A model generated the notes under the pieces. That model ran no database searches. It was not told the origin of the DNA and worked only from the letters and a program-made list of their open reading frames with translations. A stretch of 64,000 bases of DNA from Paenibacillus chitinolyticus NBRC 15660 (lineage in GTDB: Bacteria; Bacillota; Bacilli; Paenibacillales; NBRC-103111): assembly GCF_000739915.1 (NCBI RefSeq), contig NZ_BBJT01000004.1, positions 1 to 64,000 on the forward strand, in the 5' to 3' direction. The stretch's first letter is position 1. Each line of letters opens with the position of its first letter. Below are positions 1-64,000 of the stretch, piece by piece. A program made the translations under genes and the position numbers.

Positions 1-3407
<3,407 letters not shown>

Positions 3408-3413
3408 GGCCAT

Positions 3414-3782
3414 TACTCCTCCGAAACTTCCTTTCTTCTATTCTATCACAATTTTCAAAAAGGCGAAAATGCGTTCGCCCCGGAAAAATTTAGCCTCCGG
3501 CCCGTTTTTATCTTGAAAAAACCGCCTGCACCCGAAAGGGCAGACGGTTTTGGTTGTCATTTTGCTCCCATACGGCAGCAGCGGGAGCTTCTCTTTGTTC
3601 CGGGTTTGACAGTTCGGCACTCGGCGCCGGAATGCGCACCCGGAGTTTTCCGCTCCGCGCGAAGACCCCAGCGCGATGGTGCTCGGCGTCACATGACGGT
3701 GGTCAACCACGGCCGCGCCACGCCGGAAACGGCAAGCAGCCTGCCTTTCCTGCTTTCTCGATGCCTCACTCTCGCTGCTTGA
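3414..3782. other. Intergenic region between aminotransferase gene and dnaE
   Basis: No convincing gene is seen. The segment holds the minus-strand terminator of the aminotransferase gene (3515-3551) and, between that terminator and dnaE, an A+T-rich stretch with a possible -10 (TAGAAT on the minus strand near 3445). The part between 3552 and 3782 shows no recognisable structure. Confidence 0.5.
3515..3551 (-). terminator. Rho-independent terminator after the aspartate aminotransferase gene
   Basis: On the minus strand the stem AAACCGTCTGCCC / GGGTGCAGGCGGTTT closes a small TTTC loop and is followed by a T-run. It lies about 230 bases after the aminotransferase stop and about 110 bases before dnaE. 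Confidence 0.8.
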
Positions 3783-4982
3783 TTACCGGTAAGAATCCAG
3801 AAGCGCCTTAAATACTTTGCCGGAGCGCTCGATCTGCTTGATGGGCACGCTGTAAGACAGCCGGAAATGCCCGCCTCGTCCGAAGCCGCTTCCCGGCACA
3901 ATCAGAAGGCGATGCTCCTGCACCGCTTTCAGGCAGAACTCGACGTCGTCGGCAATCGGCGTCTTCGGGAAGATGAAGAAGCCTCCCTGCGGCACGGTGA
4001 ATTCATAACCGGCCTCCTGCAGCACGCCGACCATAAGATCGCGCCGCTTGCGGTATTCCTGCTGCTCGACGGCGAGCGTATCCATACGCGTAATGACACG
4101 CTGCATCATAACCGGCGCGTTGACAAATCCGAGCGTGCGGTTGCTGAAAACGAACGCCTGGGCGAGCAGCTGCGCATCGTCTGCCGAAGCGTCTACCGCG
4201 ACATAACCGAGACGCTCTCCGGCGATTCCGAGGTCTTTGCTGAACGAGCTGACGAGAATCGTACGCCCGTATGCGGCAAACGGGTTCGGCGGAACCGCGT
4301 CGTAGACCAGTTGGCTGTACGGATCGTCGTACACCATATAGATCAGGCCGCCGTGTTTTTTCTCGCCCTCGGCGAGCACTTTTCCCAGTTCGTTCAAATT
4401 GTCCTGCGTAAGAAGCGTGCCGGTCGGATTACCCGGTGTGTTGATAATGATCGCGCGTGTTCTCTCCGTGATCGCCCCGGCGACACGTTCCGTATCGACG
4501 CTAAAATCGTCCGCGAGGGGAACATGAACCGCGACGCCGCCGTGATTGTCGGCATAGTAGTCGTATTCCACGAAGTAAGGCGTCAGCAGAATCACTTCAT
4601 CGCCCGGATTCAGGATGCTTTTCAGAACCACGTTCAGCCCTCCGCCCGCACCGACCGTCATGACGATATGTTCGGGCTTGACGCTGCCTCCGTAACGGCC
4701 GTTAAGATAGTCCGCCACTTTCTGTCTTGCCGGAGGCAGCCCCTGGTTCGGAATGTACTGGTGCTTGCCCAGCTCGCCGCTGTTTACCGTATCGGCCAGC
4801 GCTTTCAGGAAAGCCTCGGGCGGCTCGACTATCGGATTTCCAAGCGAGAAATCATACACTTCGTCGGCTCCGTAAATGTCGATCAGCCGCTTCCCTTCGT
4901 CGAAGAGCTTACGGATCCAGGAGCCTTTTTCAAGCTGGCCTGCGAGTTTTTCGGAAATTGCGCCTTTCGCTGGAGATGTCAT
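3783..4982 (-). CDS. Pyridoxal-phosphate-dependent aminotransferase, class I (aspartate aminotransferase type)
   Basis: 399 residues, the usual length for fold-type I aminotransferases. The motif NTPGNPTG occurs mid-protein and the Schiff-base lysine sits in SSFSKDLGIAGERLGY. The C-terminal FRLSYSVP holds the conserved Arg that binds the substrate carboxylate. It is probably an aspartate or related amino-acid transaminase; family membership is firm, substrate is inferred. It lies 47 bases downstream of hisC on the same strand, so the two aminotransferase genes probably share a transcript that ends at the terminator at 3515-3551. The start is ATG preceded by AAAGGAG. Confidence 0.9.
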   Translation of the reverse strand: MTSPAKGAISEKLAGQLEKGSWIRKLFDEGKRLIDIYGADEVYDFSLGNPIVEPPEAFLKALADTVNSGELGKHQYIPNQGLPPARQKVADYLNGRYGGSVKPEHIVMTVGAGGGLNVVLKSILNPGDEVILLTPYFVEYDYYADNHGGVAVHVPLADDFSVDTERVAGAITERTRAIIINTPGNPTGTLLTQDNLNELGKVLAEGEKKHGGLIYMVYDDPYSQLVYDAVPPNPFAAYGRTILVSSFSKDLGIAGERLGYVAVDASADDAQLLAQAFVFSNRTLGFVNAPVMMQRVITRMDTLAVEQQEYRKRRDLMVGVLQEAGYEFTVPQGGFFIFPKTPIADDVEFCLKAVQEHRLLIVPGSGFGRGGHFRLSYSVPIKQIERSGKVFKALLDSYR

Positions 4983-5029
4983 AACGTTGCTCCTTTAATA
5001 CATTTTATTTTTGTAAACGAAAAGAAAAT

Positions 5030-6124
5030 TTAATCTCCCGATGGTACCGTTTCATCCTCCGGCCTGTTAAGCAGGTCTTCAAGGAGTGTCAGCAGCTTGC
5101 TGTTTTCCTCCTCCGTGCCTATGCTGATTCGGATTTTGTCCTCAAGCAGCGGGGAATCGAAATGCCGGATGTACACGTGCCGCTCCGCGAGCCACTCCGT
5201 AATCCTTCTTGCGGATAATCCCGATCCGGCCGGAGGCGTGCAGAGCAGGAAATTCGTCTCCGAATCGGGAACGGCAAAACCGAGTCTGCGGAGACTGCCG
5301 CCCAAACTGCCTCTGGACGCGCGGATGCGGCCGACGGTTTCGTCGAAATAGGACCGGTCCCTCAGCGCGGCGGCCGCGATTGTTTGCGTGAGCATGCTTA
5401 CATTGTAGGAATCTTTGCATTTGTCGAGCGCCTCGATCAGAGCCTCGTCCGCAAACGCATAGCCGAAGCGAATTCCGCAAAGCGAATACGATTTAGATAA
5501 CGTGCGCAGAATCAGCAGGTTCGGACAGCGTCCGATCAGCCTCAAGGCGCTCGCTTCTCCATCGGCAAAATCGATATAAGCTTCATCTACGATCAGAAGC
5601 CCATTGTAACGGCCGGCAAGCTCTTCAATCACATCCACGGACACTAGCAATCCCGTAGGGGCATTGGGATTCACGAGAATGATGGCCTGGGAAGGCACGG
5701 CGAGCAGAGCTTCCGTATCGATGCTGAAATCATCCCGGGTCGGTACGAATTCGCAGTGTACCCGGTGGATGTCCGCCGCGGTCCGGTAGAGTGAATAGGT
5801 CGGATACGGCAGGGCGATAGTGCTTCCCTCCTCCAGAAATGCTTTGAACAGGAGGGAAATGATCTCATCGGAACCGTTGCCGCAGAACACCTGATTGCGG
5901 TTTACCCCGTAAATCTCCGCCAGCACTTCCCTTACGGGCTCGGCCGTCGCATTGGGATAGCGCCTCAGCAAAGCGTAATCGAAACCTGCCAGTGCCTTCC
6001 TCACATCGGGTGAGGGCGGATAAGGATTTTCGTTGGAGTTGAGCTTGATAACCTGCTGCTCCGCTTCCGGCTGAAAGCCGGGTATGTAGGGAGCCATACT
6101 GTGAATGTGGGCTTTGGCGTACAA
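5030..6124 (-). CDS. hisC: Histidinol-phosphate aminotransferase
   Basis: 364 residues from the chosen TTG start. HisC transfers an amino group from glutamate to imidazole-acetol phosphate in histidine synthesis. The N-terminus has YIPGFQPE and KLNSNENPYPPSP, the typical HisC opening. FCGNGSDEII, NPNAPTG, DEAYIDFA and the PLP lysine in LRTLSKSYSLCGIRFGY follow in order. The reading frame is open back to 6268, but AAAGGAGG lies 8 bases before the TTG at 6124, and the resulting length matches the family, so the longer form is rejected. HisC-like enzymes in Firmicutes can also act on aromatic amino acids; that cannot be settled here. It is divergent from ytrH. Confidence 0.9.
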   Translation of the reverse strand: MYAKAHIHSMAPYIPGFQPEAEQQVIKLNSNENPYPPSPDVRKALAGFDYALLRRYPNATAEPVREVLAEIYGVNRNQVFCGNGSDEIISLLFKAFLEEGSTIALPYPTYSLYRTAADIHRVHCEFVPTRDDFSIDTEALLAVPSQAIILVNPNAPTGLLVSVDVIEELAGRYNGLLIVDEAYIDFADGEASALRLIGRCPNLLILRTLSKSYSLCGIRFGYAFADEALIEALDKCKDSYNVSMLTQTIAAAALRDRSYFDETVGRIRASRGSLGGSLRRLGFAVPDSETNFLLCTPPAGSGLSARRITEWLAERHVYIRHFDSPLLEDKIRISIGTEEENSKLLTLLEDLLNRPEDETVPSGD

Positions 6125-6352
6125 GAAACCTGCCTCCTTTGCTCCTCGCGATCTCCGGTAAAATTTCTTTTTAATCAGTATAACGCAATTTCCCGGAGAT
6201 TCTAGCAAAAAAATAGAGACCGCAGCCGTTCTGCAAGAATCGCGGGCTTTGTCTCTTTTCTCTATCATAAACGTTCAAAGAACTTCATAGACTTTACCAA
6301 AGGGACCCTAATAAAACCGCACAGAAGTCCAAAAAAGAAAGAAGGAAATCAG

Positions 6353-6685
6353 GTGACGGGCTTTGTCACTTCCGCGATACTCAATTTCTTCGTAGCTTTC
6401 GGCGTCGTTATGGGAGGCAGCATGCTGGCGGGAATCGGCTCGGTTCTGTCGCTCCAGCCCCCGACCTATAAGATGCTGCTTATCGCCGAGAACATTAAAA
6501 TTTGGGCGATGGTCGCCGCAATCGGGGGCACGATCGACCCCATCCGGATGATCCAGGACAACTTTCAGGACGGGCAGCTTTCTCCCGCCTTCAAGCAAAT
6601 TCTGCTGATCATCAGCGCCTATATCGGGGCGCATATGGGCACATCGCTCATCCAGCTGATCTGCAAGGGAGGCGGGCAGTCTTGA
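6353..6685 (+). CDS. ytrH: YtrH-family sporulation membrane protein
   Basis: 110 residues with two or three hydrophobic segments (about residues 6-35, 42-60 and 80-100). It matches the YtrH family, small membrane proteins needed for efficient sporulation in Bacillus. The sequence GTIDPIRMIQDNFQDGQLSPAFKQI between the second and third segments is characteristic. The GTG start lies after an AAGGAAATC ribosome binding site. The gene overlaps ytrI by a few bases, and the ytrH-ytrI pair lies near dnaE as in other Bacillales, which supports the call. Confidence 0.85.
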   Translation: MTGFVTSAILNFFVAFGVVMGGSMLAGIGSVLSLQPPTYKMLLIAENIKIWAMVAAIGGTIDPIRMIQDNFQDGQLSPAFKQILLIISAYIGAHMGTSLIQLICKGGGQS

Positions 6686-7233
6686 AAATGCCCAGCTTCG
6701 ACCGTTACCCCCGCTTTCTCGCGGGTATCGGGCTTTTTTTAGCGGGGGGGATTGTGGGCAGCGCCGTGTTTCTAAGCTTGTATCATCATACCTACAACGT
6801 GCTCGTGATCGAGAACTGGAACCTGAAAAAAGAAAACAACGGACTTCAACTGGATATCGAGACTCTAAACAAATTCAAAAACAAACAAGGACTGATCACG
6901 CGTGTGACCGTCCATTTGTACAATGATATTCAGCATCCGCTGGAAAGCCATGTTCAGAAAGCGCTGGAAGACCGGGTCAAAAGGGATCTGAAAATCGTCG
7001 AAGGGCAGAAGCTGGGGGAAATCCGGGATTCGCCCCAATTGTACGAACGCCTTATCGCGAACAAAACGTATTACGGCGTAATCGATAAAGACTACATCGT
7101 CAATGTCAAAGCGATGGCGCTCGTACAATCGGAGCTGACCGTGTGGATTACGGCGGACGAACCGAAGAAGCAGGCTCTTCCCGACAAAGGAACGATCGTG
7201 CCGGATCACGACGCCTTTAACGGCTCTTACTAG
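6682..7233 (+). CDS. ytrI: YtrI-family sporulation protein
   Basis: About 183 residues. One N-terminal membrane anchor (residues 8-30, FLAGIGLFLAGGIVGSAVF) is followed by a short coiled-coil-like region and a soluble domain, the layout of YtrI. In Bacillus YtrI acts in sporulation together with YtrH. The TTG at 6682 overlaps the ytrH stop codon and has GGAGG 9 bases upstream. The next ATG (6688) would be 15 bases from GGAGG, so TTG is preferred. The end lies 40 bases from the convergent comQ-like gene and no clear terminator separates them. Confidence 0.8.
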   Translation: MKMPSFDRYPRFLAGIGLFLAGGIVGSAVFLSLYHHTYNVLVIENWNLKKENNGLQLDIETLNKFKNKQGLITRVTVHLYNDIQHPLESHVQKALEDRVKRDLKIVEGQKLGEIRDSPQLYERLIANKTYYGVIDKDYIVNVKAMALVQSELTVWITADEPKKQALPDKGTIVPDHDAFNGSY

Positions 7234-7274
7234 CCTTTCCTATTAAAATAGGCAGGACAGGCTGCAAACGGGCG

Positions 7275-8213
7275 TTACAGCTCGAAACGGGCCAGAGCGA
7301 TCTCCCGGAAAGCCTCTTTATTCGCGGAAGCGGCCGGAATTTCGGCAAACAGCTCGTCCGCATGGTGCAGATACAAGTTCTGAATCGTACGCGTGTATTC
7401 GATACAGCCGGAGTCCACGACATACTGGACGCACTGCGGCTTATGTTTTAAAAATTGAGGCTGGTCGATTTCACCGTTGTAATACTGCTGGATAACCGGG
7501 AATTCCGTGTCTTCCTCGTCCAGAAGGAACAGGACCGGAATGGTTTTCTTCTTCTGCACGAGATCGTTCTTGTAATCGAAGCGGAGCAGATCGCTCAAAT
7601 CGTTGTCAAGCTGAGCCATCAGTCCCATATAGACGGCCAGACGGTTCAGCTTGCCGACGGTATCTTCATCGGCGTTCGCATCCGTGCAGGCATAGCCCAT
7701 GTACAGAGCCAGTTGAACCAGGGTACCGGATTTGCGCTGAACCATTCCCACATAATCTTCTTCCGTCTGCACGGCATTCGTCACGTCCAGGTGCTGGCCG
7801 TTAATCGCCTCCGTAATAAATTCGCACACTTTGGCGGGATCGGGCAGAGGGGCGGCCGGGTATTGGCGGCGCAAGGCTCCGAGTTCGGAGACGGACGCCG
7901 TCACGAGTCCCGTGTATACGTTCAGCGCCTGCTCCTGGGGCACGGTCATCCACGGCTTCTCCGTATTGTCCTGATCCTGGATATCGTCCATGATATCCAG
8001 CGCAAGCAGCATAAGCTCGGTCAATGCGGCGGCCCGGTGAATGGCCGGATTGCTTCCGCCGAGCAGATCGTGAACACTCCAGGTGAGTTCCCCCCAGATG
8101 GAATGCTCTTCTTTCTTGTCCGCCACGCTTTTTAACAGCAATTCTTTCAAGGAAGGTACGGTAAAATAAGTTTCAATGAGATCCTGAATATCGCTCCAAA
8201 CTTCAGCCTTCAT
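7275..8213 (-). CDS. comQ: ComQ-like isoprenyl transferase (trans-isoprenyl diphosphate synthase fold)
   Basis: 312 residues. The first Asp-rich motif is DDIQDQD (residues 76-82) and the second is DNDLSDL (203-209), with KSGTL (161-165) and GQHLD (140-143) between them, as in all-alpha polyprenyl synthases. In Bacillus, ComQ prenylates the Trp of the ComX pre-peptide and takes part in its processing. The context decides the call: this is the third gene of a minus-strand operon after comP-like and comA-like genes (24-base gap), and a Trp-ending small peptide is encoded just beyond comP. A housekeeping prenyl synthase would show a canonical DDxxD second motif and isoprenoid neighbours, which are absent. 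The symbol is by context and motif, not by database match. Confidence 0.82.
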   Translation of the reverse strand: MKAEVWSDIQDLIETYFTVPSLKELLLKSVADKKEEHSIWGELTWSVHDLLGGSNPAIHRAAALTELMLLALDIMDDIQDQDNTEKPWMTVPQEQALNVYTGLVTASVSELGALRRQYPAAPLPDPAKVCEFITEAINGQHLDVTNAVQTEEDYVGMVQRKSGTLVQLALYMGYACTDANADEDTVGKLNRLAVYMGLMAQLDNDLSDLLRFDYKNDLVQKKKTIPVLFLLDEEDTEFPVIQQYYNGEIDQPQFLKHKPQCVQYVVDSGCIEYTRTIQNLYLHHADELFAEIPAASANKEAFREIALARFEL

Positions 8214-8237
8214 ACTGCACCGCCTTTTCGGGATTGG

Positions 8238-8861
8238 TCAACGCTTGATTTGTAAAAACTTCTCGATAGCCTGAGCCCGGGATTTCACCCCGAACTTGTC
8301 GTAGATCTTGCGCACGTAGTTATCCACCGACCGCTTGCTCATATGAATCTCGTCGGCAATCTGCTCATTGGTGGCGCCTTTGACGATCTGGTTCATGATG
8401 TTGATTTCCTCGTCGGTCAGACTCGACAAATCATCGTCCGGGTGGCTGAGCCTCATCTGATGCAGAAGAGAGATCGGTATGACGGACTGGCCTTCCTTCA
8501 AGGCCCGCATCATGTTGCGGATCTGGTCCTCGCTCGAGTCTTTGGACATGATGCCGCAAACGCCGAGCTCCAGAAGATTGTTCAGAATCGGCATATAATC
8601 GATGCCCGTGAAAATCACGATCTGAACGTCCTTGTTCAATTCCCTCATCTTGACCGCGACTTCCATGCCCGTTAAATCCGGAAGGTGAAAATCGAGAAAA
8701 ATGATGGAAGGATTGAGCTCCACCATCATTTCGACGCCCATTTCCCCGGTCGTCGCGACGCCGACCACTTGAATATTCTCCTCCTGCTCCAGAATAAACT
8801 TTGTGCCGTAAGCCATGGCGGGGTGGTCATCAACTATTAGGATATGTTGTATTTTGTTCAT
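8238..8861 (-). CDS. comA: ComA-like response regulator (NarL/LuxR type)
   Basis: 207 residues. A receiver domain (1-120) has the acidic pair DDH at 11-13 and the phosphoacceptor Asp57 in FLDFHLPD. A LuxR-type helix-turn-helix follows (about 146-205) with LTDEEINIMNQIVKGATN and the recognition helix MSKRSVDNYVRKIYDKFGVKSR. Its ATG overlaps the stop of the comP-like kinase gene (ATGA), so the two are translationally coupled partners. In the ComQXPA paradigm it would be phosphorylated by ComP when the pheromone binds, then activate target promoters. Its targets cannot be named here; no canonical TTGCGG-N4-CCGCAA box was noticed in the window. Confidence 0.88.
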   Translation of the reverse strand: MNKIQHILIVDDHPAMAYGTKFILEQEENIQVVGVATTGEMGVEMMVELNPSIIFLDFHLPDLTGMEVAVKMRELNKDVQIVIFTGIDYMPILNNLLELGVCGIMSKDSSEDQIRNMMRALKEGQSVIPISLLHQMRLSHPDDDLSSLTDEEINIMNQIVKGATNEQIADEIHMSKRSVDNYVRKIYDKFGVKSRAQAIEKFLQIKR

Positions 8862-11185
8862 GTCGGTATGCCTTCCTTTATAGGGATCTGAATTCTGACT
8901 TCAACGCCTTTACCCGTCATGGATTCCATTGTGAACTGCCCGTTTAGATGCAGGACCCGGCCTTTCATCTGCTCCAGGCCCATACCGGAACGGCCGACTG
9001 TCTTGCCTGACGACGAATTCGGTTTAAATCCGATACCATCGTCCTCATAGTGAATGGTAACTTCGTTTCCGCTTGCGACAAGCCGGATGAAAAGCCTGCT
9101 GGCCTGCGAATGTTTCTTCGCATTTGTAATCAATTCTTGAATGACGCGGAAAATATGGCGTTTCGCCTCATAATCGAGATTCTCCATCGCCGTCGTCTTT
9201 CCTTCCGTCACGAACTGAATTTCGTAATCGCCGAGACTCGATTCGGTATCCACGAGGTTCTGCAGGGCCCGGACAAGCCCGATATTTTTAAGCAGATAAG
9301 GGTTCAGCTCGAAGCAGCACTGCCGCAAATTCATATTGATCAGTTCCAGGTGATTCAAAATATCTTTAAGCTGCCGGTGTTCATCGGGATTAAGCATCTG
9401 CTTCTGAAGATTCTTCAATTTCCGTTGAACGAAGAAAATATCCTGCATCGTCGTATCGTGCAGATCGGTCGCGATCCGCGTCCGTTCCTTCTCCTGAAGG
9501 TCGAACATCGTTTTTCGGAACCAGACATATTCCTCGCTGCCTTCCTGGTTGGGAAGCTCAGAGGCCAGCTCCAGCAGCTTCATGTTCAGCTTGCGGATCA
9601 GATACAGGTTCTCCAGGCTGACGGATAAATACGAGATAATGAGGCTCAGCCACTGGGTTTCTTCCCGGTTCATAAACGTATTGGTTTTCTTTTTGGCCAT
9701 GACCAGGTAGCTTACGTATTCCTCGTGCCCTTTGATCAGCGTTCGCGTATATTCAGAGTCGAACCAGTCGCCGGTAAGGAACCGCCTTTTCACATCCTGC
9801 TCGTCAATATTTCCTTCGCTGATGATTTCCAGGGTTCCGGACGCATACTGGATCACGATGGCCCCGCCGTATACTTGTAAAATATCCACGATATCCACCA
9901 GCACGATATCCCTAAGCTCGCGGAAATTCGTAATGCTGCCGAGGGCGCTGGCGATTTTTTTGAGCGCCTGCTGCAGGTAATATTTCCTGGGAAACATGAT
10001 CTTCTCCAGACGAGTCGCGAAATACTCCAAGGAGTAGGTGACGAACGTCAGCACAACCATTGTGGTCGTAAAACTGATCACCATATGTTTCAGCGTCGCG
10101 TCTTTCTGGAAAATAAAATAATTGACGGCTACGAGCACGGCGCTTGGCAGAACGGAGATCACAGCCGTGTAAAAAACCCGCCGCAAAATAATGTCCAGAT
10201 CGTAAAGCTGCTTGGACATAATGAGATAGCCGAAGGTGACGGGGAAGAAGAGAATGAACCAGCCGCTGTAATAGGAAAATGCCAGTTCCGTCTGGAACAG
10301 AATCCTCGGGATAAAGTTCAGGAACGCCAGCGTACAGAAAGACAAGCCCAAACAAAATATAATCGTTTTAATGATGGTAAATAAATAATCGTTCGATTTT
10401 CTGTATTTCTTGTATAAATGGGCCAGCAAATAAATATTCATAATAAAGCCGGCTATGAAGAAACTCATCGTGCCGTAATAAATGATTTTGTAGAACTTGA
10501 AGTTAGCCTCCGGGAAAAACATGCTGAGCTGCAGCAGCGAAGAGAACCCGATGGCGGCGTACACGTATTTCATGTAACGCGTCGAGAAAATGAAATTGGA
10601 TCGTTCCTGGAAAAACATAATCAGAAACTGCAGGAACAGAAAAGGCAGGCACGCTACCAGGCTTGTCGTCATCCCCTTGGCGAGAATATCGGTTCGGGTC
10701 GACGCGCCGAGACACATGAAGATAAGCCCGATATTCAGAAAGACGGCGGATAGCATAAGGGCCGAGCGGGATTTGGAAAGCCGGCTGTAAATCAGAAACG
10801 CGAAAACAAAAGCAATGATCTCGCCCAGCAGGGATAAAATATCGACCGTCATGGACGTGGCGTGGTCCCGCGTCGTAAAGGTCAGTTCCTTGTCTCCGCG
10901 AAGCACGGTAATGACGTCCGCCTGCTCGATACTGTAATATTTTTTGACCGTCAGATGCTCTTCCGGCCTTTTCCCGTCTACGCTGAGGATCTTGTCATCC
11001 GGCTTGAATCCGATTTTGGAGCCTATGCTGACCCGCTCCAGTTGGGTGATTACCCATTCCTGCTTGGGGTTCTGATCGACGATAATACCCAGATACGGAT
11101 ACCGGTAAGCTACCCTTAAGCACCAGAACTGAAGGAAGATGATACCTATAAAAAACAATATCATCCATTTTTTTTTGGAATTCAT
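8858..11185 (-). CDS. comP: ComP-like membrane sensor histidine kinase
   Basis: 775 residues from the ATG with AGGTGG 5 bases upstream; a GTG nine bases earlier overlaps that site and is rejected. Layout: one membrane helix (6-25), an extracytoplasmic PDZ-like segment (about 35-110, SIGSKIGFKPDDKILSVDGK), a block of membrane helices to about residue 390, a cytoplasmic GAF-like region, and a HisKA_3/HATPase module. The phosphoacceptor is His576 in DLHDTTMQDI, the N box is ELITNAKKH (about 684), and G-box motifs EDDGIGF and GMGLEQMKGR follow. Length, the PDZ-like loop and the polytopic sensor are those of ComP, the kinase for the prenylated ComX pheromone. First gene of comP-comA-comQ; divergent from the peptide gene with 81 bases between starts. 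Confidence 0.88.
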   Translation of the reverse strand: MNSKKKWMILFFIGIIFLQFWCLRVAYRYPYLGIIVDQNPKQEWVITQLERVSIGSKIGFKPDDKILSVDGKRPEEHLTVKKYYSIEQADVITVLRGDKELTFTTRDHATSMTVDILSLLGEIIAFVFAFLIYSRLSKSRSALMLSAVFLNIGLIFMCLGASTRTDILAKGMTTSLVACLPFLFLQFLIMFFQERSNFIFSTRYMKYVYAAIGFSSLLQLSMFFPEANFKFYKIIYYGTMSFFIAGFIMNIYLLAHLYKKYRKSNDYLFTIIKTIIFCLGLSFCTLAFLNFIPRILFQTELAFSYYSGWFILFFPVTFGYLIMSKQLYDLDIILRRVFYTAVISVLPSAVLVAVNYFIFQKDATLKHMVISFTTTMVVLTFVTYSLEYFATRLEKIMFPRKYYLQQALKKIASALGSITNFRELRDIVLVDIVDILQVYGGAIVIQYASGTLEIISEGNIDEQDVKRRFLTGDWFDSEYTRTLIKGHEEYVSYLVMAKKKTNTFMNREETQWLSLIISYLSVSLENLYLIRKLNMKLLELASELPNQEGSEEYVWFRKTMFDLQEKERTRIATDLHDTTMQDIFFVQRKLKNLQKQMLNPDEHRQLKDILNHLELINMNLRQCCFELNPYLLKNIGLVRALQNLVDTESSLGDYEIQFVTEGKTTAMENLDYEAKRHIFRVIQELITNAKKHSQASRLFIRLVASGNEVTIHYEDDGIGFKPNSSSGKTVGRSGMGLEQMKGRVLHLNGQFTMESMTGKGVEVRIQIPIKEGIPT

Positions 11186-11266
11186 AAAATCCACCTTTTC
11201 GAGTACAAGTTTTTAAGGTAATATAGGAAATAAGTTTTATATTAATTTCAAAGTGAGGTGTCTGTC

Positions 11267-11434
11267 ATGCAAACGGCAGTACTATGGTCCCGTGAACTGA
11301 AGCAAGCTGTTAAAGAAGCTGTAAGTTCCAAAGCGGCTCCCGTATCCTCCGCATCCTTGTCCGAACTCGAAGTAGAATCACTGCAAAAAGCGGTTTCCAG
11401 CGAGAAACCGGAAGTTAGATATATGATGTGGTAA
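11267..11434 (+). CDS. comX: ComX-like pheromone pre-peptide, 55 aa, C-terminal Trp
   Basis: Too short for routine gene calling. It begins MQTAVLWSRELKQAVKEA and ends EKPEVRYMMW. An AGGTG ribosome binding site lies 7 bases before the ATG and a strong terminator follows 27 bases after the stop. ComX of Bacillus is a peptide of about 55 residues with a hydrophobic/charged helical leader and a prenylated Trp near the C-terminus. Here length, an acidic SELEVESLQ mid-section and a Trp as the very last residue fit that pattern, and kinase, regulator and prenyltransferase genes adjoin. A second Trp at position 7 lies in the leader. An A+T-rich stretch with TATATT (11238-11243) could be the -10; no clear -35 was seen. 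Divergent orientation relative to comP is unusual. Assignment is inference from context and form. Confidence 0.75.
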   Translation: MQTAVLWSRELKQAVKEAVSSKAAPVSSASLSELEVESLQKAVSSEKPEVRYMMW

Positions 11435-11461
11435 ACCTATCCACATCATAGCAAAAAACAA

Positions 11462-11506
11462 AAAGATTGCCTATCAGCCCACTGCTGGTAAGCAATCTTT
11501 TTTTAT
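11462..11506 (+). terminator. Rho-independent terminator after the ComX-like gene
   Basis: A stem AAAGATTGC / GCAATCTTT with an inner CAGC/GCTG pairing is followed by TTTTTTT on the plus strand. It shows that the peptide gene is a single-gene transcript. Confidence 0.88.
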
Positions 11507-11786
11507 AGTTCATATGCACTAGACTGCATATATGCGCAAGCTTGGTTGCGTACTTGTTCACGGAACAGGGCTGATTGCACCACAGAACACGATTTTAGGA
11601 CATCCGTTCCCGGGTACGTCTTTAATCCAGGACCTAATTTTTCCATTATTATCCTTCTTTTCTTGCGCATCAGTGAAAATTATTTTGCATCCTTGCGAAA
11701 CAAAATTGCGCTGATTCTGTAAGGTTTTAAAGATAATATAAAAGTATACATTTTTATCCATAGACCAGAACTTAGGAGTGTTATTT

Positions 11787-11930
11787 ATGACCCAGTACCA
11801 ATTCGATAACTTTTTTGAAGATCTTCTCAAAGATACGCTGATCGAAAAGTTCGAAACTGTGGAAGTACCACGGCTGCAGCTGGAATCCTCCTGGGAGAAA
11901 CTGCAGCAAAAATTAGAGATAAGCAACTAA
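11787..11930 (+). CDS. Small acidic protein of unknown function, 47 aa
   Basis: A 47-residue ORF from ATG with TAGGAGTG 6 bases upstream. It begins MTQYQFDNFFEDLLKD and ends WEKLQQKLEISN. It is amphipathic, lacks a signal peptide and has one Trp at residue 36. No family is recognised. It sits between the ComX-like gene and ytpI, behind the ComX terminator, so it needs its own promoter; the upstream 250 bases are A+T-rich (AAAGATAATATAAAAG near 11730). It could be linked to the quorum-sensing locus or be an unrelated small cytosolic protein. The coding claim rests on the ribosome binding site and protein-like composition only. Confidence 0.5.
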   Translation: MTQYQFDNFFEDLLKDTLIEKFETVEVPRLQLESSWEKLQQKLEISN

Positions 11931-12096
11931 CCCGTGTTGTGTCTTCTTTAATGATTAGACATCTATTCGACAGAAAGAATTGAATCCCTTCTTTACTCTT
12001 GACAGCCGGTTGCCCTTAGAGGCCCCGGCTTCGTTGCTTTTTCCAGGAAAAATCGGTACAGTTAAGGCAAAACAATCTGTAGGGGGCTTTCCGTAC

Positions 12097-12393
12097 ATGT
12101 TAGAAACGGTTCAAATCGTACTGTCTACGCTTATTTTTATTACCCTGCTCTTCTCGGTCGTCTTCAGCTTCCGCTCCCGCCGGAAAACCGATCCAAAGCA
12201 AAGAGGCACCAACGCCGCCCTGATGAATATCAGTATGGGGCTGATGCTTATTCTTATTGCCGTAACGCAGCTGTTCTTCCTCTCGGACACGCCGGTGCGC
12301 CGAATATTCGGGACGGTCTGCCTGCTGCTCGGACTGTTTAACCTGTTTGCGGGAATCCGCAATTATTTGTACTTCTCCCGCATGTCCCGCTGA
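12097..12393 (+). CDS. ytpI: YtpI-like small membrane protein
   Basis: 98 residues with three hydrophobic segments (about 5-25, 48-68, 72-90) and a basic RSRRK linker. The size and its convergence on ytoI match ytpI of Bacillus, whose function is unknown. The frame is open back to 11980, but the ATG at 12097 is preceded by AGGGGG, and the upstream part has no protein-like character. It ends directly against the stop of the convergent ytoI with no space for a separate terminator. Confidence 0.72.
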   Translation: MLETVQIVLSTLIFITLLFSVVFSFRSRRKTDPKQRGTNAALMNISMGLMLILIAVTQLFFLSDTPVRRIFGTVCLLLGLFNLFAGIRNYLYFSRMSR

Positions 12394-13731
12394 TCAGACG
12401 CCGTCGATAAACTGGGCCGTCAACATCGCCCGGCACACCAAAGTGCCCGCATGGTAAATCTGCACATCGATTTTGCCGAATTTACGGCTCACTTCCAGAA
12501 TGTTGGGCCGGATCTGGATTTCGCTTTCGATCTGCACCGGTTTGATAAAGTACGTCGACATGTTATCCATCACGAGGTCCCCCTTCTTGACGGTCTGCAC
12601 GACGCGGTACGCCGCTTCCGTCATGAGAGTGGTCAGGACCCCTTCCGAAACCGTCCCCAGGTGATTCGTCATCTGGGGCGTTATCGTTCCGCGGAACACC
12701 ACGTTCCCTTGTTCGTCCCGGAACTCCTCGAACCTTCCCCAAATGAGATCCTCAAACGTCTCCCCGTTCTGCGGCTGCTTCTGGATATACTGCATCGCCT
12801 TGAGCACGTCATTGCGGTTGATTACGCCGAGCATTTTGCGGTTGCCGTCCACGACCGGCAGCAGCTCGATCCCTTCCCACACCATCATATGGGCGGCGGA
12901 AGCGACGGAGGTCTGCGGGCTGACCGTCAGAGGATTCCGCGTCATCAGGCGGTCGACGGTCTGGCCGGCATCGGCGCCCAGCATATCTTTGGGGGCCACA
13001 AGTCCGATAACGCGGTTCCACTCGTCCGTGACGGGAAACCGGCTGTGCCCCGTCTCTTCGACCAGCGCGCGCCATTCCTTGACCGAGCTGTTCGCTTTCA
13101 AAGCGAAAACATGCGGGTTCGTCGTCAGGATATCCTCGACGAGCAGAATTTTTTTCTTGATCAGCCGGTCGTAAATGGCGCGGTTAATCATTGAAGCCAC
13201 GGTGAAGGAGTCGTAGCTGCTCGATATGATGGGAAGCTCCAGCTTATCCGCCAGCTTCGTCATCTCGGGGCTCGTATGAAAACCGCCCGTTATCAGAACA
13301 CCGGACCCCTGCTCCAGAGCCAGCCTGTGCACTTCCTCCCGGTTGCCCACGATAAGAAGCGAGCCTGCCTCCACATACCGCATCATCGCATCGAGTTCCA
13401 TGGCCCCGATCACAAACTTGTGCAGCGTCTTCTCCAGACCGTTCATGCCGCCGAGCACTTCGCCGTCCACGATGTTCACGACTTCTTCAAAGGTCAGCTT
13501 ATCGATATTGCGGCGTTCCCGCTTGCCGACCCTGACCGTGCCGACCCTTTCCTTCGTGGAAACAAGGCCCTGGTTCTCCGCTTCTTTGATAGCGCGGTAA
13601 GCGGTGCCTTCGCTCACTTCGAGCTGATCCGCAATTTTGCGAACGCTGATCTTGCTTCCGATCTTCAGGCTTTCGATATGGCGGAGAATCTGCTCGTGCT
13701 TCGTTAACGACTCTGTTCCCGTTTCATCCAA
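12394..13731 (-). CDS. ytoI: YtoI-like CBS/DRTGG-domain regulator
   Basis: 445 residues with four modules in order: an N-terminal winged-helix segment (about 10-65, KIADQLEVSEGTAYRAIKEAE), a DRTGG-type domain (70-180), two CBS repeats (190-310, SRFPVTDEWNRVIGLV and ELLPVVDGNRKMLGVI), and a C-terminal hotdog/thioesterase-like domain (340-440). This layout is that of YtoI, a presumed nucleotide-sensing regulator whose ligand is not established. TTG at 13731 lies 9 bases after GGGGG. In Bacillales ytoI lies near ytpI, nrnA and dnaE, consistent with this neighbourhood. Confidence 0.85.
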   Translation of the reverse strand: MDETGTESLTKHEQILRHIESLKIGSKISVRKIADQLEVSEGTAYRAIKEAENQGLVSTKERVGTVRVGKRERRNIDKLTFEEVVNIVDGEVLGGMNGLEKTLHKFVIGAMELDAMMRYVEAGSLLIVGNREEVHRLALEQGSGVLITGGFHTSPEMTKLADKLELPIISSSYDSFTVASMINRAIYDRLIKKKILLVEDILTTNPHVFALKANSSVKEWRALVEETGHSRFPVTDEWNRVIGLVAPKDMLGADAGQTVDRLMTRNPLTVSPQTSVASAAHMMVWEGIELLPVVDGNRKMLGVINRNDVLKAMQYIQKQPQNGETFEDLIWGRFEEFRDEQGNVVFRGTITPQMTNHLGTVSEGVLTTLMTEAAYRVVQTVKKGDLVMDNMSTYFIKPVQIESEIQIRPNILEVSRKFGKIDVQIYHAGTLVCRAMLTAQFIDGV

Positions 13732-13783
13732 CTGTACTACCCCCGTCCGATTCGCTGTATTAGTCTGTTAAGTTTATTATAGA

Positions 13784-13838
13784 CGAAGAAAAACCAAACG
13801 AAAAGCGCGGAAGGCGCCGTCCGTCTGGTTTTTCTTCG
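13784..13838 (-). terminator. Probable terminator between the 91-aa membrane protein gene and ytoI
   Basis: A long stem CGAAGAAAAACCA / TGGTTTTTCTTCG encloses a G+C-rich loop. The T-tract lies within the 3' arm. It would stop minus-strand transcripts from the small genes upstream of ytoI. Confidence 0.55.
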
Positions 13839-13931
13839 CTGCCTGTATCATCTCCGCGTGCGGGACTTACGGCGTCTGGGGTGTCTGCAGTATTCGCGGT
13901 ACCCCGGCACTCGCCGTGCCCGCCGGATACT

Positions 13932-14207
13932 CTACTTGCGCAGGCCCAGTATTTTCTTGCCCTGGAGCCGCTGCTCCATCCGCCAGCGCTTCATCCGCTT
14001 GACGCGGACGATTTCCTGCCGGGTCTCCTCGTCGACACCGAGCAGTTCGTGCAGATGAGCCGCGATGATAAGCAGGGCGAAACAGATCCAAAGCGCGCCG
14101 AACACCGTCGGCAGGGTAAAGCCTCCCCCAATATCAAGCTGCGGTACGGAGTACAACAGCATTCCAAGCGCGAGGCTCATAAAAATCACGTTTTTGAAAC
14201 CTTTCAC
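13932..14207 (-). CDS. Hypothetical membrane protein, 91 aa
   Basis: 91 residues with two hydrophobic segments (about 5-23 and 33-51) followed by a basic tail (VKRMKRWRMEQRLQGKK). No family is recognised. The segment after the second helix (HLHELLGVDEETRQEIVRVKRM) looks like a soluble amphipathic helix facing the cytoplasm. It follows a 55-aa small ORF on the same strand and is ended by the hairpin at 13784-13838. The plus-strand frame is also open here (115 aa), but the minus-strand protein has the clear membrane pattern. Confidence 0.6.
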   Translation of the reverse strand: MKGFKNVIFMSLALGMLLYSVPQLDIGGGFTLPTVFGALWICFALLIIAAHLHELLGVDEETRQEIVRVKRMKRWRMEQRLQGKKILGLRK

Positions 14208-14330
14208 GACTGTTCACGCTCCCCCTGAAGTGACGGCATCCCGCCTTCGAGCCTCTGCCCTCAGCAGCTTGAAGGACATGCCGCCCTGTACTACATCCTA
14301 TGACAGGCTCAGGAGCTTTATGAGTACGTT

Positions 14331-14498
14331 TTATACGGCGGATTTAGCGGTTGTACTGGTGTTCTTCGTTCCGTTCTTGCTGTTCATAAGTTTCGAGTGG
14401 AGAAAACGTCCGAACTTGGTATAGTCCCGGAGTCTGCGATCCAGGTCCCGGTTGTGCTGTTCCATTTCTTTTTCCAAATAATACGGTTGCGGATACAT
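14331..14498 (-). CDS. Small basic protein of unknown function, 55 aa
   Basis: A 55-residue ORF starting MYPQPYYLEKEMEQHNRD, with AAAGGGG 8 bases before the ATG on the minus strand. It is hydrophilic, Arg/Lys-rich and without membrane segments; the N-terminus is Tyr/Pro-rich. No family is recognised. It is divergent from the SgrR-type regulator gene and upstream of the 91-aa membrane protein gene on the same strand, about 120 bases away. Support is the ribosome binding site and composition. Confidence 0.5.
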   Translation of the reverse strand: MYPQPYYLEKEMEQHNRDLDRRLRDYTKFGRFLHSKLMNSKNGTKNTSTTAKSAV

Positions 14499-14627
14499 GC
14501 GTCAAACCCCTTTCTTTGTGTGAAGCGGCCGGCTATCTTCGATTATAGATGGAATAAGAGGAACAAAAAGAGTATAATTACCTTTAATATTTTCCCCTTT
14601 TTTACAACTAAAAGGAGACCGGACTTT

Positions 14628-16556
14628 ATGCAGCTTTACGATTATTATTTGCAGCTGCGCGTCAGCCAGCCGCATGCGCGCGAAGGCGAGCCGGTTCCGA
14701 TCACCCTGGATCTGCTGGCCGGCCACTGGTTCTGCACCGTACGAAATGTAAAGCTGTTGCTTAAGAAAATGGCCCAGCTGGACTGGATCCGCTGGCAGCC
14801 GGGCTGCGGACGCGGCCGTTCTTCGCTGCTTACTTTCGTGATCCCGGCTCCGGATCTCATCTCCCGGACCGCGATGGACTTAACCCGCAAAGGCGACTTC
14901 AAAGCTGCCGTCGAACTGATCCACACCTACGGGCGCCACTACGCCCTTAAGGACAGTTTTCTGGACTGGATGTCCGGATATTTCGGCTTTACCGCCGCCT
15001 CCTCCGAGGGAGCCGTCCTGGATACACTGCGCCTGCCCTTGTTCCGGCATCCCGTTTCGCTCGACCCCGCCCACGCCATTTATGCCACGGACTGCCAGCT
15101 TATCAGCCATGTGTTCTCGACGCTGCTCGAACTCGATCCCGCAACGGGAAATCTGCTCCCCCAGCTTGCCCATTATTGGGAATGCAGTGCGGACGGCACC
15201 GAGTGGACTTTTTATCTGCGCAAAAAAGTGTATTTCCACCACGGCCGGGAAATGGATGCGGGGGATGTGAAATACTCGCTGGAACGGCTTGCCGATTCCG
15301 CGACCGGCTCCAGTTGGTCCTGGTTCATCCAAGATGTGGTGTCTCTCACTCCCAGAACCCCTTATATTCTTCGGATCGGGCTCAAACGGCCCAATCATCT
15401 GCTGCCTTTCTTCCTGACGTTTCCGGCAGCTTCTATCGTGCCGGAAGATATCGTCCGGGACAGTCCCTCCCTTTTCGGCCGTTCCCCTATAGGTACTGGA
15501 CCTTTCCGGATGGAGTTTTATGACAAATATATTTGCCGGCTTCATGCCTTCGACGGCTATTACGGCGTACGGCCTCATCTGGATGTGATCGAGATGTGGA
15601 TTTTACCGGAACAGCTTGCCTCCTACCGTCCGAAAGGGAAAGATAAGCTCATCGTCTCCCACGGGGATGTCCCGATGCCTGCGGAGACGTATAAAGATCA
15701 AGGCTTTCTTGCCAAAGAGGACCATGTATTCGACGGAAGCACTGTGCTCACATTCAACACCAGACGCGGTCCGTGCCGCAGCCTGCTCCTCCGTCAGGCT
15801 ATCGACCGGCTTATCGACCGTGAAGCCATGGCACGGGAGCTCGGATATAACCGGATCGGGCCTTCGTCCGGCATTATGCGGGATTTTCAGTTGAAGCAAG
15901 GTTCCCGGCTTCCGGAAGTACCCGATTTGAACGCCGGATATGCGCGTGACAGCACGTCTTTGTCCGTGGACGAGCTGATCCGGACATCGGGATACGATGG
16001 TGAGACGCTGCGGCTCCTTGCGTACGCCCAGCACGGTGAAGATGCCCGCTGGATAGCCGGAAAACTTACGGAAGCGGGCCTAAGCGTGAAAGTCGAAACG
16101 ATGCCTATCGCCGCTTTTACAGACGGGGACTATGTCCATCAGGCGGACATGTGCATGTTCATGCCGGTTTCATCTTCTCCGCTAGGTTTTCTCGGTTATC
16201 TCCTTCAAACGACTAACTATATCCACAGGCATATGAGCTCCGCTCTCCAAAGCCGCATACAAAACGCGGTGGGACAAATCCAGCGCGAGTCCTCCCTTGA
16301 ACGGCAGGCAGCGGAGCTGCTGAAGATCGAGGACATGCTCCACGCGGAAACGGCTCTGCTTTTTTTATTAAAAAAAACGTTCCAGGTCGCCGCTCACTCC
16401 TCGATCGGTGGCGTTCGTGCAGATCGCCAGGGATGGGTCGATTACCGTCATCTTTTCTTAAGAGAGAGAGGCGGCGAGGAAGCGCTTGACGAGGGAGATA
16501 GAACCGTTGACGGGAGCGGCCTCCGGGTCCCGGATTCCGCAGACGAACGGCCGTAA
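14628..16556 (+). CDS. SgrR-type transcriptional regulator (HTH plus solute-binding domain)
   Basis: 642 residues from the ATG preceded by AAAGGAGA; the frame is open back to 14397 but that part includes A+T-rich noncoding sequence. The N-terminal 110 residues match the SgrR_N DNA-binding region (VRNVKLLLKKMAQLDWIRWQPGCGRGRSS). From about 165 onward the protein resembles the oligopeptide-binding SBP_bac_5 fold (LLPQLAHYWECSADGTEWTF, GRSPIGTGPF). No signal peptide, so the binding domain acts in the cytosol as a sensor. In enterics SgrR responds to sugar-phosphate stress; the target here is unknown and neighbours do not reveal it. Confidence 0.82.
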   Translation: MQLYDYYLQLRVSQPHAREGEPVPITLDLLAGHWFCTVRNVKLLLKKMAQLDWIRWQPGCGRGRSSLLTFVIPAPDLISRTAMDLTRKGDFKAAVELIHTYGRHYALKDSFLDWMSGYFGFTAASSEGAVLDTLRLPLFRHPVSLDPAHAIYATDCQLISHVFSTLLELDPATGNLLPQLAHYWECSADGTEWTFYLRKKVYFHHGREMDAGDVKYSLERLADSATGSSWSWFIQDVVSLTPRTPYILRIGLKRPNHLLPFFLTFPAASIVPEDIVRDSPSLFGRSPIGTGPFRMEFYDKYICRLHAFDGYYGVRPHLDVIEMWILPEQLASYRPKGKDKLIVSHGDVPMPAETYKDQGFLAKEDHVFDGSTVLTFNTRRGPCRSLLLRQAIDRLIDREAMARELGYNRIGPSSGIMRDFQLKQGSRLPEVPDLNAGYARDSTSLSVDELIRTSGYDGETLRLLAYAQHGEDARWIAGKLTEAGLSVKVETMPIAAFTDGDYVHQADMCMFMPVSSSPLGFLGYLLQTTNYIHRHMSSALQSRIQNAVGQIQRESSLERQAAELLKIEDMLHAETALLFLLKKTFQVAAHSSIGGVRADRQGWVDYRHLFLRERGGEEALDEGDRTVDGSGLRVPDSADERP

Positions 16557-16693
16557 AAAAGACGATGAGCTCAGGAAGAGAAGCAGCGCCGGGTAGTGCA
16601 TTTTTATCCCAAGGGAGCTATGTGCTTGTGATGGCATGGAGTCCCTAACAGCGCCGGACGAGACCAGCGCCACGTGCAAGGAAGATAGTACGC

Positions 16694-16739
16694 AAAAAAA
16701 AGCAGTCAGCCGCGGGAATCCGCATCTGACTGCTTTTTT
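16694..16739. terminator. Bidirectional terminator between convergent genes
   Basis: AAAAAAAGCAGTCAG and CTGACTGCTTTTTT pair across a 16-base loop. It serves the SgrR-type gene (plus) and the reductase gene (minus). Confidence 0.88.
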
Positions 16740-16828
16740 AATAAGCGTCCGCTTTTGGGCGGAGCGTTTAGGAACACACGACCCTGAAAATGTTACGCGG
16801 CGGGCATCGCCGCACCGGCTCGTGTGCG

Positions 16829-17824
16829 CTACAGGCGCACCACGACGCGTCCGCGCATGCGGCCCGCCAGGATGTCTCCCAGCGCCGCGGGCACTTCCTC
16901 CAGCGTGATTTCCCGCTGGATCATGTCCCCCAGGCTGCGCGGCTTAAGGTCGCCGGCAAGCCGCTCCCACAGCTTCCTGCGCAAACCTTCCGGGCAGTAG
17001 ACGGAGTCTATGCCCAGAAGGTTCACGCCGCGCAGGATGAACGGGTACACGGTGGCGGGAAACGCCCCGCCGCCGGTGAGCCCGCTGAGGGCGACGGAGC
17101 CGCCGTACCGTACCGTGCCGAGCACGTACGGAAGCGACGCGCCGCCCACAGGATCTACCGCCGCGCTCCACTGCTCGCGGCGGAGCGGCTTGCCGTCTTC
17201 TGCCGCAAGCGCTTCGCGCGGCAGCACCTCGCTTGCTCCGAGTCCGCGCAGGTACGCGTGCTCGGAGCTTTTGCCCGTGCTGGCGGCTACCTCGTAGCCG
17301 AGACCCGCCAGCATGGAGACGGCGGCGGTGCCCACGCCGCCGGTAGCTCCCGTGACAAGCACGGGACCCTGGCCCGGGCGCAGGCCGTTGTCTTCCAGCC
17401 GCTGGATGGAGAGAGCGGCCGTGAAGCCCGCGGTGCCGAGCGCCATGACGTCCTTCGGCGTCAGGCCTTCCGGCACGGGCACCGCCCAGTCCGCCGGCAC
17501 CCGGGCCAGCTCGCTGTAGCCGCCGAAATGGCCGGTCCCGAGCGCGTAGCCGGTGACGAGGATTTCGTCCCCTTCCTTATAGCGCGGATCTGCCGATGAA
17601 ACGACGGTGCCGGACAAGTCGATGCCGAGTACCATCGGATAAGAACGGACGGTCTTACTCTCCGGCATGGAGGCAAGCCCGTCCTTGAAGTTGACGCCGG
17701 AGTAGGCAACCTTCACCAGCAGCTCGCCTTCAGGGAGCTCCTCCACCGTCATTTCGCGTATACCCAGTGAAACGCCCTGCCCGGTCTTATCGACCTGCAA
17801 AGCGCGGAATGCGGAATCTGTCAT
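16829..17824 (-). CDS. YhdH/AcuI-family NADPH-dependent oxidoreductase (acrylyl-CoA reductase-like)
   Basis: 331 residues of the medium-chain dehydrogenase fold without zinc ligands. GVNFKDGLASMPE and SYPMVLGIDLSGTV mark the catalytic domain. The nucleotide-binding motif VTGATGGVGTAAVSMLAGLGYEV lies near 155. YhdH/AcuI enzymes reduce acrylyl-CoA or quinone-like enones. The ATG at 17824 lies 7 bases after GGAGG; the ATG at 17830 is too close. The sequence is clearly more G+C-rich than its neighbours, so local transfer or codon bias is possible. Single gene ended by the terminator at 16694-16739. Confidence 0.85.
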   Translation of the reverse strand: MTDSAFRALQVDKTGQGVSLGIREMTVEELPEGELLVKVAYSGVNFKDGLASMPESKTVRSYPMVLGIDLSGTVVSSADPRYKEGDEILVTGYALGTGHFGGYSELARVPADWAVPVPEGLTPKDVMALGTAGFTAALSIQRLEDNGLRPGQGPVLVTGATGGVGTAAVSMLAGLGYEVAASTGKSSEHAYLRGLGASEVLPREALAAEDGKPLRREQWSAAVDPVGGASLPYVLGTVRYGGSVALSGLTGGGAFPATVYPFILRGVNLLGIDSVYCPEGLRRKLWERLAGDLKPRSLGDMIQREITLEEVPAALGDILAGRMRGRVVVRL

Positions 17825-17934
17825 GATCATCCCTCCTCATTCCGATCTTATCACGATTGCTGCCGTCGAGAAAATGCGGGGGTGCCGCTTCCGACCGGAG
17901 CCCGCCACTTTCCCTACGGCAGCAGAGAAGGCGT

Positions 17935-18771
17935 TTAGTCCATCCCCGAGCGCTGCATCTGCCGTTCAAGATGAAGAGCCAGAAAGCCGATTTCATCCAT
18001 CGGAATCGGTTTTTGGAGATTCGCCTTGAGCAGCTCCGCCAAAAGGACCGCTTTTTGAAAAGCGAGGGGATATTCCTCGCTGATTTTACCCAGCAGGGGA
18101 TTCCGTATCGTTTTTTGTTCCATGATCCGGTCGATAAGCGCTTTTAAATGAGAAATAAAACGGACGGTCGAAAACGAATTGTCAAAATCCAGACCGAGCT
18201 CCTTGGCTCTCTCGATTACCTGGGCGACCAGTCTGACCACCGCAAGCGCCGTTCCTTTTTCCACCTTGGTCCGGGCGGTATGGAAATGCATCGCGAGAAA
18301 CGCGATTTCATCGTCCGGCAGCTTCACATCCAGATGCTGATTCAGAAAATCGATCGCCTTGCTGGCTATCCGGTACTCTTCCTCGTACAAGTGCTTGATT
18401 TCGTAAGCGAACGGATTGAGGATATGAACCCCCCGCTTGCAGCGTTCCACGGCAAAGTTGATGTGATCGACCAGCGCGGCGTGGATCGTTTCGGAAAACT
18501 CCCCTTCCAGATGCCCCTGCGCGTAAGCGATCACTTCTTCCGTAATCCCGATAATTTTGACGTCGACGGCATGAAGAATGTGCTCGTAATGTTCCAGCAC
18601 TTCCGAAGTATGCAGCAGAAATTCCTGCGAAATATCGGCGTCCTCTATAATCATGCCCGGTTGTTTTTTGAATCCGATTCCTTTGCCGAAGGCAATTGAA
18701 TTTTTGCCGGTCGAAAGCTTCGTCATGACTACATTATGGGAAAGCACGTGAATGATTTTTCTTTGAATCAT
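17935..18771 (-). CDS. BglG/LicT-family transcriptional antiterminator
   Basis: 278 residues. The N-terminal RNA-binding CAT domain (1-55) has VLSHNVVMTKL and FGKGIGFKKQPG. Two PRD domains follow (about 65-170 and 175-278) with the conserved His residues in LVDHINFAVERC, AMHFHTARTKVE, FISHLKALIDRI and ALHLERQM. Such proteins bind a RAT hairpin in leader RNA to block a terminator, under phosphorylation by the PTS. Here the gene is last in the operon, 16 bases after the PTS permease gene. The likely target is the leader hairpin at 23644-23696, but a canonical RAT was not recognised there. Confidence 0.9.
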   Translation of the reverse strand: MIQRKIIHVLSHNVVMTKLSTGKNSIAFGKGIGFKKQPGMIIEDADISQEFLLHTSEVLEHYEHILHAVDVKIIGITEEVIAYAQGHLEGEFSETIHAALVDHINFAVERCKRGVHILNPFAYEIKHLYEEEYRIASKAIDFLNQHLDVKLPDDEIAFLAMHFHTARTKVEKGTALAVVRLVAQVIERAKELGLDFDNSFSTVRFISHLKALIDRIMEQKTIRNPLLGKISEEYPLAFQKAVLLAELLKANLQKPIPMDEIGFLALHLERQMQRSGMD

Positions 18772-18787
18772 AAAGGTTCTCCTCCAT

Positions 18788-20221
18788 CTATGCAGCTAAA
18801 CGTTTGGCAATGGATTCCTTAATCAGCTCCGAGTCCGTCCCGAAAATAACGTGCACGTGTCCCTTTCCCATGTTCATAATTCCGAATGCACCCAGTTCCT
18901 TCAGTTTTTCTTCCTCCACTTCCTCAGCCTCTTTAAGCCACAGCCTCAACCGGGTTATGCAGGAGTCCACTTTGACGATATTGTCGATGCCGCCCACGCT
19001 GTTCACGATAGCCGTAATCCGTTCTTCCTCCGGGGGCAGAGCCGAAGATACGATCGCCGCGGTCAAACCGGGAAAGTCTTCTTCCCTGCCCGGGGTTTTC
19101 AATTTAAAAACTTTAATCAGAAACAGGAACAATCCGTAGTAGACGACAAAATAGACAACTCCTATGATCAGAAACGCGAAAGGGAATTCCTTTAATTTCC
19201 AATTCAACAACAAATCGATAAATCCTCCCGAGAAACTGAAACCGAGTTTAATATTAAACAGATGCATAAACAGCATCGCAAGTCCGTTCAGAACCGCATG
19301 AACTCCGTACAGCAGCGGTGCCGCAAACATAAACGAAAATTCAAGCGGTTCGGTCACCCCGGTGAGCATCGAGGTAAGTGCGGCGCTGTAAAGCAGAGCG
19401 GCCACTTTTTTCCGCTTCTCCGGCAGCGCGCATTTGATCATCGCCAAAGCGGCTGCAGGCAAGCCGAACATCATCGTCGGGAAAAAGCCGCTCATAAACA
19501 TGCCCGCGCTCGGATCGCCGGCGTTGTAGCGGGTCATATCGCCATGAACATAAGTTCCGGTATTTGTCATAAACTCGCCCACCTGAAACCACACGATACT
19601 GTTCAGAATGTGGTGCAGCCCCGTAACCAGAAGAAGCCGGTTCAGAAACCCGTACATGAATACGCCGATTCCCCCCGCATCTACGATCCAGAGGCCCGCA
19701 TCCCGGATCACATCCTGTACAGGAGGCCAGATCAGGCCCATAATTCCTCCCATTCCTGCCATAACGAGCGAGGTAATGATGGGCACAAAACGCCGGCCCC
19801 CGAAAAACATGAGGTAATCCGGAAGCTTGATATTATGAAACCGGTTGAACAGCATCACGGTGATAAGCCCCGTCATCATCCCTCCGAGGACGCCCATATC
19901 CAAATGGGCTCCAGGCGTCGTCTGCTCTACGGGTACGCTTTCAAAAGTCGCAAGCGCTCTCACAAACACGATGTATCCTACCGTAGCCGCGAGCGCCGCC
20001 ACTCCTTGACCGGACGTCATGCCGATCGCGATGCCGATCGCAAACAGCAGAGGAAGGTTATCCACAATGGCATTGCCGCCGGTGCTGAATATTTTCGAGA
20101 TGAAGATCAGAAACGGATCCTGGAAAGTAAAAGCGCCGAGCCGCTGCAAAATTGCGGCGGCCGGCAGGACGGCAATCGGTATCATGAGAGACCGGCCGAT
20201 TTTTTGAAGCGTATGCAGCAT
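18788..20221 (-). CDS. PTS permease EIICB, N-acetylglucosamine (NagP)-like
   Basis: 477 residues: an EIIC membrane domain (about 1-360) and a C-terminal EIIB domain (about 400-477). The EIIB phosphocysteine is Cys421 in CITRLR. The start resembles NagP-type permeases (LQKIGRSLMIPIAVLPAAAIL), with FFGGRRFVPIITSL, GLHHILNSIVWFQVGEF and ITEPLEFSFMF further on. No EIIA domain is present, so a general EIIA must come from elsewhere. Glucose-family PTS specificity is hard to tell by eye; GlcNAc is preferred because the EIIC opening and linker (LKTPGRE) match NagP and because nagBA lie in the same window. It follows an ABC permease gene by 43 bases in one operon, a rare pairing. Confidence 0.85.
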   Translation of the reverse strand: MLHTLQKIGRSLMIPIAVLPAAAILQRLGAFTFQDPFLIFISKIFSTGGNAIVDNLPLLFAIGIAIGMTSGQGVAALAATVGYIVFVRALATFESVPVEQTTPGAHLDMGVLGGMMTGLITVMLFNRFHNIKLPDYLMFFGGRRFVPIITSLVMAGMGGIMGLIWPPVQDVIRDAGLWIVDAGGIGVFMYGFLNRLLLVTGLHHILNSIVWFQVGEFMTNTGTYVHGDMTRYNAGDPSAGMFMSGFFPTMMFGLPAAALAMIKCALPEKRKKVAALLYSAALTSMLTGVTEPLEFSFMFAAPLLYGVHAVLNGLAMLFMHLFNIKLGFSFSGGFIDLLLNWKLKEFPFAFLIIGVVYFVVYYGLFLFLIKVFKLKTPGREEDFPGLTAAIVSSALPPEEERITAIVNSVGGIDNIVKVDSCITRLRLWLKEAEEVEEEKLKELGAFGIMNMGKGHVHVIFGTDSELIKESIAKRLAA

Positions 20222-20264
20222 GTTTGCTCACCTTTTTCATCTTGCGGAAAAAAGCGGCGGGCCG

Positions 20265-21110
20265 TTATTTAACCGCACCCGCTGTAATTCCGCTGGCAAT
20301 TTGACGCTGAAAAATGAGATAGAAAATCATGACCGGCACCATGGAAATGAGAAGCGCCGCAAACAGCGGACCCCATTCCGTCCGGTACTGCATCTCCCCC
20401 TGCATAACGGCAATGCCCACAGGAAGGGTGTATTTGGAAGGTTCACTATTGAGTACGACGCCGAGAATGTATTCATTCCACGTGTTCAGCACGTTGATGA
20501 TGCTGACGGAAATGAGTCCCGGTTTGGCGAGAGGCATCATAATGCGGAAGAAAATGCCGTAGTAAGAGGCGCCATCCATCATGGCCGCTTCCTCGATTTC
20601 GGACGGCAAGGTTTTGAAGAATCCGACCAGGACGAACACGCTGAACGGAATGGTAGAAACTGTGTATACGATGATAAGCCCAAGAAGGGAATTGGTCAAT
20701 CCCATATCGCTCATCAGGAAGAACAGGGGAATCATTCCGAGGAACATGGGAATCATCATCGAAGCGATATACACGTAATAGAGGACGCCGCTTCCCTTGA
20801 AGGCAAACCGGGCCAGAATGTAAGCCGTCATTGAGGAAAGCACGAGACCGGCCAAGACACTGACAACCGTAACAATGATCGAGTTCATAAAATAGCCGCC
20901 GAACTGGTATTTATCCCAAACGTAGCTGAAGTTGGAGAACAACAGCGGAAATTGGGGAAGATCCCACGGATTACCTTGGAAAAACTGCTGGTTATCCTTC
21001 AGGGAACCGAGGACGGTCCAGACGAGCGGGTAAAGCACCATGATCGCCCACACGATTAAAAGCAGGTTGACGACTATGCGCCAAAACGGGTTTTTCAGTC
21101 CATCACTCAT
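20265..21110 (-). CDS. Carbohydrate ABC transporter permease (MalG/LacG type)
   Basis: 281 residues with six membrane helices. The cytoplasmic EAA loop reads EEAAMMDGASYYGIFFRIMMPLAKPG (residues about 180-205), which contacts the ATPase. The family is carbohydrate uptake transporter class 1. It partners with the MalF-type permease directly upstream (13-base gap) and the lipoprotein binding protein. No ATPase gene is in the operon, so a shared MsmX/MsmK-type ATPase encoded elsewhere is expected, which is usual for these importers in Firmicutes. Confidence 0.92.
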   Translation of the reverse strand: MSDGLKNPFWRIVVNLLLIVWAIMVLYPLVWTVLGSLKDNQQFFQGNPWDLPQFPLLFSNFSYVWDKYQFGGYFMNSIIVTVVSVLAGLVLSSMTAYILARFAFKGSGVLYYVYIASMMIPMFLGMIPLFFLMSDMGLTNSLLGLIIVYTVSTIPFSVFVLVGFFKTLPSEIEEAAMMDGASYYGIFFRIMMPLAKPGLISVSIINVLNTWNEYILGVVLNSEPSKYTLPVGIAVMQGEMQYRTEWGPLFAALLISMVPVMIFYLIFQRQIASGITAGAVK

Positions 21111-21123
21111 GCATATAACCCCT

Positions 21124-22077
21124 CTACGAAATTTCTAACGGTTCTCTTTTCATAATCCGCTGCAAGGCAACCGTCGTTACCAGAGATACAACGAGCGTCA
21201 ATACGCCGATCGCGGCCGCATAGCTCAGGTGATACTGCCTGAAGCCCTGCTGGTACAAGTAGGAGCCCAGTACCTGGGTCGCATTGTCCGGTCCGCCCTC
21301 GGTCATAATCGAGACGATGATAAAGGAGCCGTTGAGCGTAGTCATCACGATCCAGATGACGGAAGTCTGAATCTGCTCCCATGTGAGCGGAAGCGTAACG
21401 TGCCAGAACTGCTGCCATTGGGTGGCGCCGTCAAGCCCTGCCGCTTCGTACAGAGAGTCCGGAATGCTCAAGATTCCCGCGATGAGAAGGAGGGTACAGA
21501 AACCGACGCCGGCCCAGATCGAAGGGGGAAGCAGCGACCACATCGCCGTTGCCGCATCGCCCAGCCATGGAAATATGAACGGCTCGCCTTTGATCTTGCC
21601 GATCAGAGAGTTCAGGAAGCCCAGGTTAGGGTTGTACACGTAACGCCACAGCACGCCGACGACTACGACGGAGATTACGTTCGGAAGAAAAAAGATCGCC
21701 CGGTAAAACCCCGAGCCTTTGATCTTAAGACGGGTGAGCGCCACCGCAAAAAACAGGGCGAGCACCATAAAGCCGATCACTTTGCCCGCCACCAGGAAAT
21801 AATCATTCAGCAGGGCCTTCGGAATAATGGGGTCCTTGAACATTTCTTTAAAATTGTCCAGCCCGATAAAATTGTAATCCATGGAGCCGCCGGACCAGTC
21901 GAACAAGCTGAGGTAGATGCCTTTGAGCATCGGATAGACGGTGAATACGAGATAGAGCAGCAGGGTCGGAAGAATAAAGGTCGCAATAAACAGATTGCGC
22001 CTTACCTTGGAGCGTCCGCTCTTTGGCTTTTTCGCCGTAATGACTCCGGCCGGATTAGTGACAGGTGTTCCTTTCAT
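21124..22077 (-). CDS. Carbohydrate ABC transporter permease (MalF/LacF type)
   Basis: 317 residues with six membrane helices. The EAA loop is YEAAGLDGATQWQQFWHVTLPLTWEQ (about 215-240). The chosen ATG at 22077 has GGAGG 7 bases upstream; the frame is open to 22212 but that part runs into the end of the binding-protein gene. The N-terminal 25 residues are basic and cytoplasmic. Second gene of the sugar operon; with the MalG-type partner it forms the membrane channel. Confidence 0.92.
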   Translation of the reverse strand: MKGTPVTNPAGVITAKKPKSGRSKVRRNLFIATFILPTLLLYLVFTVYPMLKGIYLSLFDWSGGSMDYNFIGLDNFKEMFKDPIIPKALLNDYFLVAGKVIGFMVLALFFAVALTRLKIKGSGFYRAIFFLPNVISVVVVGVLWRYVYNPNLGFLNSLIGKIKGEPFIFPWLGDAATAMWSLLPPSIWAGVGFCTLLLIAGILSIPDSLYEAAGLDGATQWQQFWHVTLPLTWEQIQTSVIWIVMTTLNGSFIIVSIMTEGGPDNATQVLGSYLYQQGFRQYHLSYAAAIGVLTLVVSLVTTVALQRIMKREPLEIS

Positions 22078-22154
22078 GCGTGAACCTCCGCTTTCCTGGG
22101 AACGACAATAAGGGAATTCGCATTCCCTTATTATCACTCCGGAGATATGGGTGC

Positions 22155-23519
22155 TTATTTTTTCAATTTGGCGCGCTGTTTGGCTGCTTCGTCTTCCATA
22201 CGTTTCGCCCACTCTTCTTTGGTGATCGTGCCTTGAGTCAGAGCCAGCGTGGAATCGTTACGCACTTTTTTGAGGTCTTCCGGAATAACCGGCTCGGGTG
22301 CTACAACCGTTTCCGGAGAGCTGTAGGATTTGATGGCCGTTTTTGCCAGGTTGCTTGCGGACGTGTTGTCGAGGTTCGTTTTTACGTTAAGCAGAGCGCC
22401 TGTCGCTTCCGCCCATTTTCCCGCTTGTTTTTCGGTAAAGATAAACTGGATGAACGCTTTTGCCGCTTCCGGGTTTTTCGCTTTTTTGGCGATACCCATC
22501 GTGGCCGTAGTCGGAATCGCTACGTTTTTGCCGCCTTTTTCCTGAGTAACGGACGGAATGAATCCGAAGTCGAAACCTTGCGGAACGTCCTTCTTCATTT
22601 CGTTCTCAACCCAGAGTCCGTTCGGGATAAAGGCCGCTTTATGCTGGAGGAACTGCGTTTGGGAGTCCGTGTGGTTCAAAGCGACGGAGCCCTTGTCGAT
22701 GAAGCCCTTATCACGCATTTCAATGATCTTGTCAAGCGCTTTCATAACCGGTTCGCTTTTGAATACGCCTTCTTCCATGTTGTTGATTTTTTTGATGATG
22801 GACGTATCGTAGTTGTTCGCCACCACGGTTGCGGAATCCAGGAACGCGCCGTTAATGTAATAAGGATATACGCCGGTATGAATGTAGACGCTCATCTTGC
22901 CGGAAGCCTTGATCTTGTCGCCTACAGCCAAGAAGCTCTCCCAGTCTTTCGGCTCTTCCCAGTTGTTTTTCTTGAATTCGGCGCGGTCCCAGAACGTTCC
23001 CCACGATCCGAAGACGAGCGGAACATCGTAGTATTTGCCTGCTTCGTACTCTTCCGGCTTGGAAATGAACATGTCCATAATGTTTTTGCCGTCCGCGTTT
23101 TTGGCGGTTTTCAACCAGTCGGTAATGTCCATGAGCTGGCCGTCCTGATACATGGTTCTCGCGTTGGCGCCCGCTCCGTCGATATAAACCACATCCGGCG
23201 GATTGCCTTGAATCCAGCGGGGTTTCATTTGATCGTTGATTTTGGCCCCTGCGGACTGTTTGATCTTAAGGTCCGGGTTAGCCTTTTGGAACTCGTCGAT
23301 GGCCGCCTTCCACCAGGTGTCGCCGTAGCCGCCGACAAAATATTGGATCTCGAACTCGCCGGTCAGTTTTTTGCCGCCCGCTTCTCCCGAATTCGCGTTC
23401 GAGGACGCTCCCGGAGTAGCTGCCGGCGTAGTCGTTGTGTTCGTTTTGCTGCACCCTGCCGCGATTGCGGTTACCATCATCAAAGAAATTCCCATGTTGA
23501 GCCATTTGTTTCTTTTCAT
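22155..23519 (-). CDS. Extracellular sugar-binding lipoprotein of the ABC importer
   Basis: 454 residues with a lipoprotein signal: basic KRNK, hydrophobic core and the lipobox IAAGC, Cys near residue 23, followed by a Thr/Ala/Ser-rich linker. The mature part has the extracellular solute-binding family 1 pattern (WWKAAIDEFQKANPDLKI, GNPPDVVYIDGAGA, AFIQFIFTEKQAGKWA). The general form recalls binding proteins for GlcNAc or chito-oligosaccharides of the NgcE group; this is inference only. The ATG at 23519 lies after AAGGAG; a GTG at 23531 is within the ribosome binding site. First gene of the ABC-PTS-antiterminator operon. Confidence 0.88.
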   Translation of the reverse strand: MKRNKWLNMGISLMMVTAIAAGCSKTNTTTTPAATPGASSNANSGEAGGKKLTGEFEIQYFVGGYGDTWWKAAIDEFQKANPDLKIKQSAGAKINDQMKPRWIQGNPPDVVYIDGAGANARTMYQDGQLMDITDWLKTAKNADGKNIMDMFISKPEEYEAGKYYDVPLVFGSWGTFWDRAEFKKNNWEEPKDWESFLAVGDKIKASGKMSVYIHTGVYPYYINGAFLDSATVVANNYDTSIIKKINNMEEGVFKSEPVMKALDKIIEMRDKGFIDKGSVALNHTDSQTQFLQHKAAFIPNGLWVENEMKKDVPQGFDFGFIPSVTQEKGGKNVAIPTTATMGIAKKAKNPEAAKAFIQFIFTEKQAGKWAEATGALLNVKTNLDNTSASNLAKTAIKSYSSPETVVAPEPVIPEDLKKVRNDSTLALTQGTITKEEWAKRMEDEAAKQRAKLKK

Positions 23520-23546
23520 GTGTACAAACACTCCTTAAAGGTTCTT

Positions 23547-23562
23547 TTGTAATCGGTTACAA
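23547..23562 (-). promoter_or_regulatory. cre-like / LacI-family operator
   Basis: The 16-base element TTGTAATCGGTTACAA has 6-base inverted arms and fits the CcpA cre consensus (TGNAANCGNWNNCA). It lies 28 bases before the binding-protein start, downstream of the leader hairpin, a position where a bound repressor would block elongation. A dedicated LacI-type repressor could also use it. Confidence 0.65.
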
Positions 23563-23643
23563 ACTGAAGCGGTCCCCCTGATGCTTTGTCAACCAACGCC
23601 TTCTTACCGGGAGTTCCTCACCTCCTTAGCGATCCCGAGAGAA

Positions 23644-23696
23644 CAAAAAAAGGGCATAGTCAAAGAAGCAAAATCACTTCTTTAACTAATGCCCTT
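23644..23696 (-). promoter_or_regulatory. Leader terminator (attenuator) hairpin upstream of the ABC-PTS operon
   Basis: On the minus strand a 16-17 bp stem (GGGCAT-TAGT-AAAGAAG against CTTCTTT-ACTA-TGCCC) with one small bulge closes on a loop TGATTTTG and is followed by TTTTTTT. No minus-strand gene lies upstream that it could end, so it stands in the leader of the operon, about 125 bases before the first start codon. As the operon encodes a BglG-type antiterminator, controlled read-through is the natural explanation. Confidence 0.68.
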
Positions 23697-23891
23697 TCGG
23701 TAACATGTTAAAGTTTGGGTATGTAATTGTCGGGATGAAGATAATATTGAAATTACTTACATCTTACAAGGACTTTTGTCTCTCGTCAATCCTTTTGTTA
23801 ACACTTTGTCCATATTTGTCATCTTGTGCCGGTATCCTCCTGCCGCTAAGGCATGGCGGGCGTAAGGCCGAAACCCCGCATTCGCCCTTGC

Positions 23892-23919
23892 ACCAAGGGA
23901 TATATGTCCTCATATGATG
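23892..23919 (+). promoter_or_regulatory. Possible sigma-K-type sporulation promoter
   Basis: AC at 23892-23893, 17 bases, then CATATGATG, close to the sigma-K form AC-N16/17-CATANNNTA with a mismatch at the last base. It lies about 60 bases before the first spore-associated ATP-grasp gene. A weak motif; listed only because of its place. Confidence 0.3.
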
Positions 23920-23980
23920 AAGTAATTCTTTAGTTGCAGCCGCCGGCACCGCTTATACCGCGAAGCGAAGGAGTTTTCCC

Positions 23981-25366
23981 ATGACCCGCATCTTCCATGT
24001 CCGCAGCCTCGATCCCGCTCTCTACGAAGACGAACGGACCGTCCTGCTGAGCCCGGAAATGATCCGGGCATGCCGCTTGGCCCCGGACAGCGCCGTCAAG
24101 CTCCGCTTCGGTTCCGCGTCCTGCGAAGCGGTGGTCCGGCCGGCTGCAGAACCGGGCGCGAGTCCGGACGAAGAGCTATGCCTTCATCCGGCGCTGAGGC
24201 GCCGGCTCGGCATTCACGGCGGGTGCAGGCTCTCGCTCGTTTATCAGCCTTCCGCCGCCACGCTTTACGCGGGTCCGCTCGTCGGGGTTCTGCTCAGCAG
24301 GCTCTACTCGTCTCAGGAAATGCCGTTCGGCTCCATGACAACCTTCTGCCGGGAGCTGACCAAAGCAGGCGAGGAAGCCGGGGTCAGCCTGTTCTTTTTC
24401 TCTCCCGAAGAAATACACACTTTTCCCGATCTGGGAGGCCTGTATTACGACGAGAAATGGAAAAAAGGAATTTTTCCCGTCCCGCACGTTATTTACAACC
24501 GGCTGACTTCACGCAAATACGAAAACAAACCGGAAGTCCAGCATTTCCTCAAAGCCGTTCAACTGCGTCACCAGACGCATATTTTCAACGATAAATACCT
24601 CGATAAGAACGCCGTATTCTCCGCCCTGGGCAGTGAGACCGCTCTTCAGAACTGCCTGCCGGAGTCTCATCCGTTCTCCAACTACCACATGCTGAAGGCC
24701 ATGTCCGCCCGGCACCGGACCTTATTTATAAAACCGGCCTCCGGCAGTCTCGGCAAAGGAATTTTCCGCCTGCACGTCCGGGAGGACGGCAGCTGTGAAG
24801 TCCGGTTCTCCGCGCTCAGCGGGACCGTCGTCCTTCCCTATCCCGATCTATTCGAGGCTTACTTCCATATGGCGGGAAAAATCCGGACACAGGCTTATCA
24901 GATCCAGGAAGGCCTGGACCTGCTGACAATCGGCGGCCGCCCCGTCGATTTCCGTGCCCTCGTTCAGAGAGACGGCGGAGGAGAATGGGTTCTGAGCTCC
25001 ATCGTGGCCCGGATCGCGGCGGAGCAGCACTTCGTATCCAACCTTGCGAGAGGCGGAACGATGACAGCCGTCCCGGAAGCGCTGGCCGGGACTTCGTTGG
25101 CCTCACGCAAAGGGAGCATTCAGCGTACTTTAAAAAGTACGGCGCTGATAGTCGCTCAGGCCATCAGCAGAAACGTGAAGGGAACGTTCGGGGAGCTCGG
25201 CGTGGACCTGGCTCTGGACACCGCCGGGCAGGTAAAACTGCTGGAAGTGAACTCCAAGCCTTCCCGTGAGGAATTCTCCCTTCCCTCCCCGGCTGAGGAA
25301 ACGCTTGTGCGGCCGTCCGTCCGGCGTCTCCTTGACTACGCCGTTTATTTGGCCGGCTTTATGTAG
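23981..25366 (+). CDS. YheD-like spore-associated ATP-grasp protein (copy 1, long form)
   Basis: 461 residues. An N-terminal beta-rich domain (about 1-90) precedes an ATP-grasp domain. ATP-grasp signs are FIKPASGSLGKGIF (lysine that binds ATP, near 250), GGRPVDFRALVQ (near 320) and FGELGVDLALDTAGQVKLLEVNSKPSR (near 410, metal-binding Glu/Asn). YheD and YheC of Bacillus are endospore-coat-associated proteins of unknown reaction. This is the first of four consecutive homologues and is of the long YheD type. ATG with GAAGGAG upstream. Confidence 0.86.
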   Translation: MTRIFHVRSLDPALYEDERTVLLSPEMIRACRLAPDSAVKLRFGSASCEAVVRPAAEPGASPDEELCLHPALRRRLGIHGGCRLSLVYQPSAATLYAGPLVGVLLSRLYSSQEMPFGSMTTFCRELTKAGEEAGVSLFFFSPEEIHTFPDLGGLYYDEKWKKGIFPVPHVIYNRLTSRKYENKPEVQHFLKAVQLRHQTHIFNDKYLDKNAVFSALGSETALQNCLPESHPFSNYHMLKAMSARHRTLFIKPASGSLGKGIFRLHVREDGSCEVRFSALSGTVVLPYPDLFEAYFHMAGKIRTQAYQIQEGLDLLTIGGRPVDFRALVQRDGGGEWVLSSIVARIAAEQHFVSNLARGGTMTAVPEALAGTSLASRKGSIQRTLKSTALIVAQAISRNVKGTFGELGVDLALDTAGQVKLLEVNSKPSREEFSLPSPAEETLVRPSVRRLLDYAVYLAGFM

Positions 25367-25387
25367 AACAAGAAGGCGGTGGGTCGT

Positions 25388-26533
25388 ATGGATCATACAG
25401 TGAATCGGTGTCTGGGCGTTCTGGCCTCGCCGGGCAAAACGGCGCCCGCCGGAGGTTCCGAATCCTTTTTCCGGAGGCTGAGCCAGAACGGGGCGGCCGA
25501 AGGAATCGAGGTCATCGTGTTCAGCCCGGACGGAATCTCTTTCGAATATGAGACGGTAGACGGCTTCCTGTACAGTCCCTCGGATTCCGCTTGGAGAGAA
25601 GGCACCTTCCCTCTTCCCGCCGTCCTTTATGACCGCTGCTTTTGCTCCAATTCCGCAGAGCAGCGTCTTTACCGCCGGCAGTTGAACCGGCTTCACCGGC
25701 TGCCCGGTATCCGGTTTCTGGGCGGAGGCCTCCGGGGCAAATGGGACGTCCAGCGCCTGCTGGCGGCCGACCCGGCCCTCGCCCCGCATTTGCCGCTTAC
25801 CCGGCGCCTGACTGACCCGCACCAGCTTGAACCGTGGCTTGAGCTGCACGGGGCCGCTTTTCTGAAGCCCGAAGCAGGCATGCACGGCAAAGGCACCCTG
25901 CATATTTACTGCAGTCCCGGAACGGACTTTTCGTGGAGCGTACGCGGCCGCGACCGGGCGAACCGTCCGGTGCGGCAGGATTTCGGCACGACGCTGGAAA
26001 TGCGGCGCTGGGTCCGCGATTTCATAGGCAAACGCCGCTATTTGCTCCAGCAGTACCTGCCGCTGACTACACCGGACGGTACGGCTTACGATATCCGTTC
26101 TCTTATGCAAAAAGACGGACGCGGCCTTTGGAAGTTGACCGGAATGGTTGTGCGCTCGGGCCGCCCGGGAAGCGTGACGTCCAATCTCCACGGCGGCGGC
26201 ATCCCCTGCGAGGCCGAAGCTTTTCTGAGGGAACATTTTCCCGGCGGGGCGTCCGGCAGGCTAATGAAGACACTGTCCGTTTTATCCCATCGAATTGCGC
26301 TTATTCTGGAATCGTCGCATGGGCGTCTGGCCGAGCTGGGCATCGATTTCGGCGTTTGCCGGGATGGACGCATCCACATTCTGGAGGTTAATTCCAAGCC
26401 CGGCAGAGCAGCCTTCCAGAGCATTGACGGCGGGAAAACCGCCCGCTCAGCCGCCTCTAATCCGGTCCGGTACGCCGCCTATTTGCTGAGAACGCAGCGG
26501 GAACCGGCAGGGGCAACAAGTTTAGGAGGGTAA
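25388..26533 (+). CDS. YheC-like spore-associated ATP-grasp protein (copy 2, short form)
   Basis: 381 residues; lacks the N-terminal beta-rich domain of copies 1 and 3. ATP-grasp signs are FLKPEAGMHGKGTLHI, YDIRSLMQKDGRG and LGIDFGVCRDGRIHILEVNSKPGR. The ATG at 25388 has AAGGCGG 8 bases upstream; a GTG at 25379 is less well placed. It follows copy 1 by 21 bases and precedes copy 3 by 4 bases. It is the most G+C-rich and divergent of the four. The substrate is not known. Confidence 0.84.
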   Translation: MDHTVNRCLGVLASPGKTAPAGGSESFFRRLSQNGAAEGIEVIVFSPDGISFEYETVDGFLYSPSDSAWREGTFPLPAVLYDRCFCSNSAEQRLYRRQLNRLHRLPGIRFLGGGLRGKWDVQRLLAADPALAPHLPLTRRLTDPHQLEPWLELHGAAFLKPEAGMHGKGTLHIYCSPGTDFSWSVRGRDRANRPVRQDFGTTLEMRRWVRDFIGKRRYLLQQYLPLTTPDGTAYDIRSLMQKDGRGLWKLTGMVVRSGRPGSVTSNLHGGGIPCEAEAFLREHFPGGASGRLMKTLSVLSHRIALILESSHGRLAELGIDFGVCRDGRIHILEVNSKPGRAAFQSIDGGKTARSAASNPVRYAAYLLRTQREPAGATSLGG

Positions 26534-26537
26534 CCCA

Positions 26538-27905
26538 ATGAGTTTGACGACGTGCACGGTTCACGTAAATTCCAAACAGGAAAAAAATATTTTGGTATCC
26601 GGTGAACTGGCCAAGGCGCTGCGCTTGTCAAAAAACAAGACGCTGCAGCTCCAGGTCGGCTCCAAATCCATTACACTCCCGGCCCGGTATATCAAAAAAA
26701 GCGGACTCCACCTCTATCTGCCCCAGTCCGTCATTACTTCCGTGAAACTTCCGCGGATCGGTCCGTGCCTGGCAGCGAGCGGAAGCGGCAGAGATATCCG
26801 GCTCGGTCCCGTAATCGGAATTCTCACGAATGTGTCCAGCACCACGGCCGGTCCTTTCGGAACGAGAACACCGTTTATCCGTTCGCTGATGCAGCCGGGG
26901 GAACGCAAATCGTTCCACATCGCCTTTTCGCCTAAGGATGTCAACTGGCAGCAGGGCACTGTAAACGGCTATATGCTTCAACCGCAGGGAGGCTGGGTCC
27001 GTAAAACCGTTCCGCTTCCGGATGTGGTTTACAACCGGCTTCCCAGCCGTAAAGCGGAGAAATTGCTCTCCATGGAGGACTTCAAGCAGCGCTTCGTCAG
27101 ACGAAATATCCCTTTATTCAACTGGGCTTTCTTCGATAAATGGGATGTGTACCGGCTGCTTGAAAACGATCCGGCCTTTAAATACGTGCCGGAATCGGTC
27201 CTGGACCCTACGGCGGAACAGCTGCAAGATCTTCTCACCCGCCACAAATTCATTTATTTGAAACCGACGGCGGGAAGTCTCGGCATCGGCATTTACCGCA
27301 TCACGTATTCAACCGACCGCGGGTATTTCGTACGCTACCGCCGCAACGGCAAAAATGTGCTGCTGCGCTTCAACAAATACGAAGGGCTCGTCAAAATGCT
27401 CGGCATCAACCGCGGCAAGCTGAACAGCTATGTAACCCAGCAGGGAATCCGGCTGATCGAGATCGACGGCTGCCCCATCGATTTCCGCTTCCATCTGACC
27501 AAAAACGGAAGCAATCAGTGGGTCGTTGCCGCCATCGGCGCTAAAAAGGCGGGCAAGGGAAGCGTTACGACCCATCTGCGCAACGGCGGCCAGCTGATGA
27601 CGGCGGAGCAGGCCTTGAAGCAGGTGTACGGCAACAGAAGCGACGCCGTCTTGACCCGCATGAAAGAGACGTCCATCGAGCTTGCGGAAGCGATCGAAAC
27701 AAACTACAACCACCGTCTGGGGGAACTCGGCTTCGATCTCGGCATCGACCAGAACGAGAAGACGTGGATGTTCGAAGCGAACGCGAAGCCGGGACGTTCC
27801 ATCTTCAAACACCCGGGGTTGAAATCCCAGGATAAAGCTTCCCTTAACTATATCTATGAGCACTGCGTCTATTTAAGCCGCTTTCGTGCGGGGAGGGATG
27901 GTTAG
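26538..27905 (+). CDS. YheD-like spore-associated ATP-grasp protein (copy 3, long form)
   Basis: 455 residues, of the YheD length, with the N-terminal beta domain (1-90: ELAKALRLSKNKTLQLQVGSK). ATP-grasp signs are YLKPTAGSLGIGIYRI, CPIDFRFHLTKNG and LGELGFDLGIDQNEKTWMFEANAKPGR. In the glycine-rich loop GIG stands where copies 1, 2 and 4 have GKG, so one lysine is lost. AGGAGGG lies before the ATG, and the gene starts 4 bases after copy 2. Confidence 0.86.
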   Translation: MSLTTCTVHVNSKQEKNILVSGELAKALRLSKNKTLQLQVGSKSITLPARYIKKSGLHLYLPQSVITSVKLPRIGPCLAASGSGRDIRLGPVIGILTNVSSTTAGPFGTRTPFIRSLMQPGERKSFHIAFSPKDVNWQQGTVNGYMLQPQGGWVRKTVPLPDVVYNRLPSRKAEKLLSMEDFKQRFVRRNIPLFNWAFFDKWDVYRLLENDPAFKYVPESVLDPTAEQLQDLLTRHKFIYLKPTAGSLGIGIYRITYSTDRGYFVRYRRNGKNVLLRFNKYEGLVKMLGINRGKLNSYVTQQGIRLIEIDGCPIDFRFHLTKNGSNQWVVAAIGAKKAGKGSVTTHLRNGGQLMTAEQALKQVYGNRSDAVLTRMKETSIELAEAIETNYNHRLGELGFDLGIDQNEKTWMFEANAKPGRSIFKHPGLKSQDKASLNYIYEHCVYLSRFRAGRDG

Positions 27906-29032
27906 TGGACGTTAGCGCCCATAAAAAGCAGCAGCCTCTGTGCATCGGAATATTAACAACACCCGATCCAAAACGCCAATTCTCGGGAAATCGTGAAAAT
28001 TTCATTGATTTGATCAAAGCCGGCTACGAACAGGGTGCTCTCGTTTATGTAGTCACTACATCCGATCTGAAATTGAGCGGCAAGCAGGTTCAGGCCTACT
28101 GTTATCAGCTTGCCTCAAAAAAATGGAACAAACAGCTGATGCCTCTTCCCGATGTCATTTACAACCGGATCCCGACACGCCGGCTCGAAATCCAGAGCGA
28201 CGTGCAGCGGACGATCCAGGCCTGCATCCGCAGCAAGCAGGTCCATTTGTTCAACCCGTTCTTTTTCGACAAATGGACGCTCTTCGAATGGCTCGATCAG
28301 TCTCCCGAAATCCGCAAATACGTGCCGGTTACGAAACAGTTGAGCAGCCAGGCCGTCCTGGAGTCGATGCTCAAAAGGTTCCCTTTCATCTACCTCAAAC
28401 CCGTTGAAGGGAAAGCCGGCAAAGGGATCATGCGCCTGGAACGGATCACGAAGAAAAGCGGAGCGCAAACTTACAAGCTGACCATGCAGGAAACTGCGGA
28501 CTCGCATTACGAGTTATTCACGAACTTATCCGATGTCTGGAACCGGATCGCCGAGAACAAAAAGGATGAAAACTATATCATTCAACAGGGAATCCTCCTT
28601 TCAAACTTTAACAAACGTCCTTTCGATCTGCGCGCGCTTCTTCAGAAGACGTCGAAAGGCACGTGGAGCGTAACCGGAATCGGAGCCAGAGTCGCCGGCA
28701 AACGGAGCATTACGACACATGTGCCTCGGGGAGGCTCCATCGACGATCCGGCAAGGCTGCTGGAGAAATCATTCGGTCCGCTCAAGGCCAAGCGGATTCT
28801 CCAGCGGACGCGCAGCACCGCACTGCTTATGGCAAACAGCGTGGAACAAACCTCCAAGCAGAAGCTCGGGGAGATGTCGATGGATCTGGGCGTCGACCTC
28901 GACGGACGCATCTGGTTTTTCGAAGCCAATTCCAAACCGATGAAATTCGACGAACCCCACATCCGCAAAAAATCGCTGACGCGCATTATCGGTTACAGCG
29001 TATATCTGGCAAACAAAAACAAGACCAAATGA
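27905..29032 (+). CDS. YheC-like spore-associated ATP-grasp protein (copy 4, short form)
   Basis: 375 residues from a GTG whose first base is the last base of the copy 3 stop codon, so the pair is translationally coupled. ATP-grasp signs are YLKPVEGKAGKGIMRL, RPFDLRALLQK and GEMSMDLGVDLDGRIWFFEANSKPMK. It shares VIYNRIPTRRLE with the VVYNRLPSRKAE and VIYNRLTSRKYE of the long copies. It ends the four-gene operon, which is closed by a strong terminator at 29040-29077. Confidence 0.86.
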   Translation: MDVSAHKKQQPLCIGILTTPDPKRQFSGNRENFIDLIKAGYEQGALVYVVTTSDLKLSGKQVQAYCYQLASKKWNKQLMPLPDVIYNRIPTRRLEIQSDVQRTIQACIRSKQVHLFNPFFFDKWTLFEWLDQSPEIRKYVPVTKQLSSQAVLESMLKRFPFIYLKPVEGKAGKGIMRLERITKKSGAQTYKLTMQETADSHYELFTNLSDVWNRIAENKKDENYIIQQGILLSNFNKRPFDLRALLQKTSKGTWSVTGIGARVAGKRSITTHVPRGGSIDDPARLLEKSFGPLKAKRILQRTRSTALLMANSVEQTSKQKLGEMSMDLGVDLDGRIWFFEANSKPMKFDEPHIRKKSLTRIIGYSVYLANKNKTK

Positions 29033-29039
29033 ACCCATA

Positions 29040-29077
29040 AAAAAAACCATCCCGGCTTTACGGCAGGGATGGTTTTT
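29040..29077. terminator. Bidirectional terminator between the yheCD cluster and the GT39 gene
   Basis: AAAAACCATCCC and GGGATGGTTTTT pair around a 12-base loop. T-runs on both strands serve the convergent genes on either side, though it overlaps the last codons of the GT39 gene. Confidence 0.88.
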
Positions 29078-30317
29078 GATGTTTGCGGCCGGCTGCCGCG
29101 CCTGTTCTTCCTCTGCGTTCCCACGCCTGAAGAATCGCATAGCCGGCAAAAAGAGCCATAAACGGCATCAACGGAGCCGAATACCGCGAATGCGCCAAAT
29201 AAATCATGTGAAGCAAGGACATGTAAGCGAACAGCACGGTCAGAAGGTACGTCAGCCGCTTCCCTCTCGCCAGCCAGATTCCCCGAATGCCGAACCCGAG
29301 AATGGTATAGTGAATCCCTACGGGCAGAATGAGACTAACCCAATTTACGGCGTTCCAATAGTACACGTCCCCCCAGAAGGTCGCAAACTTCCCGATCGTG
29401 TACCACTGGAGGTAATACAGCGGCTGCTTCGCAAAACCCGTCCGGATCCGCTCCTTGGCCCACTGCGTGTCAAACGCGTCATTGACCCACAGATCGCTTG
29501 ATGCGTGCCACGTCCGCTGTTCGGCTACAGGCGGAGGCCCGTAAGGAAACGTGCCGAGGAGCAGCGGATTACCGCTGGATTTCGTCAGCGGAATAAACTG
29601 CCCTCCGGACACTTCGTAGTTGCGGACCCACCATGGCATGAGGCAGAGGACAAATACCAGAGCGGAGACCGCCAGGCAAACCGCCAGTTTTTTCCACGGG
29701 ATCGCCCGCCAGTAAATGAGCAGCAGCAGAAAAAATCCCGGCCAAAGCGCGATCGTCGGCCTTACGTAAACGGCAAACGCCCACATCAGCCCGAACCAGA
29801 CGGCATTTCCCGCGGTCGGCTTGTCCATCGCTTTCAGCGCGCCATGCACCAGAAGCATCAGAGCGAGCACAAACAAAGCTTCCGTCAAAATATAAAACGA
29901 AATGTTCCACATTGGCGGATAAACGGCTGTCAAAACGACGGCGATCAGCGCGGTTCTCTCGTTAAACAGCCGGATTCCGATTTTGAACAAAAGAATCATC
30001 GAGAAAGAAACCATGAGGACCTGAACGACCCGGATCGTCTGTTCCAGCACGTACCCCGTTCCAAGTCCGCTCATAAACAGGGCGATAAAAGCCGGAAGAG
30101 CAGGCGTAATAAACACCGTCGGCTTCGACGAGTCATTGTAGGTAAACATTCCTTTTTCCAGCCAGATCCGCGCGGTTTCCAGATAAGACTGGTCATCCGA
30201 TCCCAAGTTGTAGGAGGAGCCGTATTTAAACACCACCACCAGCTTCAACAGTGTAGTGAGCAGCACAACCATCCAGAGCCAGCCCCGGACCGGTATAGAT
30301 CGAAGCCTGTGCGGCAT
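29058..30317 (-). CDS. GT39/ArnT-like membrane glycosyltransferase (copy A)
   Basis: 419 residues, about 10 membrane helices. The first loop holds the acidic catalytic pair in LGSDDQSYLETA, as in GT39/ArnT-type enzymes that move a sugar from a polyprenyl-phosphate donor on the outer face. Last gene of a four-gene minus operon with GT2, DUF2304 and a small DMT protein: the GT2 enzyme would charge undecaprenyl phosphate, the DMT protein could flip it, and this enzyme would transfer the sugar to a surface acceptor. A paralogue of similar length lies at 34421-35686. Confidence 0.85.
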   Translation of the reverse strand: MPHRLRSIPVRGWLWMVVLLTTLLKLVVVFKYGSSYNLGSDDQSYLETARIWLEKGMFTYNDSSKPTVFITPALPAFIALFMSGLGTGYVLEQTIRVVQVLMVSFSMILLFKIGIRLFNERTALIAVVLTAVYPPMWNISFYILTEALFVLALMLLVHGALKAMDKPTAGNAVWFGLMWAFAVYVRPTIALWPGFFLLLLIYWRAIPWKKLAVCLAVSALVFVLCLMPWWVRNYEVSGGQFIPLTKSSGNPLLLGTFPYGPPPVAEQRTWHASSDLWVNDAFDTQWAKERIRTGFAKQPLYYLQWYTIGKFATFWGDVYYWNAVNWVSLILPVGIHYTILGFGIRGIWLARGKRLTYLLTVLFAYMSLLHMIYLAHSRYSAPLMPFMALFAGYAILQAWERRGRTGAAAGRKHQKPSLP

Positions 30318-30355
30318 GATGCATTCCCCGCTTTCCGTAAAAAATCAAAAGCGCG

Positions 30356-30727
30356 TTACGAATAACGCGCCGATAAACCGATCATTCCCACGCCGATCAG
30401 GATCACCACGCATCCGGCGATTTTAAGTAACGACATTTGTTCGTTGAAAATATAATACGCCCCGATGACTGTGATCAGATAAGCGATGCTCTGCATCGGG
30501 TAGGCGATGCTGATGTCCACTTTATTCAGGATAAACAGCCATAAAACCGTTGCAAGCCCGTAGATGAAAAGCCCCCCCAGAATAAACGGGGAAAACATAA
30601 GATGAATGATACTTTGCAGGCTTTCGAAAGGGTCCGCTTTACGCGAAAGCCCGAATTTCCACAAAAATTGACCGCTTACCAGCATAAGCGTATTCAGCAA
30701 AATCAGTCCGATATGTAACGGATTCAT
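30356..30727 (-). CDS. Small DMT-family transporter (EamA/ArnE-like, 4 TM)
   Basis: 123 residues with four membrane helices, the size of SMR/ArnE/ArnF proteins. The motif VDISIAYPMQSIAYLITVIGAYYIFNEQ is typical of these half-size drug/metabolite transporters. In the neighbourhood of a GT2 and a GT39 enzyme, flipping of a polyprenyl-phosphate sugar is more likely than drug efflux; that is inference from context. It overlaps the DUF2304 gene by 4 bases and precedes the GT39 gene by 38 bases. Confidence 0.8.
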   Translation of the reverse strand: MNPLHIGLILLNTLMLVSGQFLWKFGLSRKADPFESLQSIIHLMFSPFILGGLFIYGLATVLWLFILNKVDISIAYPMQSIAYLITVIGAYYIFNEQMSLLKIAGCVVILIGVGMIGLSARYS

Positions 30728-31113
30728 GGCGTTTCCCGTCTCTCCGTTCCTGTGTAACTATCTTGGTTTCGACTTTGTTCCTTAAGCCGCATCACTTCGT
30801 TCTCCAGATACGCGTGCTCTTGTGCGAGCGTCTTGATCTGCTCCTGCTGCTTGGACAGCAGAATCGTCTGATGGACGAGCAGACTCAAGGTGACCACGAT
30901 CACGATCAGGAAGATCAGCGACGGCATGTATGACACGCCGATCCAGAGAGCGAAACGGTTGAGCAGCGGGATACAAATGCCCGTGACAAGTCCCGCCAGG
31001 GCGATCATAATCCAAGTGAACGCATGGCGGTCTCTTAATTTATGCTTGCTGGTGTAGAAAAGAATCTGAAACAAGAAAATGACCGTAACCCCGATCGTAA
31101 TAGCCTGAATCAA
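30724..31113 (-). CDS. DUF2304 membrane protein
   Basis: 129 residues with three membrane helices (about 2-20, 30-55, 62-85) and a C-terminal coiled coil (LLSKQQEQIKTLAQEHAYLENEVMRLKEQ). DUF2304 proteins are commonly coded beside DPM1-type GT2 enzymes, as here, and may hold the transferase at the membrane. Between the GT2 gene (14 bases) and the DMT gene (overlap). Confidence 0.82.
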   Translation of the reverse strand: MIQAITIGVTVIFLFQILFYTSKHKLRDRHAFTWIMIALAGLVTGICIPLLNRFALWIGVSYMPSLIFLIVIVVTLSLLVHQTILLSKQQEQIKTLAQEHAYLENEVMRLKEQSRNQDSYTGTERRETP

Positions 31114-31127
31114 AATAATTGCCCTCC

Positions 31128-31856
31128 CTAGAAGCTTCTCCGGATGATCGAAAACATGGTTACCTTCAGCATGTAATACACGGAACGGACCGGATTAATG
31201 GACGAAACGCCGCCCTGCCGTTTTTTCATTTCCACGCTGATTTCTTTGATCCGGTATTTGCTGCGGGCCATAGAGACGAGAATTTCCACTTCCGGGTAAT
31301 CAACCGGATAATAGGTGGCGAATTCCCTAATGATCTTGCTGTTGACGATCCGGTATCCCGACGTCGGGTCGAAGATCCGGTTCCCTGTAAGAATGCGGAT
31401 CAACATGTAGAAATAGTAGATGCCGATCCGTCTGGGCAGGCTGCTTTTGTAAGAACTCTTCTCGACAAAACGGGATCCGATCACCATATCGTTGCCGGAC
31501 TCGCGGATCTCCCGCACCAGCTTGTCTATGTCCCGGGCGTCGTGCTGCCCGTCCGCATCAAGCTGGATCGCATATTTATAGCCGTGTCTCGCGGCATAAC
31601 GGTACCCGGTCTGCATGGCTCCGCCGATGCCGAGATTGACGGGCAGACGTACACCGTTGTAGCCCCGCTCCCGGATAATCGCCGCCGTACGGTCTTTGGA
31701 GCCGTCATCCACGATCAGATAATCGTACTCAACGTGTTCCCGCAAATGATCGACGGTCTGTTCGATGGCGTCTTCTTCATTATAAGCCGGAATAATAATG
31801 AGTACATCACTTTGTCTGGACATAACCTTCTTGCTTCCTCCTTCATTGCTTTTCAA
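31128..31856 (-). CDS. GT2 glycosyltransferase, DPM1/polyprenyl-phosphate-sugar synthase type
   Basis: 242 residues (or 231 from the inner Met at 31823). VLIIIPAYNEEDAIEQTV at the start, DYLIVDDGSKDRT with the nucleotide-sugar Asp residues, and QLDADGQHD, the catalytic DxD, are classic for GT2. The C-terminus lacks membrane helices, so it is a soluble or peripheral DPM1-type enzyme that probably makes undecaprenyl-phosphate-hexose. First gene of the four-gene surface glycosylation operon. Confidence 0.9.
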   Translation of the reverse strand: MKSNEGGSKKVMSRQSDVLIIIPAYNEEDAIEQTVDHLREHVEYDYLIVDDGSKDRTAAIIRERGYNGVRLPVNLGIGGAMQTGYRYAARHGYKYAIQLDADGQHDARDIDKLVREIRESGNDMVIGSRFVEKSSYKSSLPRRIGIYYFYMLIRILTGNRIFDPTSGYRIVNSKIIREFATYYPVDYPEVEILVSMARSKYRIKEISVEMKKRQGGVSSINPVRSVYYMLKVTMFSIIRRSF

Positions 31857-32021
31857 TCACCTTGTCCAGCTGTTCATTTATCTTATGCAGTCGGTTAAAT
31901 TGAAATCTCTACGATTTAAAATCCCGATCATTTTGTTCAAAATCAGCTTTATTCAGTATAAAGGATATCCCTCCTGCTGGAAAGAACAACCCCTGAATCA
32001 TTAACCCCGTTAATTCCGGAC

Positions 32022-32047
32022 CGAAACCCTTCTCCGTCTCGCCCGTA
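32022..32047 (+). promoter_or_regulatory. Sigma-W-type ECF promoter for the nfeD-flotillin operon
   Basis: CGAAAC (32022-32027), exactly 16 bases, then CGTA (32044-32047). This fits the sigma-W form TGAAAC-N16-CGTA with one mismatch. It lies 47 bases before the NfeD start. In Bacillus the yuaF-floT operon is known to be under sigma-W, so the site is expected. Confidence 0.72.
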
Positions 32048-32093
32048 TAGAATCCTATATCCAATATCCAGTATTTGATAAGGGAGGGACGAC

Positions 32094-32630
32094 ATGGAAT
32101 CCTGGTATTGGGGCCTTTTTATAGCCGGCATTCTTTTTGCCTTGGCTACCCTCATTTTCGGCGAAGTTCTCGGCCATCTCTCGGGTATGCTCGACTCCGC
32201 CTCCGGACACCACCTGCCATTCCTACAGCCGGCGGTTCTCGTTGGGGGAATTACAACCTTCGGAGGGGCCGGCATTCTGCTCTCCAGGTACACGGAACTC
32301 ACTTCCTGGCAGAGCGGAGGGCTTTCTCTGCTGATAGCCGCCGTTTTATCCGTCTTGGTGTACCTCGTCTACGTCAAACCGATGGAAAACAGCGAAAATT
32401 CGGTTGCCTTCTCGCTGCAGGAGCTGGTCGGCAAAATCGGTGAAGTCACCGTGCCCGTGCCCGCCTCCGGTTACGGCGAAGTCATGGTGCGGACCGGCGT
32501 CGGCGTGACCAATCAGATCGCGGAAAGCTTAGACGGACGGAGCATCCCGAGCCACCTCCGTGTCGTCGTCGTGGAGGTAAAGAACAGCGTGCTGCTCGTC
32601 TCTCCGCTGGATTCCGATCCTCTCAACTAA
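32094..32630 (+). CDS. NfeD-like membrane protein (YuaF type)
   Basis: 178 residues: two or three N-terminal membrane helices (about 5-25, 45-62, 75-95) followed by a beta-barrel OB-fold domain (about 105-175, VGKIGEVTVPVPASGYGEVMV). NfeD proteins are coded beside flotillin/stomatin genes and shape membrane microdomains. ATG with AAGGGAGGG upstream; flotillin starts 21 bases after the stop. Confidence 0.88.
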   Translation: MESWYWGLFIAGILFALATLIFGEVLGHLSGMLDSASGHHLPFLQPAVLVGGITTFGGAGILLSRYTELTSWQSGGLSLLIAAVLSVLVYLVYVKPMENSENSVAFSLQELVGKIGEVTVPVPASGYGEVMVRTGVGVTNQIAESLDGRSIPSHLRVVVVEVKNSVLLVSPLDSDPLN

Positions 32631-32651
32631 CCAAGCAAAGGAGTTTTGCCC

Positions 32652-34220
32652 GTGCCAAACACAGATGTACTGCTCATCCCCGGTATCATAGTCGGCGTCA
32701 TCCTTATTCTCGGTATTGCCTTCTGGGCCCGTTACAAAACGGTCAGCCCCGATGAGGCGATGATCGTCACAGGCTCCTTTCTGGGGAGCAAAAACGTCAG
32801 CATCGACGATTCCGGCCGCAAAATGAAAATCGTGCGCGGCGGCGGGGCGTTTATTCTGCCGATCTTCCAGCAGGCCCAGTTCCTTTCCCTGCTCTCCCAC
32901 AAGCTGGACGTCATGACACCGGAAGTGTACACCGAGCAGGGAGTGCCGGTTATGACGGACGCCGTTGCCATCATTAAAATCGGCGGTTCCGTCGAAGATG
33001 TGGCGACCGCGGCCGAACAGTTTCTCGGAAAACCGACCGAAGCGCTGAAAAGCGAAGCCCAGGAGGTTCTCGAAGGCCACCTGCGGGCTATCCTCGGCTC
33101 CATGACGGTCGAGGAAGTATACCGCAACCGGGACCGGTTTGCCCAGGAAGTTCAGGGCGTTGCGGCGCGGGACCTCAAAAAAATGGGCCTGCAGATCGTC
33201 TCCTTCACGATCAAAGACGTCCGCGACAAGCACGGTTACCTCGATGCCCTCGGGAAGCCGAGAATCGCGGCCGTTAAGCGCGATGCGGATATCGCCGAAG
33301 CGGAAGCCAACCGTGACGCCCGTATCCAGAAGGCGAAAGCCGAAGAAGAAGGGCAGAAGGCCGAGCTTCTGCGGGATACGAACATCGCCGAGGCCAGCAA
33401 GGAGAAAGAACTGAAGGTCGCGGCCTTCAAGAAAGACCAAGATATGGCCAAGGCCGAAGCCGACCAGGCTTACCACATCCAAGAAGCTCGCTCCAAGCAA
33501 AGCGTAGTAGAGGAGCAGATGCGCGTGGAACTCGTCCGGAAAGAGCGCGAGATCGACCTCGAATCCAAAGAGATTCTACGCCGCGAGAAGCAGTACGACG
33601 CCGAGGTGAAGAAGAAAGCCGACGCGGACCGGTATTCGGTCGTGCAGGCCGCCGAAGCCGAGAAGTCGCGCAAAATGCTCGAAGCGGAAGCGCTCCAGTT
33701 CCGCATCGAAGCGGAAGCCAAGGCGATGGCCGAGCAGAAGCGGCTTGACGGTCTGGCCCTTGCGGATGCCGAGCGGGCTCGCGGTACGGCCGAAGCCGAC
33801 GTCATCCGGCTGCGCGGTCTGGCCGAGGCCGAAGCGAAGCAGCGGCTCGCCGAGGCGTTCGAGAAGTTCGGCGAAGCGGCCGTGCTGGACATCATCGTCA
33901 AGATGCTTCCGGAGCTGGCCGGCAAGGTCGCCGAACCGATCAAAGGCATCGACAAGCTGACCGTTGTCGATACGGGCCACGGCGAAGGAGCCGCGCGCAT
34001 CAGCAACTACGTCACCTCGCTGATGGCTACCGCGCCCGAGATGCTCAAGAACGTCTCCGGAATCGACGTCGAGGGGCTTATCAAAGGCCTGACGTCGAGG
34101 AGCGCCAAGCCGGCAGCGAAGCCCGCGCCCCTGACCGCGGAGCTGGAGCCCGCACCCGCAGCCGCAGCCGCAGTTGGGGCAATCGCCGCCGCCAAGGAAG
34201 ACGAAACGGACCAGGGCTGA
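32652..34220 (+). CDS. floT: Flotillin
   Basis: 522 residues. An N-terminal membrane hairpin (about 8-28, PGIIVGVILILGIAFWA), an SPFH/PHB domain (about 40-200) and a long Ala/Glu-rich coiled coil (about 210-390, repeated AEAEA, EADR, AEAKA) make up the flotillin plan. The C-terminal tail is Ala/Pro-rich (KPAAKPAPLTAELEPAPAAAAA). Flotillins scaffold membrane microdomains. GTG at 32652 lies 8 bases after GGAG; the in-frame TTG at 32646 is only 2 bases away and is rejected. Co-transcribed with nfeD. Confidence 0.92.
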   Translation: MPNTDVLLIPGIIVGVILILGIAFWARYKTVSPDEAMIVTGSFLGSKNVSIDDSGRKMKIVRGGGAFILPIFQQAQFLSLLSHKLDVMTPEVYTEQGVPVMTDAVAIIKIGGSVEDVATAAEQFLGKPTEALKSEAQEVLEGHLRAILGSMTVEEVYRNRDRFAQEVQGVAARDLKKMGLQIVSFTIKDVRDKHGYLDALGKPRIAAVKRDADIAEAEANRDARIQKAKAEEEGQKAELLRDTNIAEASKEKELKVAAFKKDQDMAKAEADQAYHIQEARSKQSVVEEQMRVELVRKEREIDLESKEILRREKQYDAEVKKKADADRYSVVQAAEAEKSRKMLEAEALQFRIEAEAKAMAEQKRLDGLALADAERARGTAEADVIRLRGLAEAEAKQRLAEAFEKFGEAAVLDIIVKMLPELAGKVAEPIKGIDKLTVVDTGHGEGAARISNYVTSLMATAPEMLKNVSGIDVEGLIKGLTSRSAKPAAKPAPLTAELEPAPAAAAAVGAIAAAKEDETDQG

Positions 34221-34281
34221 TCGTCCCCGGCCGGAATCAACCGACATGGGGGCGGAGAGCTGCCGCCCTCCCCACGTAATG

Positions 34282-34310
34282 AAAAAGCACTCCATGCGAG
34301 TGCTTTTTTA
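34282..34310. terminator. Terminator between flotillin and the second GT39 gene
   Basis: AAAAAGCACTC and GAGTGCTTTTTT pair around a 5-base loop with T-runs in both directions; it lies between convergent genes. Confidence 0.88.
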
Positions 34311-34420
34311 TTTTCTTTTTCCGGCAGAAGGCGCGAACAGGAATCCCGGCATGCCCCCTCCGAAGTTCGCCGGCCTTGGCTTTTCGCTTAACAGAGCAGA
34401 GTCCTTGCGGCAGCACCGCC

Positions 34421-35686
34421 TCAGACGGCCTTACTTCTGTCCGTTTCCGAGCGGACATCTTTCCGGACCCCGCTTCCCGTCTTGTTACGGCCGCGGACCA
34501 TCCCTGCCGCATAGGAAACCGCCTGAACCAGCAGCGCGGAAATAATCAGCATAAGAAACGGCATCATGCCGATCGTGTAACGTGCTTCCGGGATAAACAT
34601 AAGCTGCGTCCCCAGCAGGATAAGAAATACGGTGATCAGGTACCGGTAGCTTTTATGGATAAAGAAGGCGATCAGGGAGCCTCCCATTCCCGCATAGACC
34701 AGAAACTTGTGAAACCTTGGAATCCAAGGCGCATACCAGGCAGGCACCGAAGAGCCGTAATCTCCTATGTACAGTTTGTTCAGAAACATCTCTTTCATTT
34801 TGCCCACCGTAAACCAGCGGATCCAGAGAGCCGGATCGGTCTGCAGCCCTTCTTTGATGCGTTTTATCGCCTCTCCCTGCTGGTTGCTGAAGTCGATTTT
34901 GCTCCAGTCCAGCGTTCCCCGGTAGTAAGGATCGGTTCCGCCCAGCAGCGGATTTCCCGCTCCTCCTTTGGAAATGAAAATAATTTCATGAAAGGTGATC
35001 GCATTGCGTATCCACCAAGGAAGCATCCCCAGCGCAAAAGCGAGGACCCCGAAGCTGATTTCTTTAAAATAAGGCTTCTTGTGCTGAAACCACAGGAAAA
35101 TATAAGGAACCGGCGCCACCACCAGCGTATTCGGGCGGATCAGAACGGCCAGGGCAAGGAGCAGTCCGGCAAGGAGATGATCCCTGGTGCGGTTTTCCTG
35201 TACGATTTTGACCTGATAATAAATGAGCGCCATAAACGACGTCAGGAATATAACCTCCGTCAGGATCAACGAATTCACGACAATGAAGGTCCCGTATACG
35301 GAAGCGAAGAACGCCGCAATCAGACCGGTCGTCCGGTTGAAAAGCCTCAGCCCGATCTTGTAGATATACCAAATGGCCCCGAGCGAGATAAAAACCTGCA
35401 AAACCCGTACCACCATAAACGTGCGTTCAATATCCGTGTATCCGAATACGGCCAGAATCGCCGCCAGAAATACGGGAAATCCGGGAGTCACTAACGTGTT
35501 GGACTTGGCCTCGTTATAGCCGTAAATCCCTTTTTCAAGCATTTGTACCGCCATCGTCGTATAGTTCTTTTGATCGTATTCCACAGGCTCGTATTGTTCT
35601 CCCAGTATGTAAAATAGCCTCAGGCCGAGCGCCAAAGCCAGGATGAACACAATCAGCATTTTTTTCCACAACCGGGATGCACCCAC
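34421..35686 (-). CDS. GT39/ArnT-like membrane glycosyltransferase (copy B)
   Basis: 421 residues, about 10 membrane helices. The first loop has EPVEYDQKNYTTMA, the acidic site equivalent to that of copy A, and further parallels with copy A run along the protein (GNPLLGGTDPY versus GNPLLLGTFPY; ALWIRWFTVGKM versus LYYLQWYTIGKF). It is thus a paralogue. Unlike copy A it has no linked GT2 or flippase gene and stands alone, convergent with flotillin. Substrate unknown. Confidence 0.84.
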   Translation of the reverse strand: MGASRLWKKMLIVFILALALGLRLFYILGEQYEPVEYDQKNYTTMAVQMLEKGIYGYNEAKSNTLVTPGFPVFLAAILAVFGYTDIERTFMVVRVLQVFISLGAIWYIYKIGLRLFNRTTGLIAAFFASVYGTFIVVNSLILTEVIFLTSFMALIYYQVKIVQENRTRDHLLAGLLLALAVLIRPNTLVVAPVPYIFLWFQHKKPYFKEISFGVLAFALGMLPWWIRNAITFHEIIFISKGGAGNPLLGGTDPYYRGTLDWSKIDFSNQQGEAIKRIKEGLQTDPALWIRWFTVGKMKEMFLNKLYIGDYGSSVPAWYAPWIPRFHKFLVYAGMGGSLIAFFIHKSYRYLITVFLILLGTQLMFIPEARYTIGMMPFLMLIISALLVQAVSYAAGMVRGRNKTGSGVRKDVRSETDRSKAV

Positions 35687-36016
35687 GCTCTTCTCCCTCT
35701 CCCCAATTACCGTATTCTTCCTGTCCCTATAACGCAGGCTGGATTAAAAAGGTTTCATTTCTTAAAAATTGATAAGAAACTCCATTCAAAGCGCCGCTGC
35801 GCTTTCCGTCGTACCAGCATAACCGAGAAACGTCAACGGCCATGCTGCGTCCGGTCAATTTTACGTAAAAAATAAATACGGGAACGCGGGACGGTCTATC
35901 CTATATATACCGAAATCACTTTCGCCTAGAAACAAAAATCCCCGGCAGATGGATAAAAACTTGTCCCGCCGGGGATTTTCTTTATTCAGCTCATTCATAA
36001 AAGTCGGATCGTCTGA
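35687..36016. other. Gene-free stretch between GT39 copy B and the HAD phosphatase
   Basis: No ORF with coding character. It holds the terminator of the HAD gene (35935-35982) and, on the plus strand, GAAAC-N16-CGTC (35827-35851), which resembles an ECF-type promoter that points toward that same hairpin. See the finding on a possible small RNA. Confidence 0.45.
35935..35982 (-). terminator. Terminator after the HAD phosphatase gene
   Basis: AAAATCCCCGGC and GCCGGGGATTTT pair across a loop of about 20 bases, with T-runs on both strands. Confidence 0.82.
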
Positions 36017-36712
36017 TCAGTTTTCCACGCGTGGAAGAAGGCCGAGCAGCTCCGGAAATGCCGTAATCCGGACATCGGCTTCGTCAAGCTCACGCTCGGA
36101 ACGGAAACCCGCATAATCGCAGCCGATCACCTTAAGCCCGTTGCGGTGACCCGCTTCCACATCGGAAGAGCGGTCCCCTACCATCCAGGCGCTTTGTAAG
36201 CCGTGCTGCTCCAGAAGCAGTTTGACAAGATCCACTTTGGACTTCGTTGCGTATTCGCCCGCACTGTACAACCCGGTAAAAAGAGGCGCCAGCCCCTTCA
36301 TCCGGATCACTTCCCGGACATAATCCTCCAGCCCGTTGCTCGCGACGAAAAGCTGGATCCCTCGGGCATGAAGCGCCTGCAGCGTTTCCTCGACGCCATC
36401 GTAGAGCATGCCTTCTCCCCGAAGCAGCCGGTCCATCTGTTCGGCGAGCAGAAGCTCGTCCGCGCGGCTGCGAACCGCGGCCGGGACATCGGGCAGAACC
36501 CGCTCCCAAATTTCTTCGAGAAGCATGCCGAGCCCACCGAGAATACGTTCGTCAGACGGCGTAGGACCTTCATAAACCCCTTCGCGGCGAAGCGCGTCGA
36601 AAGCCGCATGATAGGCCGGCAGAAGAAGCGTTTCCGTTTTGAAGAGCGTTCCATCCAAATCAAAAAGCATCGCTTGCGGTGCAGGGGACTGATTCATAGC
36701 TGGACTCCACAT
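36017..36712 (-). CDS. HAD-superfamily hydrolase (phosphoglycolate phosphatase/beta-PGM type)
   Basis: 231 residues. HAD motif I is MLFDLDGTLFKTE (near 15-27), motif II is the Ser in VASNG, and the C-terminal motif is WMVGDRSSDVEAGHRNG. The helical cap between motifs I and II marks subfamily I. The natural substrate cannot be told; sugar phosphates or phosphoglycolate are typical. An inner ATG at 36697 (MNQSPAP) may be the true start. Single gene with its own terminator. Confidence 0.86.
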   Translation of the reverse strand: MWSPAMNQSPAPQAMLFDLDGTLFKTETLLLPAYHAAFDALRREGVYEGPTPSDERILGGLGMLLEEIWERVLPDVPAAVRSRADELLLAEQMDRLLRGEGMLYDGVEETLQALHARGIQLFVASNGLEDYVREVIRMKGLAPLFTGLYSAGEYATKSKVDLVKLLLEQHGLQSAWMVGDRSSDVEAGHRNGLKVIGCDYAGFRSERELDEADVRITAFPELLGLLPRVEN

Positions 36713-36814
36713 CCTAAAGGTTTTCTTTTAAGGATGGCAAACCGTGCCGGGCTTGTCAACTTGTCCCGCGGAAAATTTTTCCGCTGTTCGTCCGCTTTTC
36801 ACTAGGACTTCCTA

Positions 36815-36843
36815 TTGATGTTAATGTTAAAATATTTTAGAAT
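36815..36843 (+). promoter_or_regulatory. Sigma-A promoter with overlapping palindromic operator for rpiR-nagBA
   Basis: TTGATG (36815-36820), 17 bases, TAGAAT (36838-36843). The perfect 12-base palindrome TAAAATATTTTA (36828-36839) reaches into the -10, a natural site for autoregulation by the RpiR-type protein encoded 72 bases downstream. Confidence 0.6.
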
Positions 36844-36914
36844 GAATATGAAAATGTTTTTCTTTATAAACTGCAATTCCACTAAAATTTTTTTCAAAAA
36901 AGGTGCGGAAACCT

Positions 36915-37772
36915 ATGTCCAGCATTCTTCGGGCTATTGAAGAACGGAAGCACGGGCTGAACCGCCAGGAACAGGTTCTTGCCATTTATATTCTCGAGCA
37001 TTCCAGTCAAGTGGTGCGCATGGGAATAACGGAATTGGCGGAACAGTCGAAGACGAGTCCCGCTACGATTTCCCGCTTTTGCAAAACGTTTCACTTCCAG
37101 GGATACACCGATTTCAAGTTCCAGCTCGGCGCGGAGCTCGCCACTCAACCTGCCGGCCAGTCTTATCAAGATATCGTCGCCGGGAATCCGCTGGAGGAAA
37201 TCGTGTCGGCTATGGAAGCCAACCATTTGCGCTCTATTGCCGATACAACCCGTCTGCTGGACCTTAGGCAGGTTCAGTCGGCGGTCGACGCGCTTCAGAG
37301 CGCCAGGCAGATCGACCTTTACGGCGTCGCCACTTCGGGCGTCGTAGCGCTCGACTTCCACCAGAAGCTGGTGCGGATCGGGAGGTACGCGACCGCATGG
37401 TCGGATCCTCACATGCAGATCACGTCCGCTTCCAACCTTCAGCCGGGCGACGTCGCCTTCGCGGTTTCCTACTCCGGCGATACGCCTGAAACGATTCAGG
37501 CGCTGCTTTGCGCCAAGGAGCGGGGGGCCACGACGATCAGCCTGACCAAATACGGCTCCAATCCGCTGGCGGATCTTTCGGACATCAAGCTGTTCGCCTC
37601 TACCTTGGAGGAAGGCATGCGCCGCGGAGATATGGCGTCCCGGATCGCACAGCTTCATGTGATAGACATTTTGTTTACGAGCCTGGTCAGCGACCGGTTC
37701 GACGAGCATGTCACCCGTTTGGAACGGACCTACCACATGGTCCGCAAATACCGGAGCAAAGGGAGAGAGTAA
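36915..37772 (+). CDS. RpiR/MurR-family transcriptional regulator
   Basis: 285 residues. An N-terminal RpiR helix-turn-helix (about 1-80, MGITELAEQSKTSPATISRFCKTFHFQGY) is followed by a SIS sugar-phosphate-binding domain (about 115-245, IDLYGVATSGVVALDFHQKL, AVSYSGDTPETIQ). Co-directional with nagB (3-base gap), so it probably senses an amino-sugar phosphate such as GlcNAc-6-P and controls the operon. The ATG at 36915 has AGGTG 9 bases before it; the GTG at 36903 lies within that site. Confidence 0.88.
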   Translation: MSSILRAIEERKHGLNRQEQVLAIYILEHSSQVVRMGITELAEQSKTSPATISRFCKTFHFQGYTDFKFQLGAELATQPAGQSYQDIVAGNPLEEIVSAMEANHLRSIADTTRLLDLRQVQSAVDALQSARQIDLYGVATSGVVALDFHQKLVRIGRYATAWSDPHMQITSASNLQPGDVAFAVSYSGDTPETIQALLCAKERGATTISLTKYGSNPLADLSDIKLFASTLEEGMRRGDMASRIAQLHVIDILFTSLVSDRFDEHVTRLERTYHMVRKYRSKGRE

Positions 37773-37775
37773 ACC

Positions 37776-38504
37776 ATGATTATTCACAAGTTTGAAAATC
37801 AGCAGGAATTAAACGAGGCGGGCGCGGGGATTATTACCGCTCTTGTACAGACGAAGCCCGATGCGGTTCTCGGTCTCGCTACGGGAAGCACCCCGATCGG
37901 CATTTACGAAGAAATCGTAAAGGCTTACAACAAGGGACGCGTGAGCTTTAAAAACGTACGCACGTACAATCTGGACGAGTATGTGGGACTTCCCGACGGT
38001 CATGCCGAAAGCTACCGTACGTACATGAACGAGCATTTGTTCCGCCATATCGATGTGCAGCCGGAGCGCACCCGCATCCCGAACGGCAACGCCTCCGACC
38101 CGCAGGAGGAGTGCGCACGTTACAATCGCGAGCTGGACGAGATCAAACAAGTGGACCTGCAAATTCTCGGACTCGGCCACAACGGCCACATCGGCTTCAA
38201 TGAGCCGGCGGACGAGCTCCACAGCGGCACTCATCTGGTCGAGCTCGACCACAAAACACGCGAAGCCAACGCACGCTTCTTCCCTTCCATTAATGACGTT
38301 CCGACGCATGCTCTCACGATGGGGGTAGGAACGATTCTTAAAGCCAAAACGATTCTTCTCGTTGTCCGCGGCGCCGACAAAGCGGATATCGTACACCGCG
38401 CGCTGACCGGCCCGATTACGACCCAGTGTCCGGCAAGCCTGCTGCAGACACACCCGCATCTGATCGTTCTGCTCGATTCCGAAGCAGGGAGGAATTTCGT
38501 ATGA
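37776..38504 (+). CDS. nagB: Glucosamine-6-phosphate deaminase
   Basis: 242 residues, normal for the Firmicute enzyme. It converts GlcN-6-P to fructose-6-P and ammonia. LGLATGSTPIGIYEEIV near the N-terminus, NLDEYVGL, the active-site GLGHNGHIGFNEPA, and the C-terminal RGADKADIVHRAL identify it. Its stop overlaps the nagA start (ATGA). In operon with the RpiR regulator and nagA. Confidence 0.96.
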   Translation: MIIHKFENQQELNEAGAGIITALVQTKPDAVLGLATGSTPIGIYEEIVKAYNKGRVSFKNVRTYNLDEYVGLPDGHAESYRTYMNEHLFRHIDVQPERTRIPNGNASDPQEECARYNRELDEIKQVDLQILGLGHNGHIGFNEPADELHSGTHLVELDHKTREANARFFPSINDVPTHALTMGVGTILKAKTILLVVRGADKADIVHRALTGPITTQCPASLLQTHPHLIVLLDSEAGRNFV

Positions 38505-39697
38505 GCCGGTCCACTTCCGCGCAGGAGCGCATATTAATCGTTAACGCCCGGATTGTGACGGAAAATACGATCGTCGACAACGGCGCACTGCTCGCCGTAG
38601 ACGGCCGTATCGAACGCATCTACAAGGCGCATGAACTCGCGGAGCTTGATTTGACCGGCGCCGTAGACGCCCAAGGAAGCTGGCTGCTGCCGGGCTTTAT
38701 CGACGTTCACGTACACGGCGGCTACGGGGCCGATTTCATGGACGCTTCCGCGAAGTCCCTGGAAACGATCACCCGTTTCCACAGCACCAAAGGTACGACG
38801 GCGATGCTCGCCACATCCGTCACGGCCTCCCGCGAAGCGCTGGATGCGGTTATCACCTCCACAGACGCTTATATTCGCGGCGGAATGCCGTATGCCCAGT
38901 TGATCGGGGTTCATCTGGAAGGTCCGTTCATTTCTCCGAAATGGAGCGGCGCCCAGAACCCGGAATTCATCTCCCTGCCGACATCCGAGTGGCTTGAAGA
39001 TTGGCAGACCCGCTTCCCCGGCCTGGTCAAAATGATGACGCTCGCGCCCGAACGGGAAGGAGCGATGGACGTCATCCAGTGGCTCAGCGATCACGGAATC
39101 GTTGCGGCCGCAGGCCATACGGATGCCGACTACGAGACGATACAGCGCGCGGTTGAACACGGCTTGAGCCATGCCGTTCATACGTTCAACGCCATGACTC
39201 CCCTGCATCACCGGAATCCCGGCACGGCCGGCGCCGTGCTGACCGATCCGCGGATTCATGCGGAAATTATCGCCGACGGCGTTCATGTGCATCCGGCCGG
39301 CGTCCAGCTGCTGACGCAGACGAAGAAGCAGCATAACCTCATCATGATCACCGATGCGATTTCCGCCGCGGGTCTGGAAGACGGCGATTACAAGCTGGGC
39401 GGACTCGATGTGATCATGAAGGACGGCATCTGCCGCCTGAAAGAAGGCGGAAGTCTCGCCGGAAGCACGCTGACCATGATCGACGCTTTCAAATTCATGG
39501 TCAACAAAATCGGAGTCAGCGTACAGCAAGCGAGCGAATACGCCAGCGGCAACCCTGCCCGCCAGATGGGCGTCGCGGACCGCATGGGCTCCATCGCACG
39601 CGGCAAACAAGCGGACTTCCTGCTCGTCAGCCCGTCGCTGGATCTCGAACGCGCCTGGGTACTCGGACGCGAACTTTCCCTCGTGACGGAAGCTTAG
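38501..39697 (+). CDS. nagA: N-acetylglucosamine-6-phosphate deacetylase
   Basis: 398 residues. It removes the acetyl group from GlcNAc-6-P, feeding NagB. DVHVHGGYGADFMD gives the metal-binding HxH, HLEGPFISP the metal-binding Glu, GHTDADYE and HTFNAMTPLHHRNPG further ligands, and MITDAIS the catalytic Asp. The start is the ATG overlapping the nagB stop, with AGGGAGG 7 bases upstream; earlier in-frame codons lie inside nagB. Confidence 0.96.
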   Translation: MSRSTSAQERILIVNARIVTENTIVDNGALLAVDGRIERIYKAHELAELDLTGAVDAQGSWLLPGFIDVHVHGGYGADFMDASAKSLETITRFHSTKGTTAMLATSVTASREALDAVITSTDAYIRGGMPYAQLIGVHLEGPFISPKWSGAQNPEFISLPTSEWLEDWQTRFPGLVKMMTLAPEREGAMDVIQWLSDHGIVAAAGHTDADYETIQRAVEHGLSHAVHTFNAMTPLHHRNPGTAGAVLTDPRIHAEIIADGVHVHPAGVQLLTQTKKQHNLIMITDAISAAGLEDGDYKLGGLDVIMKDGICRLKEGGSLAGSTLTMIDAFKFMVNKIGVSVQQASEYASGNPARQMGVADRMGSIARGKQADFLLVSPSLDLERAWVLGRELSLVTEA

Positions 39698-39714
39698 GCC
39701 TTCCGTCCTCAAAC

Positions 39715-39764
39715 CAAAAAACCTCGTGCGGAACGTTACGTTCGTTCCGCACGAGGTTTTTTTT
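39715..39764. terminator. Bidirectional terminator between nagA and the ROK gene
   Basis: A perfect long stem (AAAACCTCGTGCGGAAC / GTTCCGCACGAGGTTTT) with T-runs on both strands separates convergent genes. Confidence 0.92.
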
Positions 39765-39777
39765 ATGCGCATCGCGG

Positions 39778-40917
39778 TCAGCTCATGGTCCGCGACTTGA
39801 ACATCCGGTGGAGGCCGATCGTAGCGGCGCCGATGGAGGCGCCGTACTCTTTCCACCGGGGCGAATGGACAGGCGTCGGCACGCTCGCCTGCTCGCGGCT
39901 TTGGATGCGCTCCGCAAGCCGCGTGAAGAACGGCTCGCTCTCGCCTATCCAGCCGCCCAGAATGAGCTGTTCGGGGCTGAGCAGCTGCAGGACGTGCCCG
40001 CAGTAGGAGGCGATCGTCTCGATGATCTCCTCCAGCTCTCCCGCGAAGGGCTCCGCTCCCTGCATTCCCAAGTCCACGAAACGGCGGACGACGAGCGGCT
40101 CTTCGTCTCTCACATCGCCGAAGGTGTCCGGGTACGTCTCCAGCAGACGTTTGGACAGATTCGCCGTGCTGAACCGGCTGAACTCGCGGATACGTCCCGC
40201 ACGATCATGGCGGCCGCGGTAGATCTGGTTGTTCAGCACAAGACCCGCGCCGATTCCATAATCGATGAGGATGTAGACGATCGTCTGGAGACCTTTGGCC
40301 GTTCCGTTAAAACGTTCGGCGAAACCCGCGGCATCCAGATCGTTCACCAGATGCATCGGGATGTTGAACTCCTCGTAAAGCTTCGTTCTCAGCGGGAAGT
40401 TCTCCAGGCCCAGTACGGTCGAATTTACGACGTTCTCGCGCTTCTCGTCAATCCGCCCCGGAATCGATACGCCCATCCACCGGATGGTGGCAAGCGGCGT
40501 CTCCTGCTCCTCCAGGAAGGCGCGGATGAGCTGGGGAAGCTCGCTGCACATCGCTTCCGGCCCAAAGAGAGGCTGCGCCGGCTGCAGAGGCTGCGATGCG
40601 AGCAAATTGCCCCGCAGGTCCAGCAGAACGCAGCGGGCCGGGGCGTTGGACAGATCTACGCCAAGCACACAGCCGCCGGCGGCGTTGATGTCGAGAAGCG
40701 TCATGCGCCTGCCGACACCCGAACCGGCCGTGCCTGTCTCGCGCACAAGCCCTTCGCGGATCGCTTCTTCCATCAGGACGGAAACCGTCGTCGGGCTTAG
40801 TCTTGTTTTCCGGGCCAAATCCACTCTCGAAATCGGACCCTGCTCATAAATATTGTTCAGCAGCAGAGACTTGTTAATCTCCCGCAGCATTTGTTGATTT
40901 CCAATCTGATTCATCAT
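39778..40917 (-). CDS. ROK-family transcriptional regulator (NagC/XylR type)
   Basis: 379 residues. A winged helix (about 20-75, SRVDLARKTRLSPTTVSVLMEEAI) is followed by a ROK domain. The ROK phosphate loop is degenerate (LGVDLSNAPARCVLLDL lacks the usual Gly-Gly-Thr), and the zinc-binding CxCGxxGC cluster is absent, replaced by a REFSRFST stretch. It is thus a regulator without sugar-kinase activity. Convergent with nagA; the ligand could be GlcNAc or a related sugar. Two adjacent ATG codons (40917, 40914) are possible starts. Confidence 0.86.
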   Translation of the reverse strand: MMNQIGNQQMLREINKSLLLNNIYEQGPISRVDLARKTRLSPTTVSVLMEEAIREGLVRETGTAGSGVGRRMTLLDINAAGGCVLGVDLSNAPARCVLLDLRGNLLASQPLQPAQPLFGPEAMCSELPQLIRAFLEEQETPLATIRWMGVSIPGRIDEKRENVVNSTVLGLENFPLRTKLYEEFNIPMHLVNDLDAAGFAERFNGTAKGLQTIVYILIDYGIGAGLVLNNQIYRGRHDRAGRIREFSRFSTANLSKRLLETYPDTFGDVRDEEPLVVRRFVDLGMQGAEPFAGELEEIIETIASYCGHVLQLLSPEQLILGGWIGESEPFFTRLAERIQSREQASVPTPVHSPRWKEYGASIGAATIGLHRMFKSRTMS

Positions 40918-41053
40918 CCTCTACTCCCTGCAAACCTTATTTCATCCACTATCATTGTGCCACGGGCTTCAGATTTCCCGCAATGCCGGAAGCTTCCCGT
41001 TTTCCTTACGAATCCGTGTCAGGTCCATTTCTGTTAAAATGTTTCCGGATTTG

Positions 41054-42262
41054 TCAAACGCCTGCAGCCGCATCCGTTCCCTGGTCAGCCGCCGACTGCC
41101 GCATTCCGCGCCAGATCAGCAGAAATCCGACCATTCCGATCAAGGATACTCCCGCTCCGATCCCGTACATTTTACCGGCTCCGAGCGTATCGTACATCCA
41201 GCCTCCCGCGAATCCCGCGAAAATTCCGGACACTCCACCCCAAGTAAGCGCAAACGCCGCTTGGCCGGACGCCCGCATACGGGCCGGAATCAAATGACCT
41301 GTCAGGTTCGTTCCGATATAATAGTAGCCTCCATATGTAATGCAGTGCAAAAGCTGAATAAAAATCAGCTGCATGGGGCTGTCCACAAGCATCATGAGCA
41401 GCCAGCGAATACTGAAAAGCAGACTCACCAAGGCGAGACAAACAAACATCGTTCTGGAGTCGCGTTTCAGATAACGGTCCAGCAAAAGAAATACCGGTGC
41501 CTCGAAAACGGAAGAAAGAAAAGCGGCCCAGCCGATCCATGTCGCAGACCCGCCCATATCCGTCAGGTAGATAGACACGAAGGTCGAATTAATGGAGTTC
41601 GGGACCGAAATCAGAACTCCCAGCAAAAGCAGCATCACAAACGGACGGTTGCCCAGAAGCTGCTTGAATCCGCCTCCCGGCAGCGCATCGCTCGCAGCAG
41701 CGGGTTTCGGCTGCGGAATGCTGAAAACGAACAAAAGCGAGATCATCAGAACACCGCTGTACAGCCACCAAAGCTGTTCTATGCCAACCGCAGTCAGCAC
41801 AGGTCCCGCCGCAACGGCGGCAATCGCCCAACCGAGCGAGCCCCAGAGGCGGAACGTGCCGAACTTGTAAGGAGTATTTTCAATTGTGCTTAGAATGAGA
41901 CTATTGCTCTGGGAAAAGGTCGGGCTTTGAAAGAAAAAGTACAGAAGCAGGACCAGATAAAGCCAGGAGAACGAATGCAGGTGAAAAACAGGCTGAACCA
42001 CGACGAGGTTGCAAATGACCAAAATAATGAGCGTACGCCGCACATTTTGCATCCGGTCGCTCCAATAGCCCCAGAACGGATTGGCCAGAATGGAGACGAA
42101 AGGACCACCCGCCATCAGCATGCCGATCTGAAACCGGGTCAAGCCGTGTTCCAGAAACAGAAGCGGCACATAGGTGAACAGGAGTGAAAAAGCGCCGTAC
42201 AAAAAAAGAATATACAGCTTAAACATCGTAAATGAGCGCCGTTCGGCGGCTCCGGTTGTCAT
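41054..42262 (-). CDS. MFS transporter (LacY/nucleoside-symporter-like, MFS_1_like)
   Basis: 402 residues with 12 membrane helices. The A-like motif between helices 2 and 3 is NPFWGYWSDRMQNVRRT. The pattern of FLYGAFSLLFTYVPLLFLEHGL is that of the LacY/NupG-like group. Start ATG at 42262 is 10 bases after AGGAG; the TTG at 42271 lies too near. It follows a Gfo/Idh dehydrogenase gene by about 230 bases on the same strand, so sugar or polyol uptake is plausible but not shown. Confidence 0.84.
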   Translation of the reverse strand: MTTGAAERRSFTMFKLYILFLYGAFSLLFTYVPLLFLEHGLTRFQIGMLMAGGPFVSILANPFWGYWSDRMQNVRRTLIILVICNLVVVQPVFHLHSFSWLYLVLLLYFFFQSPTFSQSNSLILSTIENTPYKFGTFRLWGSLGWAIAAVAAGPVLTAVGIEQLWWLYSGVLMISLLFVFSIPQPKPAAASDALPGGGFKQLLGNRPFVMLLLLGVLISVPNSINSTFVSIYLTDMGGSATWIGWAAFLSSVFEAPVFLLLDRYLKRDSRTMFVCLALVSLLFSIRWLLMMLVDSPMQLIFIQLLHCITYGGYYYIGTNLTGHLIPARMRASGQAAFALTWGGVSGIFAGFAGGWMYDTLGAGKMYGIGAGVSLIGMVGFLLIWRGMRQSAADQGTDAAAGV

Positions 42263-42328
42263 GATGAGCAAACTCCTTTGCGATTCGGTTGCAGGTAAAC
42301 AAGCATGCCTCCGCCAAGCGGAAGGAAC

Positions 42329-42365
42329 GGCGGCAGGCAGGAAACGAGGTTCCTTTGCTGCCGCC
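42329..42365. repeat. Inverted repeat between the dehydrogenase and MFS genes
   Basis: GGCGGCAG and CTGCCGCC flank a further AGGAA/TTCCT pair. There is no T-run, so it is a stem-loop of unknown role in the 229-base gap rather than a clear terminator. Confidence 0.5.
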
Positions 42366-42491
42366 GTATACCGAGCCTCCCTGCTTCGGCTTAGGCTGTA
42401 CGGGATAACGGCATCCTGCCGAGTCTCCCGCTGCCCCGCTTCTTTGTATGCTCAGCCGGAAGAGCTGCTGTCCGGTTGGCCGATGCTTCGC

Positions 42492-43598
42492 TTAAGCTTT
42501 AAGCCCGTTCTCCACTTCATCCGCGGAAACCTCGCGGCCTTGGGCGTCGGAGAGGTACATGCCTTCGCTGATCAGCATGGTCTGCAGAGCGATCTCTGCC
42601 GTCGGCAGAAGCTTCACTCTCCCCTGAAGAGCTGCGATCCAGTGATGCTGGGAAGAGTCGTAAGCTTCTTCGTCGGCGCGCAGACGATGCCAGCGCAAAT
42701 CGGCCGCGTCCAGATCGATCGTCGTGTCCATATCCATGTCGCATCTTGTCGAGTAATGCGTCAGCTTGTTGCCGTCCGGCCCGTTAACCGGCAGGCGCAA
42801 GCCGCCTTTGGACCCAAGAACGGAGCTTCCTTCGAACGGATTCATATGAACGGCCCACGATTCGATGATGTCCATCGTGATGCCTTTCTCGAAGCGCACC
42901 AGCCCGATCGCCAGCTCTTCCACATCGAAACCGCTGGATTCCCGGCGACCGGGGTCCATGTCCGTCTCCTGGTAGAGCTTGCCGGAGATCCGTTCGACTT
43001 TAGGTAAATCGAGCAGGTACAGCATCTGCGAGATATGGTAGACGCCCATATCGAAAAGCGCACCGCCCGCAGCCGTCTCCTTGCGCGTAAAAGCCGGAGT
43101 GCCGTAGCCGTCCACAAATGGCCGGTTCCGTCTGCGGTAGCCCGTAGAACGCGCATGGAACACGCGGCCCAGTTCGCCGCCTTCGATCAGCGCTTTGGCC
43201 GCTTTGGTCTCCTTGCGGTATAGCGTGCCGAGCTGGATGTGCAGCAGCCTGCCGAATTCGCGGGAAGCGTCTACCATCGCTCTGCCGTCCGCGTAGGTGC
43301 CCGCTATCGGTTTCTCGCAGTAAACATGCTTGCCTGCCTTCATCGCGGCAATCGAGATAGGGGCATGGAAGTTGTTGTGAAGGCAAACATCCACCGCATC
43401 CAGGTCGTCGCGCTTTAACAGCTCGTTATAGTCCGTGTAAACCTCCGGAATTCCGTACAGGTCCGCTACACGGCGCGCTTCCGCCTCATTCACGTCACAG
43501 ACCGCCACGATTTCCGCGTCCGGAATTAATTTATATTGATCGAGATGAATTTTGCCGATTTGTCCAACTCCGATAATGCCGATCCGAATTGCGTTCAT
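42492..43598 (-). CDS. Gfo/Idh/MocA-family oxidoreductase
   Basis: 368 residues. An N-terminal Rossmann fold (IGIIGVGQIGKIHLDQY) binds NAD(P); YCEKPIAGTYADGRAMV holds the conserved EKP lysine. The C-terminal part is the usual substrate domain (GGALFDMGVYHISQML with the catalytic His). Probably a sugar or inositol dehydrogenase. It starts one base after the stop of a sugar isomerase/epimerase-like gene, so the two act in one catabolic route. Confidence 0.9.
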   Translation of the reverse strand: MNAIRIGIIGVGQIGKIHLDQYKLIPDAEIVAVCDVNEAEARRVADLYGIPEVYTDYNELLKRDDLDAVDVCLHNNFHAPISIAAMKAGKHVYCEKPIAGTYADGRAMVDASREFGRLLHIQLGTLYRKETKAAKALIEGGELGRVFHARSTGYRRRNRPFVDGYGTPAFTRKETAAGGALFDMGVYHISQMLYLLDLPKVERISGKLYQETDMDPGRRESSGFDVEELAIGLVRFEKGITMDIIESWAVHMNPFEGSSVLGSKGGLRLPVNGPDGNKLTHYSTRCDMDMDTTIDLDAADLRWHRLRADEEAYDSSQHHWIAALQGRVKLLPTAEIALQTMLISEGMYLSDAQGREVSADEVENGLKA

Positions 43599-43599
43599 G

Positions 43600-44418
43600 T
43601 TAAACCTGTTCCTCCCCGTTGTTGTCGTCTTCGCTCATGAGCAACAGATGCTTGACCGTAGTCAGCATCCATTCGACTTCCAGATAAGGCTGTTTGTGAG
43701 CATGATGCTCAACGCCCCAGTAACCGTCGTAGCCGGCTTTTTTCAGCATGCGTATGGTTTCAACCGCATCGTCCGCTCCGGCCGTCTGAGCGTCGAAATG
43801 CGTGTGTACGGTCCACGGGGCCACGATAGCGTCCCCCTGCTCCCTGTCTTGATCCCAGCGGTGCATATGAAGCAGAAATCCGTAGGAAGGATGATTCACG
43901 GCTTCGGCTAGACGTTTCATTTCACCCGGCACGAGAGACGGGCCCATATGATTCTCGGGACCTATCGTAAATCCGTTTTCTTGCGCGATTTGACAATATT
44001 CGCGGTAGCGGCCCGCCACATAATCCAGTTCCTCGTCCGAGAAAGTGGATTGTCCGCGGCCACCCGTATCGATCCGGACCGTTTTCGCGCCCAGTAAAAT
44101 GGAGGCGTCCAGGTATTCCAGCGCATTTTTGTGAAGCGCTTCCCTTTTGTCCGCATCGGGGTCCCACAGATGAGCTCCGTCAATGGCAATGTTCACGAGC
44201 GTCATTTCTTTCTCATCCATCGCCTGGCGGATTTTCTTTAAATACTCCCGGTCCGGCAGTTTAAGCAGCGGATGAGAGCGGTCCGCGAATTGTCCGTTCC
44301 ATAAATCGACGGTGCTAAGCCCGTAACGGTACCGGACCGTTTCCAGGTAGCCGAATACATCCATCGTTCCGTTCAGAAAAGCCTGGTTGAAAGAAAATCC
44401 GCCTACTGATACTTTCAT
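43600..44418 (-). CDS. Sugar phosphate isomerase/epimerase (xylose isomerase-like TIM barrel)
   Basis: 272 residues of the AP-endonuclease 2/IolE-IolI TIM-barrel family. Metal-ligand-like Glu and His residues lie in GPENHMGPSL, YGFLLHMHRWDQD and VHTHFDAQTAG, with WGVEHHAH near the end. It would isomerise or epimerise the product or substrate of the Gfo/Idh enzyme that follows. AGGAGG precedes the ATG. An 8-bp inverted repeat lies 58 bases upstream of the start. Confidence 0.86.
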   Translation of the reverse strand: MKVSVGGFSFNQAFLNGTMDVFGYLETVRYRYGLSTVDLWNGQFADRSHPLLKLPDREYLKKIRQAMDEKEMTLVNIAIDGAHLWDPDADKREALHKNALEYLDASILLGAKTVRIDTGGRGQSTFSDEELDYVAGRYREYCQIAQENGFTIGPENHMGPSLVPGEMKRLAEAVNHPSYGFLLHMHRWDQDREQGDAIVAPWTVHTHFDAQTAGADDAVETIRMLKKAGYDGYWGVEHHAHKQPYLEVEWMLTTVKHLLLMSEDDNNGEEQV

Positions 44419-44475
44419 GAGTAAGTCCTCCTGAGAATTAATTATTCCAGCGGAAAAACTAATTAATTAAAGAAA

Positions 44476-44497
44476 AAAGTGAAATCATGTTCACTTT
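44476..44497. promoter_or_regulatory. Inverted repeat, possible operator upstream of the isomerase-dehydrogenase operon
   Basis: AAAGTGAA (44476-44483) and TTCACTTT (44490-44497) are perfect arms around 6 bases, in the A+T-rich leader of the operon. The binding protein is not known. Confidence 0.5.
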
Positions 44498-44529
44498 GAT
44501 TTAAATGTTAAACCGTCTTTGTGACGATG

Positions 44530-44796
44530 TCAACCATAAAGACGGGGATTTCCCGGCGTTTTTTTTCTGCGGGGGTAGAACTCCGGTTTGCCTGAAGTTT
44601 CTTCCTCGGGCTGCGGTACCCAGGCCAGAATATGGCCGCTGCGGAAGAAGCGGAGCCCCTGCTGCGCGTAGCAATAAGCTTTGACCTTATCGCCGGCTAT
44701 AGCTAGCGGCCGAATGTCGCGTTGGCTGATCGCTCCTTTCCGGTCCATATAGATAATCTCTACTTTCCTTCCCAGGTATCGCTCCAACGTTGACAT
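44530..44796 (-). CDS. Small WYL-domain protein, 88 aa
   Basis: 88 residues. VEIIYMDRKGAISQRDIRPLAI and KAYCYAQQGLRFFRSGHILAWVP match the core of the WYL ligand-binding domain, but the protein has no helix-turn-helix and little else: residues 1-60 are WYL and the rest is a polar tail. WYL domains usually sense nucleic-acid-derived or other ligands inside larger regulators. It is transcribed toward the isomerase operon. The ATG is preceded by GGAGG. Confidence 0.7.
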   Translation of the reverse strand: MSTLERYLGRKVEIIYMDRKGAISQRDIRPLAIAGDKVKAYCYAQQGLRFFRSGHILAWVPQPEEETSGKPEFYPRRKKTPGNPRLYG

Positions 44797-44940
44797 AAAC
44801 GGCCAGCCTCCTTTAGAGTCATCACATTTTCCGAACTAAAATAGGAACATTTGTTCTTATTATAATTCCCGGAAAGTAAAAATGCAATCGGCCTTCTTTT
44901 GCCAATCCCAAAAATCCGCAACAAAAATAACCGGACGTCC

Positions 44941-45270
44941 TCAGACGTGCCGGTTGCTGTAACCCTTTCGCGTATCCACAGTAATGTGGAGGACTCGGCC
45001 GTTGGCCTCATAGTCGATCTCCGGCGTTTTATGGCCGTAATACCACCACTTTTGGCGTTCTTCCCCTTCTCCTTCCTCCAGGTAAAAGAGGTTAAGCTCC
45101 TCTCTGAAATCCGCGATTTCGCGTGCCGCGTCCAGATCGACTCCGCTTATTTCAAAGCGCCAGCCTCCCGGAACTTTGGACAGATGCAGAAATCCGCCTA
45201 GTTCCTTCGTATCCAGCAGCGTCCGGCTGCCAACTGCATGCTTCACATATAAACGGTGAGCTTCACTCAT
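44941..45270 (-). CDS. Hypothetical protein, 109 aa
   Basis: 109 residues from the ATG with GAGGGGGA upstream; the frame opens earlier (45309) but overlaps the pirin gene end. The protein is soluble, rich in charged and aromatic residues (REELNLFYLEEGEGEERQKWWYYG), with alternating beta-strand-like segments. No family is recognised. It starts 26 bases after the pirin gene on the same strand, so it probably shares its transcript. Confidence 0.6.
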   Translation of the reverse strand: MSEAHRLYVKHAVGSRTLLDTKELGGFLHLSKVPGGWRFEISGVDLDAAREIADFREELNLFYLEEGEGEERQKWWYYGHKTPEIDYEANGRVLHITVDTRKGYSNRHV

Positions 45271-45295
45271 AGGTATTCCCCCTCTTTGCCGCGTA

Positions 45296-45997
45296 TCAAG
45301 GCAGATCAATCAGCATAAAACGCGCGCCTGCCTCGCTGCTGATCGTGAGCGACGGAGTTTCCGTGATCCGTGCCGAATCTCTTTTACCCAAAATCGTCCC
45401 GCTGTTAAGCGCGGCCTCGCCATCCAAGACCATGAAGAAAATCCTTCTGCCTTCCGGCTGTTCGAACGTAACCGATTTTCCACCGTCCAATTCGGATAAG
45501 TAAATGCTCATATCCTGATGGATGCCGGCGACCCCGGGACCGGCCTTTGGTTTAGACACCACCGGCAGCAGATTGTTTTTCAGCGCTTGTACCTGGAACT
45601 CGGTCGTCTCATAGGAAGGTTCCAGACCGCGCTCTTCCGGATCGAACCACATCTGCAAAAGCGTAACGTCGTCTTGTCCCGGATTCATTTCCGAATGAAT
45701 AATGCCGGTTCCCGCAGTCATCCGCTGAACGCCTCCATAGGTCGTAACCGCACGGTGGCCGGAGCTGTCTTCGTGCTGAAGCTGCCCTTCCAGAACGATA
45801 GTCACGATTTCCATCTCACGATGGGGATGGGCCCCGAACCCCCGTCCGCCCTGCACCGTGTCGTCATTCAGCACTCTCATGGGACCGAAACGGGTATTGT
45901 CCGGATCGTAATAATCCGCGAACGAAAAGCTAAAATGGCTGACCAGCCAGCCGTGATCCGTGGAATACCGGGATGAAGCGGGATAGATCTTGATCAT
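45296..45997 (-). CDS. Pirin-family protein
   Basis: 233 residues. The N-terminal cupin has the metal-binding set HPHREMEIVTIVLEGQLQHEDSSGH and the conserved GTGIIHSEMN. The C-terminal cupin is shorter, as usual for YhhW-type pirins, some of which are quercetinases. Several starts are in frame (46009, 46003, 45997); the last has AAAGGTG at good spacing. Confidence 0.92.
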   Translation of the reverse strand: MIKIYPASSRYSTDHGWLVSHFSFSFADYYDPDNTRFGPMRVLNDDTVQGGRGFGAHPHREMEIVTIVLEGQLQHEDSSGHRAVTTYGGVQRMTAGTGIIHSEMNPGQDDVTLLQMWFDPEERGLEPSYETTEFQVQALKNNLLPVVSKPKAGPGVAGIHQDMSIYLSELDGGKSVTFEQPEGRRIFFMVLDGEAALNSGTILGKRDSARITETPSLTISSEAGARFMLIDLP

Positions 45998-46009
45998 TGT
46001 CATACACAC

Positions 46010-46380
46010 CTTTCAATATAAGCTTGTCCTGCCGTTTATGGATTTTCGAGCCATCGGGATATCCCTGTTACGATAGTTGATTGCGAAGTACAATCGCGCT
46101 AAATTCTTGATCTTATTTTTTACGCATTCTTTGCTTTATCATACCCCTTTTACTTACTTATTTCAAGCGACTATATATTTCGTTTTTATTACAATTATTT
46201 CATTTTGTCATCAATTTGTTACCCTTCTTTCCTCACTAACGCATACAATAGGAATTAGGACCAAGTCATAAAAAAAAGCTCCCGCCTGCGCGAGAGCCTT
46301 GTCCGATCGTAAATTTAATAACAAACGGAAACTTTTTCTAATGGAAGAGTTTCACAGCGGCTTGGAGCGGGTATTAATTC
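46010..46380. other. A+T-rich intergenic region
   Basis: No gene with coding character is seen on either strand; a 64-codon plus-strand frame is low-complexity Phe/Leu/Tyr-rich. The minus-strand terminator of the holin-like gene lies at 46271-46300. Confidence 0.5.
46271..46300 (-). terminator. Terminator after the holin-like gene
   Basis: On the minus strand GGCTCTCGCGCAGGCGGGAGC forms an imperfect stem followed by TTTTTTT, 80 bases after the stop. Confidence 0.65.
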
Positions 46381-46776
46381 TTAATCTTGCTTCGAATTTT
46401 TCAGTTGAGCGATGACTCCCCTGATTTTATCGGGAAGAGGCAGACCGAGCCGGCCATAATTTTCCGTAATGGAAATTAGCTCATTGACCAGATAGAAATA
46501 AATAGCGGCATTCATTACGACGTCGCTCCCAATGAGCATGTCCATCCGGTGGCCCAACAAAATGATGAGCAGTATGAGCCCTTTCTTGGCGAGACCCCAG
46601 AAGCCGATATTGCTGTTCAACCCGGACTTTTCTTTCAGAGAGGCCGCAACTCCGGTTACATAGTCGATTGCGATAGCCACGAGGAAGAATCCAAGCAATT
46701 CAGACCATCCTCCAAACGCATACGTAACGAGCGAGGCGCCGAAAGCCGCCAAACTTCCGAAAATCGTTTGGTTCAT
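46381..46776 (-). CDS. Phage-holin-like membrane protein (holin 4 family)
   Basis: 131 residues with three hydrophobic segments (about 8-28, 30-50, 66-85). GFFLVAIAIDYVTGVAASLKEKSGLNSNIGFWGLAKKG is characteristic of the toxin-secretion/phage-lysis holin family. ATG at 46776 is preceded by AAAGGAGGG. No other phage genes are near. It follows a riboswitch-controlled NlpC/P60 hydrolase gene by 130 bases on the same strand, with a terminator between, so export of, or cooperation with, wall hydrolases is possible but unproved. Confidence 0.85.
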   Translation of the reverse strand: MNQTIFGSLAAFGASLVTYAFGGWSELLGFFLVAIAIDYVTGVAASLKEKSGLNSNIGFWGLAKKGLILLIILLGHRMDMLIGSDVVMNAAIYFYLVNELISITENYGRLGLPLPDKIRGVIAQLKNSKQD

Positions 46777-46854
46777 CTTAATCCCTCCTTTCTCTACCAC
46801 TCTATGAATCTGGCAGTAGAAAGGAACGACGCTTGGCTAGTGCTTACAAATAAA

Positions 46855-46886
46855 ATAAAAAACCGCCCGGTGACACCCGGACGGCA
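46855..46886 (-). terminator. Terminator after the NlpC/P60 gene
   Basis: On the minus strand CCGTCCGGG and CCGGGCGG pair around TGTCA and are followed by TTTTTT. Confidence 0.82.
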
Positions 46887-46907
46887 TAAAAATTACAATT
46901 TGTATGA

Positions 46908-47762
46908 TTACATGACGCGTTTAGCTCCAACATAACGAGAGCCCCAGTAAGCGCTGCCCAAGCTGTCCACTTTCACTCCATCATCTGTCGCGGAAATGAA
47001 TTTGTCAGCCCCTACGTAAATACCCACATGCTGCATTTTGGAATTGCTTGCGAAGAATACAAGATCGCCCGGCTGCGGGTTGGATACTTTAACCCCTGCG
47101 CTGGCATACATACTTGCAGAAGATCTAGGCAGGTCTACCCCGTTCTTATCGTACACATATTGCACAAACCCGGAGCAGTCAAATCCAGATGGCGAAGATC
47201 CGCCATACACGTAACGAACGCCTTTGTATTGATTGGCTGTTGCTACAATCGTATTTTCCTTCTGCGACTTCTGAGGCACGGTTGCATACCAAGCCGGGGC
47301 ATGGTACTGTCCATCGGCATCGAAAATTGCAATCGTATTCACATTATCCCATTGCACACGGACAGACAGTGAATCCGCAAGAAATCTCATCGGAACATAG
47401 ACCGTATTGTTCAAAAACTGCGCTTTGCTTGGCAAGTCGATCTTCTTGCCGTCCACGAGAGCTTGATTCTCCCCCGTAGTAAACGTAATCTTGTGGCCGT
47501 TCCCGGTCACCGAGATACTCATTTGAGTCCCTGCACGTTCCCATCCAATTTGAGTTCCCAATTTCTCCGCAACAGGACGAAGCGGAATCATCAGGTTATT
47601 GCTGGAATCGATAAAAGGTGCGGTACCTTCGGTATTCACCAGTTGGTCGTTGACCTGCACTTTAGCGGAACGAGCGGCATTGGCATGAGCATCCGAGGCC
47701 GCGAATAGACCGGCCGTCAGTACGGCGCATGAAACGACAACGCTTTGTACCCAAATCTTCAA
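46908..47762 (-). CDS. NlpC/P60 cell-wall endopeptidase with copper-amine-oxidase-like N-terminal domain
   Basis: 284 residues with a signal peptide (1-28, cleavage after AHA). Residues 30-150 form the Cu_amine_oxidN1 domain common in Paenibacillus surface proteins (NNLMIPLRPVAEKLG, NTVYVPMRFLADSL). Residues 165-284 form NlpC/P60 with the catalytic Cys in SPSGFDCSGFVQYVY and His in MQHVGIYVGADKF. It cleaves peptidoglycan stem peptides outside the cell. TTG start 8-9 bases after AAGGAGG. Transcription is under the c-di-AMP riboswitch just upstream. Confidence 0.93.
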   Translation of the reverse strand: MKIWVQSVVVSCAVLTAGLFAASDAHANAARSAKVQVNDQLVNTEGTAPFIDSSNNLMIPLRPVAEKLGTQIGWERAGTQMSISVTGNGHKITFTTGENQALVDGKKIDLPSKAQFLNNTVYVPMRFLADSLSVRVQWDNVNTIAIFDADGQYHAPAWYATVPQKSQKENTIVATANQYKGVRYVYGGSSPSGFDCSGFVQYVYDKNGVDLPRSSASMYASAGVKVSNPQPGDLVFFASNSKMQHVGIYVGADKFISATDDGVKVDSLGSAYWGSRYVGAKRVM

Positions 47763-47778
47763 AACGATTTTCCTCCTT

Positions 47779-47895
47779 GGGCCTCCGAGGTTAGTTGACG
47801 GGTTCGGGAAAGAGGTTCCCTAGCTTGAAGAATAACAGGCATTCACCCCAGAAATAAGTCCCCCGTACAGGTGCTTTGATTCACCGGATTCGGCT
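47779..47895 (-). promoter_or_regulatory. ydaO/yuaA-type cyclic di-AMP riboswitch (upstream of NlpC/P60 gene)
   Basis: The minus-strand RNA carries GGTGAATC, then TACGGGGGAC, GGGGTGAAT, GCTAGGGAACC and the conserved 3' part CCCGAACCCGTCAACTAACC ending in TCGGAGGC, about 17 bases before the start codon. These are the hallmark conserved blocks of the c-di-AMP (ydaO/yuaA) class, which turns expression off at high c-di-AMP and commonly precedes wall hydrolase genes. Confidence 0.9.
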
Positions 47896-48050
47896 TTTGT
47901 ATAAATTGTGTCAAAGACACTCCTAGAAAGGTTAACATAATTTACATAATCGGACAACCCTTTTTGTTGTGTCTATTTTGTAACAAATCCCGGATAAAAT
48001 TCCTCCCTCTAAACAAAACTAGTGAAAACGCCATTAGAGGAGGGTTCTCC

Positions 48051-49094
48051 ATGAAACGTGCAGCCCTGGCTGTCTCATCCGCCATTTTGCTGGCCTTCGT
48101 CTCCGCATGCTCTCCGGCAAAGCTGCCCGACGAGGGCTCGGCCTCTTCCCGGCTGGACGAAAACCGTTTTATCCCGCACACTCTAAGCGAAGATCCAGGT
48201 CCGTCATCCGCACCCGGTCCGGCCAAATTCCAGCCCGTGAAAGTTCCGGCGATCAAGGAAAAAACCGCTGCGGCTCCTTCGGTATCATCGGCAGCTCCGC
48301 TTCCTACGCCTTCCGTGCCCGCAAAAAAGCTTAACAACGCATCCATTCCCAAACCGGAGCCGAAAAAGAAAGACGTCCCCGTTCAGAAGAATCATCAGGA
48401 GGCAAACGCCGTTCAGAAAACGGAACAGCGGAAGCTGAGCTTAGCCGAGATTCATCACAAATACCCGACGGTTTTCCGGATGAGAGGAACCTCCCAAGGA
48501 AAAAAAGTCGCGCTCACGTTTGACGACGGGCCTGATCTCAACTATACCCCGCAAGTGCTCGATATTCTGAAAAAGCATCAGGTGAAAGCGACCTTTTTCG
48601 TGATCGGAAGCCGCGCTCAATCACACCCCGAGATTATCCGACGGATGGTGCGGGAGGGTCATGTCGTGGGCAACCACTCGTACAGCCATCCTTTTATGCC
48701 CAAACTGACCGCCTCGGAATTTTCTTCGCAAATTATGCGTACCCAAGAGGTCATTAAACCGTTGACCGGTTATACGCCCAGACTGGTGCGGCCTCCTTAC
48801 GGAGCCATCAACGAAGAGCAGGTGCGCTGGATGTCCGACCATCACCTGCTGGCCGTGAACTGGGACGTGGATTCTCTCGACTGGAAAGGACTGTCGAGCA
48901 AGCAGGTATACCACAATATTGTGGACAACGCCCGGGCCGGTTCAATCATTCTGCAGCACAGCGCTGGAGGAAACGACAAGCACGATCTCAGCGGCACGGT
49001 CACGGCCCTTCCCGATTTGATCCGTTCCTTGAAATCGAGCGGATACAAGCTGGTCACGGTTCCCGAACTAATGGGAATTCCCCAGGATTTATAA
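48051..49094 (+). CDS. Polysaccharide deacetylase lipoprotein (NodB domain)
   Basis: 347 residues. Lipoprotein signal with lipobox FVSAC, Cys near residue 21, then a Pro/Lys/Ala-rich linker (25-140). The NodB domain (about 160-340) has TFDDGPDLNYTP (motif 1, metal Asp), GNHSYSHPFM (motif 2, metal His), RPPYG (motif 3), VNWDVDSLDW (motif 4) and ILQHSAG (motif 5). It would deacetylate peptidoglycan or other GlcNAc polymers at the outer membrane face. ATG with AGGAGGG. It stands between two riboswitch-controlled wall genes on the opposite strand. Confidence 0.93.
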   Translation: MKRAALAVSSAILLAFVSACSPAKLPDEGSASSRLDENRFIPHTLSEDPGPSSAPGPAKFQPVKVPAIKEKTAAAPSVSSAAPLPTPSVPAKKLNNASIPKPEPKKKDVPVQKNHQEANAVQKTEQRKLSLAEIHHKYPTVFRMRGTSQGKKVALTFDDGPDLNYTPQVLDILKKHQVKATFFVIGSRAQSHPEIIRRMVREGHVVGNHSYSHPFMPKLTASEFSSQIMRTQEVIKPLTGYTPRLVRPPYGAINEEQVRWMSDHHLLAVNWDVDSLDWKGLSSKQVYHNIVDNARAGSIILQHSAGGNDKHDLSGTVTALPDLIRSLKSSGYKLVTVPELMGIPQDL

Positions 49095-49100
49095 CGCACA

Positions 49101-49132
49101 AAAGACGGGAGCATTCGCTCCCGCCTTCTTTT
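49101..49132 (+). terminator. Terminator after the deacetylase gene
   Basis: GACGGGAGC and GCTCCCGCC pair around ATTC, followed by TTCTTTT on the plus strand. Confidence 0.75.
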
Positions 49133-49142
49133 CGGCTAATGG

Positions 49143-50108
49143 TTATTTAAGAATGTATACTTTCACACTTTGATAGCCAAAGTTGTTTACTTTATCTTTG
49201 GAGCCCGGAACGAAGATATCGATCCGGTTGCCTTTGATCGCGCCGCCGATGTCCGTAGCTTTGGCGATCATTCCCTTGGCCGGAAGGCCCGGGAAAGCAT
49301 AACCCGTTACATATACGGTGGAGCCGAGCGGAATTACGGCCGGATCGACCGCGATCGTGCCGACGGTCAATTTGTTGCCGTAATAGTCGATGCCGGCATA
49401 TCCGCCGTTCTCGCTCGGGTCAGCTGAATAGGCCGATGCCTTGATATTCAGCACTTTTTTGTATTGAATCTGTTTGCCCGCCGCGGTTGTCAGCGTCTGG
49501 CCGGATTTTGCGGAAGCCGCTGCCGCTTGGACAGCCGGTTTCTTAACTGCCTTCTTCTCCGCGCTTTTCTTCGGCTCGGGAGCCTGCGGCTTGCCGGTCT
49601 TTTGAAGAGCCTCCGAAGGTTTTATGTTAATCGTCTGACTTGGCGTGGCAGATGCAAGCTGAACTTTGGCCGGTGCCTGGACCGGGACTTTTACCGTCGC
49701 TTTTAAAGCTTTAAGCTGCTCAAGGGCCGCTTCCCCCACAATTTTCAACTCGCTGCCTGCCGGCAGGCTAAGCGGATCCGCATCGGGATTTAACGATAAG
49801 AGGTCAAGAACGTCCATATTCATTTGGGAAGCGAAGTTCCACATGGAATTGGGCTCGGATAGTACCAGGATTTGATTTTCCGGTGTCACGAAAGATTGCG
49901 TAAGTTCCGAACCGGCCGCTTGTCCTGCCGTATCGGTAACTCCGGCTGCAAGCTCCTGATAAGATTTGGCCAGTTTCCAATACAACAAGCCGTCGTTTTT
50001 AGCCGTTTCCGTTTCAGCCGCCTGCGACTGGAATGCGGAAGATGCCGCCACCACTGCACCCAGCAGCAGAGTAGCGCATGTTTTTTTCCAATGATGCCTT
50101 AAAGCCAT
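49143..50108 (-). CDS. 3D-domain cell-wall protein (YocH/RpfB-like)
   Basis: 321 residues with a signal peptide (1-30, cleavage near QSQAA). A long Lys/Ala/Pro-rich middle follows, with a degenerate LysM-like stretch (WNFASQMNMDVLDLLSLNPDADP, about 90-125). The C-terminal 3D domain has KASAYSADPSENGG, VDPAVIPLGS and the three Asp of ATDIGGAIKGNRIDIF. Such proteins are secreted muralytic/lytic-transglycosylase-like enzymes. The ATG at 50108 follows a c-di-AMP riboswitch; the longer frame (50216) runs into that RNA and is rejected. Confidence 0.9.
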   Translation of the reverse strand: MALRHHWKKTCATLLLGAVVAASSAFQSQAAETETAKNDGLLYWKLAKSYQELAAGVTDTAGQAAGSELTQSFVTPENQILVLSEPNSMWNFASQMNMDVLDLLSLNPDADPLSLPAGSELKIVGEAALEQLKALKATVKVPVQAPAKVQLASATPSQTINIKPSEALQKTGKPQAPEPKKSAEKKAVKKPAVQAAAASAKSGQTLTTAAGKQIQYKKVLNIKASAYSADPSENGGYAGIDYYGNKLTVGTIAVDPAVIPLGSTVYVTGYAFPGLPAKGMIAKATDIGGAIKGNRIDIFVPGSKDKVNNFGYQSVKVYILK

Positions 50109-50133
50109 AGTTGATGTACGCTCCTTCTCGGTA

Positions 50134-50262
50134 TTGCCTACGAGGTTAGTTGTCGGGTTCGGACTGAGAAGTCGCCCACGCTGATGACAGCGATTCACCC
50201 CTATCGGACGCCGCAATCATACACATACGGTTCCGAAATAAATCATCCCCCGCACCTCATCC
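50134..50262 (-). promoter_or_regulatory. ydaO/yuaA-type cyclic di-AMP riboswitch (upstream of 3D-domain gene)
   Basis: The minus-strand RNA shows GCGGGGGAT, then TAGGGGTGAATCGC, GTGGGCGACTT and CCGAACCCGACAACTAACC ending in TCGTAGGC, about 25 bases before the start codon. It shares with the element at 47779-47895 the GGGGGA, GGGGTGAAT and AACTAACCTCG.AGGC blocks. Confidence 0.9.
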
Positions 50263-50574
50263 TCTCCTGGAAAATCCGGGAAACGGAAGAAGTTTCGGCT
50301 CTCTACACAAGCTATCACATACATCTTTAGAAACAAACACACACAAATTGGCAAAAAACAACCTTTTCATTTTTTTAATCCAAAGGTGAACCCACTGTAA
50401 AAAGCGGCTCCGTCAAGCCTATCTGAATCCTGCCCGCTCTTTCGGCCGGACAAACGAGAGAGAGAAAATTAACTCCGTTCTCACAAAACGCTTATGTAAT
50501 TCTCATTTGTTTCTCATAAAAGACACGGTTTCTTCACCATATGTCCAGGTAATTCATCCCATAGGAGGAAACCT
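50263..50574. other. Intergenic region upstream of the second riboswitch
   Basis: No gene is seen. On the minus strand it should hold the promoter of the riboswitch-3D transcript; no clear sigma-A pair was picked out. No terminator of the upstream 73-aa gene was recognised. Confidence 0.4.
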
Positions 50575-50796
50575 TTATTTGGCGATTCGTTTCCTTTCTC
50601 TCGGCTTTTCTTCTATTTTGACCACTGCCTGGCTTTGTACCGATTCTACAGTCGGCCTCTTTTTCCCCTCGTAAATATCATCGAAAGGACGAAACGGCAA
50701 GTTATCGGACCGATCGAATTCCTTCGGTTTGCGCAGCCCTAATGATGCCGCCAAAAGAACTAACATGCCGATCAACAGACTTAATGTGATTCCCAT
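50575..50796 (-). CDS. Small single-pass membrane protein, 73 aa
   Basis: 73 residues from ATG with GGAGG 8 bases upstream. One N-terminal membrane helix (2-22, GITLSLLIGMLVLLAASLGL) and a hydrophilic, basic C-terminal tail (EEKPRERKRIAK). No family is recognised. It stands alone between the 3D-domain gene and the cotJ operon; in-frame codons upstream to 50820 would run over the ribosome binding site. Confidence 0.6.
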   Translation of the reverse strand: MGITLSLLIGMLVLLAASLGLRKPKEFDRSDNLPFRPFDDIYEGKKRPTVESVQSQAVVKIEEKPRERKRIAK

Positions 50797-51171
50797 AATA
50801 GCAGCCTCCTCCTTATTCAAAAATATAAGTTCGCTCTCAGTTTCTTGCTAACTTATTCCATTTTATCATGTTTATAGGAAAAATGTGGTATTTTTCGCGA
50901 AAAGCTGACGAACTTTTTAAGGTATTTCGTAAGTACGACATAATTTTTGCCAATACCCAGCTCCTAACAACTGCTCCTATAAAGCCTGCACCATTTAAAA
51001 CGGACTGTTTACTTGTAACCTTTATATAAGTAAGACACCTTCAGAAGGGGAAATGTTCCGGAAAAATTAGTAATCTTATTCAATTTTTCCATATCTACTG
51101 AAATCACCGGCTCGGGTATCTCAAAAAATCCCAGAAAAAAGACGGGTTTCCCCGTCTTTTTGTCCAGGGCG
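50797..51171. other. Intergenic region between the small membrane protein gene and cotJC
   Basis: A+T-rich and without a convincing gene. An 82-codon minus frame (51009-51257) overlaps the cotJC end and its terminator and lacks a ribosome binding site. The only clear element is the cotJ terminator. Confidence 0.45.
51135..51161 (-). terminator. Terminator of the cotJ operon
   Basis: AAAAAGACGGG and CCCGTCTTTTT pair around TTTC with a T-run on the minus strand, just after the cotJC stop. Confidence 0.88.
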
Positions 51172-51741
51172 CTAGAAAATTTTCTGTGCCGCCCTTTCGT
51201 CTTTAAGTATTTCGACCGCTTCGCGGAAACGCATCGAATGGACGATCTCACGTTCACGCAGGAACTTCAGCCCATCTTGGAGATCGACGTCGTCCGTCAT
51301 ATCAATGAGCCACTGATAGGTAGCACGGGCCTTTTCTTCCGCCGCGATATCTTCGTACAGGTCGGCAATGGGATCGCCCTTGGCTTGAATGTAAGCTGCC
51401 GTCCACGGTACGCCGGCCGCATTTTGATAATACAAAGCCGAATCGTGGTTGACGTAATAGTCGCCCAGGCCCGCGGCTTTCAGCTGGTCGGGGGTAGCGT
51501 CTTTCGTGAGCTTGTAGATCATCGTGGCAATCATTTCCAGGTGGGCGAATTCTTCGGTACCTATGTCATTCAATACCCCGATCACTTTGTCCGGAATGGT
51601 GTACCGCTGGTTCAAGTAACGCAGCGCGGCAGCAAGTTCCCCGTCCGCACCCCCGTACTGCTCGATCAGAAGTTTGGCCATGTGCGGATCGCATTTGCTT
51701 ACACGCACCGGATACTGCAATTTTTTCTCGTAAATCCACAT
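51172..51741 (-). CDS. cotJC: Spore coat protein CotJC (manganese catalase-like)
   Basis: 189 residues. WIYEKKLQYPVRVSKCDPHMAKLL starts the typical CotJC sequence. The ferritin-like di-metal ligands are in GTEEFAHLEMIATMI and AEEKARATYQWLIDMT. CotJC is a manganese-catalase-type enzyme in the spore coat of Bacillales. Last gene of cotJA-cotJB-cotJC. Confidence 0.95.
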   Translation of the reverse strand: MWIYEKKLQYPVRVSKCDPHMAKLLIEQYGGADGELAAALRYLNQRYTIPDKVIGVLNDIGTEEFAHLEMIATMIYKLTKDATPDQLKAAGLGDYYVNHDSALYYQNAAGVPWTAAYIQAKGDPIADLYEDIAAEEKARATYQWLIDMTDDVDLQDGLKFLREREIVHSMRFREAVEILKDERAAQKIF

Positions 51742-51818
51742 CGGAATCCCCCGTCTCCTTAAGCACAGCCGTGCTTGTTTTTCTGTCCAGGCCGTTCATA
51801 CAGTTTCCTCTACACATG

Positions 51819-52085
51819 TCACACCTGCCAAGGCCAAGGAGTTTCGGCCCATTCCCAAGTCTGCTGCGGCAGCGCATTTTGCCCGTATTGCAGAAGCGGT
51901 CCGTACAAACACTCGTATTCCAGCGCGATTTGCCTTCGTTTTTGGGAAAATTCGTTGAACTGCTGCAGAGCATGGGCATCTTCGGGATGGGTGTCCAGGT
52001 ACAAGGTCAGTTCGACCAGTACGAAATCGGCCGCCTGCAGGTCGTGCAGAAGCCGGTAATAATTTTCATCCAGTTGTTTATGCAT
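51819..52085 (-). CDS. cotJB: Spore coat protein CotJB
   Basis: 88 residues from the ATG at 52085. HKQLDENYYRLLHDLQAADFVLVELTLYLDTHPED is the CotJB signature; the protein ends WEWAETPWPWQV, the aromatic tail common in the family. The frame is open to 52163 but overlaps the cotJA end. Ribosome binding site GAGAGGGG lies 10 or so bases upstream. Middle gene of the operon. Confidence 0.93.
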   Translation of the reverse strand: MHKQLDENYYRLLHDLQAADFVLVELTLYLDTHPEDAHALQQFNEFSQKRRQIALEYECLYGPLLQYGQNALPQQTWEWAETPWPWQV

Positions 52086-52123
52086 ACGGTTGTCGTTCCC
52101 CTCTCTTTCGCTTTCGGTCCGGA

Positions 52124-52327
52124 TTAACACTTGGGTTCGTAGCTGCTGTACAGCTCCGGCCAAAGGGTACCCAGCCTCAAAGCCTCGTAAGGGCTAAACT
52201 GCGGCAGGCACATGGGCTGGAACTGGATGAACAGGTTCGGCGGAGTTACATACGTTTTGACGAGCTTCGGCGGACAGGGGTCGAACGGTCCCACGAAAGG
52301 ATGATACATGCGAACTTCAGGATTCAA
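52124..52327 (-). CDS. cotJA: Spore coat-associated protein CotJA
   Basis: 67 residues, Pro/Tyr-rich, with FVGPFDPCPPKLVKTYVTPPNLFIQFQP and LPQFSPYEALRLGTLWPELYSSY, the conserved CotJA form. GGAGGAAG precedes the ATG. First gene of the operon, divergent from the GH84 gene with 206 bases between. A mother-cell sigma-E promoter is expected from the family; none was confidently placed. Confidence 0.9.
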   Translation of the reverse strand: MNPEVRMYHPFVGPFDPCPPKLVKTYVTPPNLFIQFQPMCLPQFSPYEALRLGTLWPELYSSYEPKC

Positions 52328-52533
52328 TGCGCTTCCTCCTTGTAACCGGTAATGGTGTGCTCTGCAATACCATATGGCATCCGCCCAGGAGCGGTATGGG
52401 CAGCCGCCCAGATTTACGAAATAAACGCGGAATAATCCGCAAGATTGTCATCTCTACCGTCTCTATGAATATCCTATGATAGAAAGAGAGACGATCCGGG
52501 AAGCTTTTTCCCCTTTAAAAGGAGTGAGATGGC

Positions 52534-55119
52534 ATGACACATCATCTGAAAGCTCCCCTTCTGACCCCGCCCCCGCAGCAGGTGGAATACGCCGGGTACA
52601 CCGTCCCTTTGTATGCAACCACCGGGATATTGGCAGGTACGGGTACGTCCCCCGAAGCTCTGCTGGAGCTGCGGGGTCTGCTTATCGGAGCCGGCGTCAA
52701 GCGCGTCGTTCCGTGCAAGGACTGGCATTCCGCCGCCAAAATGCCTCTGTCCGTCTATATCGGCAAGCTGCCGGCCGATCCCGCCGTACAGCAGGAATTC
52801 CGGAGCCGGCGCAGCGGCGATCCCCTCGGAATACCCGAGGAGGGCTACACCCTTGCGGCGCGGCGCAGCAAACACGGCGGCAGCATGATCGTGCTGGCGG
52901 GCGCGGATCATACCGGCACACTCTATGCCGTCCGCACGCTCAAGCAGCTCATTCGCAAAGGCCCGATGATGGCCAACGTGCCGGCAGTCACGATCCGGGA
53001 CTTCCCCGCGTTCCCCGTAAGGGGCGTTGTGGAAGGGTTCTACGGCGGTCCGTGGTCTCCGGACGACCGGGTCAATCTGATCGCTTTCCTCGGCGATCAT
53101 AAAATGAACACGTACCTATACGCCCCCAAAGACGATCCGTACCTGCGCGGGCGCTGGCGGGAGCCGTACCCGGAGGGTGAGCTCCGCCATATCCGCAGGT
53201 ATGTGGATGCAGCCGAAAAAGCCGGTGTCCGCTTCGTTTATGCGCTCTCGCCCGGGCTCGATATCTGTTTCTCTTCGAACGAGGAATTTCAAAAGCTGGC
53301 TGCCAAAGCGAGCCAGATGTGGACGCTCGGAGTCCGCCATTTCTCTCTGCTTATGGATGATATTTTCCAGAACCCGAACTGTGCGGACGATGTACAGAAG
53401 TTCGGCGGGGACGAGAGCCCCGCTGCGGCAGCGCAGGCCTATTTGCTGAACCGGTTCAACCGCGAGTTCGTGCAAGCGCATCCCGGTGCCTCCAGGCTCA
53501 TTACGGCACCGACCGAATATTACCAGGACGGCTCCAGCCCTTACCGGAAACGCTTTGCCGAATTGGTAGATCCGGGCATCCTCGTCTGCTGGACGGGGAT
53601 CGGCATCGCTCCGGCGGTTATCACCTCCGGGGAAGCCGAACGGATTCACAAGGTGTTCAATCACGATATGCTCTTGTGGGATAACTACCCGGTGACGGAT
53701 TATGTGCGCGAGAAGCTGTTTCTCGGGCCTCTGGAGGGCCGCGACCCCGAGCTGCACAAGCACGGCCAATTCGGTTACTTGTCCAATCCGATGGAGCATT
53801 TGCAAGCTTCTTTGATCGCGTTGTTCACGGCAGCCGAGTATGCCTGGAAGCCGGAGGCTTACCGGCCTTGGGAATCGTGGGAAAGATCGCTCAAAGAATT
53901 CGGAGGCTCCCTGCATAAGGAGCTGCGGATTTTGGCGGAGAACCATTTGTCTTCCGCCGTCCATACCGGTGAATCTCCGAATCTCGCAGCTCTTCTTGCG
54001 GCTTTCTGGGAAGATTTCGAGAAGGGTGCACCGGAGAAAGCCGCCGCTCGTTTGACCGCTTACTTCGGTTCTATGCGCAGGGCAGCCTCACGATTGACTC
54101 AAATGCACAATCCCGATTTCGTGAGGGAAACGGCGGACTGGCTGAAAAAAATCGGCTTTTACGGAAAAGCCGGAGAATCCGCCGTCTCCCTGCTCCTGGC
54201 GATGATGCGGGACAGCGGTGAAGAGGCCGATGCCCGGTACTCCGCCTACGCCACCGTTCTTGCGCAGGATACCGTCGACATCGAGGTGTCGGAACCGAGA
54301 ACAGGCTCGCGCCGTATCGACGGCGAAAATCGCGAGCGGGGTGAATCCGAGCTTATCCGGTATACACCGGTGTATGGGGCAAGGACCGGGACAAACGAGT
54401 GGGGCTACGAGGTGACGGTCGTGAACGGGCGCATCATCCGGGAAGGCGGCAACAATTCAGTTATTCCCGCCGACGGCTACGTACTCAGCCTTCACTCGGG
54501 CCAAGACAGAGAATGGCTGAAAAGCATGACGATAGTCGGCGCTAAAGTGGACATCCGTGACGGGCGTGTAACGATTTCAGTCGAGAAGGGAACTTACCCG
54601 GTTCCCAACAAAAAAGTTTCGGCCGACGGAGTTATGGAGCCTTTCCTGCAGCGGGTCTCGTCAGCCTACGAGATGTATGTCCGGTGGCGTGAGAATCGCG
54701 GATTCACCGATCCGATCAGCACACTTCCGGCCTGGGAGAACAATGTGCTCAAGAACATGACCGACGGCAGGGCGGATACGTATTTCTGGAGCGGCAGAGC
54801 TCCGCAATCCGGGGATTACGTGGGCGTAAACCTCGGGCAGACGGCACAAGTGCGCCGGGTCCGCATCAGCCTGGGTCATCCCGATCCGGCAGCTCCGCAG
54901 GCAGGCGACCTCATCCGCAGCGCTTCTCTGGAAGCTTCGCTGAACGGCCTCAGTTGGACGAAGCTGGCGGAGTTCACGGAGCAGAGGGAGATTGATTTCA
55001 CTCCCGCCGCCCCCTTCCGCGCTCACTTTGTCCGGCTGAAAAGCAGCGCGGTCCAGACCGAGTGGGTCATGGTCCGTGAGTTCGACGTCACGGCGGAACG
55101 CGATCAGGCAGCGAACTGA
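52534..55119 (+). CDS. GH84 beta-N-acetylglucosaminidase (NagJ/hyaluronidase type) without signal peptide
   Basis: 861 residues. An N-terminal GH20b-like domain (1-150) is followed by the GH84 barrel (about 160-440): VVEGFYGGPWSPDDRVNLI at its start and the catalytic Asp pair in HFSLLMDDIFQNPN (near 273). A helical linker region and a C-terminal carbohydrate-binding, F5/8-type-like domain (about 720-855, TDGRADTYFWSGRAP, VRISLGHPDP) follow. Such enzymes remove GlcNAc from glycans or O-GlcNAc-like adducts. The start MTHHLKAPLLTPPPQQ has no signal peptide, unlike secreted clostridial forms, so it may act in the cytosol on imported sugars. AAAGGAG before the ATG. Confidence 0.9.
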   Translation: MTHHLKAPLLTPPPQQVEYAGYTVPLYATTGILAGTGTSPEALLELRGLLIGAGVKRVVPCKDWHSAAKMPLSVYIGKLPADPAVQQEFRSRRSGDPLGIPEEGYTLAARRSKHGGSMIVLAGADHTGTLYAVRTLKQLIRKGPMMANVPAVTIRDFPAFPVRGVVEGFYGGPWSPDDRVNLIAFLGDHKMNTYLYAPKDDPYLRGRWREPYPEGELRHIRRYVDAAEKAGVRFVYALSPGLDICFSSNEEFQKLAAKASQMWTLGVRHFSLLMDDIFQNPNCADDVQKFGGDESPAAAAQAYLLNRFNREFVQAHPGASRLITAPTEYYQDGSSPYRKRFAELVDPGILVCWTGIGIAPAVITSGEAERIHKVFNHDMLLWDNYPVTDYVREKLFLGPLEGRDPELHKHGQFGYLSNPMEHLQASLIALFTAAEYAWKPEAYRPWESWERSLKEFGGSLHKELRILAENHLSSAVHTGESPNLAALLAAFWEDFEKGAPEKAAARLTAYFGSMRRAASRLTQMHNPDFVRETADWLKKIGFYGKAGESAVSLLLAMMRDSGEEADARYSAYATVLAQDTVDIEVSEPRTGSRRIDGENRERGESELIRYTPVYGARTGTNEWGYEVTVVNGRIIREGGNNSVIPADGYVLSLHSGQDREWLKSMTIVGAKVDIRDGRVTISVEKGTYPVPNKKVSADGVMEPFLQRVSSAYEMYVRWRENRGFTDPISTLPAWENNVLKNMTDGRADTYFWSGRAPQSGDYVGVNLGQTAQVRRVRISLGHPDPAAPQAGDLIRSASLEASLNGLSWTKLAEFTEQREIDFTPAAPFRAHFVRLKSSAVQTEWVMVREFDVTAERDQAAN

Positions 55120-55161
55120 TCAAGAGCGGAATCCGTATTTCGTCAAAGCTTCGCCAAGGAT

Positions 55162-55222
55162 GGTTCGGAGGGTTCATTGGTTCGGGTGGTTCAGATGGTT
55201 CAGATGGTTCGGATGGTTCGAT
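55162..55222. repeat. Short tandem repeat, 9-base unit GGTTCNGAT
   Basis: Seven near-perfect copies of an 8-9-base unit (GGTTCGGAG, GGTTCATT, GGTTCGGGT, then three GGTTC(A/G)GAT and GGTTCGAT), 43 bases after the GH84 stop. The frame shifts inside the array, so it is most likely noncoding. Confidence 0.85.
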
Positions 55223-55264
55223 GATCTCTACGGTCCGTTGCTGCTGCCGGCTCAGCTCGTCATC

Positions 55265-55315
55265 CAAAAAAAGCCTGTCGACCGGAGCGCAAGGCTCGGG
55301 GCGACAGGCTTTTTG
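55265..55315. terminator. Bidirectional terminator between the GH84 and AI-2E-family genes
   Basis: AAAAAAGCCTGTCG and CGACAGGCTTTTT pair across a loop of about 22 bases between convergent genes. Confidence 0.88.
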
Positions 55316-55332
55316 TACACCAAACAGACCTT

Positions 55333-56379
55333 CTAATCCAGGTTAATCTTGAATTGAAGCAGTCCGACCTGCCGCATCGTTTGAAAGAGAATGACAAGCA
55401 GCGGTCCCAGGAACATGCCGGCCACTCCCATCAGCTCGAAGCCGATGTATAAGGAAACCATGGCCGCGAGCGCACTAATCCCGACCGAATTGCTAAGGAT
55501 TTTCGGCTCGATGACACGGCGGGCCAGCGTGATGACGATAAACAGCAGCATGATCTGCATAGCCATGCCCGGATCGCCAAGCAGCAGCCTGTAAATCGCC
55601 CATGGCAGAAAGACAAGTCCCGTTCCGATTACCGGCACAAATTCCATAAACATGACAAGCAGGGCGATCGCAAGCGGATAGTCCGTCCGGATAAACAAAA
55701 GGCCGATCAAGGTAAGCACATAAGTGAGCATCGACATCATGACTTGGGCATACATAAATCCGAACAAAGCCTGACGGAGGGAAAGGATCAGTTTTTCGAC
55801 TTTTTCACGGGAACGGTCATCGAACATATTCAGGAAGGATTGCTTCAATACGGGCAGCGAGTAGGAGAAGAGATAGAGGGAGAACAAGTAGACGATGAAC
55901 AAAATCAGAAGATTCGGGATGGCCGCGGCCGCTCCCAGAAACGAGTCGGACAAAAGCAGGATAAAACGTTCCAGCGCTTGGGCGGCGGAAGCCAGTCCGT
56001 TCTGCAGCCAGACTTGCATTTGGGAGTTATCGCCCGGGAAAAGGGACTCGTACATGAGTCTCGCCCTTGCGGCCGCATCCTCCACATAAGTGCCGGTTTC
56101 CTCCAGATAAACGGGGATTTTGCCCCAAAAGTTCATAAATTCCGTTACGACTTTGACGCCGATCATGGAAAAAAGGCCCAGGGTCAGCAGCGTAAACAGG
56201 GTGCTGACAAGAGAAACGGCTGCAAACCTGCGCAGTTTAAGCAGCCGCATTCCCACTGTCACCACGGGCTCCAGCAGCATTGCGGTCACGATCGCCAGCA
56301 GAAACGGCATTCCCACGGTGAAGAGACCGTACAGCAGCAGAAGCCCGAAAGCCAGTATAAGCAGGGTTTTCCACGACAC
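55333..56379 (-). CDS. AI-2E/PerM-family transporter (YtvI/YdbI-like)
   Basis: 348 residues with about seven or eight membrane helices; the central region (about 130-175) is amphipathic. YPLAIALLVMFMEFVPVIGTGLVFLPW and ILSNSVGISALAAMVSLYIGFELMGVAGMFLGPLLVILF are typical of the family, members of which export small molecules or exchange sodium for protons. It lies 17 bases after the CNNM-type gene on the same strand, so the two are co-transcribed. Substrate unknown. Confidence 0.9.
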   Translation of the reverse strand: MSWKTLLILAFGLLLLYGLFTVGMPFLLAIVTAMLLEPVVTVGMRLLKLRRFAAVSLVSTLFTLLTLGLFSMIGVKVVTEFMNFWGKIPVYLEETGTYVEDAAARARLMYESLFPGDNSQMQVWLQNGLASAAQALERFILLLSDSFLGAAAAIPNLLILFIVYLFSLYLFSYSLPVLKQSFLNMFDDRSREKVEKLILSLRQALFGFMYAQVMMSMLTYVLTLIGLLFIRTDYPLAIALLVMFMEFVPVIGTGLVFLPWAIYRLLLGDPGMAMQIMLLFIVITLARRVIEPKILSNSVGISALAAMVSLYIGFELMGVAGMFLGPLLVILFQTMRQVGLLQFKINLD

Positions 56380-56396
56380 GTGAAAGAATTCCCCCT

Positions 56397-57746
56397 TTAT
56401 TCCTCCAGTCCGGCTGCAGGATCTTTGGGCGTTTCGCTTTCGTTCTTCGTGATATTGACACGGGTAATACGAAGCCGGTCCACCTCGGCGACTTCAAACG
56501 TGTGTCCGCCGAAGACCACTTTTTTCCCTTTGATCGGGGAGCCTTCAAGCGTCTTGAACACCCAGCCGCCGATCGTGTCGACTTCCTCATCCTCAATTTC
56601 GAGATGAAGCAGCACGTTTAAATCTTCAATCAGTGTCCGTCCTTCGACGGAAGTGATGTTTCCTTTAACTTCGATGCTCGGTCTCTCATCCTCATCGAAT
56701 TCGTCATGAAGCTCGCCGACGATTTCCTCCATGATGTCTTCGAGCGCCAGCATCCCCGCCGTTCCGCCGTACTCGTCCACTACGATGGCAAGCTGGGAAT
56801 GCTTTTTTTGCATAAGCTTGAGCACCTGGCTGATCTCCATGGATTCCGGTACGCTGAGAATCGGCCGCACGAACTGCTGCAGCTCGACCTGAACCGTCGC
56901 GTCCGCGGTCAGCAGATCGGTAATGTGGACAAAGCCGATAATCTGGTCCTTGTCCCCCAAGGCCACCGGGTAGCGCGTATGCTTCGTCTCGTAGATATGC
57001 TGCAAAATTTCGTCGTAAGGCTGGTCGATGAACAGGCAGTCCATGTCCGTGCGGGGCAGCATTACCTCGCGAGCGATACGGTCGGAAAATTCGAAAATAT
57101 TATCGAACAGAAGCATTTCGTCGCGGTCGATGTGTCCGCTTTTGGCGCTCTGATTCATCAATATGCGGATTTCTTCCTCCGTATGCGCGGCATCGTGTTC
57201 ATTGGCCGGCTGGACGCCGAACATTTTAAGAAGCAGCCGTGCCGCTCCGTTGAGAACCCAGATAGCGGGAAGAAAAATTTTATAGAAATACATCAGCGGG
57301 GCCGAGGTCCACAAAGAAACCGCATCGGGTTTCTGGATCGCCAGCGATTTGGGCGCAAGTTCCCCCAGCACGATGTGAAGAAACGTCACAATAGAGAAAG
57401 ATAACACCAGCGAAATCGTCCCCGACAGGAAAGTCGAATGCCAGTTGAGCGCATGGAAAAGCGGTTCGATAATGAGTTCCGCAATCGCTTTTTCCCCGAC
57501 CCAGCCGAGTCCGAGGGACGCCAGCGTAATCCCGAGCTGGGTGGCGGACAAATAAGCGTCCAGTTTCTTAGTGACGGTAAAAGCGAATTTCGCTTTCTTG
57601 TTCCCTTCATTCACGAGCTGCTGCAGTTTCGATTGACGCACTTTCACAAGCGCGAACTCGGCGGCGACGAAGAACCCGTTGAGCAGTACCAGCAATAAGA
57701 CCAGTGACATATTCAGAAAAATTTTATCCCATTCAAAACTCCCCAA
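56397..57746 (-). CDS. CNNM/CorC-type transporter protein (hemolysin-like; DUF21, CBS pair, CorC_HlyC)
   Basis: 449 residues. Four N-terminal membrane helices of the DUF21/CNNM domain (about 5-190: NGFFVAAEFALVKVRQSKL and ATQLGITLASLGLGWVGEKA), two CBS repeats (about 215-335: RTDMDCLFIDQP, SQLAIVVDEYGGTAG), and the C-terminal CorC_HlyC domain (about 350-440). These proteins move Mg or Na ions or control such movement. It overlaps no neighbour; the AI-2E-type gene follows closely. Confidence 0.92.
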   Translation of the reverse strand: MGSFEWDKIFLNMSLVLLLVLLNGFFVAAEFALVKVRQSKLQQLVNEGNKKAKFAFTVTKKLDAYLSATQLGITLASLGLGWVGEKAIAELIIEPLFHALNWHSTFLSGTISLVLSFSIVTFLHIVLGELAPKSLAIQKPDAVSLWTSAPLMYFYKIFLPAIWVLNGAARLLLKMFGVQPANEHDAAHTEEEIRILMNQSAKSGHIDRDEMLLFDNIFEFSDRIAREVMLPRTDMDCLFIDQPYDEILQHIYETKHTRYPVALGDKDQIIGFVHITDLLTADATVQVELQQFVRPILSVPESMEISQVLKLMQKKHSQLAIVVDEYGGTAGMLALEDIMEEIVGELHDEFDEDERPSIEVKGNITSVEGRTLIEDLNVLLHLEIEDEEVDTIGGWVFKTLEGSPIKGKKVVFGGHTFEVAEVDRLRITRVNITKNESETPKDPAAGLEE

Positions 57747-57773
57747 TGGTTCTCAGTCTCCTTTGCTGCTAAA

Positions 57774-58904
57774 TTACGTCAGAATGGCCTGACGCCGTGT
57801 GAAGTCCTCACCGGAGTAATAAGAATTCGCCACCAGCAGGTTGGGACCGCAGCAGGAAACGGCCGGACAATGGCAATCGACCGTGCGGCTCAGCGGATGG
57901 TTCAGCCACCGATCAAAAACGGTCTCCAGCTTATCCTCGTGCAGATTGCCCAAAGCCGGGACGTCGGCAAAATCGGTCACGTAAACGTCGCCAGTAAACA
58001 TGTTGACGTTGAGACGGTTGCGCCCGTCCGGATCGTTGCGGACCGTCAGGTTCGGTTCGCTGCGCAGCCGGCTCAGCAGCTTCCGGTCTTCCTCCGAGCT
58101 ATTGCACGCGTAGAAAGGAAGTGTTCCGAGCAGCATCCACATCTCCGGATTGCGTCCGTCGAGCAGGCGGTGAATCGTATCCCTCAGCTGATCCAGAGTG
58201 AGGATCGGCAGATTGGATGCAAAAGAACTCGGATACATGGGATGAACCTCATGCCTCTGGCATCCGATTTCTTCAATGATTTTATGTATAGGAACCATTT
58301 TCTCGCTCGTCCGGGTGTTCAGCATAGATTCCGCCGAAATAAACATCCCGCCCTTGCTGAGCGCCACGGAATTATCCAGCATGCGGTCGTACATTTTGGA
58401 AGCGGCTTTCATTCCGACAGGCCGTCCCGAACGGACAAAACCTACTTCGTGAAAATCTTCCGCGCACGTGTAATTAAATGAAATGTGCATCACATCCAGA
58501 TAAGGGGCAATCCACTCGTACCTTTCCAGCTCCATAGTGAGATTGGAGTTGATTTGCGAACGGACTCCTCTCTCACGTGCGTACCGCAGCAGAGGGACAA
58601 TATATTCCTTTACGGTTTTCTCGGAGAACATGGGCTCTCCGCCCGTAATGCTGATCGTTTCCAGGTGCTGGATTTCTTCCAGCCTGCGGAGCGCATGATC
58701 CAGGGCAAGCTTCGGCCCTTCTTTCATGACAAGCGTATCGCCCACCGCACAATGCTCGCAGCGCATGTTGCATAAATTCGAGACCGTGAATTCCACGCTG
58801 GTTAACGTGTGACGGCCGTGCTGCTGGAGCGAACGTATCGGATCCCACGGGTCGTAGGAGGGCGAAAGTTTCTTTAAAGCCGGGACAGCTGTTCGTTCAT
58901 TCAT
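57774..58904 (-). CDS. yfkAB: Radical SAM protein, YfkAB family (CxCxxxxC motif)
   Basis: 376 residues from the inner ATG. The radical-SAM cluster motif is CNMRCEHC (CxxxCxxC, near 42-49), followed by ITGGEPMFSE, the SAM-binding region. A C-terminal CHCPAVSC motif fits the CxCxxxxC signature that names the YfkAB family, and probably binds a further iron-sulfur cluster. The reaction is not known. The frame is open to 59006, but the conserved protein and normal length start at MNERTAV; the ribosome binding site is weak there, so the start is uncertain. Confidence 0.88.
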   Translation of the reverse strand: MNERTAVPALKKLSPSYDPWDPIRSLQQHGRHTLTSVEFTVSNLCNMRCEHCAVGDTLVMKEGPKLALDHALRRLEEIQHLETISITGGEPMFSEKTVKEYIVPLLRYARERGVRSQINSNLTMELERYEWIAPYLDVMHISFNYTCAEDFHEVGFVRSGRPVGMKAASKMYDRMLDNSVALSKGGMFISAESMLNTRTSEKMVPIHKIIEEIGCQRHEVHPMYPSSFASNLPILTLDQLRDTIHRLLDGRNPEMWMLLGTLPFYACNSSEEDRKLLSRLRSEPNLTVRNDPDGRNRLNVNMFTGDVYVTDFADVPALGNLHEDKLETVFDRWLNHPLSRTVDCHCPAVSCCGPNLLVANSYYSGEDFTRRQAILT

Positions 58905-59027
58905 TTCTTCTTCACATCCGGTACCTAAATTGGGGTGATTTCCCGATCCCCCTGGAATATACGCCTCTTTGCGCAAACGTATGCCCTCTATTGTACCCGA
59001 TGCCAATGAAAAATGAAATAATCTCCG

Positions 59028-61283
59028 TTACAGTAACGGATCGCTTCCCTCCCTCGGTCCGTGGGGACGCAGCCAGCCCGGCGCCCACCAATTCAGCCTG
59101 CCCAGCAGCTTCATCAAGGCCGGAACGAGCAGGACGCGGACGACAGTCGCATCAATGAGGACAGCGAGCGCAAGTCCCAGGCCGAGTGCCTTCATAATCT
59201 CGATATCGGTAAAAATAAACGTGCCGACCACGACGATAAGAATGAAAGCGGCGCTCGTGATAAGCGAACCGGTTTTCATCATCCCTTCGGCCGTACTGCG
59301 CTCGTTGTCTCCGGTCCGGTCGTACTCTTCCGCTATCCGCGAAATGAGAAACACCTCGTAGTCCATCGAAATGCCGAAGACGACGCAGAAAATAACGATG
59401 GGTACCGTAGCGCTCACGTAACCGGTCGAGGTTACCCTCATCAGATCGGCCAGGAAACCGTGCTGAAAAACGAGCACCACGGCTCCGATACTCGCCCCTA
59501 GGCTTAATACGTTCATCAAAACCGCTTTAAGCGGGAGAAGCAGCGAGCGGAACGCCAGCAGGAGGACGATAAAAGTCACTCCCAAGACAAACATAATTAC
59601 CACCGGCAGCTTGTCTTGAATCCGGTCCAGCATATCCAGCCGGTACGCGGGACCGCCCGTCATATGAACGTCCAGCCGCTGCCGGTCCAGCCCGCGGAGG
59701 CTCCGCACCAGAGCGTCGGTCGCCCGGTCGTCGGGGTCGCTTTCCGGGACGACGCGGATCAGCACGCTGTCCCGGGCGGCCGCTGTCTTCCCCGTGCCCG
59801 GAGAAGACAGGGAAGGCTCGCTCAGCACCGAAGCCGCCTGCTCGTCGCTGAGGCCCGGGAAGCCGTCCAGCACGCTGCGGACGCCTTTCACTCCCCCGGT
59901 TGCCTTCACCGAGTCGATGTAGGCCCTCAGACGGCCGACGGATGCGGCATCCCACGCGCCCTCCGGGGCCGTGGCGAGGATCTGCAGCGGGTTCAACTCC
60001 CGCTCGTCGAATGCCTGCCCGGCCAAGTCGCCGGCTTGCCGCGCGCCATACTGCGGCGGCAGGACGTCTCCGCTCGGCGTGCTGAGCTGCATACCGCGTA
60101 TGGGCAGCATCATGGCCGTCAGCGCCGCCGTCAGCACGAGGGCCAGAACGACCGGATGGCGCATGACGAAGTAGGCGGTCCGCTCCCAGAAGCGCCGTGT
60201 CGTCCCTCTCTCCGACCACGCCTTCGGCAGGACCCGCAAGGAATTCACGTGTCTGCCGAGCATCCCCAGCAGCGCCGGCAGGAGAGTGTTGGCAGCCAGA
60301 ACCGAGATCGTCACCACGAGAATGCCTCCCAGACAGAGGGAGCGGAAGAACGAAAGATCCACGAACAGCATGCCGCACAACCCGATGAGTACGGCGATTC
60401 CGGAGAAGAAGATGCTCCGTCCCGCCATCCTGCAGGTCACCGCAACGGCATCCGGAATCTCCCTGCCTGCTCTCAGCTCTTCCCGGAACCGGCTGACCAT
60501 AAACAAAGCGTAGTCGATTCCAACCGCAAGCCCGAGCATCGTCACCATGTTCGGCAGGAAGTTGGACAGCGCGACCTGCCGCGCAATAAAGTAGGTAATC
60601 CCCAGTGTCGCAGTCAAGCTGGCCACGCCGACGATAAGGGGCAGCAGAGCTGCCGTTAATGTGCCGAAAATGATCAGGAGCACAATCAGCGCAATGGGCA
60701 GGCCGATCATTTCCGCTTTGGCGATATCGTTCTTGCTCGCTTTCTGCATATCGGCCAGCAGAGCCGGCGCTCCGCCCGTGTACACGTTCATCCCCGGAGG
60801 CGGAGTCAGACGAGCTTGGATCTCGCCGTATTTCTCCAGTACTTTCTCCACTTCCAGCTTGAGTGCTACGTTAACCGCCTGGATTTCGGCTGCCCGGGCC
60901 GATTCTTTTCTCGGGCTTTCGACAAACGCCCACGTATCTACATAAGGCAAGGACTTCAAAGGCTCCAGCGATTTTGCAATGGAGGCTTTGGCTTTTTCCG
61001 TCGTCAAATCTTTGCCGTTCCCGTCATACACGAGCTGCAGTGAAGAAGGCGGAACGCCCAGCTTCTCCTGCAGCAGGTGAAACCCCCTATCGGATTCGCT
61101 GCCTTTCGGCGTAAACCCGTCGTCTTTCAAAAGCGCCGGTACTTGACCCGCCAAAATCGCGGCCCCGGCAAAGAATAGGATCCAAACCGCCAGCACCCGC
61201 TTGCGGTACCGGTACATGGCGTATCCCCACTGCATGAATAGTTCCGACTTCGCGCTTGGCTTCATCCCGTTCATTCCGTTCAT
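59028..61283 (-). CDS. MMPL/RND-family transporter (YdfJ-like)
   Basis: 751 residues with 12 membrane helices arranged as two repeats, each with a large extracytoplasmic loop after the first helix. Signs: GFTPKGSESDRGFHLLQEKLG, MVTMLGLAVGIDYALFMVSRFREE and VIFCVVFGISMDYEVFLISRIAEEY, which carry the proton-relay Asp residues of MMPL proteins. Actinobacterial relatives export lipids; in Firmicutes the substrate is largely unknown. GGAGG lies 7 bases before the ATG. Ends 21 bases before the YfkAB frame opens. Confidence 0.92.
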   Translation of the reverse strand: MNGMNGMKPSAKSELFMQWGYAMYRYRKRVLAVWILFFAGAAILAGQVPALLKDDGFTPKGSESDRGFHLLQEKLGVPPSSLQLVYDGNGKDLTTEKAKASIAKSLEPLKSLPYVDTWAFVESPRKESARAAEIQAVNVALKLEVEKVLEKYGEIQARLTPPPGMNVYTGGAPALLADMQKASKNDIAKAEMIGLPIALIVLLIIFGTLTAALLPLIVGVASLTATLGITYFIARQVALSNFLPNMVTMLGLAVGIDYALFMVSRFREELRAGREIPDAVAVTCRMAGRSIFFSGIAVLIGLCGMLFVDLSFFRSLCLGGILVVTISVLAANTLLPALLGMLGRHVNSLRVLPKAWSERGTTRRFWERTAYFVMRHPVVLALVLTAALTAMMLPIRGMQLSTPSGDVLPPQYGARQAGDLAGQAFDERELNPLQILATAPEGAWDAASVGRLRAYIDSVKATGGVKGVRSVLDGFPGLSDEQAASVLSEPSLSSPGTGKTAAARDSVLIRVVPESDPDDRATDALVRSLRGLDRQRLDVHMTGGPAYRLDMLDRIQDKLPVVIMFVLGVTFIVLLLAFRSLLLPLKAVLMNVLSLGASIGAVVLVFQHGFLADLMRVTSTGYVSATVPIVIFCVVFGISMDYEVFLISRIAEEYDRTGDNERSTAEGMMKTGSLITSAAFILIVVVGTFIFTDIEIMKALGLGLALAVLIDATVVRVLLVPALMKLLGRLNWWAPGWLRPHGPREGSDPLL

Positions 61284-61407
61284 TCCGATTCCTCCCGGAC
61301 CTCTTGCGGCAACCGGAATTCTGCCGTATAAGCGGAATTTCCCGTAATCGCTTCTTTTAGTATGGTTCGGAGATTTCCATTTTATATCAGCCTTTGGGGA
61401 AGAAACG

Positions 61408-61447
61408 CAAAAAAAGCCGAACGGAACCCTCCGTCGACTTTCGGCTT
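61408..61447 (-). terminator. Terminator after the HD-GYP gene
   Basis: On the minus strand AAGCCGA..ACGGA pairs with its complement around GGGTT, followed by TTTTTTT. Confidence 0.75.
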
Positions 61448-61505
61448 ACAACGGGTTATTTTAAAAACAGAACGGCACTAAGCCACGCTCGCTTGACGGC
61501 ATGGC

Positions 61506-62594
61506 TTACAGGGGATGGACTTCCGTAATCATGATCGTCAATTTTTTGGACAAATCGATCTCGTACGGGGAGGCGATCAATTCACGCGCTTCGTTCTTGA
61601 TCACACGGACGACGGGCCGCTGGGGAGCGGAAGCATTAAGGTCGACCACGACGGCGATTTCGCCGGTATTGAGCGCTACGGTGACGCCGAGCGGGTAAAT
61701 GGCCACTTTATCCCGGAACAGGTTCAGCATGTCCGTATCGTACAAGGTGCCTGCTCCGCCCATAATGACTTCCAGCGCCTCGTGGGGAAGCATCGCCTTG
61801 CGGTAAACCCTCTGTGTCGTCATCGCATCGTAGGAGTCGACCATCGCGATCCATTTCGCATAGGGATGAATCTCCTCGTCTTTAATGCCTCGCGGGTACC
61901 CGCTGCCGTTGATCCGTTCATGATGCTGAAACGCGCAGTGAGCGGAAAGCAGAGGGATGTTCGCCTCGTTCTTGAGCATTTGATATCCGTACACCGTATG
62001 TTTCTCCATCTCGGACCATTCCGGTTCGGTCAGCTTAGAGGGCTTCGAAAGAATCTCTTCCGAAATTTGCGTTTTGCCGATATCGTGAAGAAGAGCCCCG
62101 AGGCCCAGCGTCATTAATTCATCCCTTTCGTACCCATGGCTCATGCCAAGCATGGTGGTGTATAAACAGACGTTAAGCGAGTGCTGATATAAGTAGTGGT
62201 CTTTAATCTGAATATCGCCCAGCATAATCATGGCGTCTTTATGACGGGATAAATCATCGATCACGTGGTCCATCTGCTGCCTGAACGATTTGCCGAAATG
62301 CTGGTAATTCGCCAGTGTTCTCCGTCCCGGTTCGTTCATCAGCTTGCGGAAGGTGGAACGGATTTCCGTGAACAGCCTGAGCTTGGTCTCCTCCGAGACC
62401 AGATCGTCCGGAACGATATCCTCCGTCAGCGCATCCTGGATATACAAATAATCGATTCCGTATGTTTTCAACCGCTCCAGCAGCGATTGCGTTAATTCGA
62501 CATTTTCCGCAAGCAATACCGCTCCCTGCTCGTTGTAAATATGTCTGCCCAGTCTCATGCCCGGCTGGCATTGGCTGATGGGTAAAAGCCGCAT
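61506..62594 (-). CDS. HD-GYP domain protein (probable cyclic di-GMP phosphodiesterase)
   Basis: 362 residues. An N-terminal region (1-120) without recognised sensor fold precedes the HD-GYP domain (about 125-320) with LLHDIGK (HD pair), HHERINGSGYP (the GYP motif with its HHE start) and MVDSYDAMTTQRVY. A C-terminal beta-rich extension of about 60 residues follows. The intact HD and GYP residues suggest an active c-di-GMP hydrolase. Start ATG at 62594 has TTTGGAG upstream; the frame opens at 62723 but that region contains the uppP terminator. Confidence 0.9.
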   Translation of the reverse strand: MRLLPISQCQPGMRLGRHIYNEQGAVLLAENVELTQSLLERLKTYGIDYLYIQDALTEDIVPDDLVSEETKLRLFTEIRSTFRKLMNEPGRRTLANYQHFGKSFRQQMDHVIDDLSRHKDAMIMLGDIQIKDHYLYQHSLNVCLYTTMLGMSHGYERDELMTLGLGALLHDIGKTQISEEILSKPSKLTEPEWSEMEKHTVYGYQMLKNEANIPLLSAHCAFQHHERINGSGYPRGIKDEEIHPYAKWIAMVDSYDAMTTQRVYRKAMLPHEALEVIMGGAGTLYDTDMLNLFRDKVAIYPLGVTVALNTGEIAVVVDLNASAPQRPVVRVIKNEARELIASPYEIDLSKKLTIMITEVHPL

Positions 62595-62670
62595 ATTCTC
62601 CAAACCCCGCGATCTGTATATTCCTCTCTTTATACCCTTACTGTATAAGATATTTTTGGAAAGAGCAATA

Positions 62671-62698
62671 CAAAAACCGCGTTTTTTCGACGCGGTTC
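62671..62698 (-). terminator. Terminator after uppP
   Basis: On the minus strand AACCGCG and CGCGGTT pair around TCGAAAAAA and are followed by TTTTTG, 90 bases after the uppP stop. Confidence 0.72.
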
Positions 62699-62784
62699 CA
62701 GGAGGTTTATTTACATGTTTCATCCAGTTTTGTAAAAAATATCTCTCCGGTTGTCCAAACTTATGGGCGAAAACCCGGAAAAAC

Positions 62785-63615
62785 CTAAGTTAGCCACAGA
62801 TAAACGATGAAAATAGCGGCCAGTGCAAAGCGGTAATAAGAGAAATAAGTCAGTTTCATCCGCTGTACGAAACGGATAAACGTCACAATGGCCAGCAGCG
62901 CGACAATAAAGGAAACGATAAAGCCCACTGCGAAAAACAAGATGTCGTCCGACGTAAAGTTTTTGTAGCTCTTGAGCAGGGAATATCCGCTGGCGGCAAA
63001 CATGATCGGAACCGCCATAATGAACGTAAAATCGGCACCCGCTTTACGGGTCACACCGTGAAGCATACCGCCGGCCATCGTCGCCCCGGAGCGCGAAAAT
63101 CCCGGAATCAGAACGGATAGACACTGGTAGAGGCCGATGATAAAAGCCTGACGATACGAAATACCGTCCATGTCCTCAACGACCGGCCCTTTCGTCCGGT
63201 CCATCTTCTTCTCGGCGATGATCATCAGAATACCGCCCAGGATCAGGGACACGACTACGGTTTTCGGGGAAAACAAATACGTCTCGATCAAATCGTCGAA
63301 CAGAAACGCGATCCCCATCGCCGGGACGATTCCCATCAGAATGTGAAGGACATTTAACCGGGAAGCTCCCGCTTTAACCGCTACCGGCTCCCGGTTGATT
63401 CCGAGAATACGCAGGATCCGCTTCCAATACACGATCACGACGGCAAGAATGGCTCCAAGTTGGATCACGATCGTGAACGTCTTCATGAGCGGTTCATCGT
63501 CGCTGATTCCGAGCAGAGATTGCGTCAAAATCATGTGTCCGGTTGAGGAAACCGGCAAAAACTCGGTTAATCCTTCCACAATCCCGATAATCGCGGCAAT
63601 CCATAAACTGAACAT
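62785..63615 (-). CDS. uppP: Undecaprenyl-diphosphatase
   Basis: 276 residues, eight membrane helices. The two signature motifs are EGLTEFLPVSSTGHM (residues about 14-28) and PGFSRSGAT (about 165-173), which form the catalytic centre that dephosphorylates undecaprenyl diphosphate so that the lipid carrier is recycled; it also gives bacitracin resistance. ATG at 63615 lies after AGGAGAGAG. The longer frame to 63675 has no ribosome binding site. Confidence 0.96.
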   Translation of the reverse strand: MFSLWIAAIIGIVEGLTEFLPVSSTGHMILTQSLLGISDDEPLMKTFTIVIQLGAILAVVIVYWKRILRILGINREPVAVKAGASRLNVLHILMGIVPAMGIAFLFDDLIETYLFSPKTVVVSLILGGILMIIAEKKMDRTKGPVVEDMDGISYRQAFIIGLYQCLSVLIPGFSRSGATMAGGMLHGVTRKAGADFTFIMAVPIMFAASGYSLLKSYKNFTSDDILFFAVGFIVSFIVALLAIVTFIRFVQRMKLTYFSYYRFALAAIFIVYLWLT

Positions 63616-63729
63616 GGTCTCTCTCCTAATAATAACAGCTGGGGACCTGTGCCGGGCACGGACAAATCCCCGCAACTATACATTTTACCCGGATCAGAGA
63701 GTCAAGACAAGTTAACCTCCCGGTATCGG

Positions 63730-64000
63730 TCAAATGCCTTCCGGCTGCCAGCGGGACTCGAAAGCCTCTTGAAAACGCTCGGGATGCTGAAGCTCCTCGC
63801 CCAGAATATCCCTCAGCAGCTCGGGAAGCAGGTACTCCACATCCGTTGCTTCGTGCAGGGATAGGTAGCCGACTCCGAACGTAAACATGTCGATCATACC
63901 GACCGTATACGACCGCTCCGGGTCCAGCGCTTCGCCGTTCACGAGCACTTCCCGGATTTTGCGCAAAGGCTTCCCTTCCGGATCGTATCGGACGGTCAAG
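63730..64000 (-). CDS. 5'-nucleotidase/UDP-sugar hydrolase-type protein, C-terminal part (cut by window edge)
   Basis: The last 90 or so residues of a protein running off the right edge. TVRYDPEGKPLRKIREVLVNGEALDPERSYTVGMIDMFTFGVGY matches the C-terminal substrate domain of 5'-nucleotidase family metallophosphoesterases (YunD-like). The metal-binding N-terminal domain is outside the window, so the assignment rests on this domain only. Confidence 0.72.
   Translation of the reverse strand, partial: LTVRYDPEGKPLRKIREVLVNGEALDPERSYTVGMIDMFTFGVGYLSLHEATDVEYLLPELLRDILGEELQHPERFQEAFESRWQPEGI

Follow-up and report, generated by a model that had tools for sequence, protein, structure and literature searches.

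The comQXPA quorum-sensing locus of Bacillus subtilis and its relatives carries comQ, comX, comP and comA in this order on one strand (PMC4008528). In B. cereus strains and in Lysinibacillus fusiformis, unusual com-like loci were described whose hypothetical comX is encoded on the opposite strand (Figure 4A in PMC4008528). In 2014, a survey of the genomes of Paenibacillus polymyxa reported no comQXPA homologues (PMC4209062), and in the census P. curdlanolyticus appears only among the unusual, hypothetical cases (PMC4008528). Here, we analyzed 64,000 nt of Paenibacillus chitinolyticus NBRC 15660 (contig NZ_BBJT01000004.1, positions 1 to 64,000), the whole of which is referred to as the window. 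Unlike in B. subtilis, the comX-like precursor gene (X) of the window is divergent, and the comQ-like prenyltransferase gene (Q) comes last, behind the genes of the comP-like kinase (P) and the comA-like regulator (A). As the canonical order on one strand was not found at the window locus, we filed the locus as a comQXPA-like variant and not as canonical comQXPA. It very probably encodes a quorum-sensing circuit of the ComQXPA type, with its genes in a divergent layout.

Organization of the locus

The features of the locus are as follows:

7275–8213, minus strand: comQ-like prenyltransferase (PTase), 312 aa, final gene of the operon (PF00348, 2e-14)
8238–8861, minus strand: comA-like response regulator of the NarL/LuxR type, 207 aa, Asp57 (Response_reg and GerE)
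8858–11185, minus strand: comP-like histidine kinase, 775 aa counted from ATG 11185 (Pfam and AlphaFold secondary structure)
10865–11098, minus strand: PDZ-like domain in the TM1-TM2 loop, candidate ligand-binding domain (weak Pfam PDZ match, 0.006; beta-rich segment)
11186–11266, no strand: divergent intergenic region between the peptide and kinase genes, 81 nt (sequence)
11219–11224, plus strand: predicted -10 element (TAATAT) of the peptide gene, 42 nt 5' of the start codon
11267–11434, plus strand: comX-like precursor, 55 aa, C-terminal Trp (...EKPEVRYMMW) (relatives and hhalign)
11460–11502, plus strand: intrinsic terminator of the peptide gene (folding energy)
9650–11416, no strand: pherotype cassette comprising the peptide gene, the intergenic region and the sensor half of the kinase gene (divergence from HGH0039)

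The initial annotation had placed comP-, comA- and comQ-like genes in a single minus-strand operon, and both the sequence and the Pfam matches agree with this. All four families are present and co-located, Q, P and A by Pfam and X by remote profile homology. The ATGA overlap of comP and comA, His576 of the kinase and, by count, Asp57 of the regulator were borne out, as was the presence of DDIQDQD and DNDLSDL in the 312-aa PTase. The 55-aa ORF ending in Trp was likewise found on the opposite strand, 81 nt from the comP ATG. This spacing depends on the start codon of the kinase gene, which by eye is most likely ATG 11185 (with AAGGTGG upstream) rather than GTG 11194; with this start, the conserved histidine is residue 576, and exactly 81 nt separate the gene from the peptide ATG at 11267.

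The kinase matched HisKA_3 (2.6e-6) and HATPase_c (5e-14). Its plan comprises a PDZ-like domain, a polytopic membrane domain, a linker domain, HisKA_3 with His576, and HATPase_c. Ten transmembrane helices were counted by hand on the helices predicted by AlphaFold, in a model of moderate confidence (pLDDT 75) in which residues 37–107 form the beta-rich, PDZ-like segment. Thus, the window kinase combines the ten-TM sensor, PDZ-like loop, HisKA_3 and HATPase_c that define ComP. The regulator, which is encoded beside comP, matched Response_reg (1.2e-20) and GerE (7.9e-16), and its nearest sequence in the PDB was NarL. It is of the ComA type by context and not by best match, its sequence being of a generic NarL type.

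A promoter and a terminator belonging to the peptide gene alone, as initially annotated, were also supported. An extended -10 motif, TGnTATA(A/C)T, was found in 38 of 61 relatives versus 0.5 expected by shuffling, most often 39–41 nt 5' of the peptide start; the window copy matches this motif more weakly than the copies of the relatives. When words were counted in the region between X and P, the -10 element emerged, but no clear regulator site. The terminator folds with −21.4 kcal/mol (z −6.3), and none of 200 shuffles was equally good. Between the comX terminator and the gene that follows, positions 11540–11637 are hypervariable, with 57–77% identity between sister strains that are about 96% identical around them, and have no conserved frame. 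An ORF at 11503–11646 on the minus strand, considered as a second peptide gene, was rejected, as its frame is lost in the sister strains.

Gene order and flanking genes in relatives

The order of the genes was initially described as a rearrangement. The difference from the one-strand comQ-comX-comP-comA order stood, but a rearrangement specific to this genome did not, as the divergent layout is standard in the sampled Paenibacillus/Cohnella/Chengkuizengella clade. The prenyltransferase was found by protein search in 33 of 60 relatives, and a scan of named genomes yielded 79 loci, nearly all of them in these three genera. Their gene orders formed two clean classes, P-A-Q and Q-P-A. Collinear loci of other Bacilli and of the sister Paenibacillaceae family served as the comparison set, standing in for the B. 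subtilis locus.

Conservation of the peptide ORF beside the kinase gene, on which the initial reading depended, was confirmed: of 86 P-(A-)Q loci searched with an HMM built from divergent peptides, 81 had a homologue on the opposite strand, and no locus had one on the same strand. In three of the five loci without a peptide (L035, L053 and L067), the kinase match ends at or near the end of a contig. The consensus of the precursors reads MltIqlsPqLh.aVh.LK ... slsLS..Es.Al.ktF ... W(x). The Trp is the last residue in 20 of the 81 precursors, second to last in 60 and third to last in one, so that it lies within the final two residues in 80. An ORF scan (35–80 aa, a Shine-Dalgarno-like site accompanying the start codon, Trp among the last two residues) applied as a control upstream of other long ORFs in the same loci gave only 4 hits in 688, three of which were further true gene copies. 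This rate of under 1% indicates that the conserved divergent peptide is not due to chance. Two loci (L041 and L079) contain two tandem X-P pairs with different peptides, and two Chengkuizengella loci (L101 and L102) have two extra tandem comP-like kinase genes upstream of X-P-A-Q, with no detectable peptide gene of their own.

Clustering of the flanking ORFs unexpectedly revealed that 43 of the 86 divergent loci, but 0 of 98 collinear ones, have a gene for an Sda-like sporulation inhibitor downstream of X. The flanks compared were mostly 10 kb for Sda-bearing loci and 5 kb for most collinear loci, with most Sda genes lying within 1 kb of X. Such genes occur among loci L031–L109 (in L045, for example, 222 nt after comX). 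The Sda-like ORF was on the X strand in all 42 comparisons, 20 of the 36 distinct flanking contexts contained it, and two examples passed the Pfam cut-off. As genomes of this bacterial family mostly have one to three copies of Sda, chance co-location is unlikely. These observations would fit a signal circuit directly devoted to the timing of sporulation, in which X or A controls the neighboring kinase inhibitor Sda and the link has been lost, or acts in trans, in the window. However, no Sda gene lies downstream of X in the window, the two Sda matches of its genome being on other contigs; the flanks were unequally sampled, and co-location is not regulation. We regard a sporulation-timing role as possible, but less likely than not.

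A 47-aa ORF on the plus strand (11787–11930, MTQYQFDNFFEDLL...) has no Pfam match and is conserved in the genus, with relatives at L047, L055, L058, L061, L068 and L096. It appears to flank this chromosomal site, and is unlikely to be a part of the system, as a relative also adjoins a solo comQ without X, P and A at the same site in P. eucommiae. Solo comQ genes, lacking X, P and A, occupy the same chromosomal site in L047 and L058, and the genomes concerned contain other comQ-type loci. The neighbors of the solo comQ in L047 are SpxR-like and YtrI-like.

Covariation of the precursor and the sensor

The window and the corresponding region of Paenibacillus sp. HGH0039 are about 96% identical, except for a sharply bounded block of 1.8 kb that is only 68% identical. 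The edges of this block, 11416 and 9650, enclose the peptide gene through the end of the sensor half. Divergence is 32% in the block, 5.7% outside it in the same stretch, and 3.8% over the remainder of the alignment. An equivalent block was seen between P. lutrae and FJAT-26967 at 11130–10420. HGH0039 and P. lutrae have the peptide tail EVRYIMW in common, and over residues 1–130 of the sensor HGH0039 is 72% identical to P. lutrae versus 56% to the window, whereas its Q is 77% identical to that of P. lutrae versus 99% to that of the window. Similarly, members of the P. tyrfis/ehimensis/oleatilyticus group are 93–100% identical in Q, A and the kinase part but only 55–82% identical in the sensor N-terminus where the peptides differ; in the one pair with 95% peptide identity, the sensor N-termini are 96% identical. 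One genome (G655) has two divergent loci with Q proteins 96% identical and peptides 48% identical.

In 76 close pairs, which are only partly independent of one another, the partial rank correlation between peptide and sensor identity was 0.54 after the identities of A, Q and the kinase part had been removed, and none of 300 permutations gave a value as high. In the same pairs, the partial correlation of the peptide with Q was −0.45, that is, there was no positive tracking. The precursor and the sensor show pherotype diversification, and the peptide covaries with the sensor, whereas comQ shows no such covariation.

In collinear comQXPA loci, comQ diverges together with the sensor. On a few collinear pairs, the decoupling of the enzyme in the divergent layout was not significant (p 0.06 and 0.12), and 60 further loci were then added to test it. 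With disjoint pairs, and by statistics that ignore phylogeny, the median difference between A and Q identity was 12.8 points in collinear loci (31 pairs) versus 6.0 in divergent loci (19 pairs, p 0.013), and, among sensor-switched pairs, 18.8 (17 pairs) versus 5.0 (16 pairs, p 0.0013). As comQ varies with the sensor only in collinear loci, its relocation accompanies a two-gene specificity cassette, and the enzyme in the divergent layout is apparently pherotype-neutral.

By analogy with ComQXPA (PMC4008528, PMC9620489), from which we infer prenylation, secretion, ligand binding, phosphotransfer and targets, the circuit would operate as follows. The 55-aa precursor X would be made from its own promoter, and Q, expressed with the receptor, would prenylate the Trp of X, which is the C-terminal residue or adjoins it. 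A protease and an exporter would then release a short prenyl-Trp peptide, which would bind the polytopic, PDZ-bearing sensor half of P, so that P would phosphorylate A at Asp57 and A would switch on its target genes. Specificity would reside in X and the 5' half of the P gene, exchanged as one block between strains, with Q and A common to all pherotypes. A broader reading, which we hold tentatively and a little below even confidence, is that of a clade-wide ComQXPA lineage with a precursor below the reach of Pfam, in which relocation of comQ made the enzyme pherotype-neutral, a new pherotype arises by replacement of one contiguous two-gene cassette of comX and the comP sensor half, and the sporulation checkpoint gene sda is physically coupled to the locus in half of the members.

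Families of the precursor and the enzyme, and comparison with known systems

The ComX model PF05952 matched neither the window X nor any other sequence of its own genome, nor did Pfam report anything for the 55-aa peptide, with NHLP and other family models giving no match. The profile of the divergent X family nevertheless aligned with that of the collinear ComX family with an hhalign probability of 90%, as against a maximum of 5% in 60 column shuffles and 0.2% for the reversed profile. On these profiles, X is a remote relative of ComX, below the detection of PF05952. Surveys relying on the Pfam ComX model, which misses this precursor, would not count such loci.

Profile-profile comparison of Q gave a probability of 100% with collinear ComQ (E 2e-80, 302 columns), 98.4% with housekeeping synthases (E 1e-14), and 9% with relatives of PalQ (BLAST E 0.57). 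In a tree of 100 prenyltransferases, the HepT and FPP-synthase-type proteins of the same genome lie outside all ComQ-type sequences; the grouping of the PTase with housekeeping synthases that the initial annotation had considered was thus not observed. A more careful tree of 59 sequences, from which these own-genome proteins were left out, separated 23 collinear ComQ proteins from 36 others with a support of 100/100. The latter are 32 divergent and four collinear proteins, and the loci of these four encode a precursor with a divergent-type leader (MWSPQLKE...). As this collinear subclade is nested among divergent Q proteins, the order changed at least twice by parsimony. The IPP-site motif GGKRxRP is absent from Q, and GGKRLRP/SGKRIRP was found only in the FPP-synthase-type proteins of the genome. 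Q has an intact FARM (DDIQD) and a degenerate SARM (NDLSD), with NDxxD in place of DDxxD as in collinear ComQ. A Gln before the SARM was rejected as a mark of Trp prenyltransferases, as it also occurs in the housekeeping FPP synthase. The AlphaFold model of Q (pLDDT 93.8) matched Ord1, a Trp prenyltransferase, in Foldseek with a TM score of 0.77, and many IDS enzymes were among the top matches. On profiles and trees, Q belongs with ComQ, and neither with the housekeeping prenyl-diphosphate synthases nor with the PalQ family.

The PalQ family is relevant because Paenibacillus alvei, which belongs to the same genus group, combines a kinase with a prenyltransferase and a precursor ending in Trp (PMC10853753). 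Q could accordingly be a PalQ-family enzyme and X a PalX-type precursor of a RiPP system, whose product may be a secondary metabolite and not a signal. This is very improbable: PalQ-type enzymes beside NHLP precursors have no detectable homology to Q, which largely refutes it, X has no match to NHLP models, and covariation of X and the sensor of the pherotype type fits a receptor ligand. Even less credible is that Q is an ordinary polyprenyl diphosphate synthase with a two-component system as an accidental neighbor, as suggested by PF00348, the isoprenoid-synthase fold and the IDS enzymes among its structural matches, since separate HepT and FPP synthase genes are present elsewhere in the genome, Q has the ComQ-like motifs described above, and Q is linked to X and P throughout the clade.

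An exact search of 204 genomes for the published PalX core DNVRRFFW found none, and relatives of PalQ were reached via NHLP precursors ending in Trp or in Trp plus one or two residues. They have the FARM at D89 and a Gln three residues before a DDxxD SARM, which is the published PalQ spacing. Paenibacillaceae precursors with an NHLP leader (L300–L329) often have such ends, and in six of these loci that were read further, a PalQ-type ORF lies nearby. Judged by such sequences, PalX-like systems seem to be much more widespread than the one characterized example suggests. PalQ-type and ComQXPA-type systems coexist in some Paenibacillaceae genomes (e.g., G826, G777 and G658).

The ComQXPA-type reading of the window locus can be set against four described systems. 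The PalQ-PalX-PalP system of P. alvei (PMC10853753) resembles it in the genus, a precursor with a C-terminal Trp, a prenyltransferase of the isoprenoid-synthase superfamily and a kinase nearby. However, PalQ is of a separate enzyme family without profile-level homology to Q, and PalX has an NHLP leader. PalQ is also strict for a terminal Trp, as against what is read for Q and X: most divergent relatives carry one residue after the Trp, and the window precursor none. The Trp farnesyltransferase Ord1 (PDB 9v4g and 9v4i) shares its fold with Q (with the TM score given above), as well as the Gln three residues before the SARM, but it is only 16–17% identical to Q and, in the cited passage of PMC13290415, has free Trp as its substrate.

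The unusual loci of B. cereus and L. fusiformis also have a short Trp-containing ORF opposite a comQ-comP-comA set. According to the text of PMC4008528, this ORF lies between comQ and comP, whereas the window X lies outside, with comQ at the far end, and the window arrangement is conserved across the sampled relatives. With the comQXPA locus of B. subtilis (PMC4008528), the window locus shares a ComQ-family prenyltransferase, a small Trp precursor, a ten-TM PDZ kinase, a LuxR-type regulator, and hypervariability of the peptide and the sensor; the architecture of its kinase is also that of B. amyloliquefaciens ComP (PMC9620489). It differs in that comQ is outside the variable block and the precursor is below the PF05952 cut-off. 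The divergent layout provides a natural experiment in pherotype evolution, with the same four functions and comQ either inside or outside the variable block, from which a single enzyme is predicted to be capable of maturing foreign precursors. In addition, the linkage to sda offers an initial, concrete clue as to which functions the signal may govern in spore-forming bacteria other than Bacillus.
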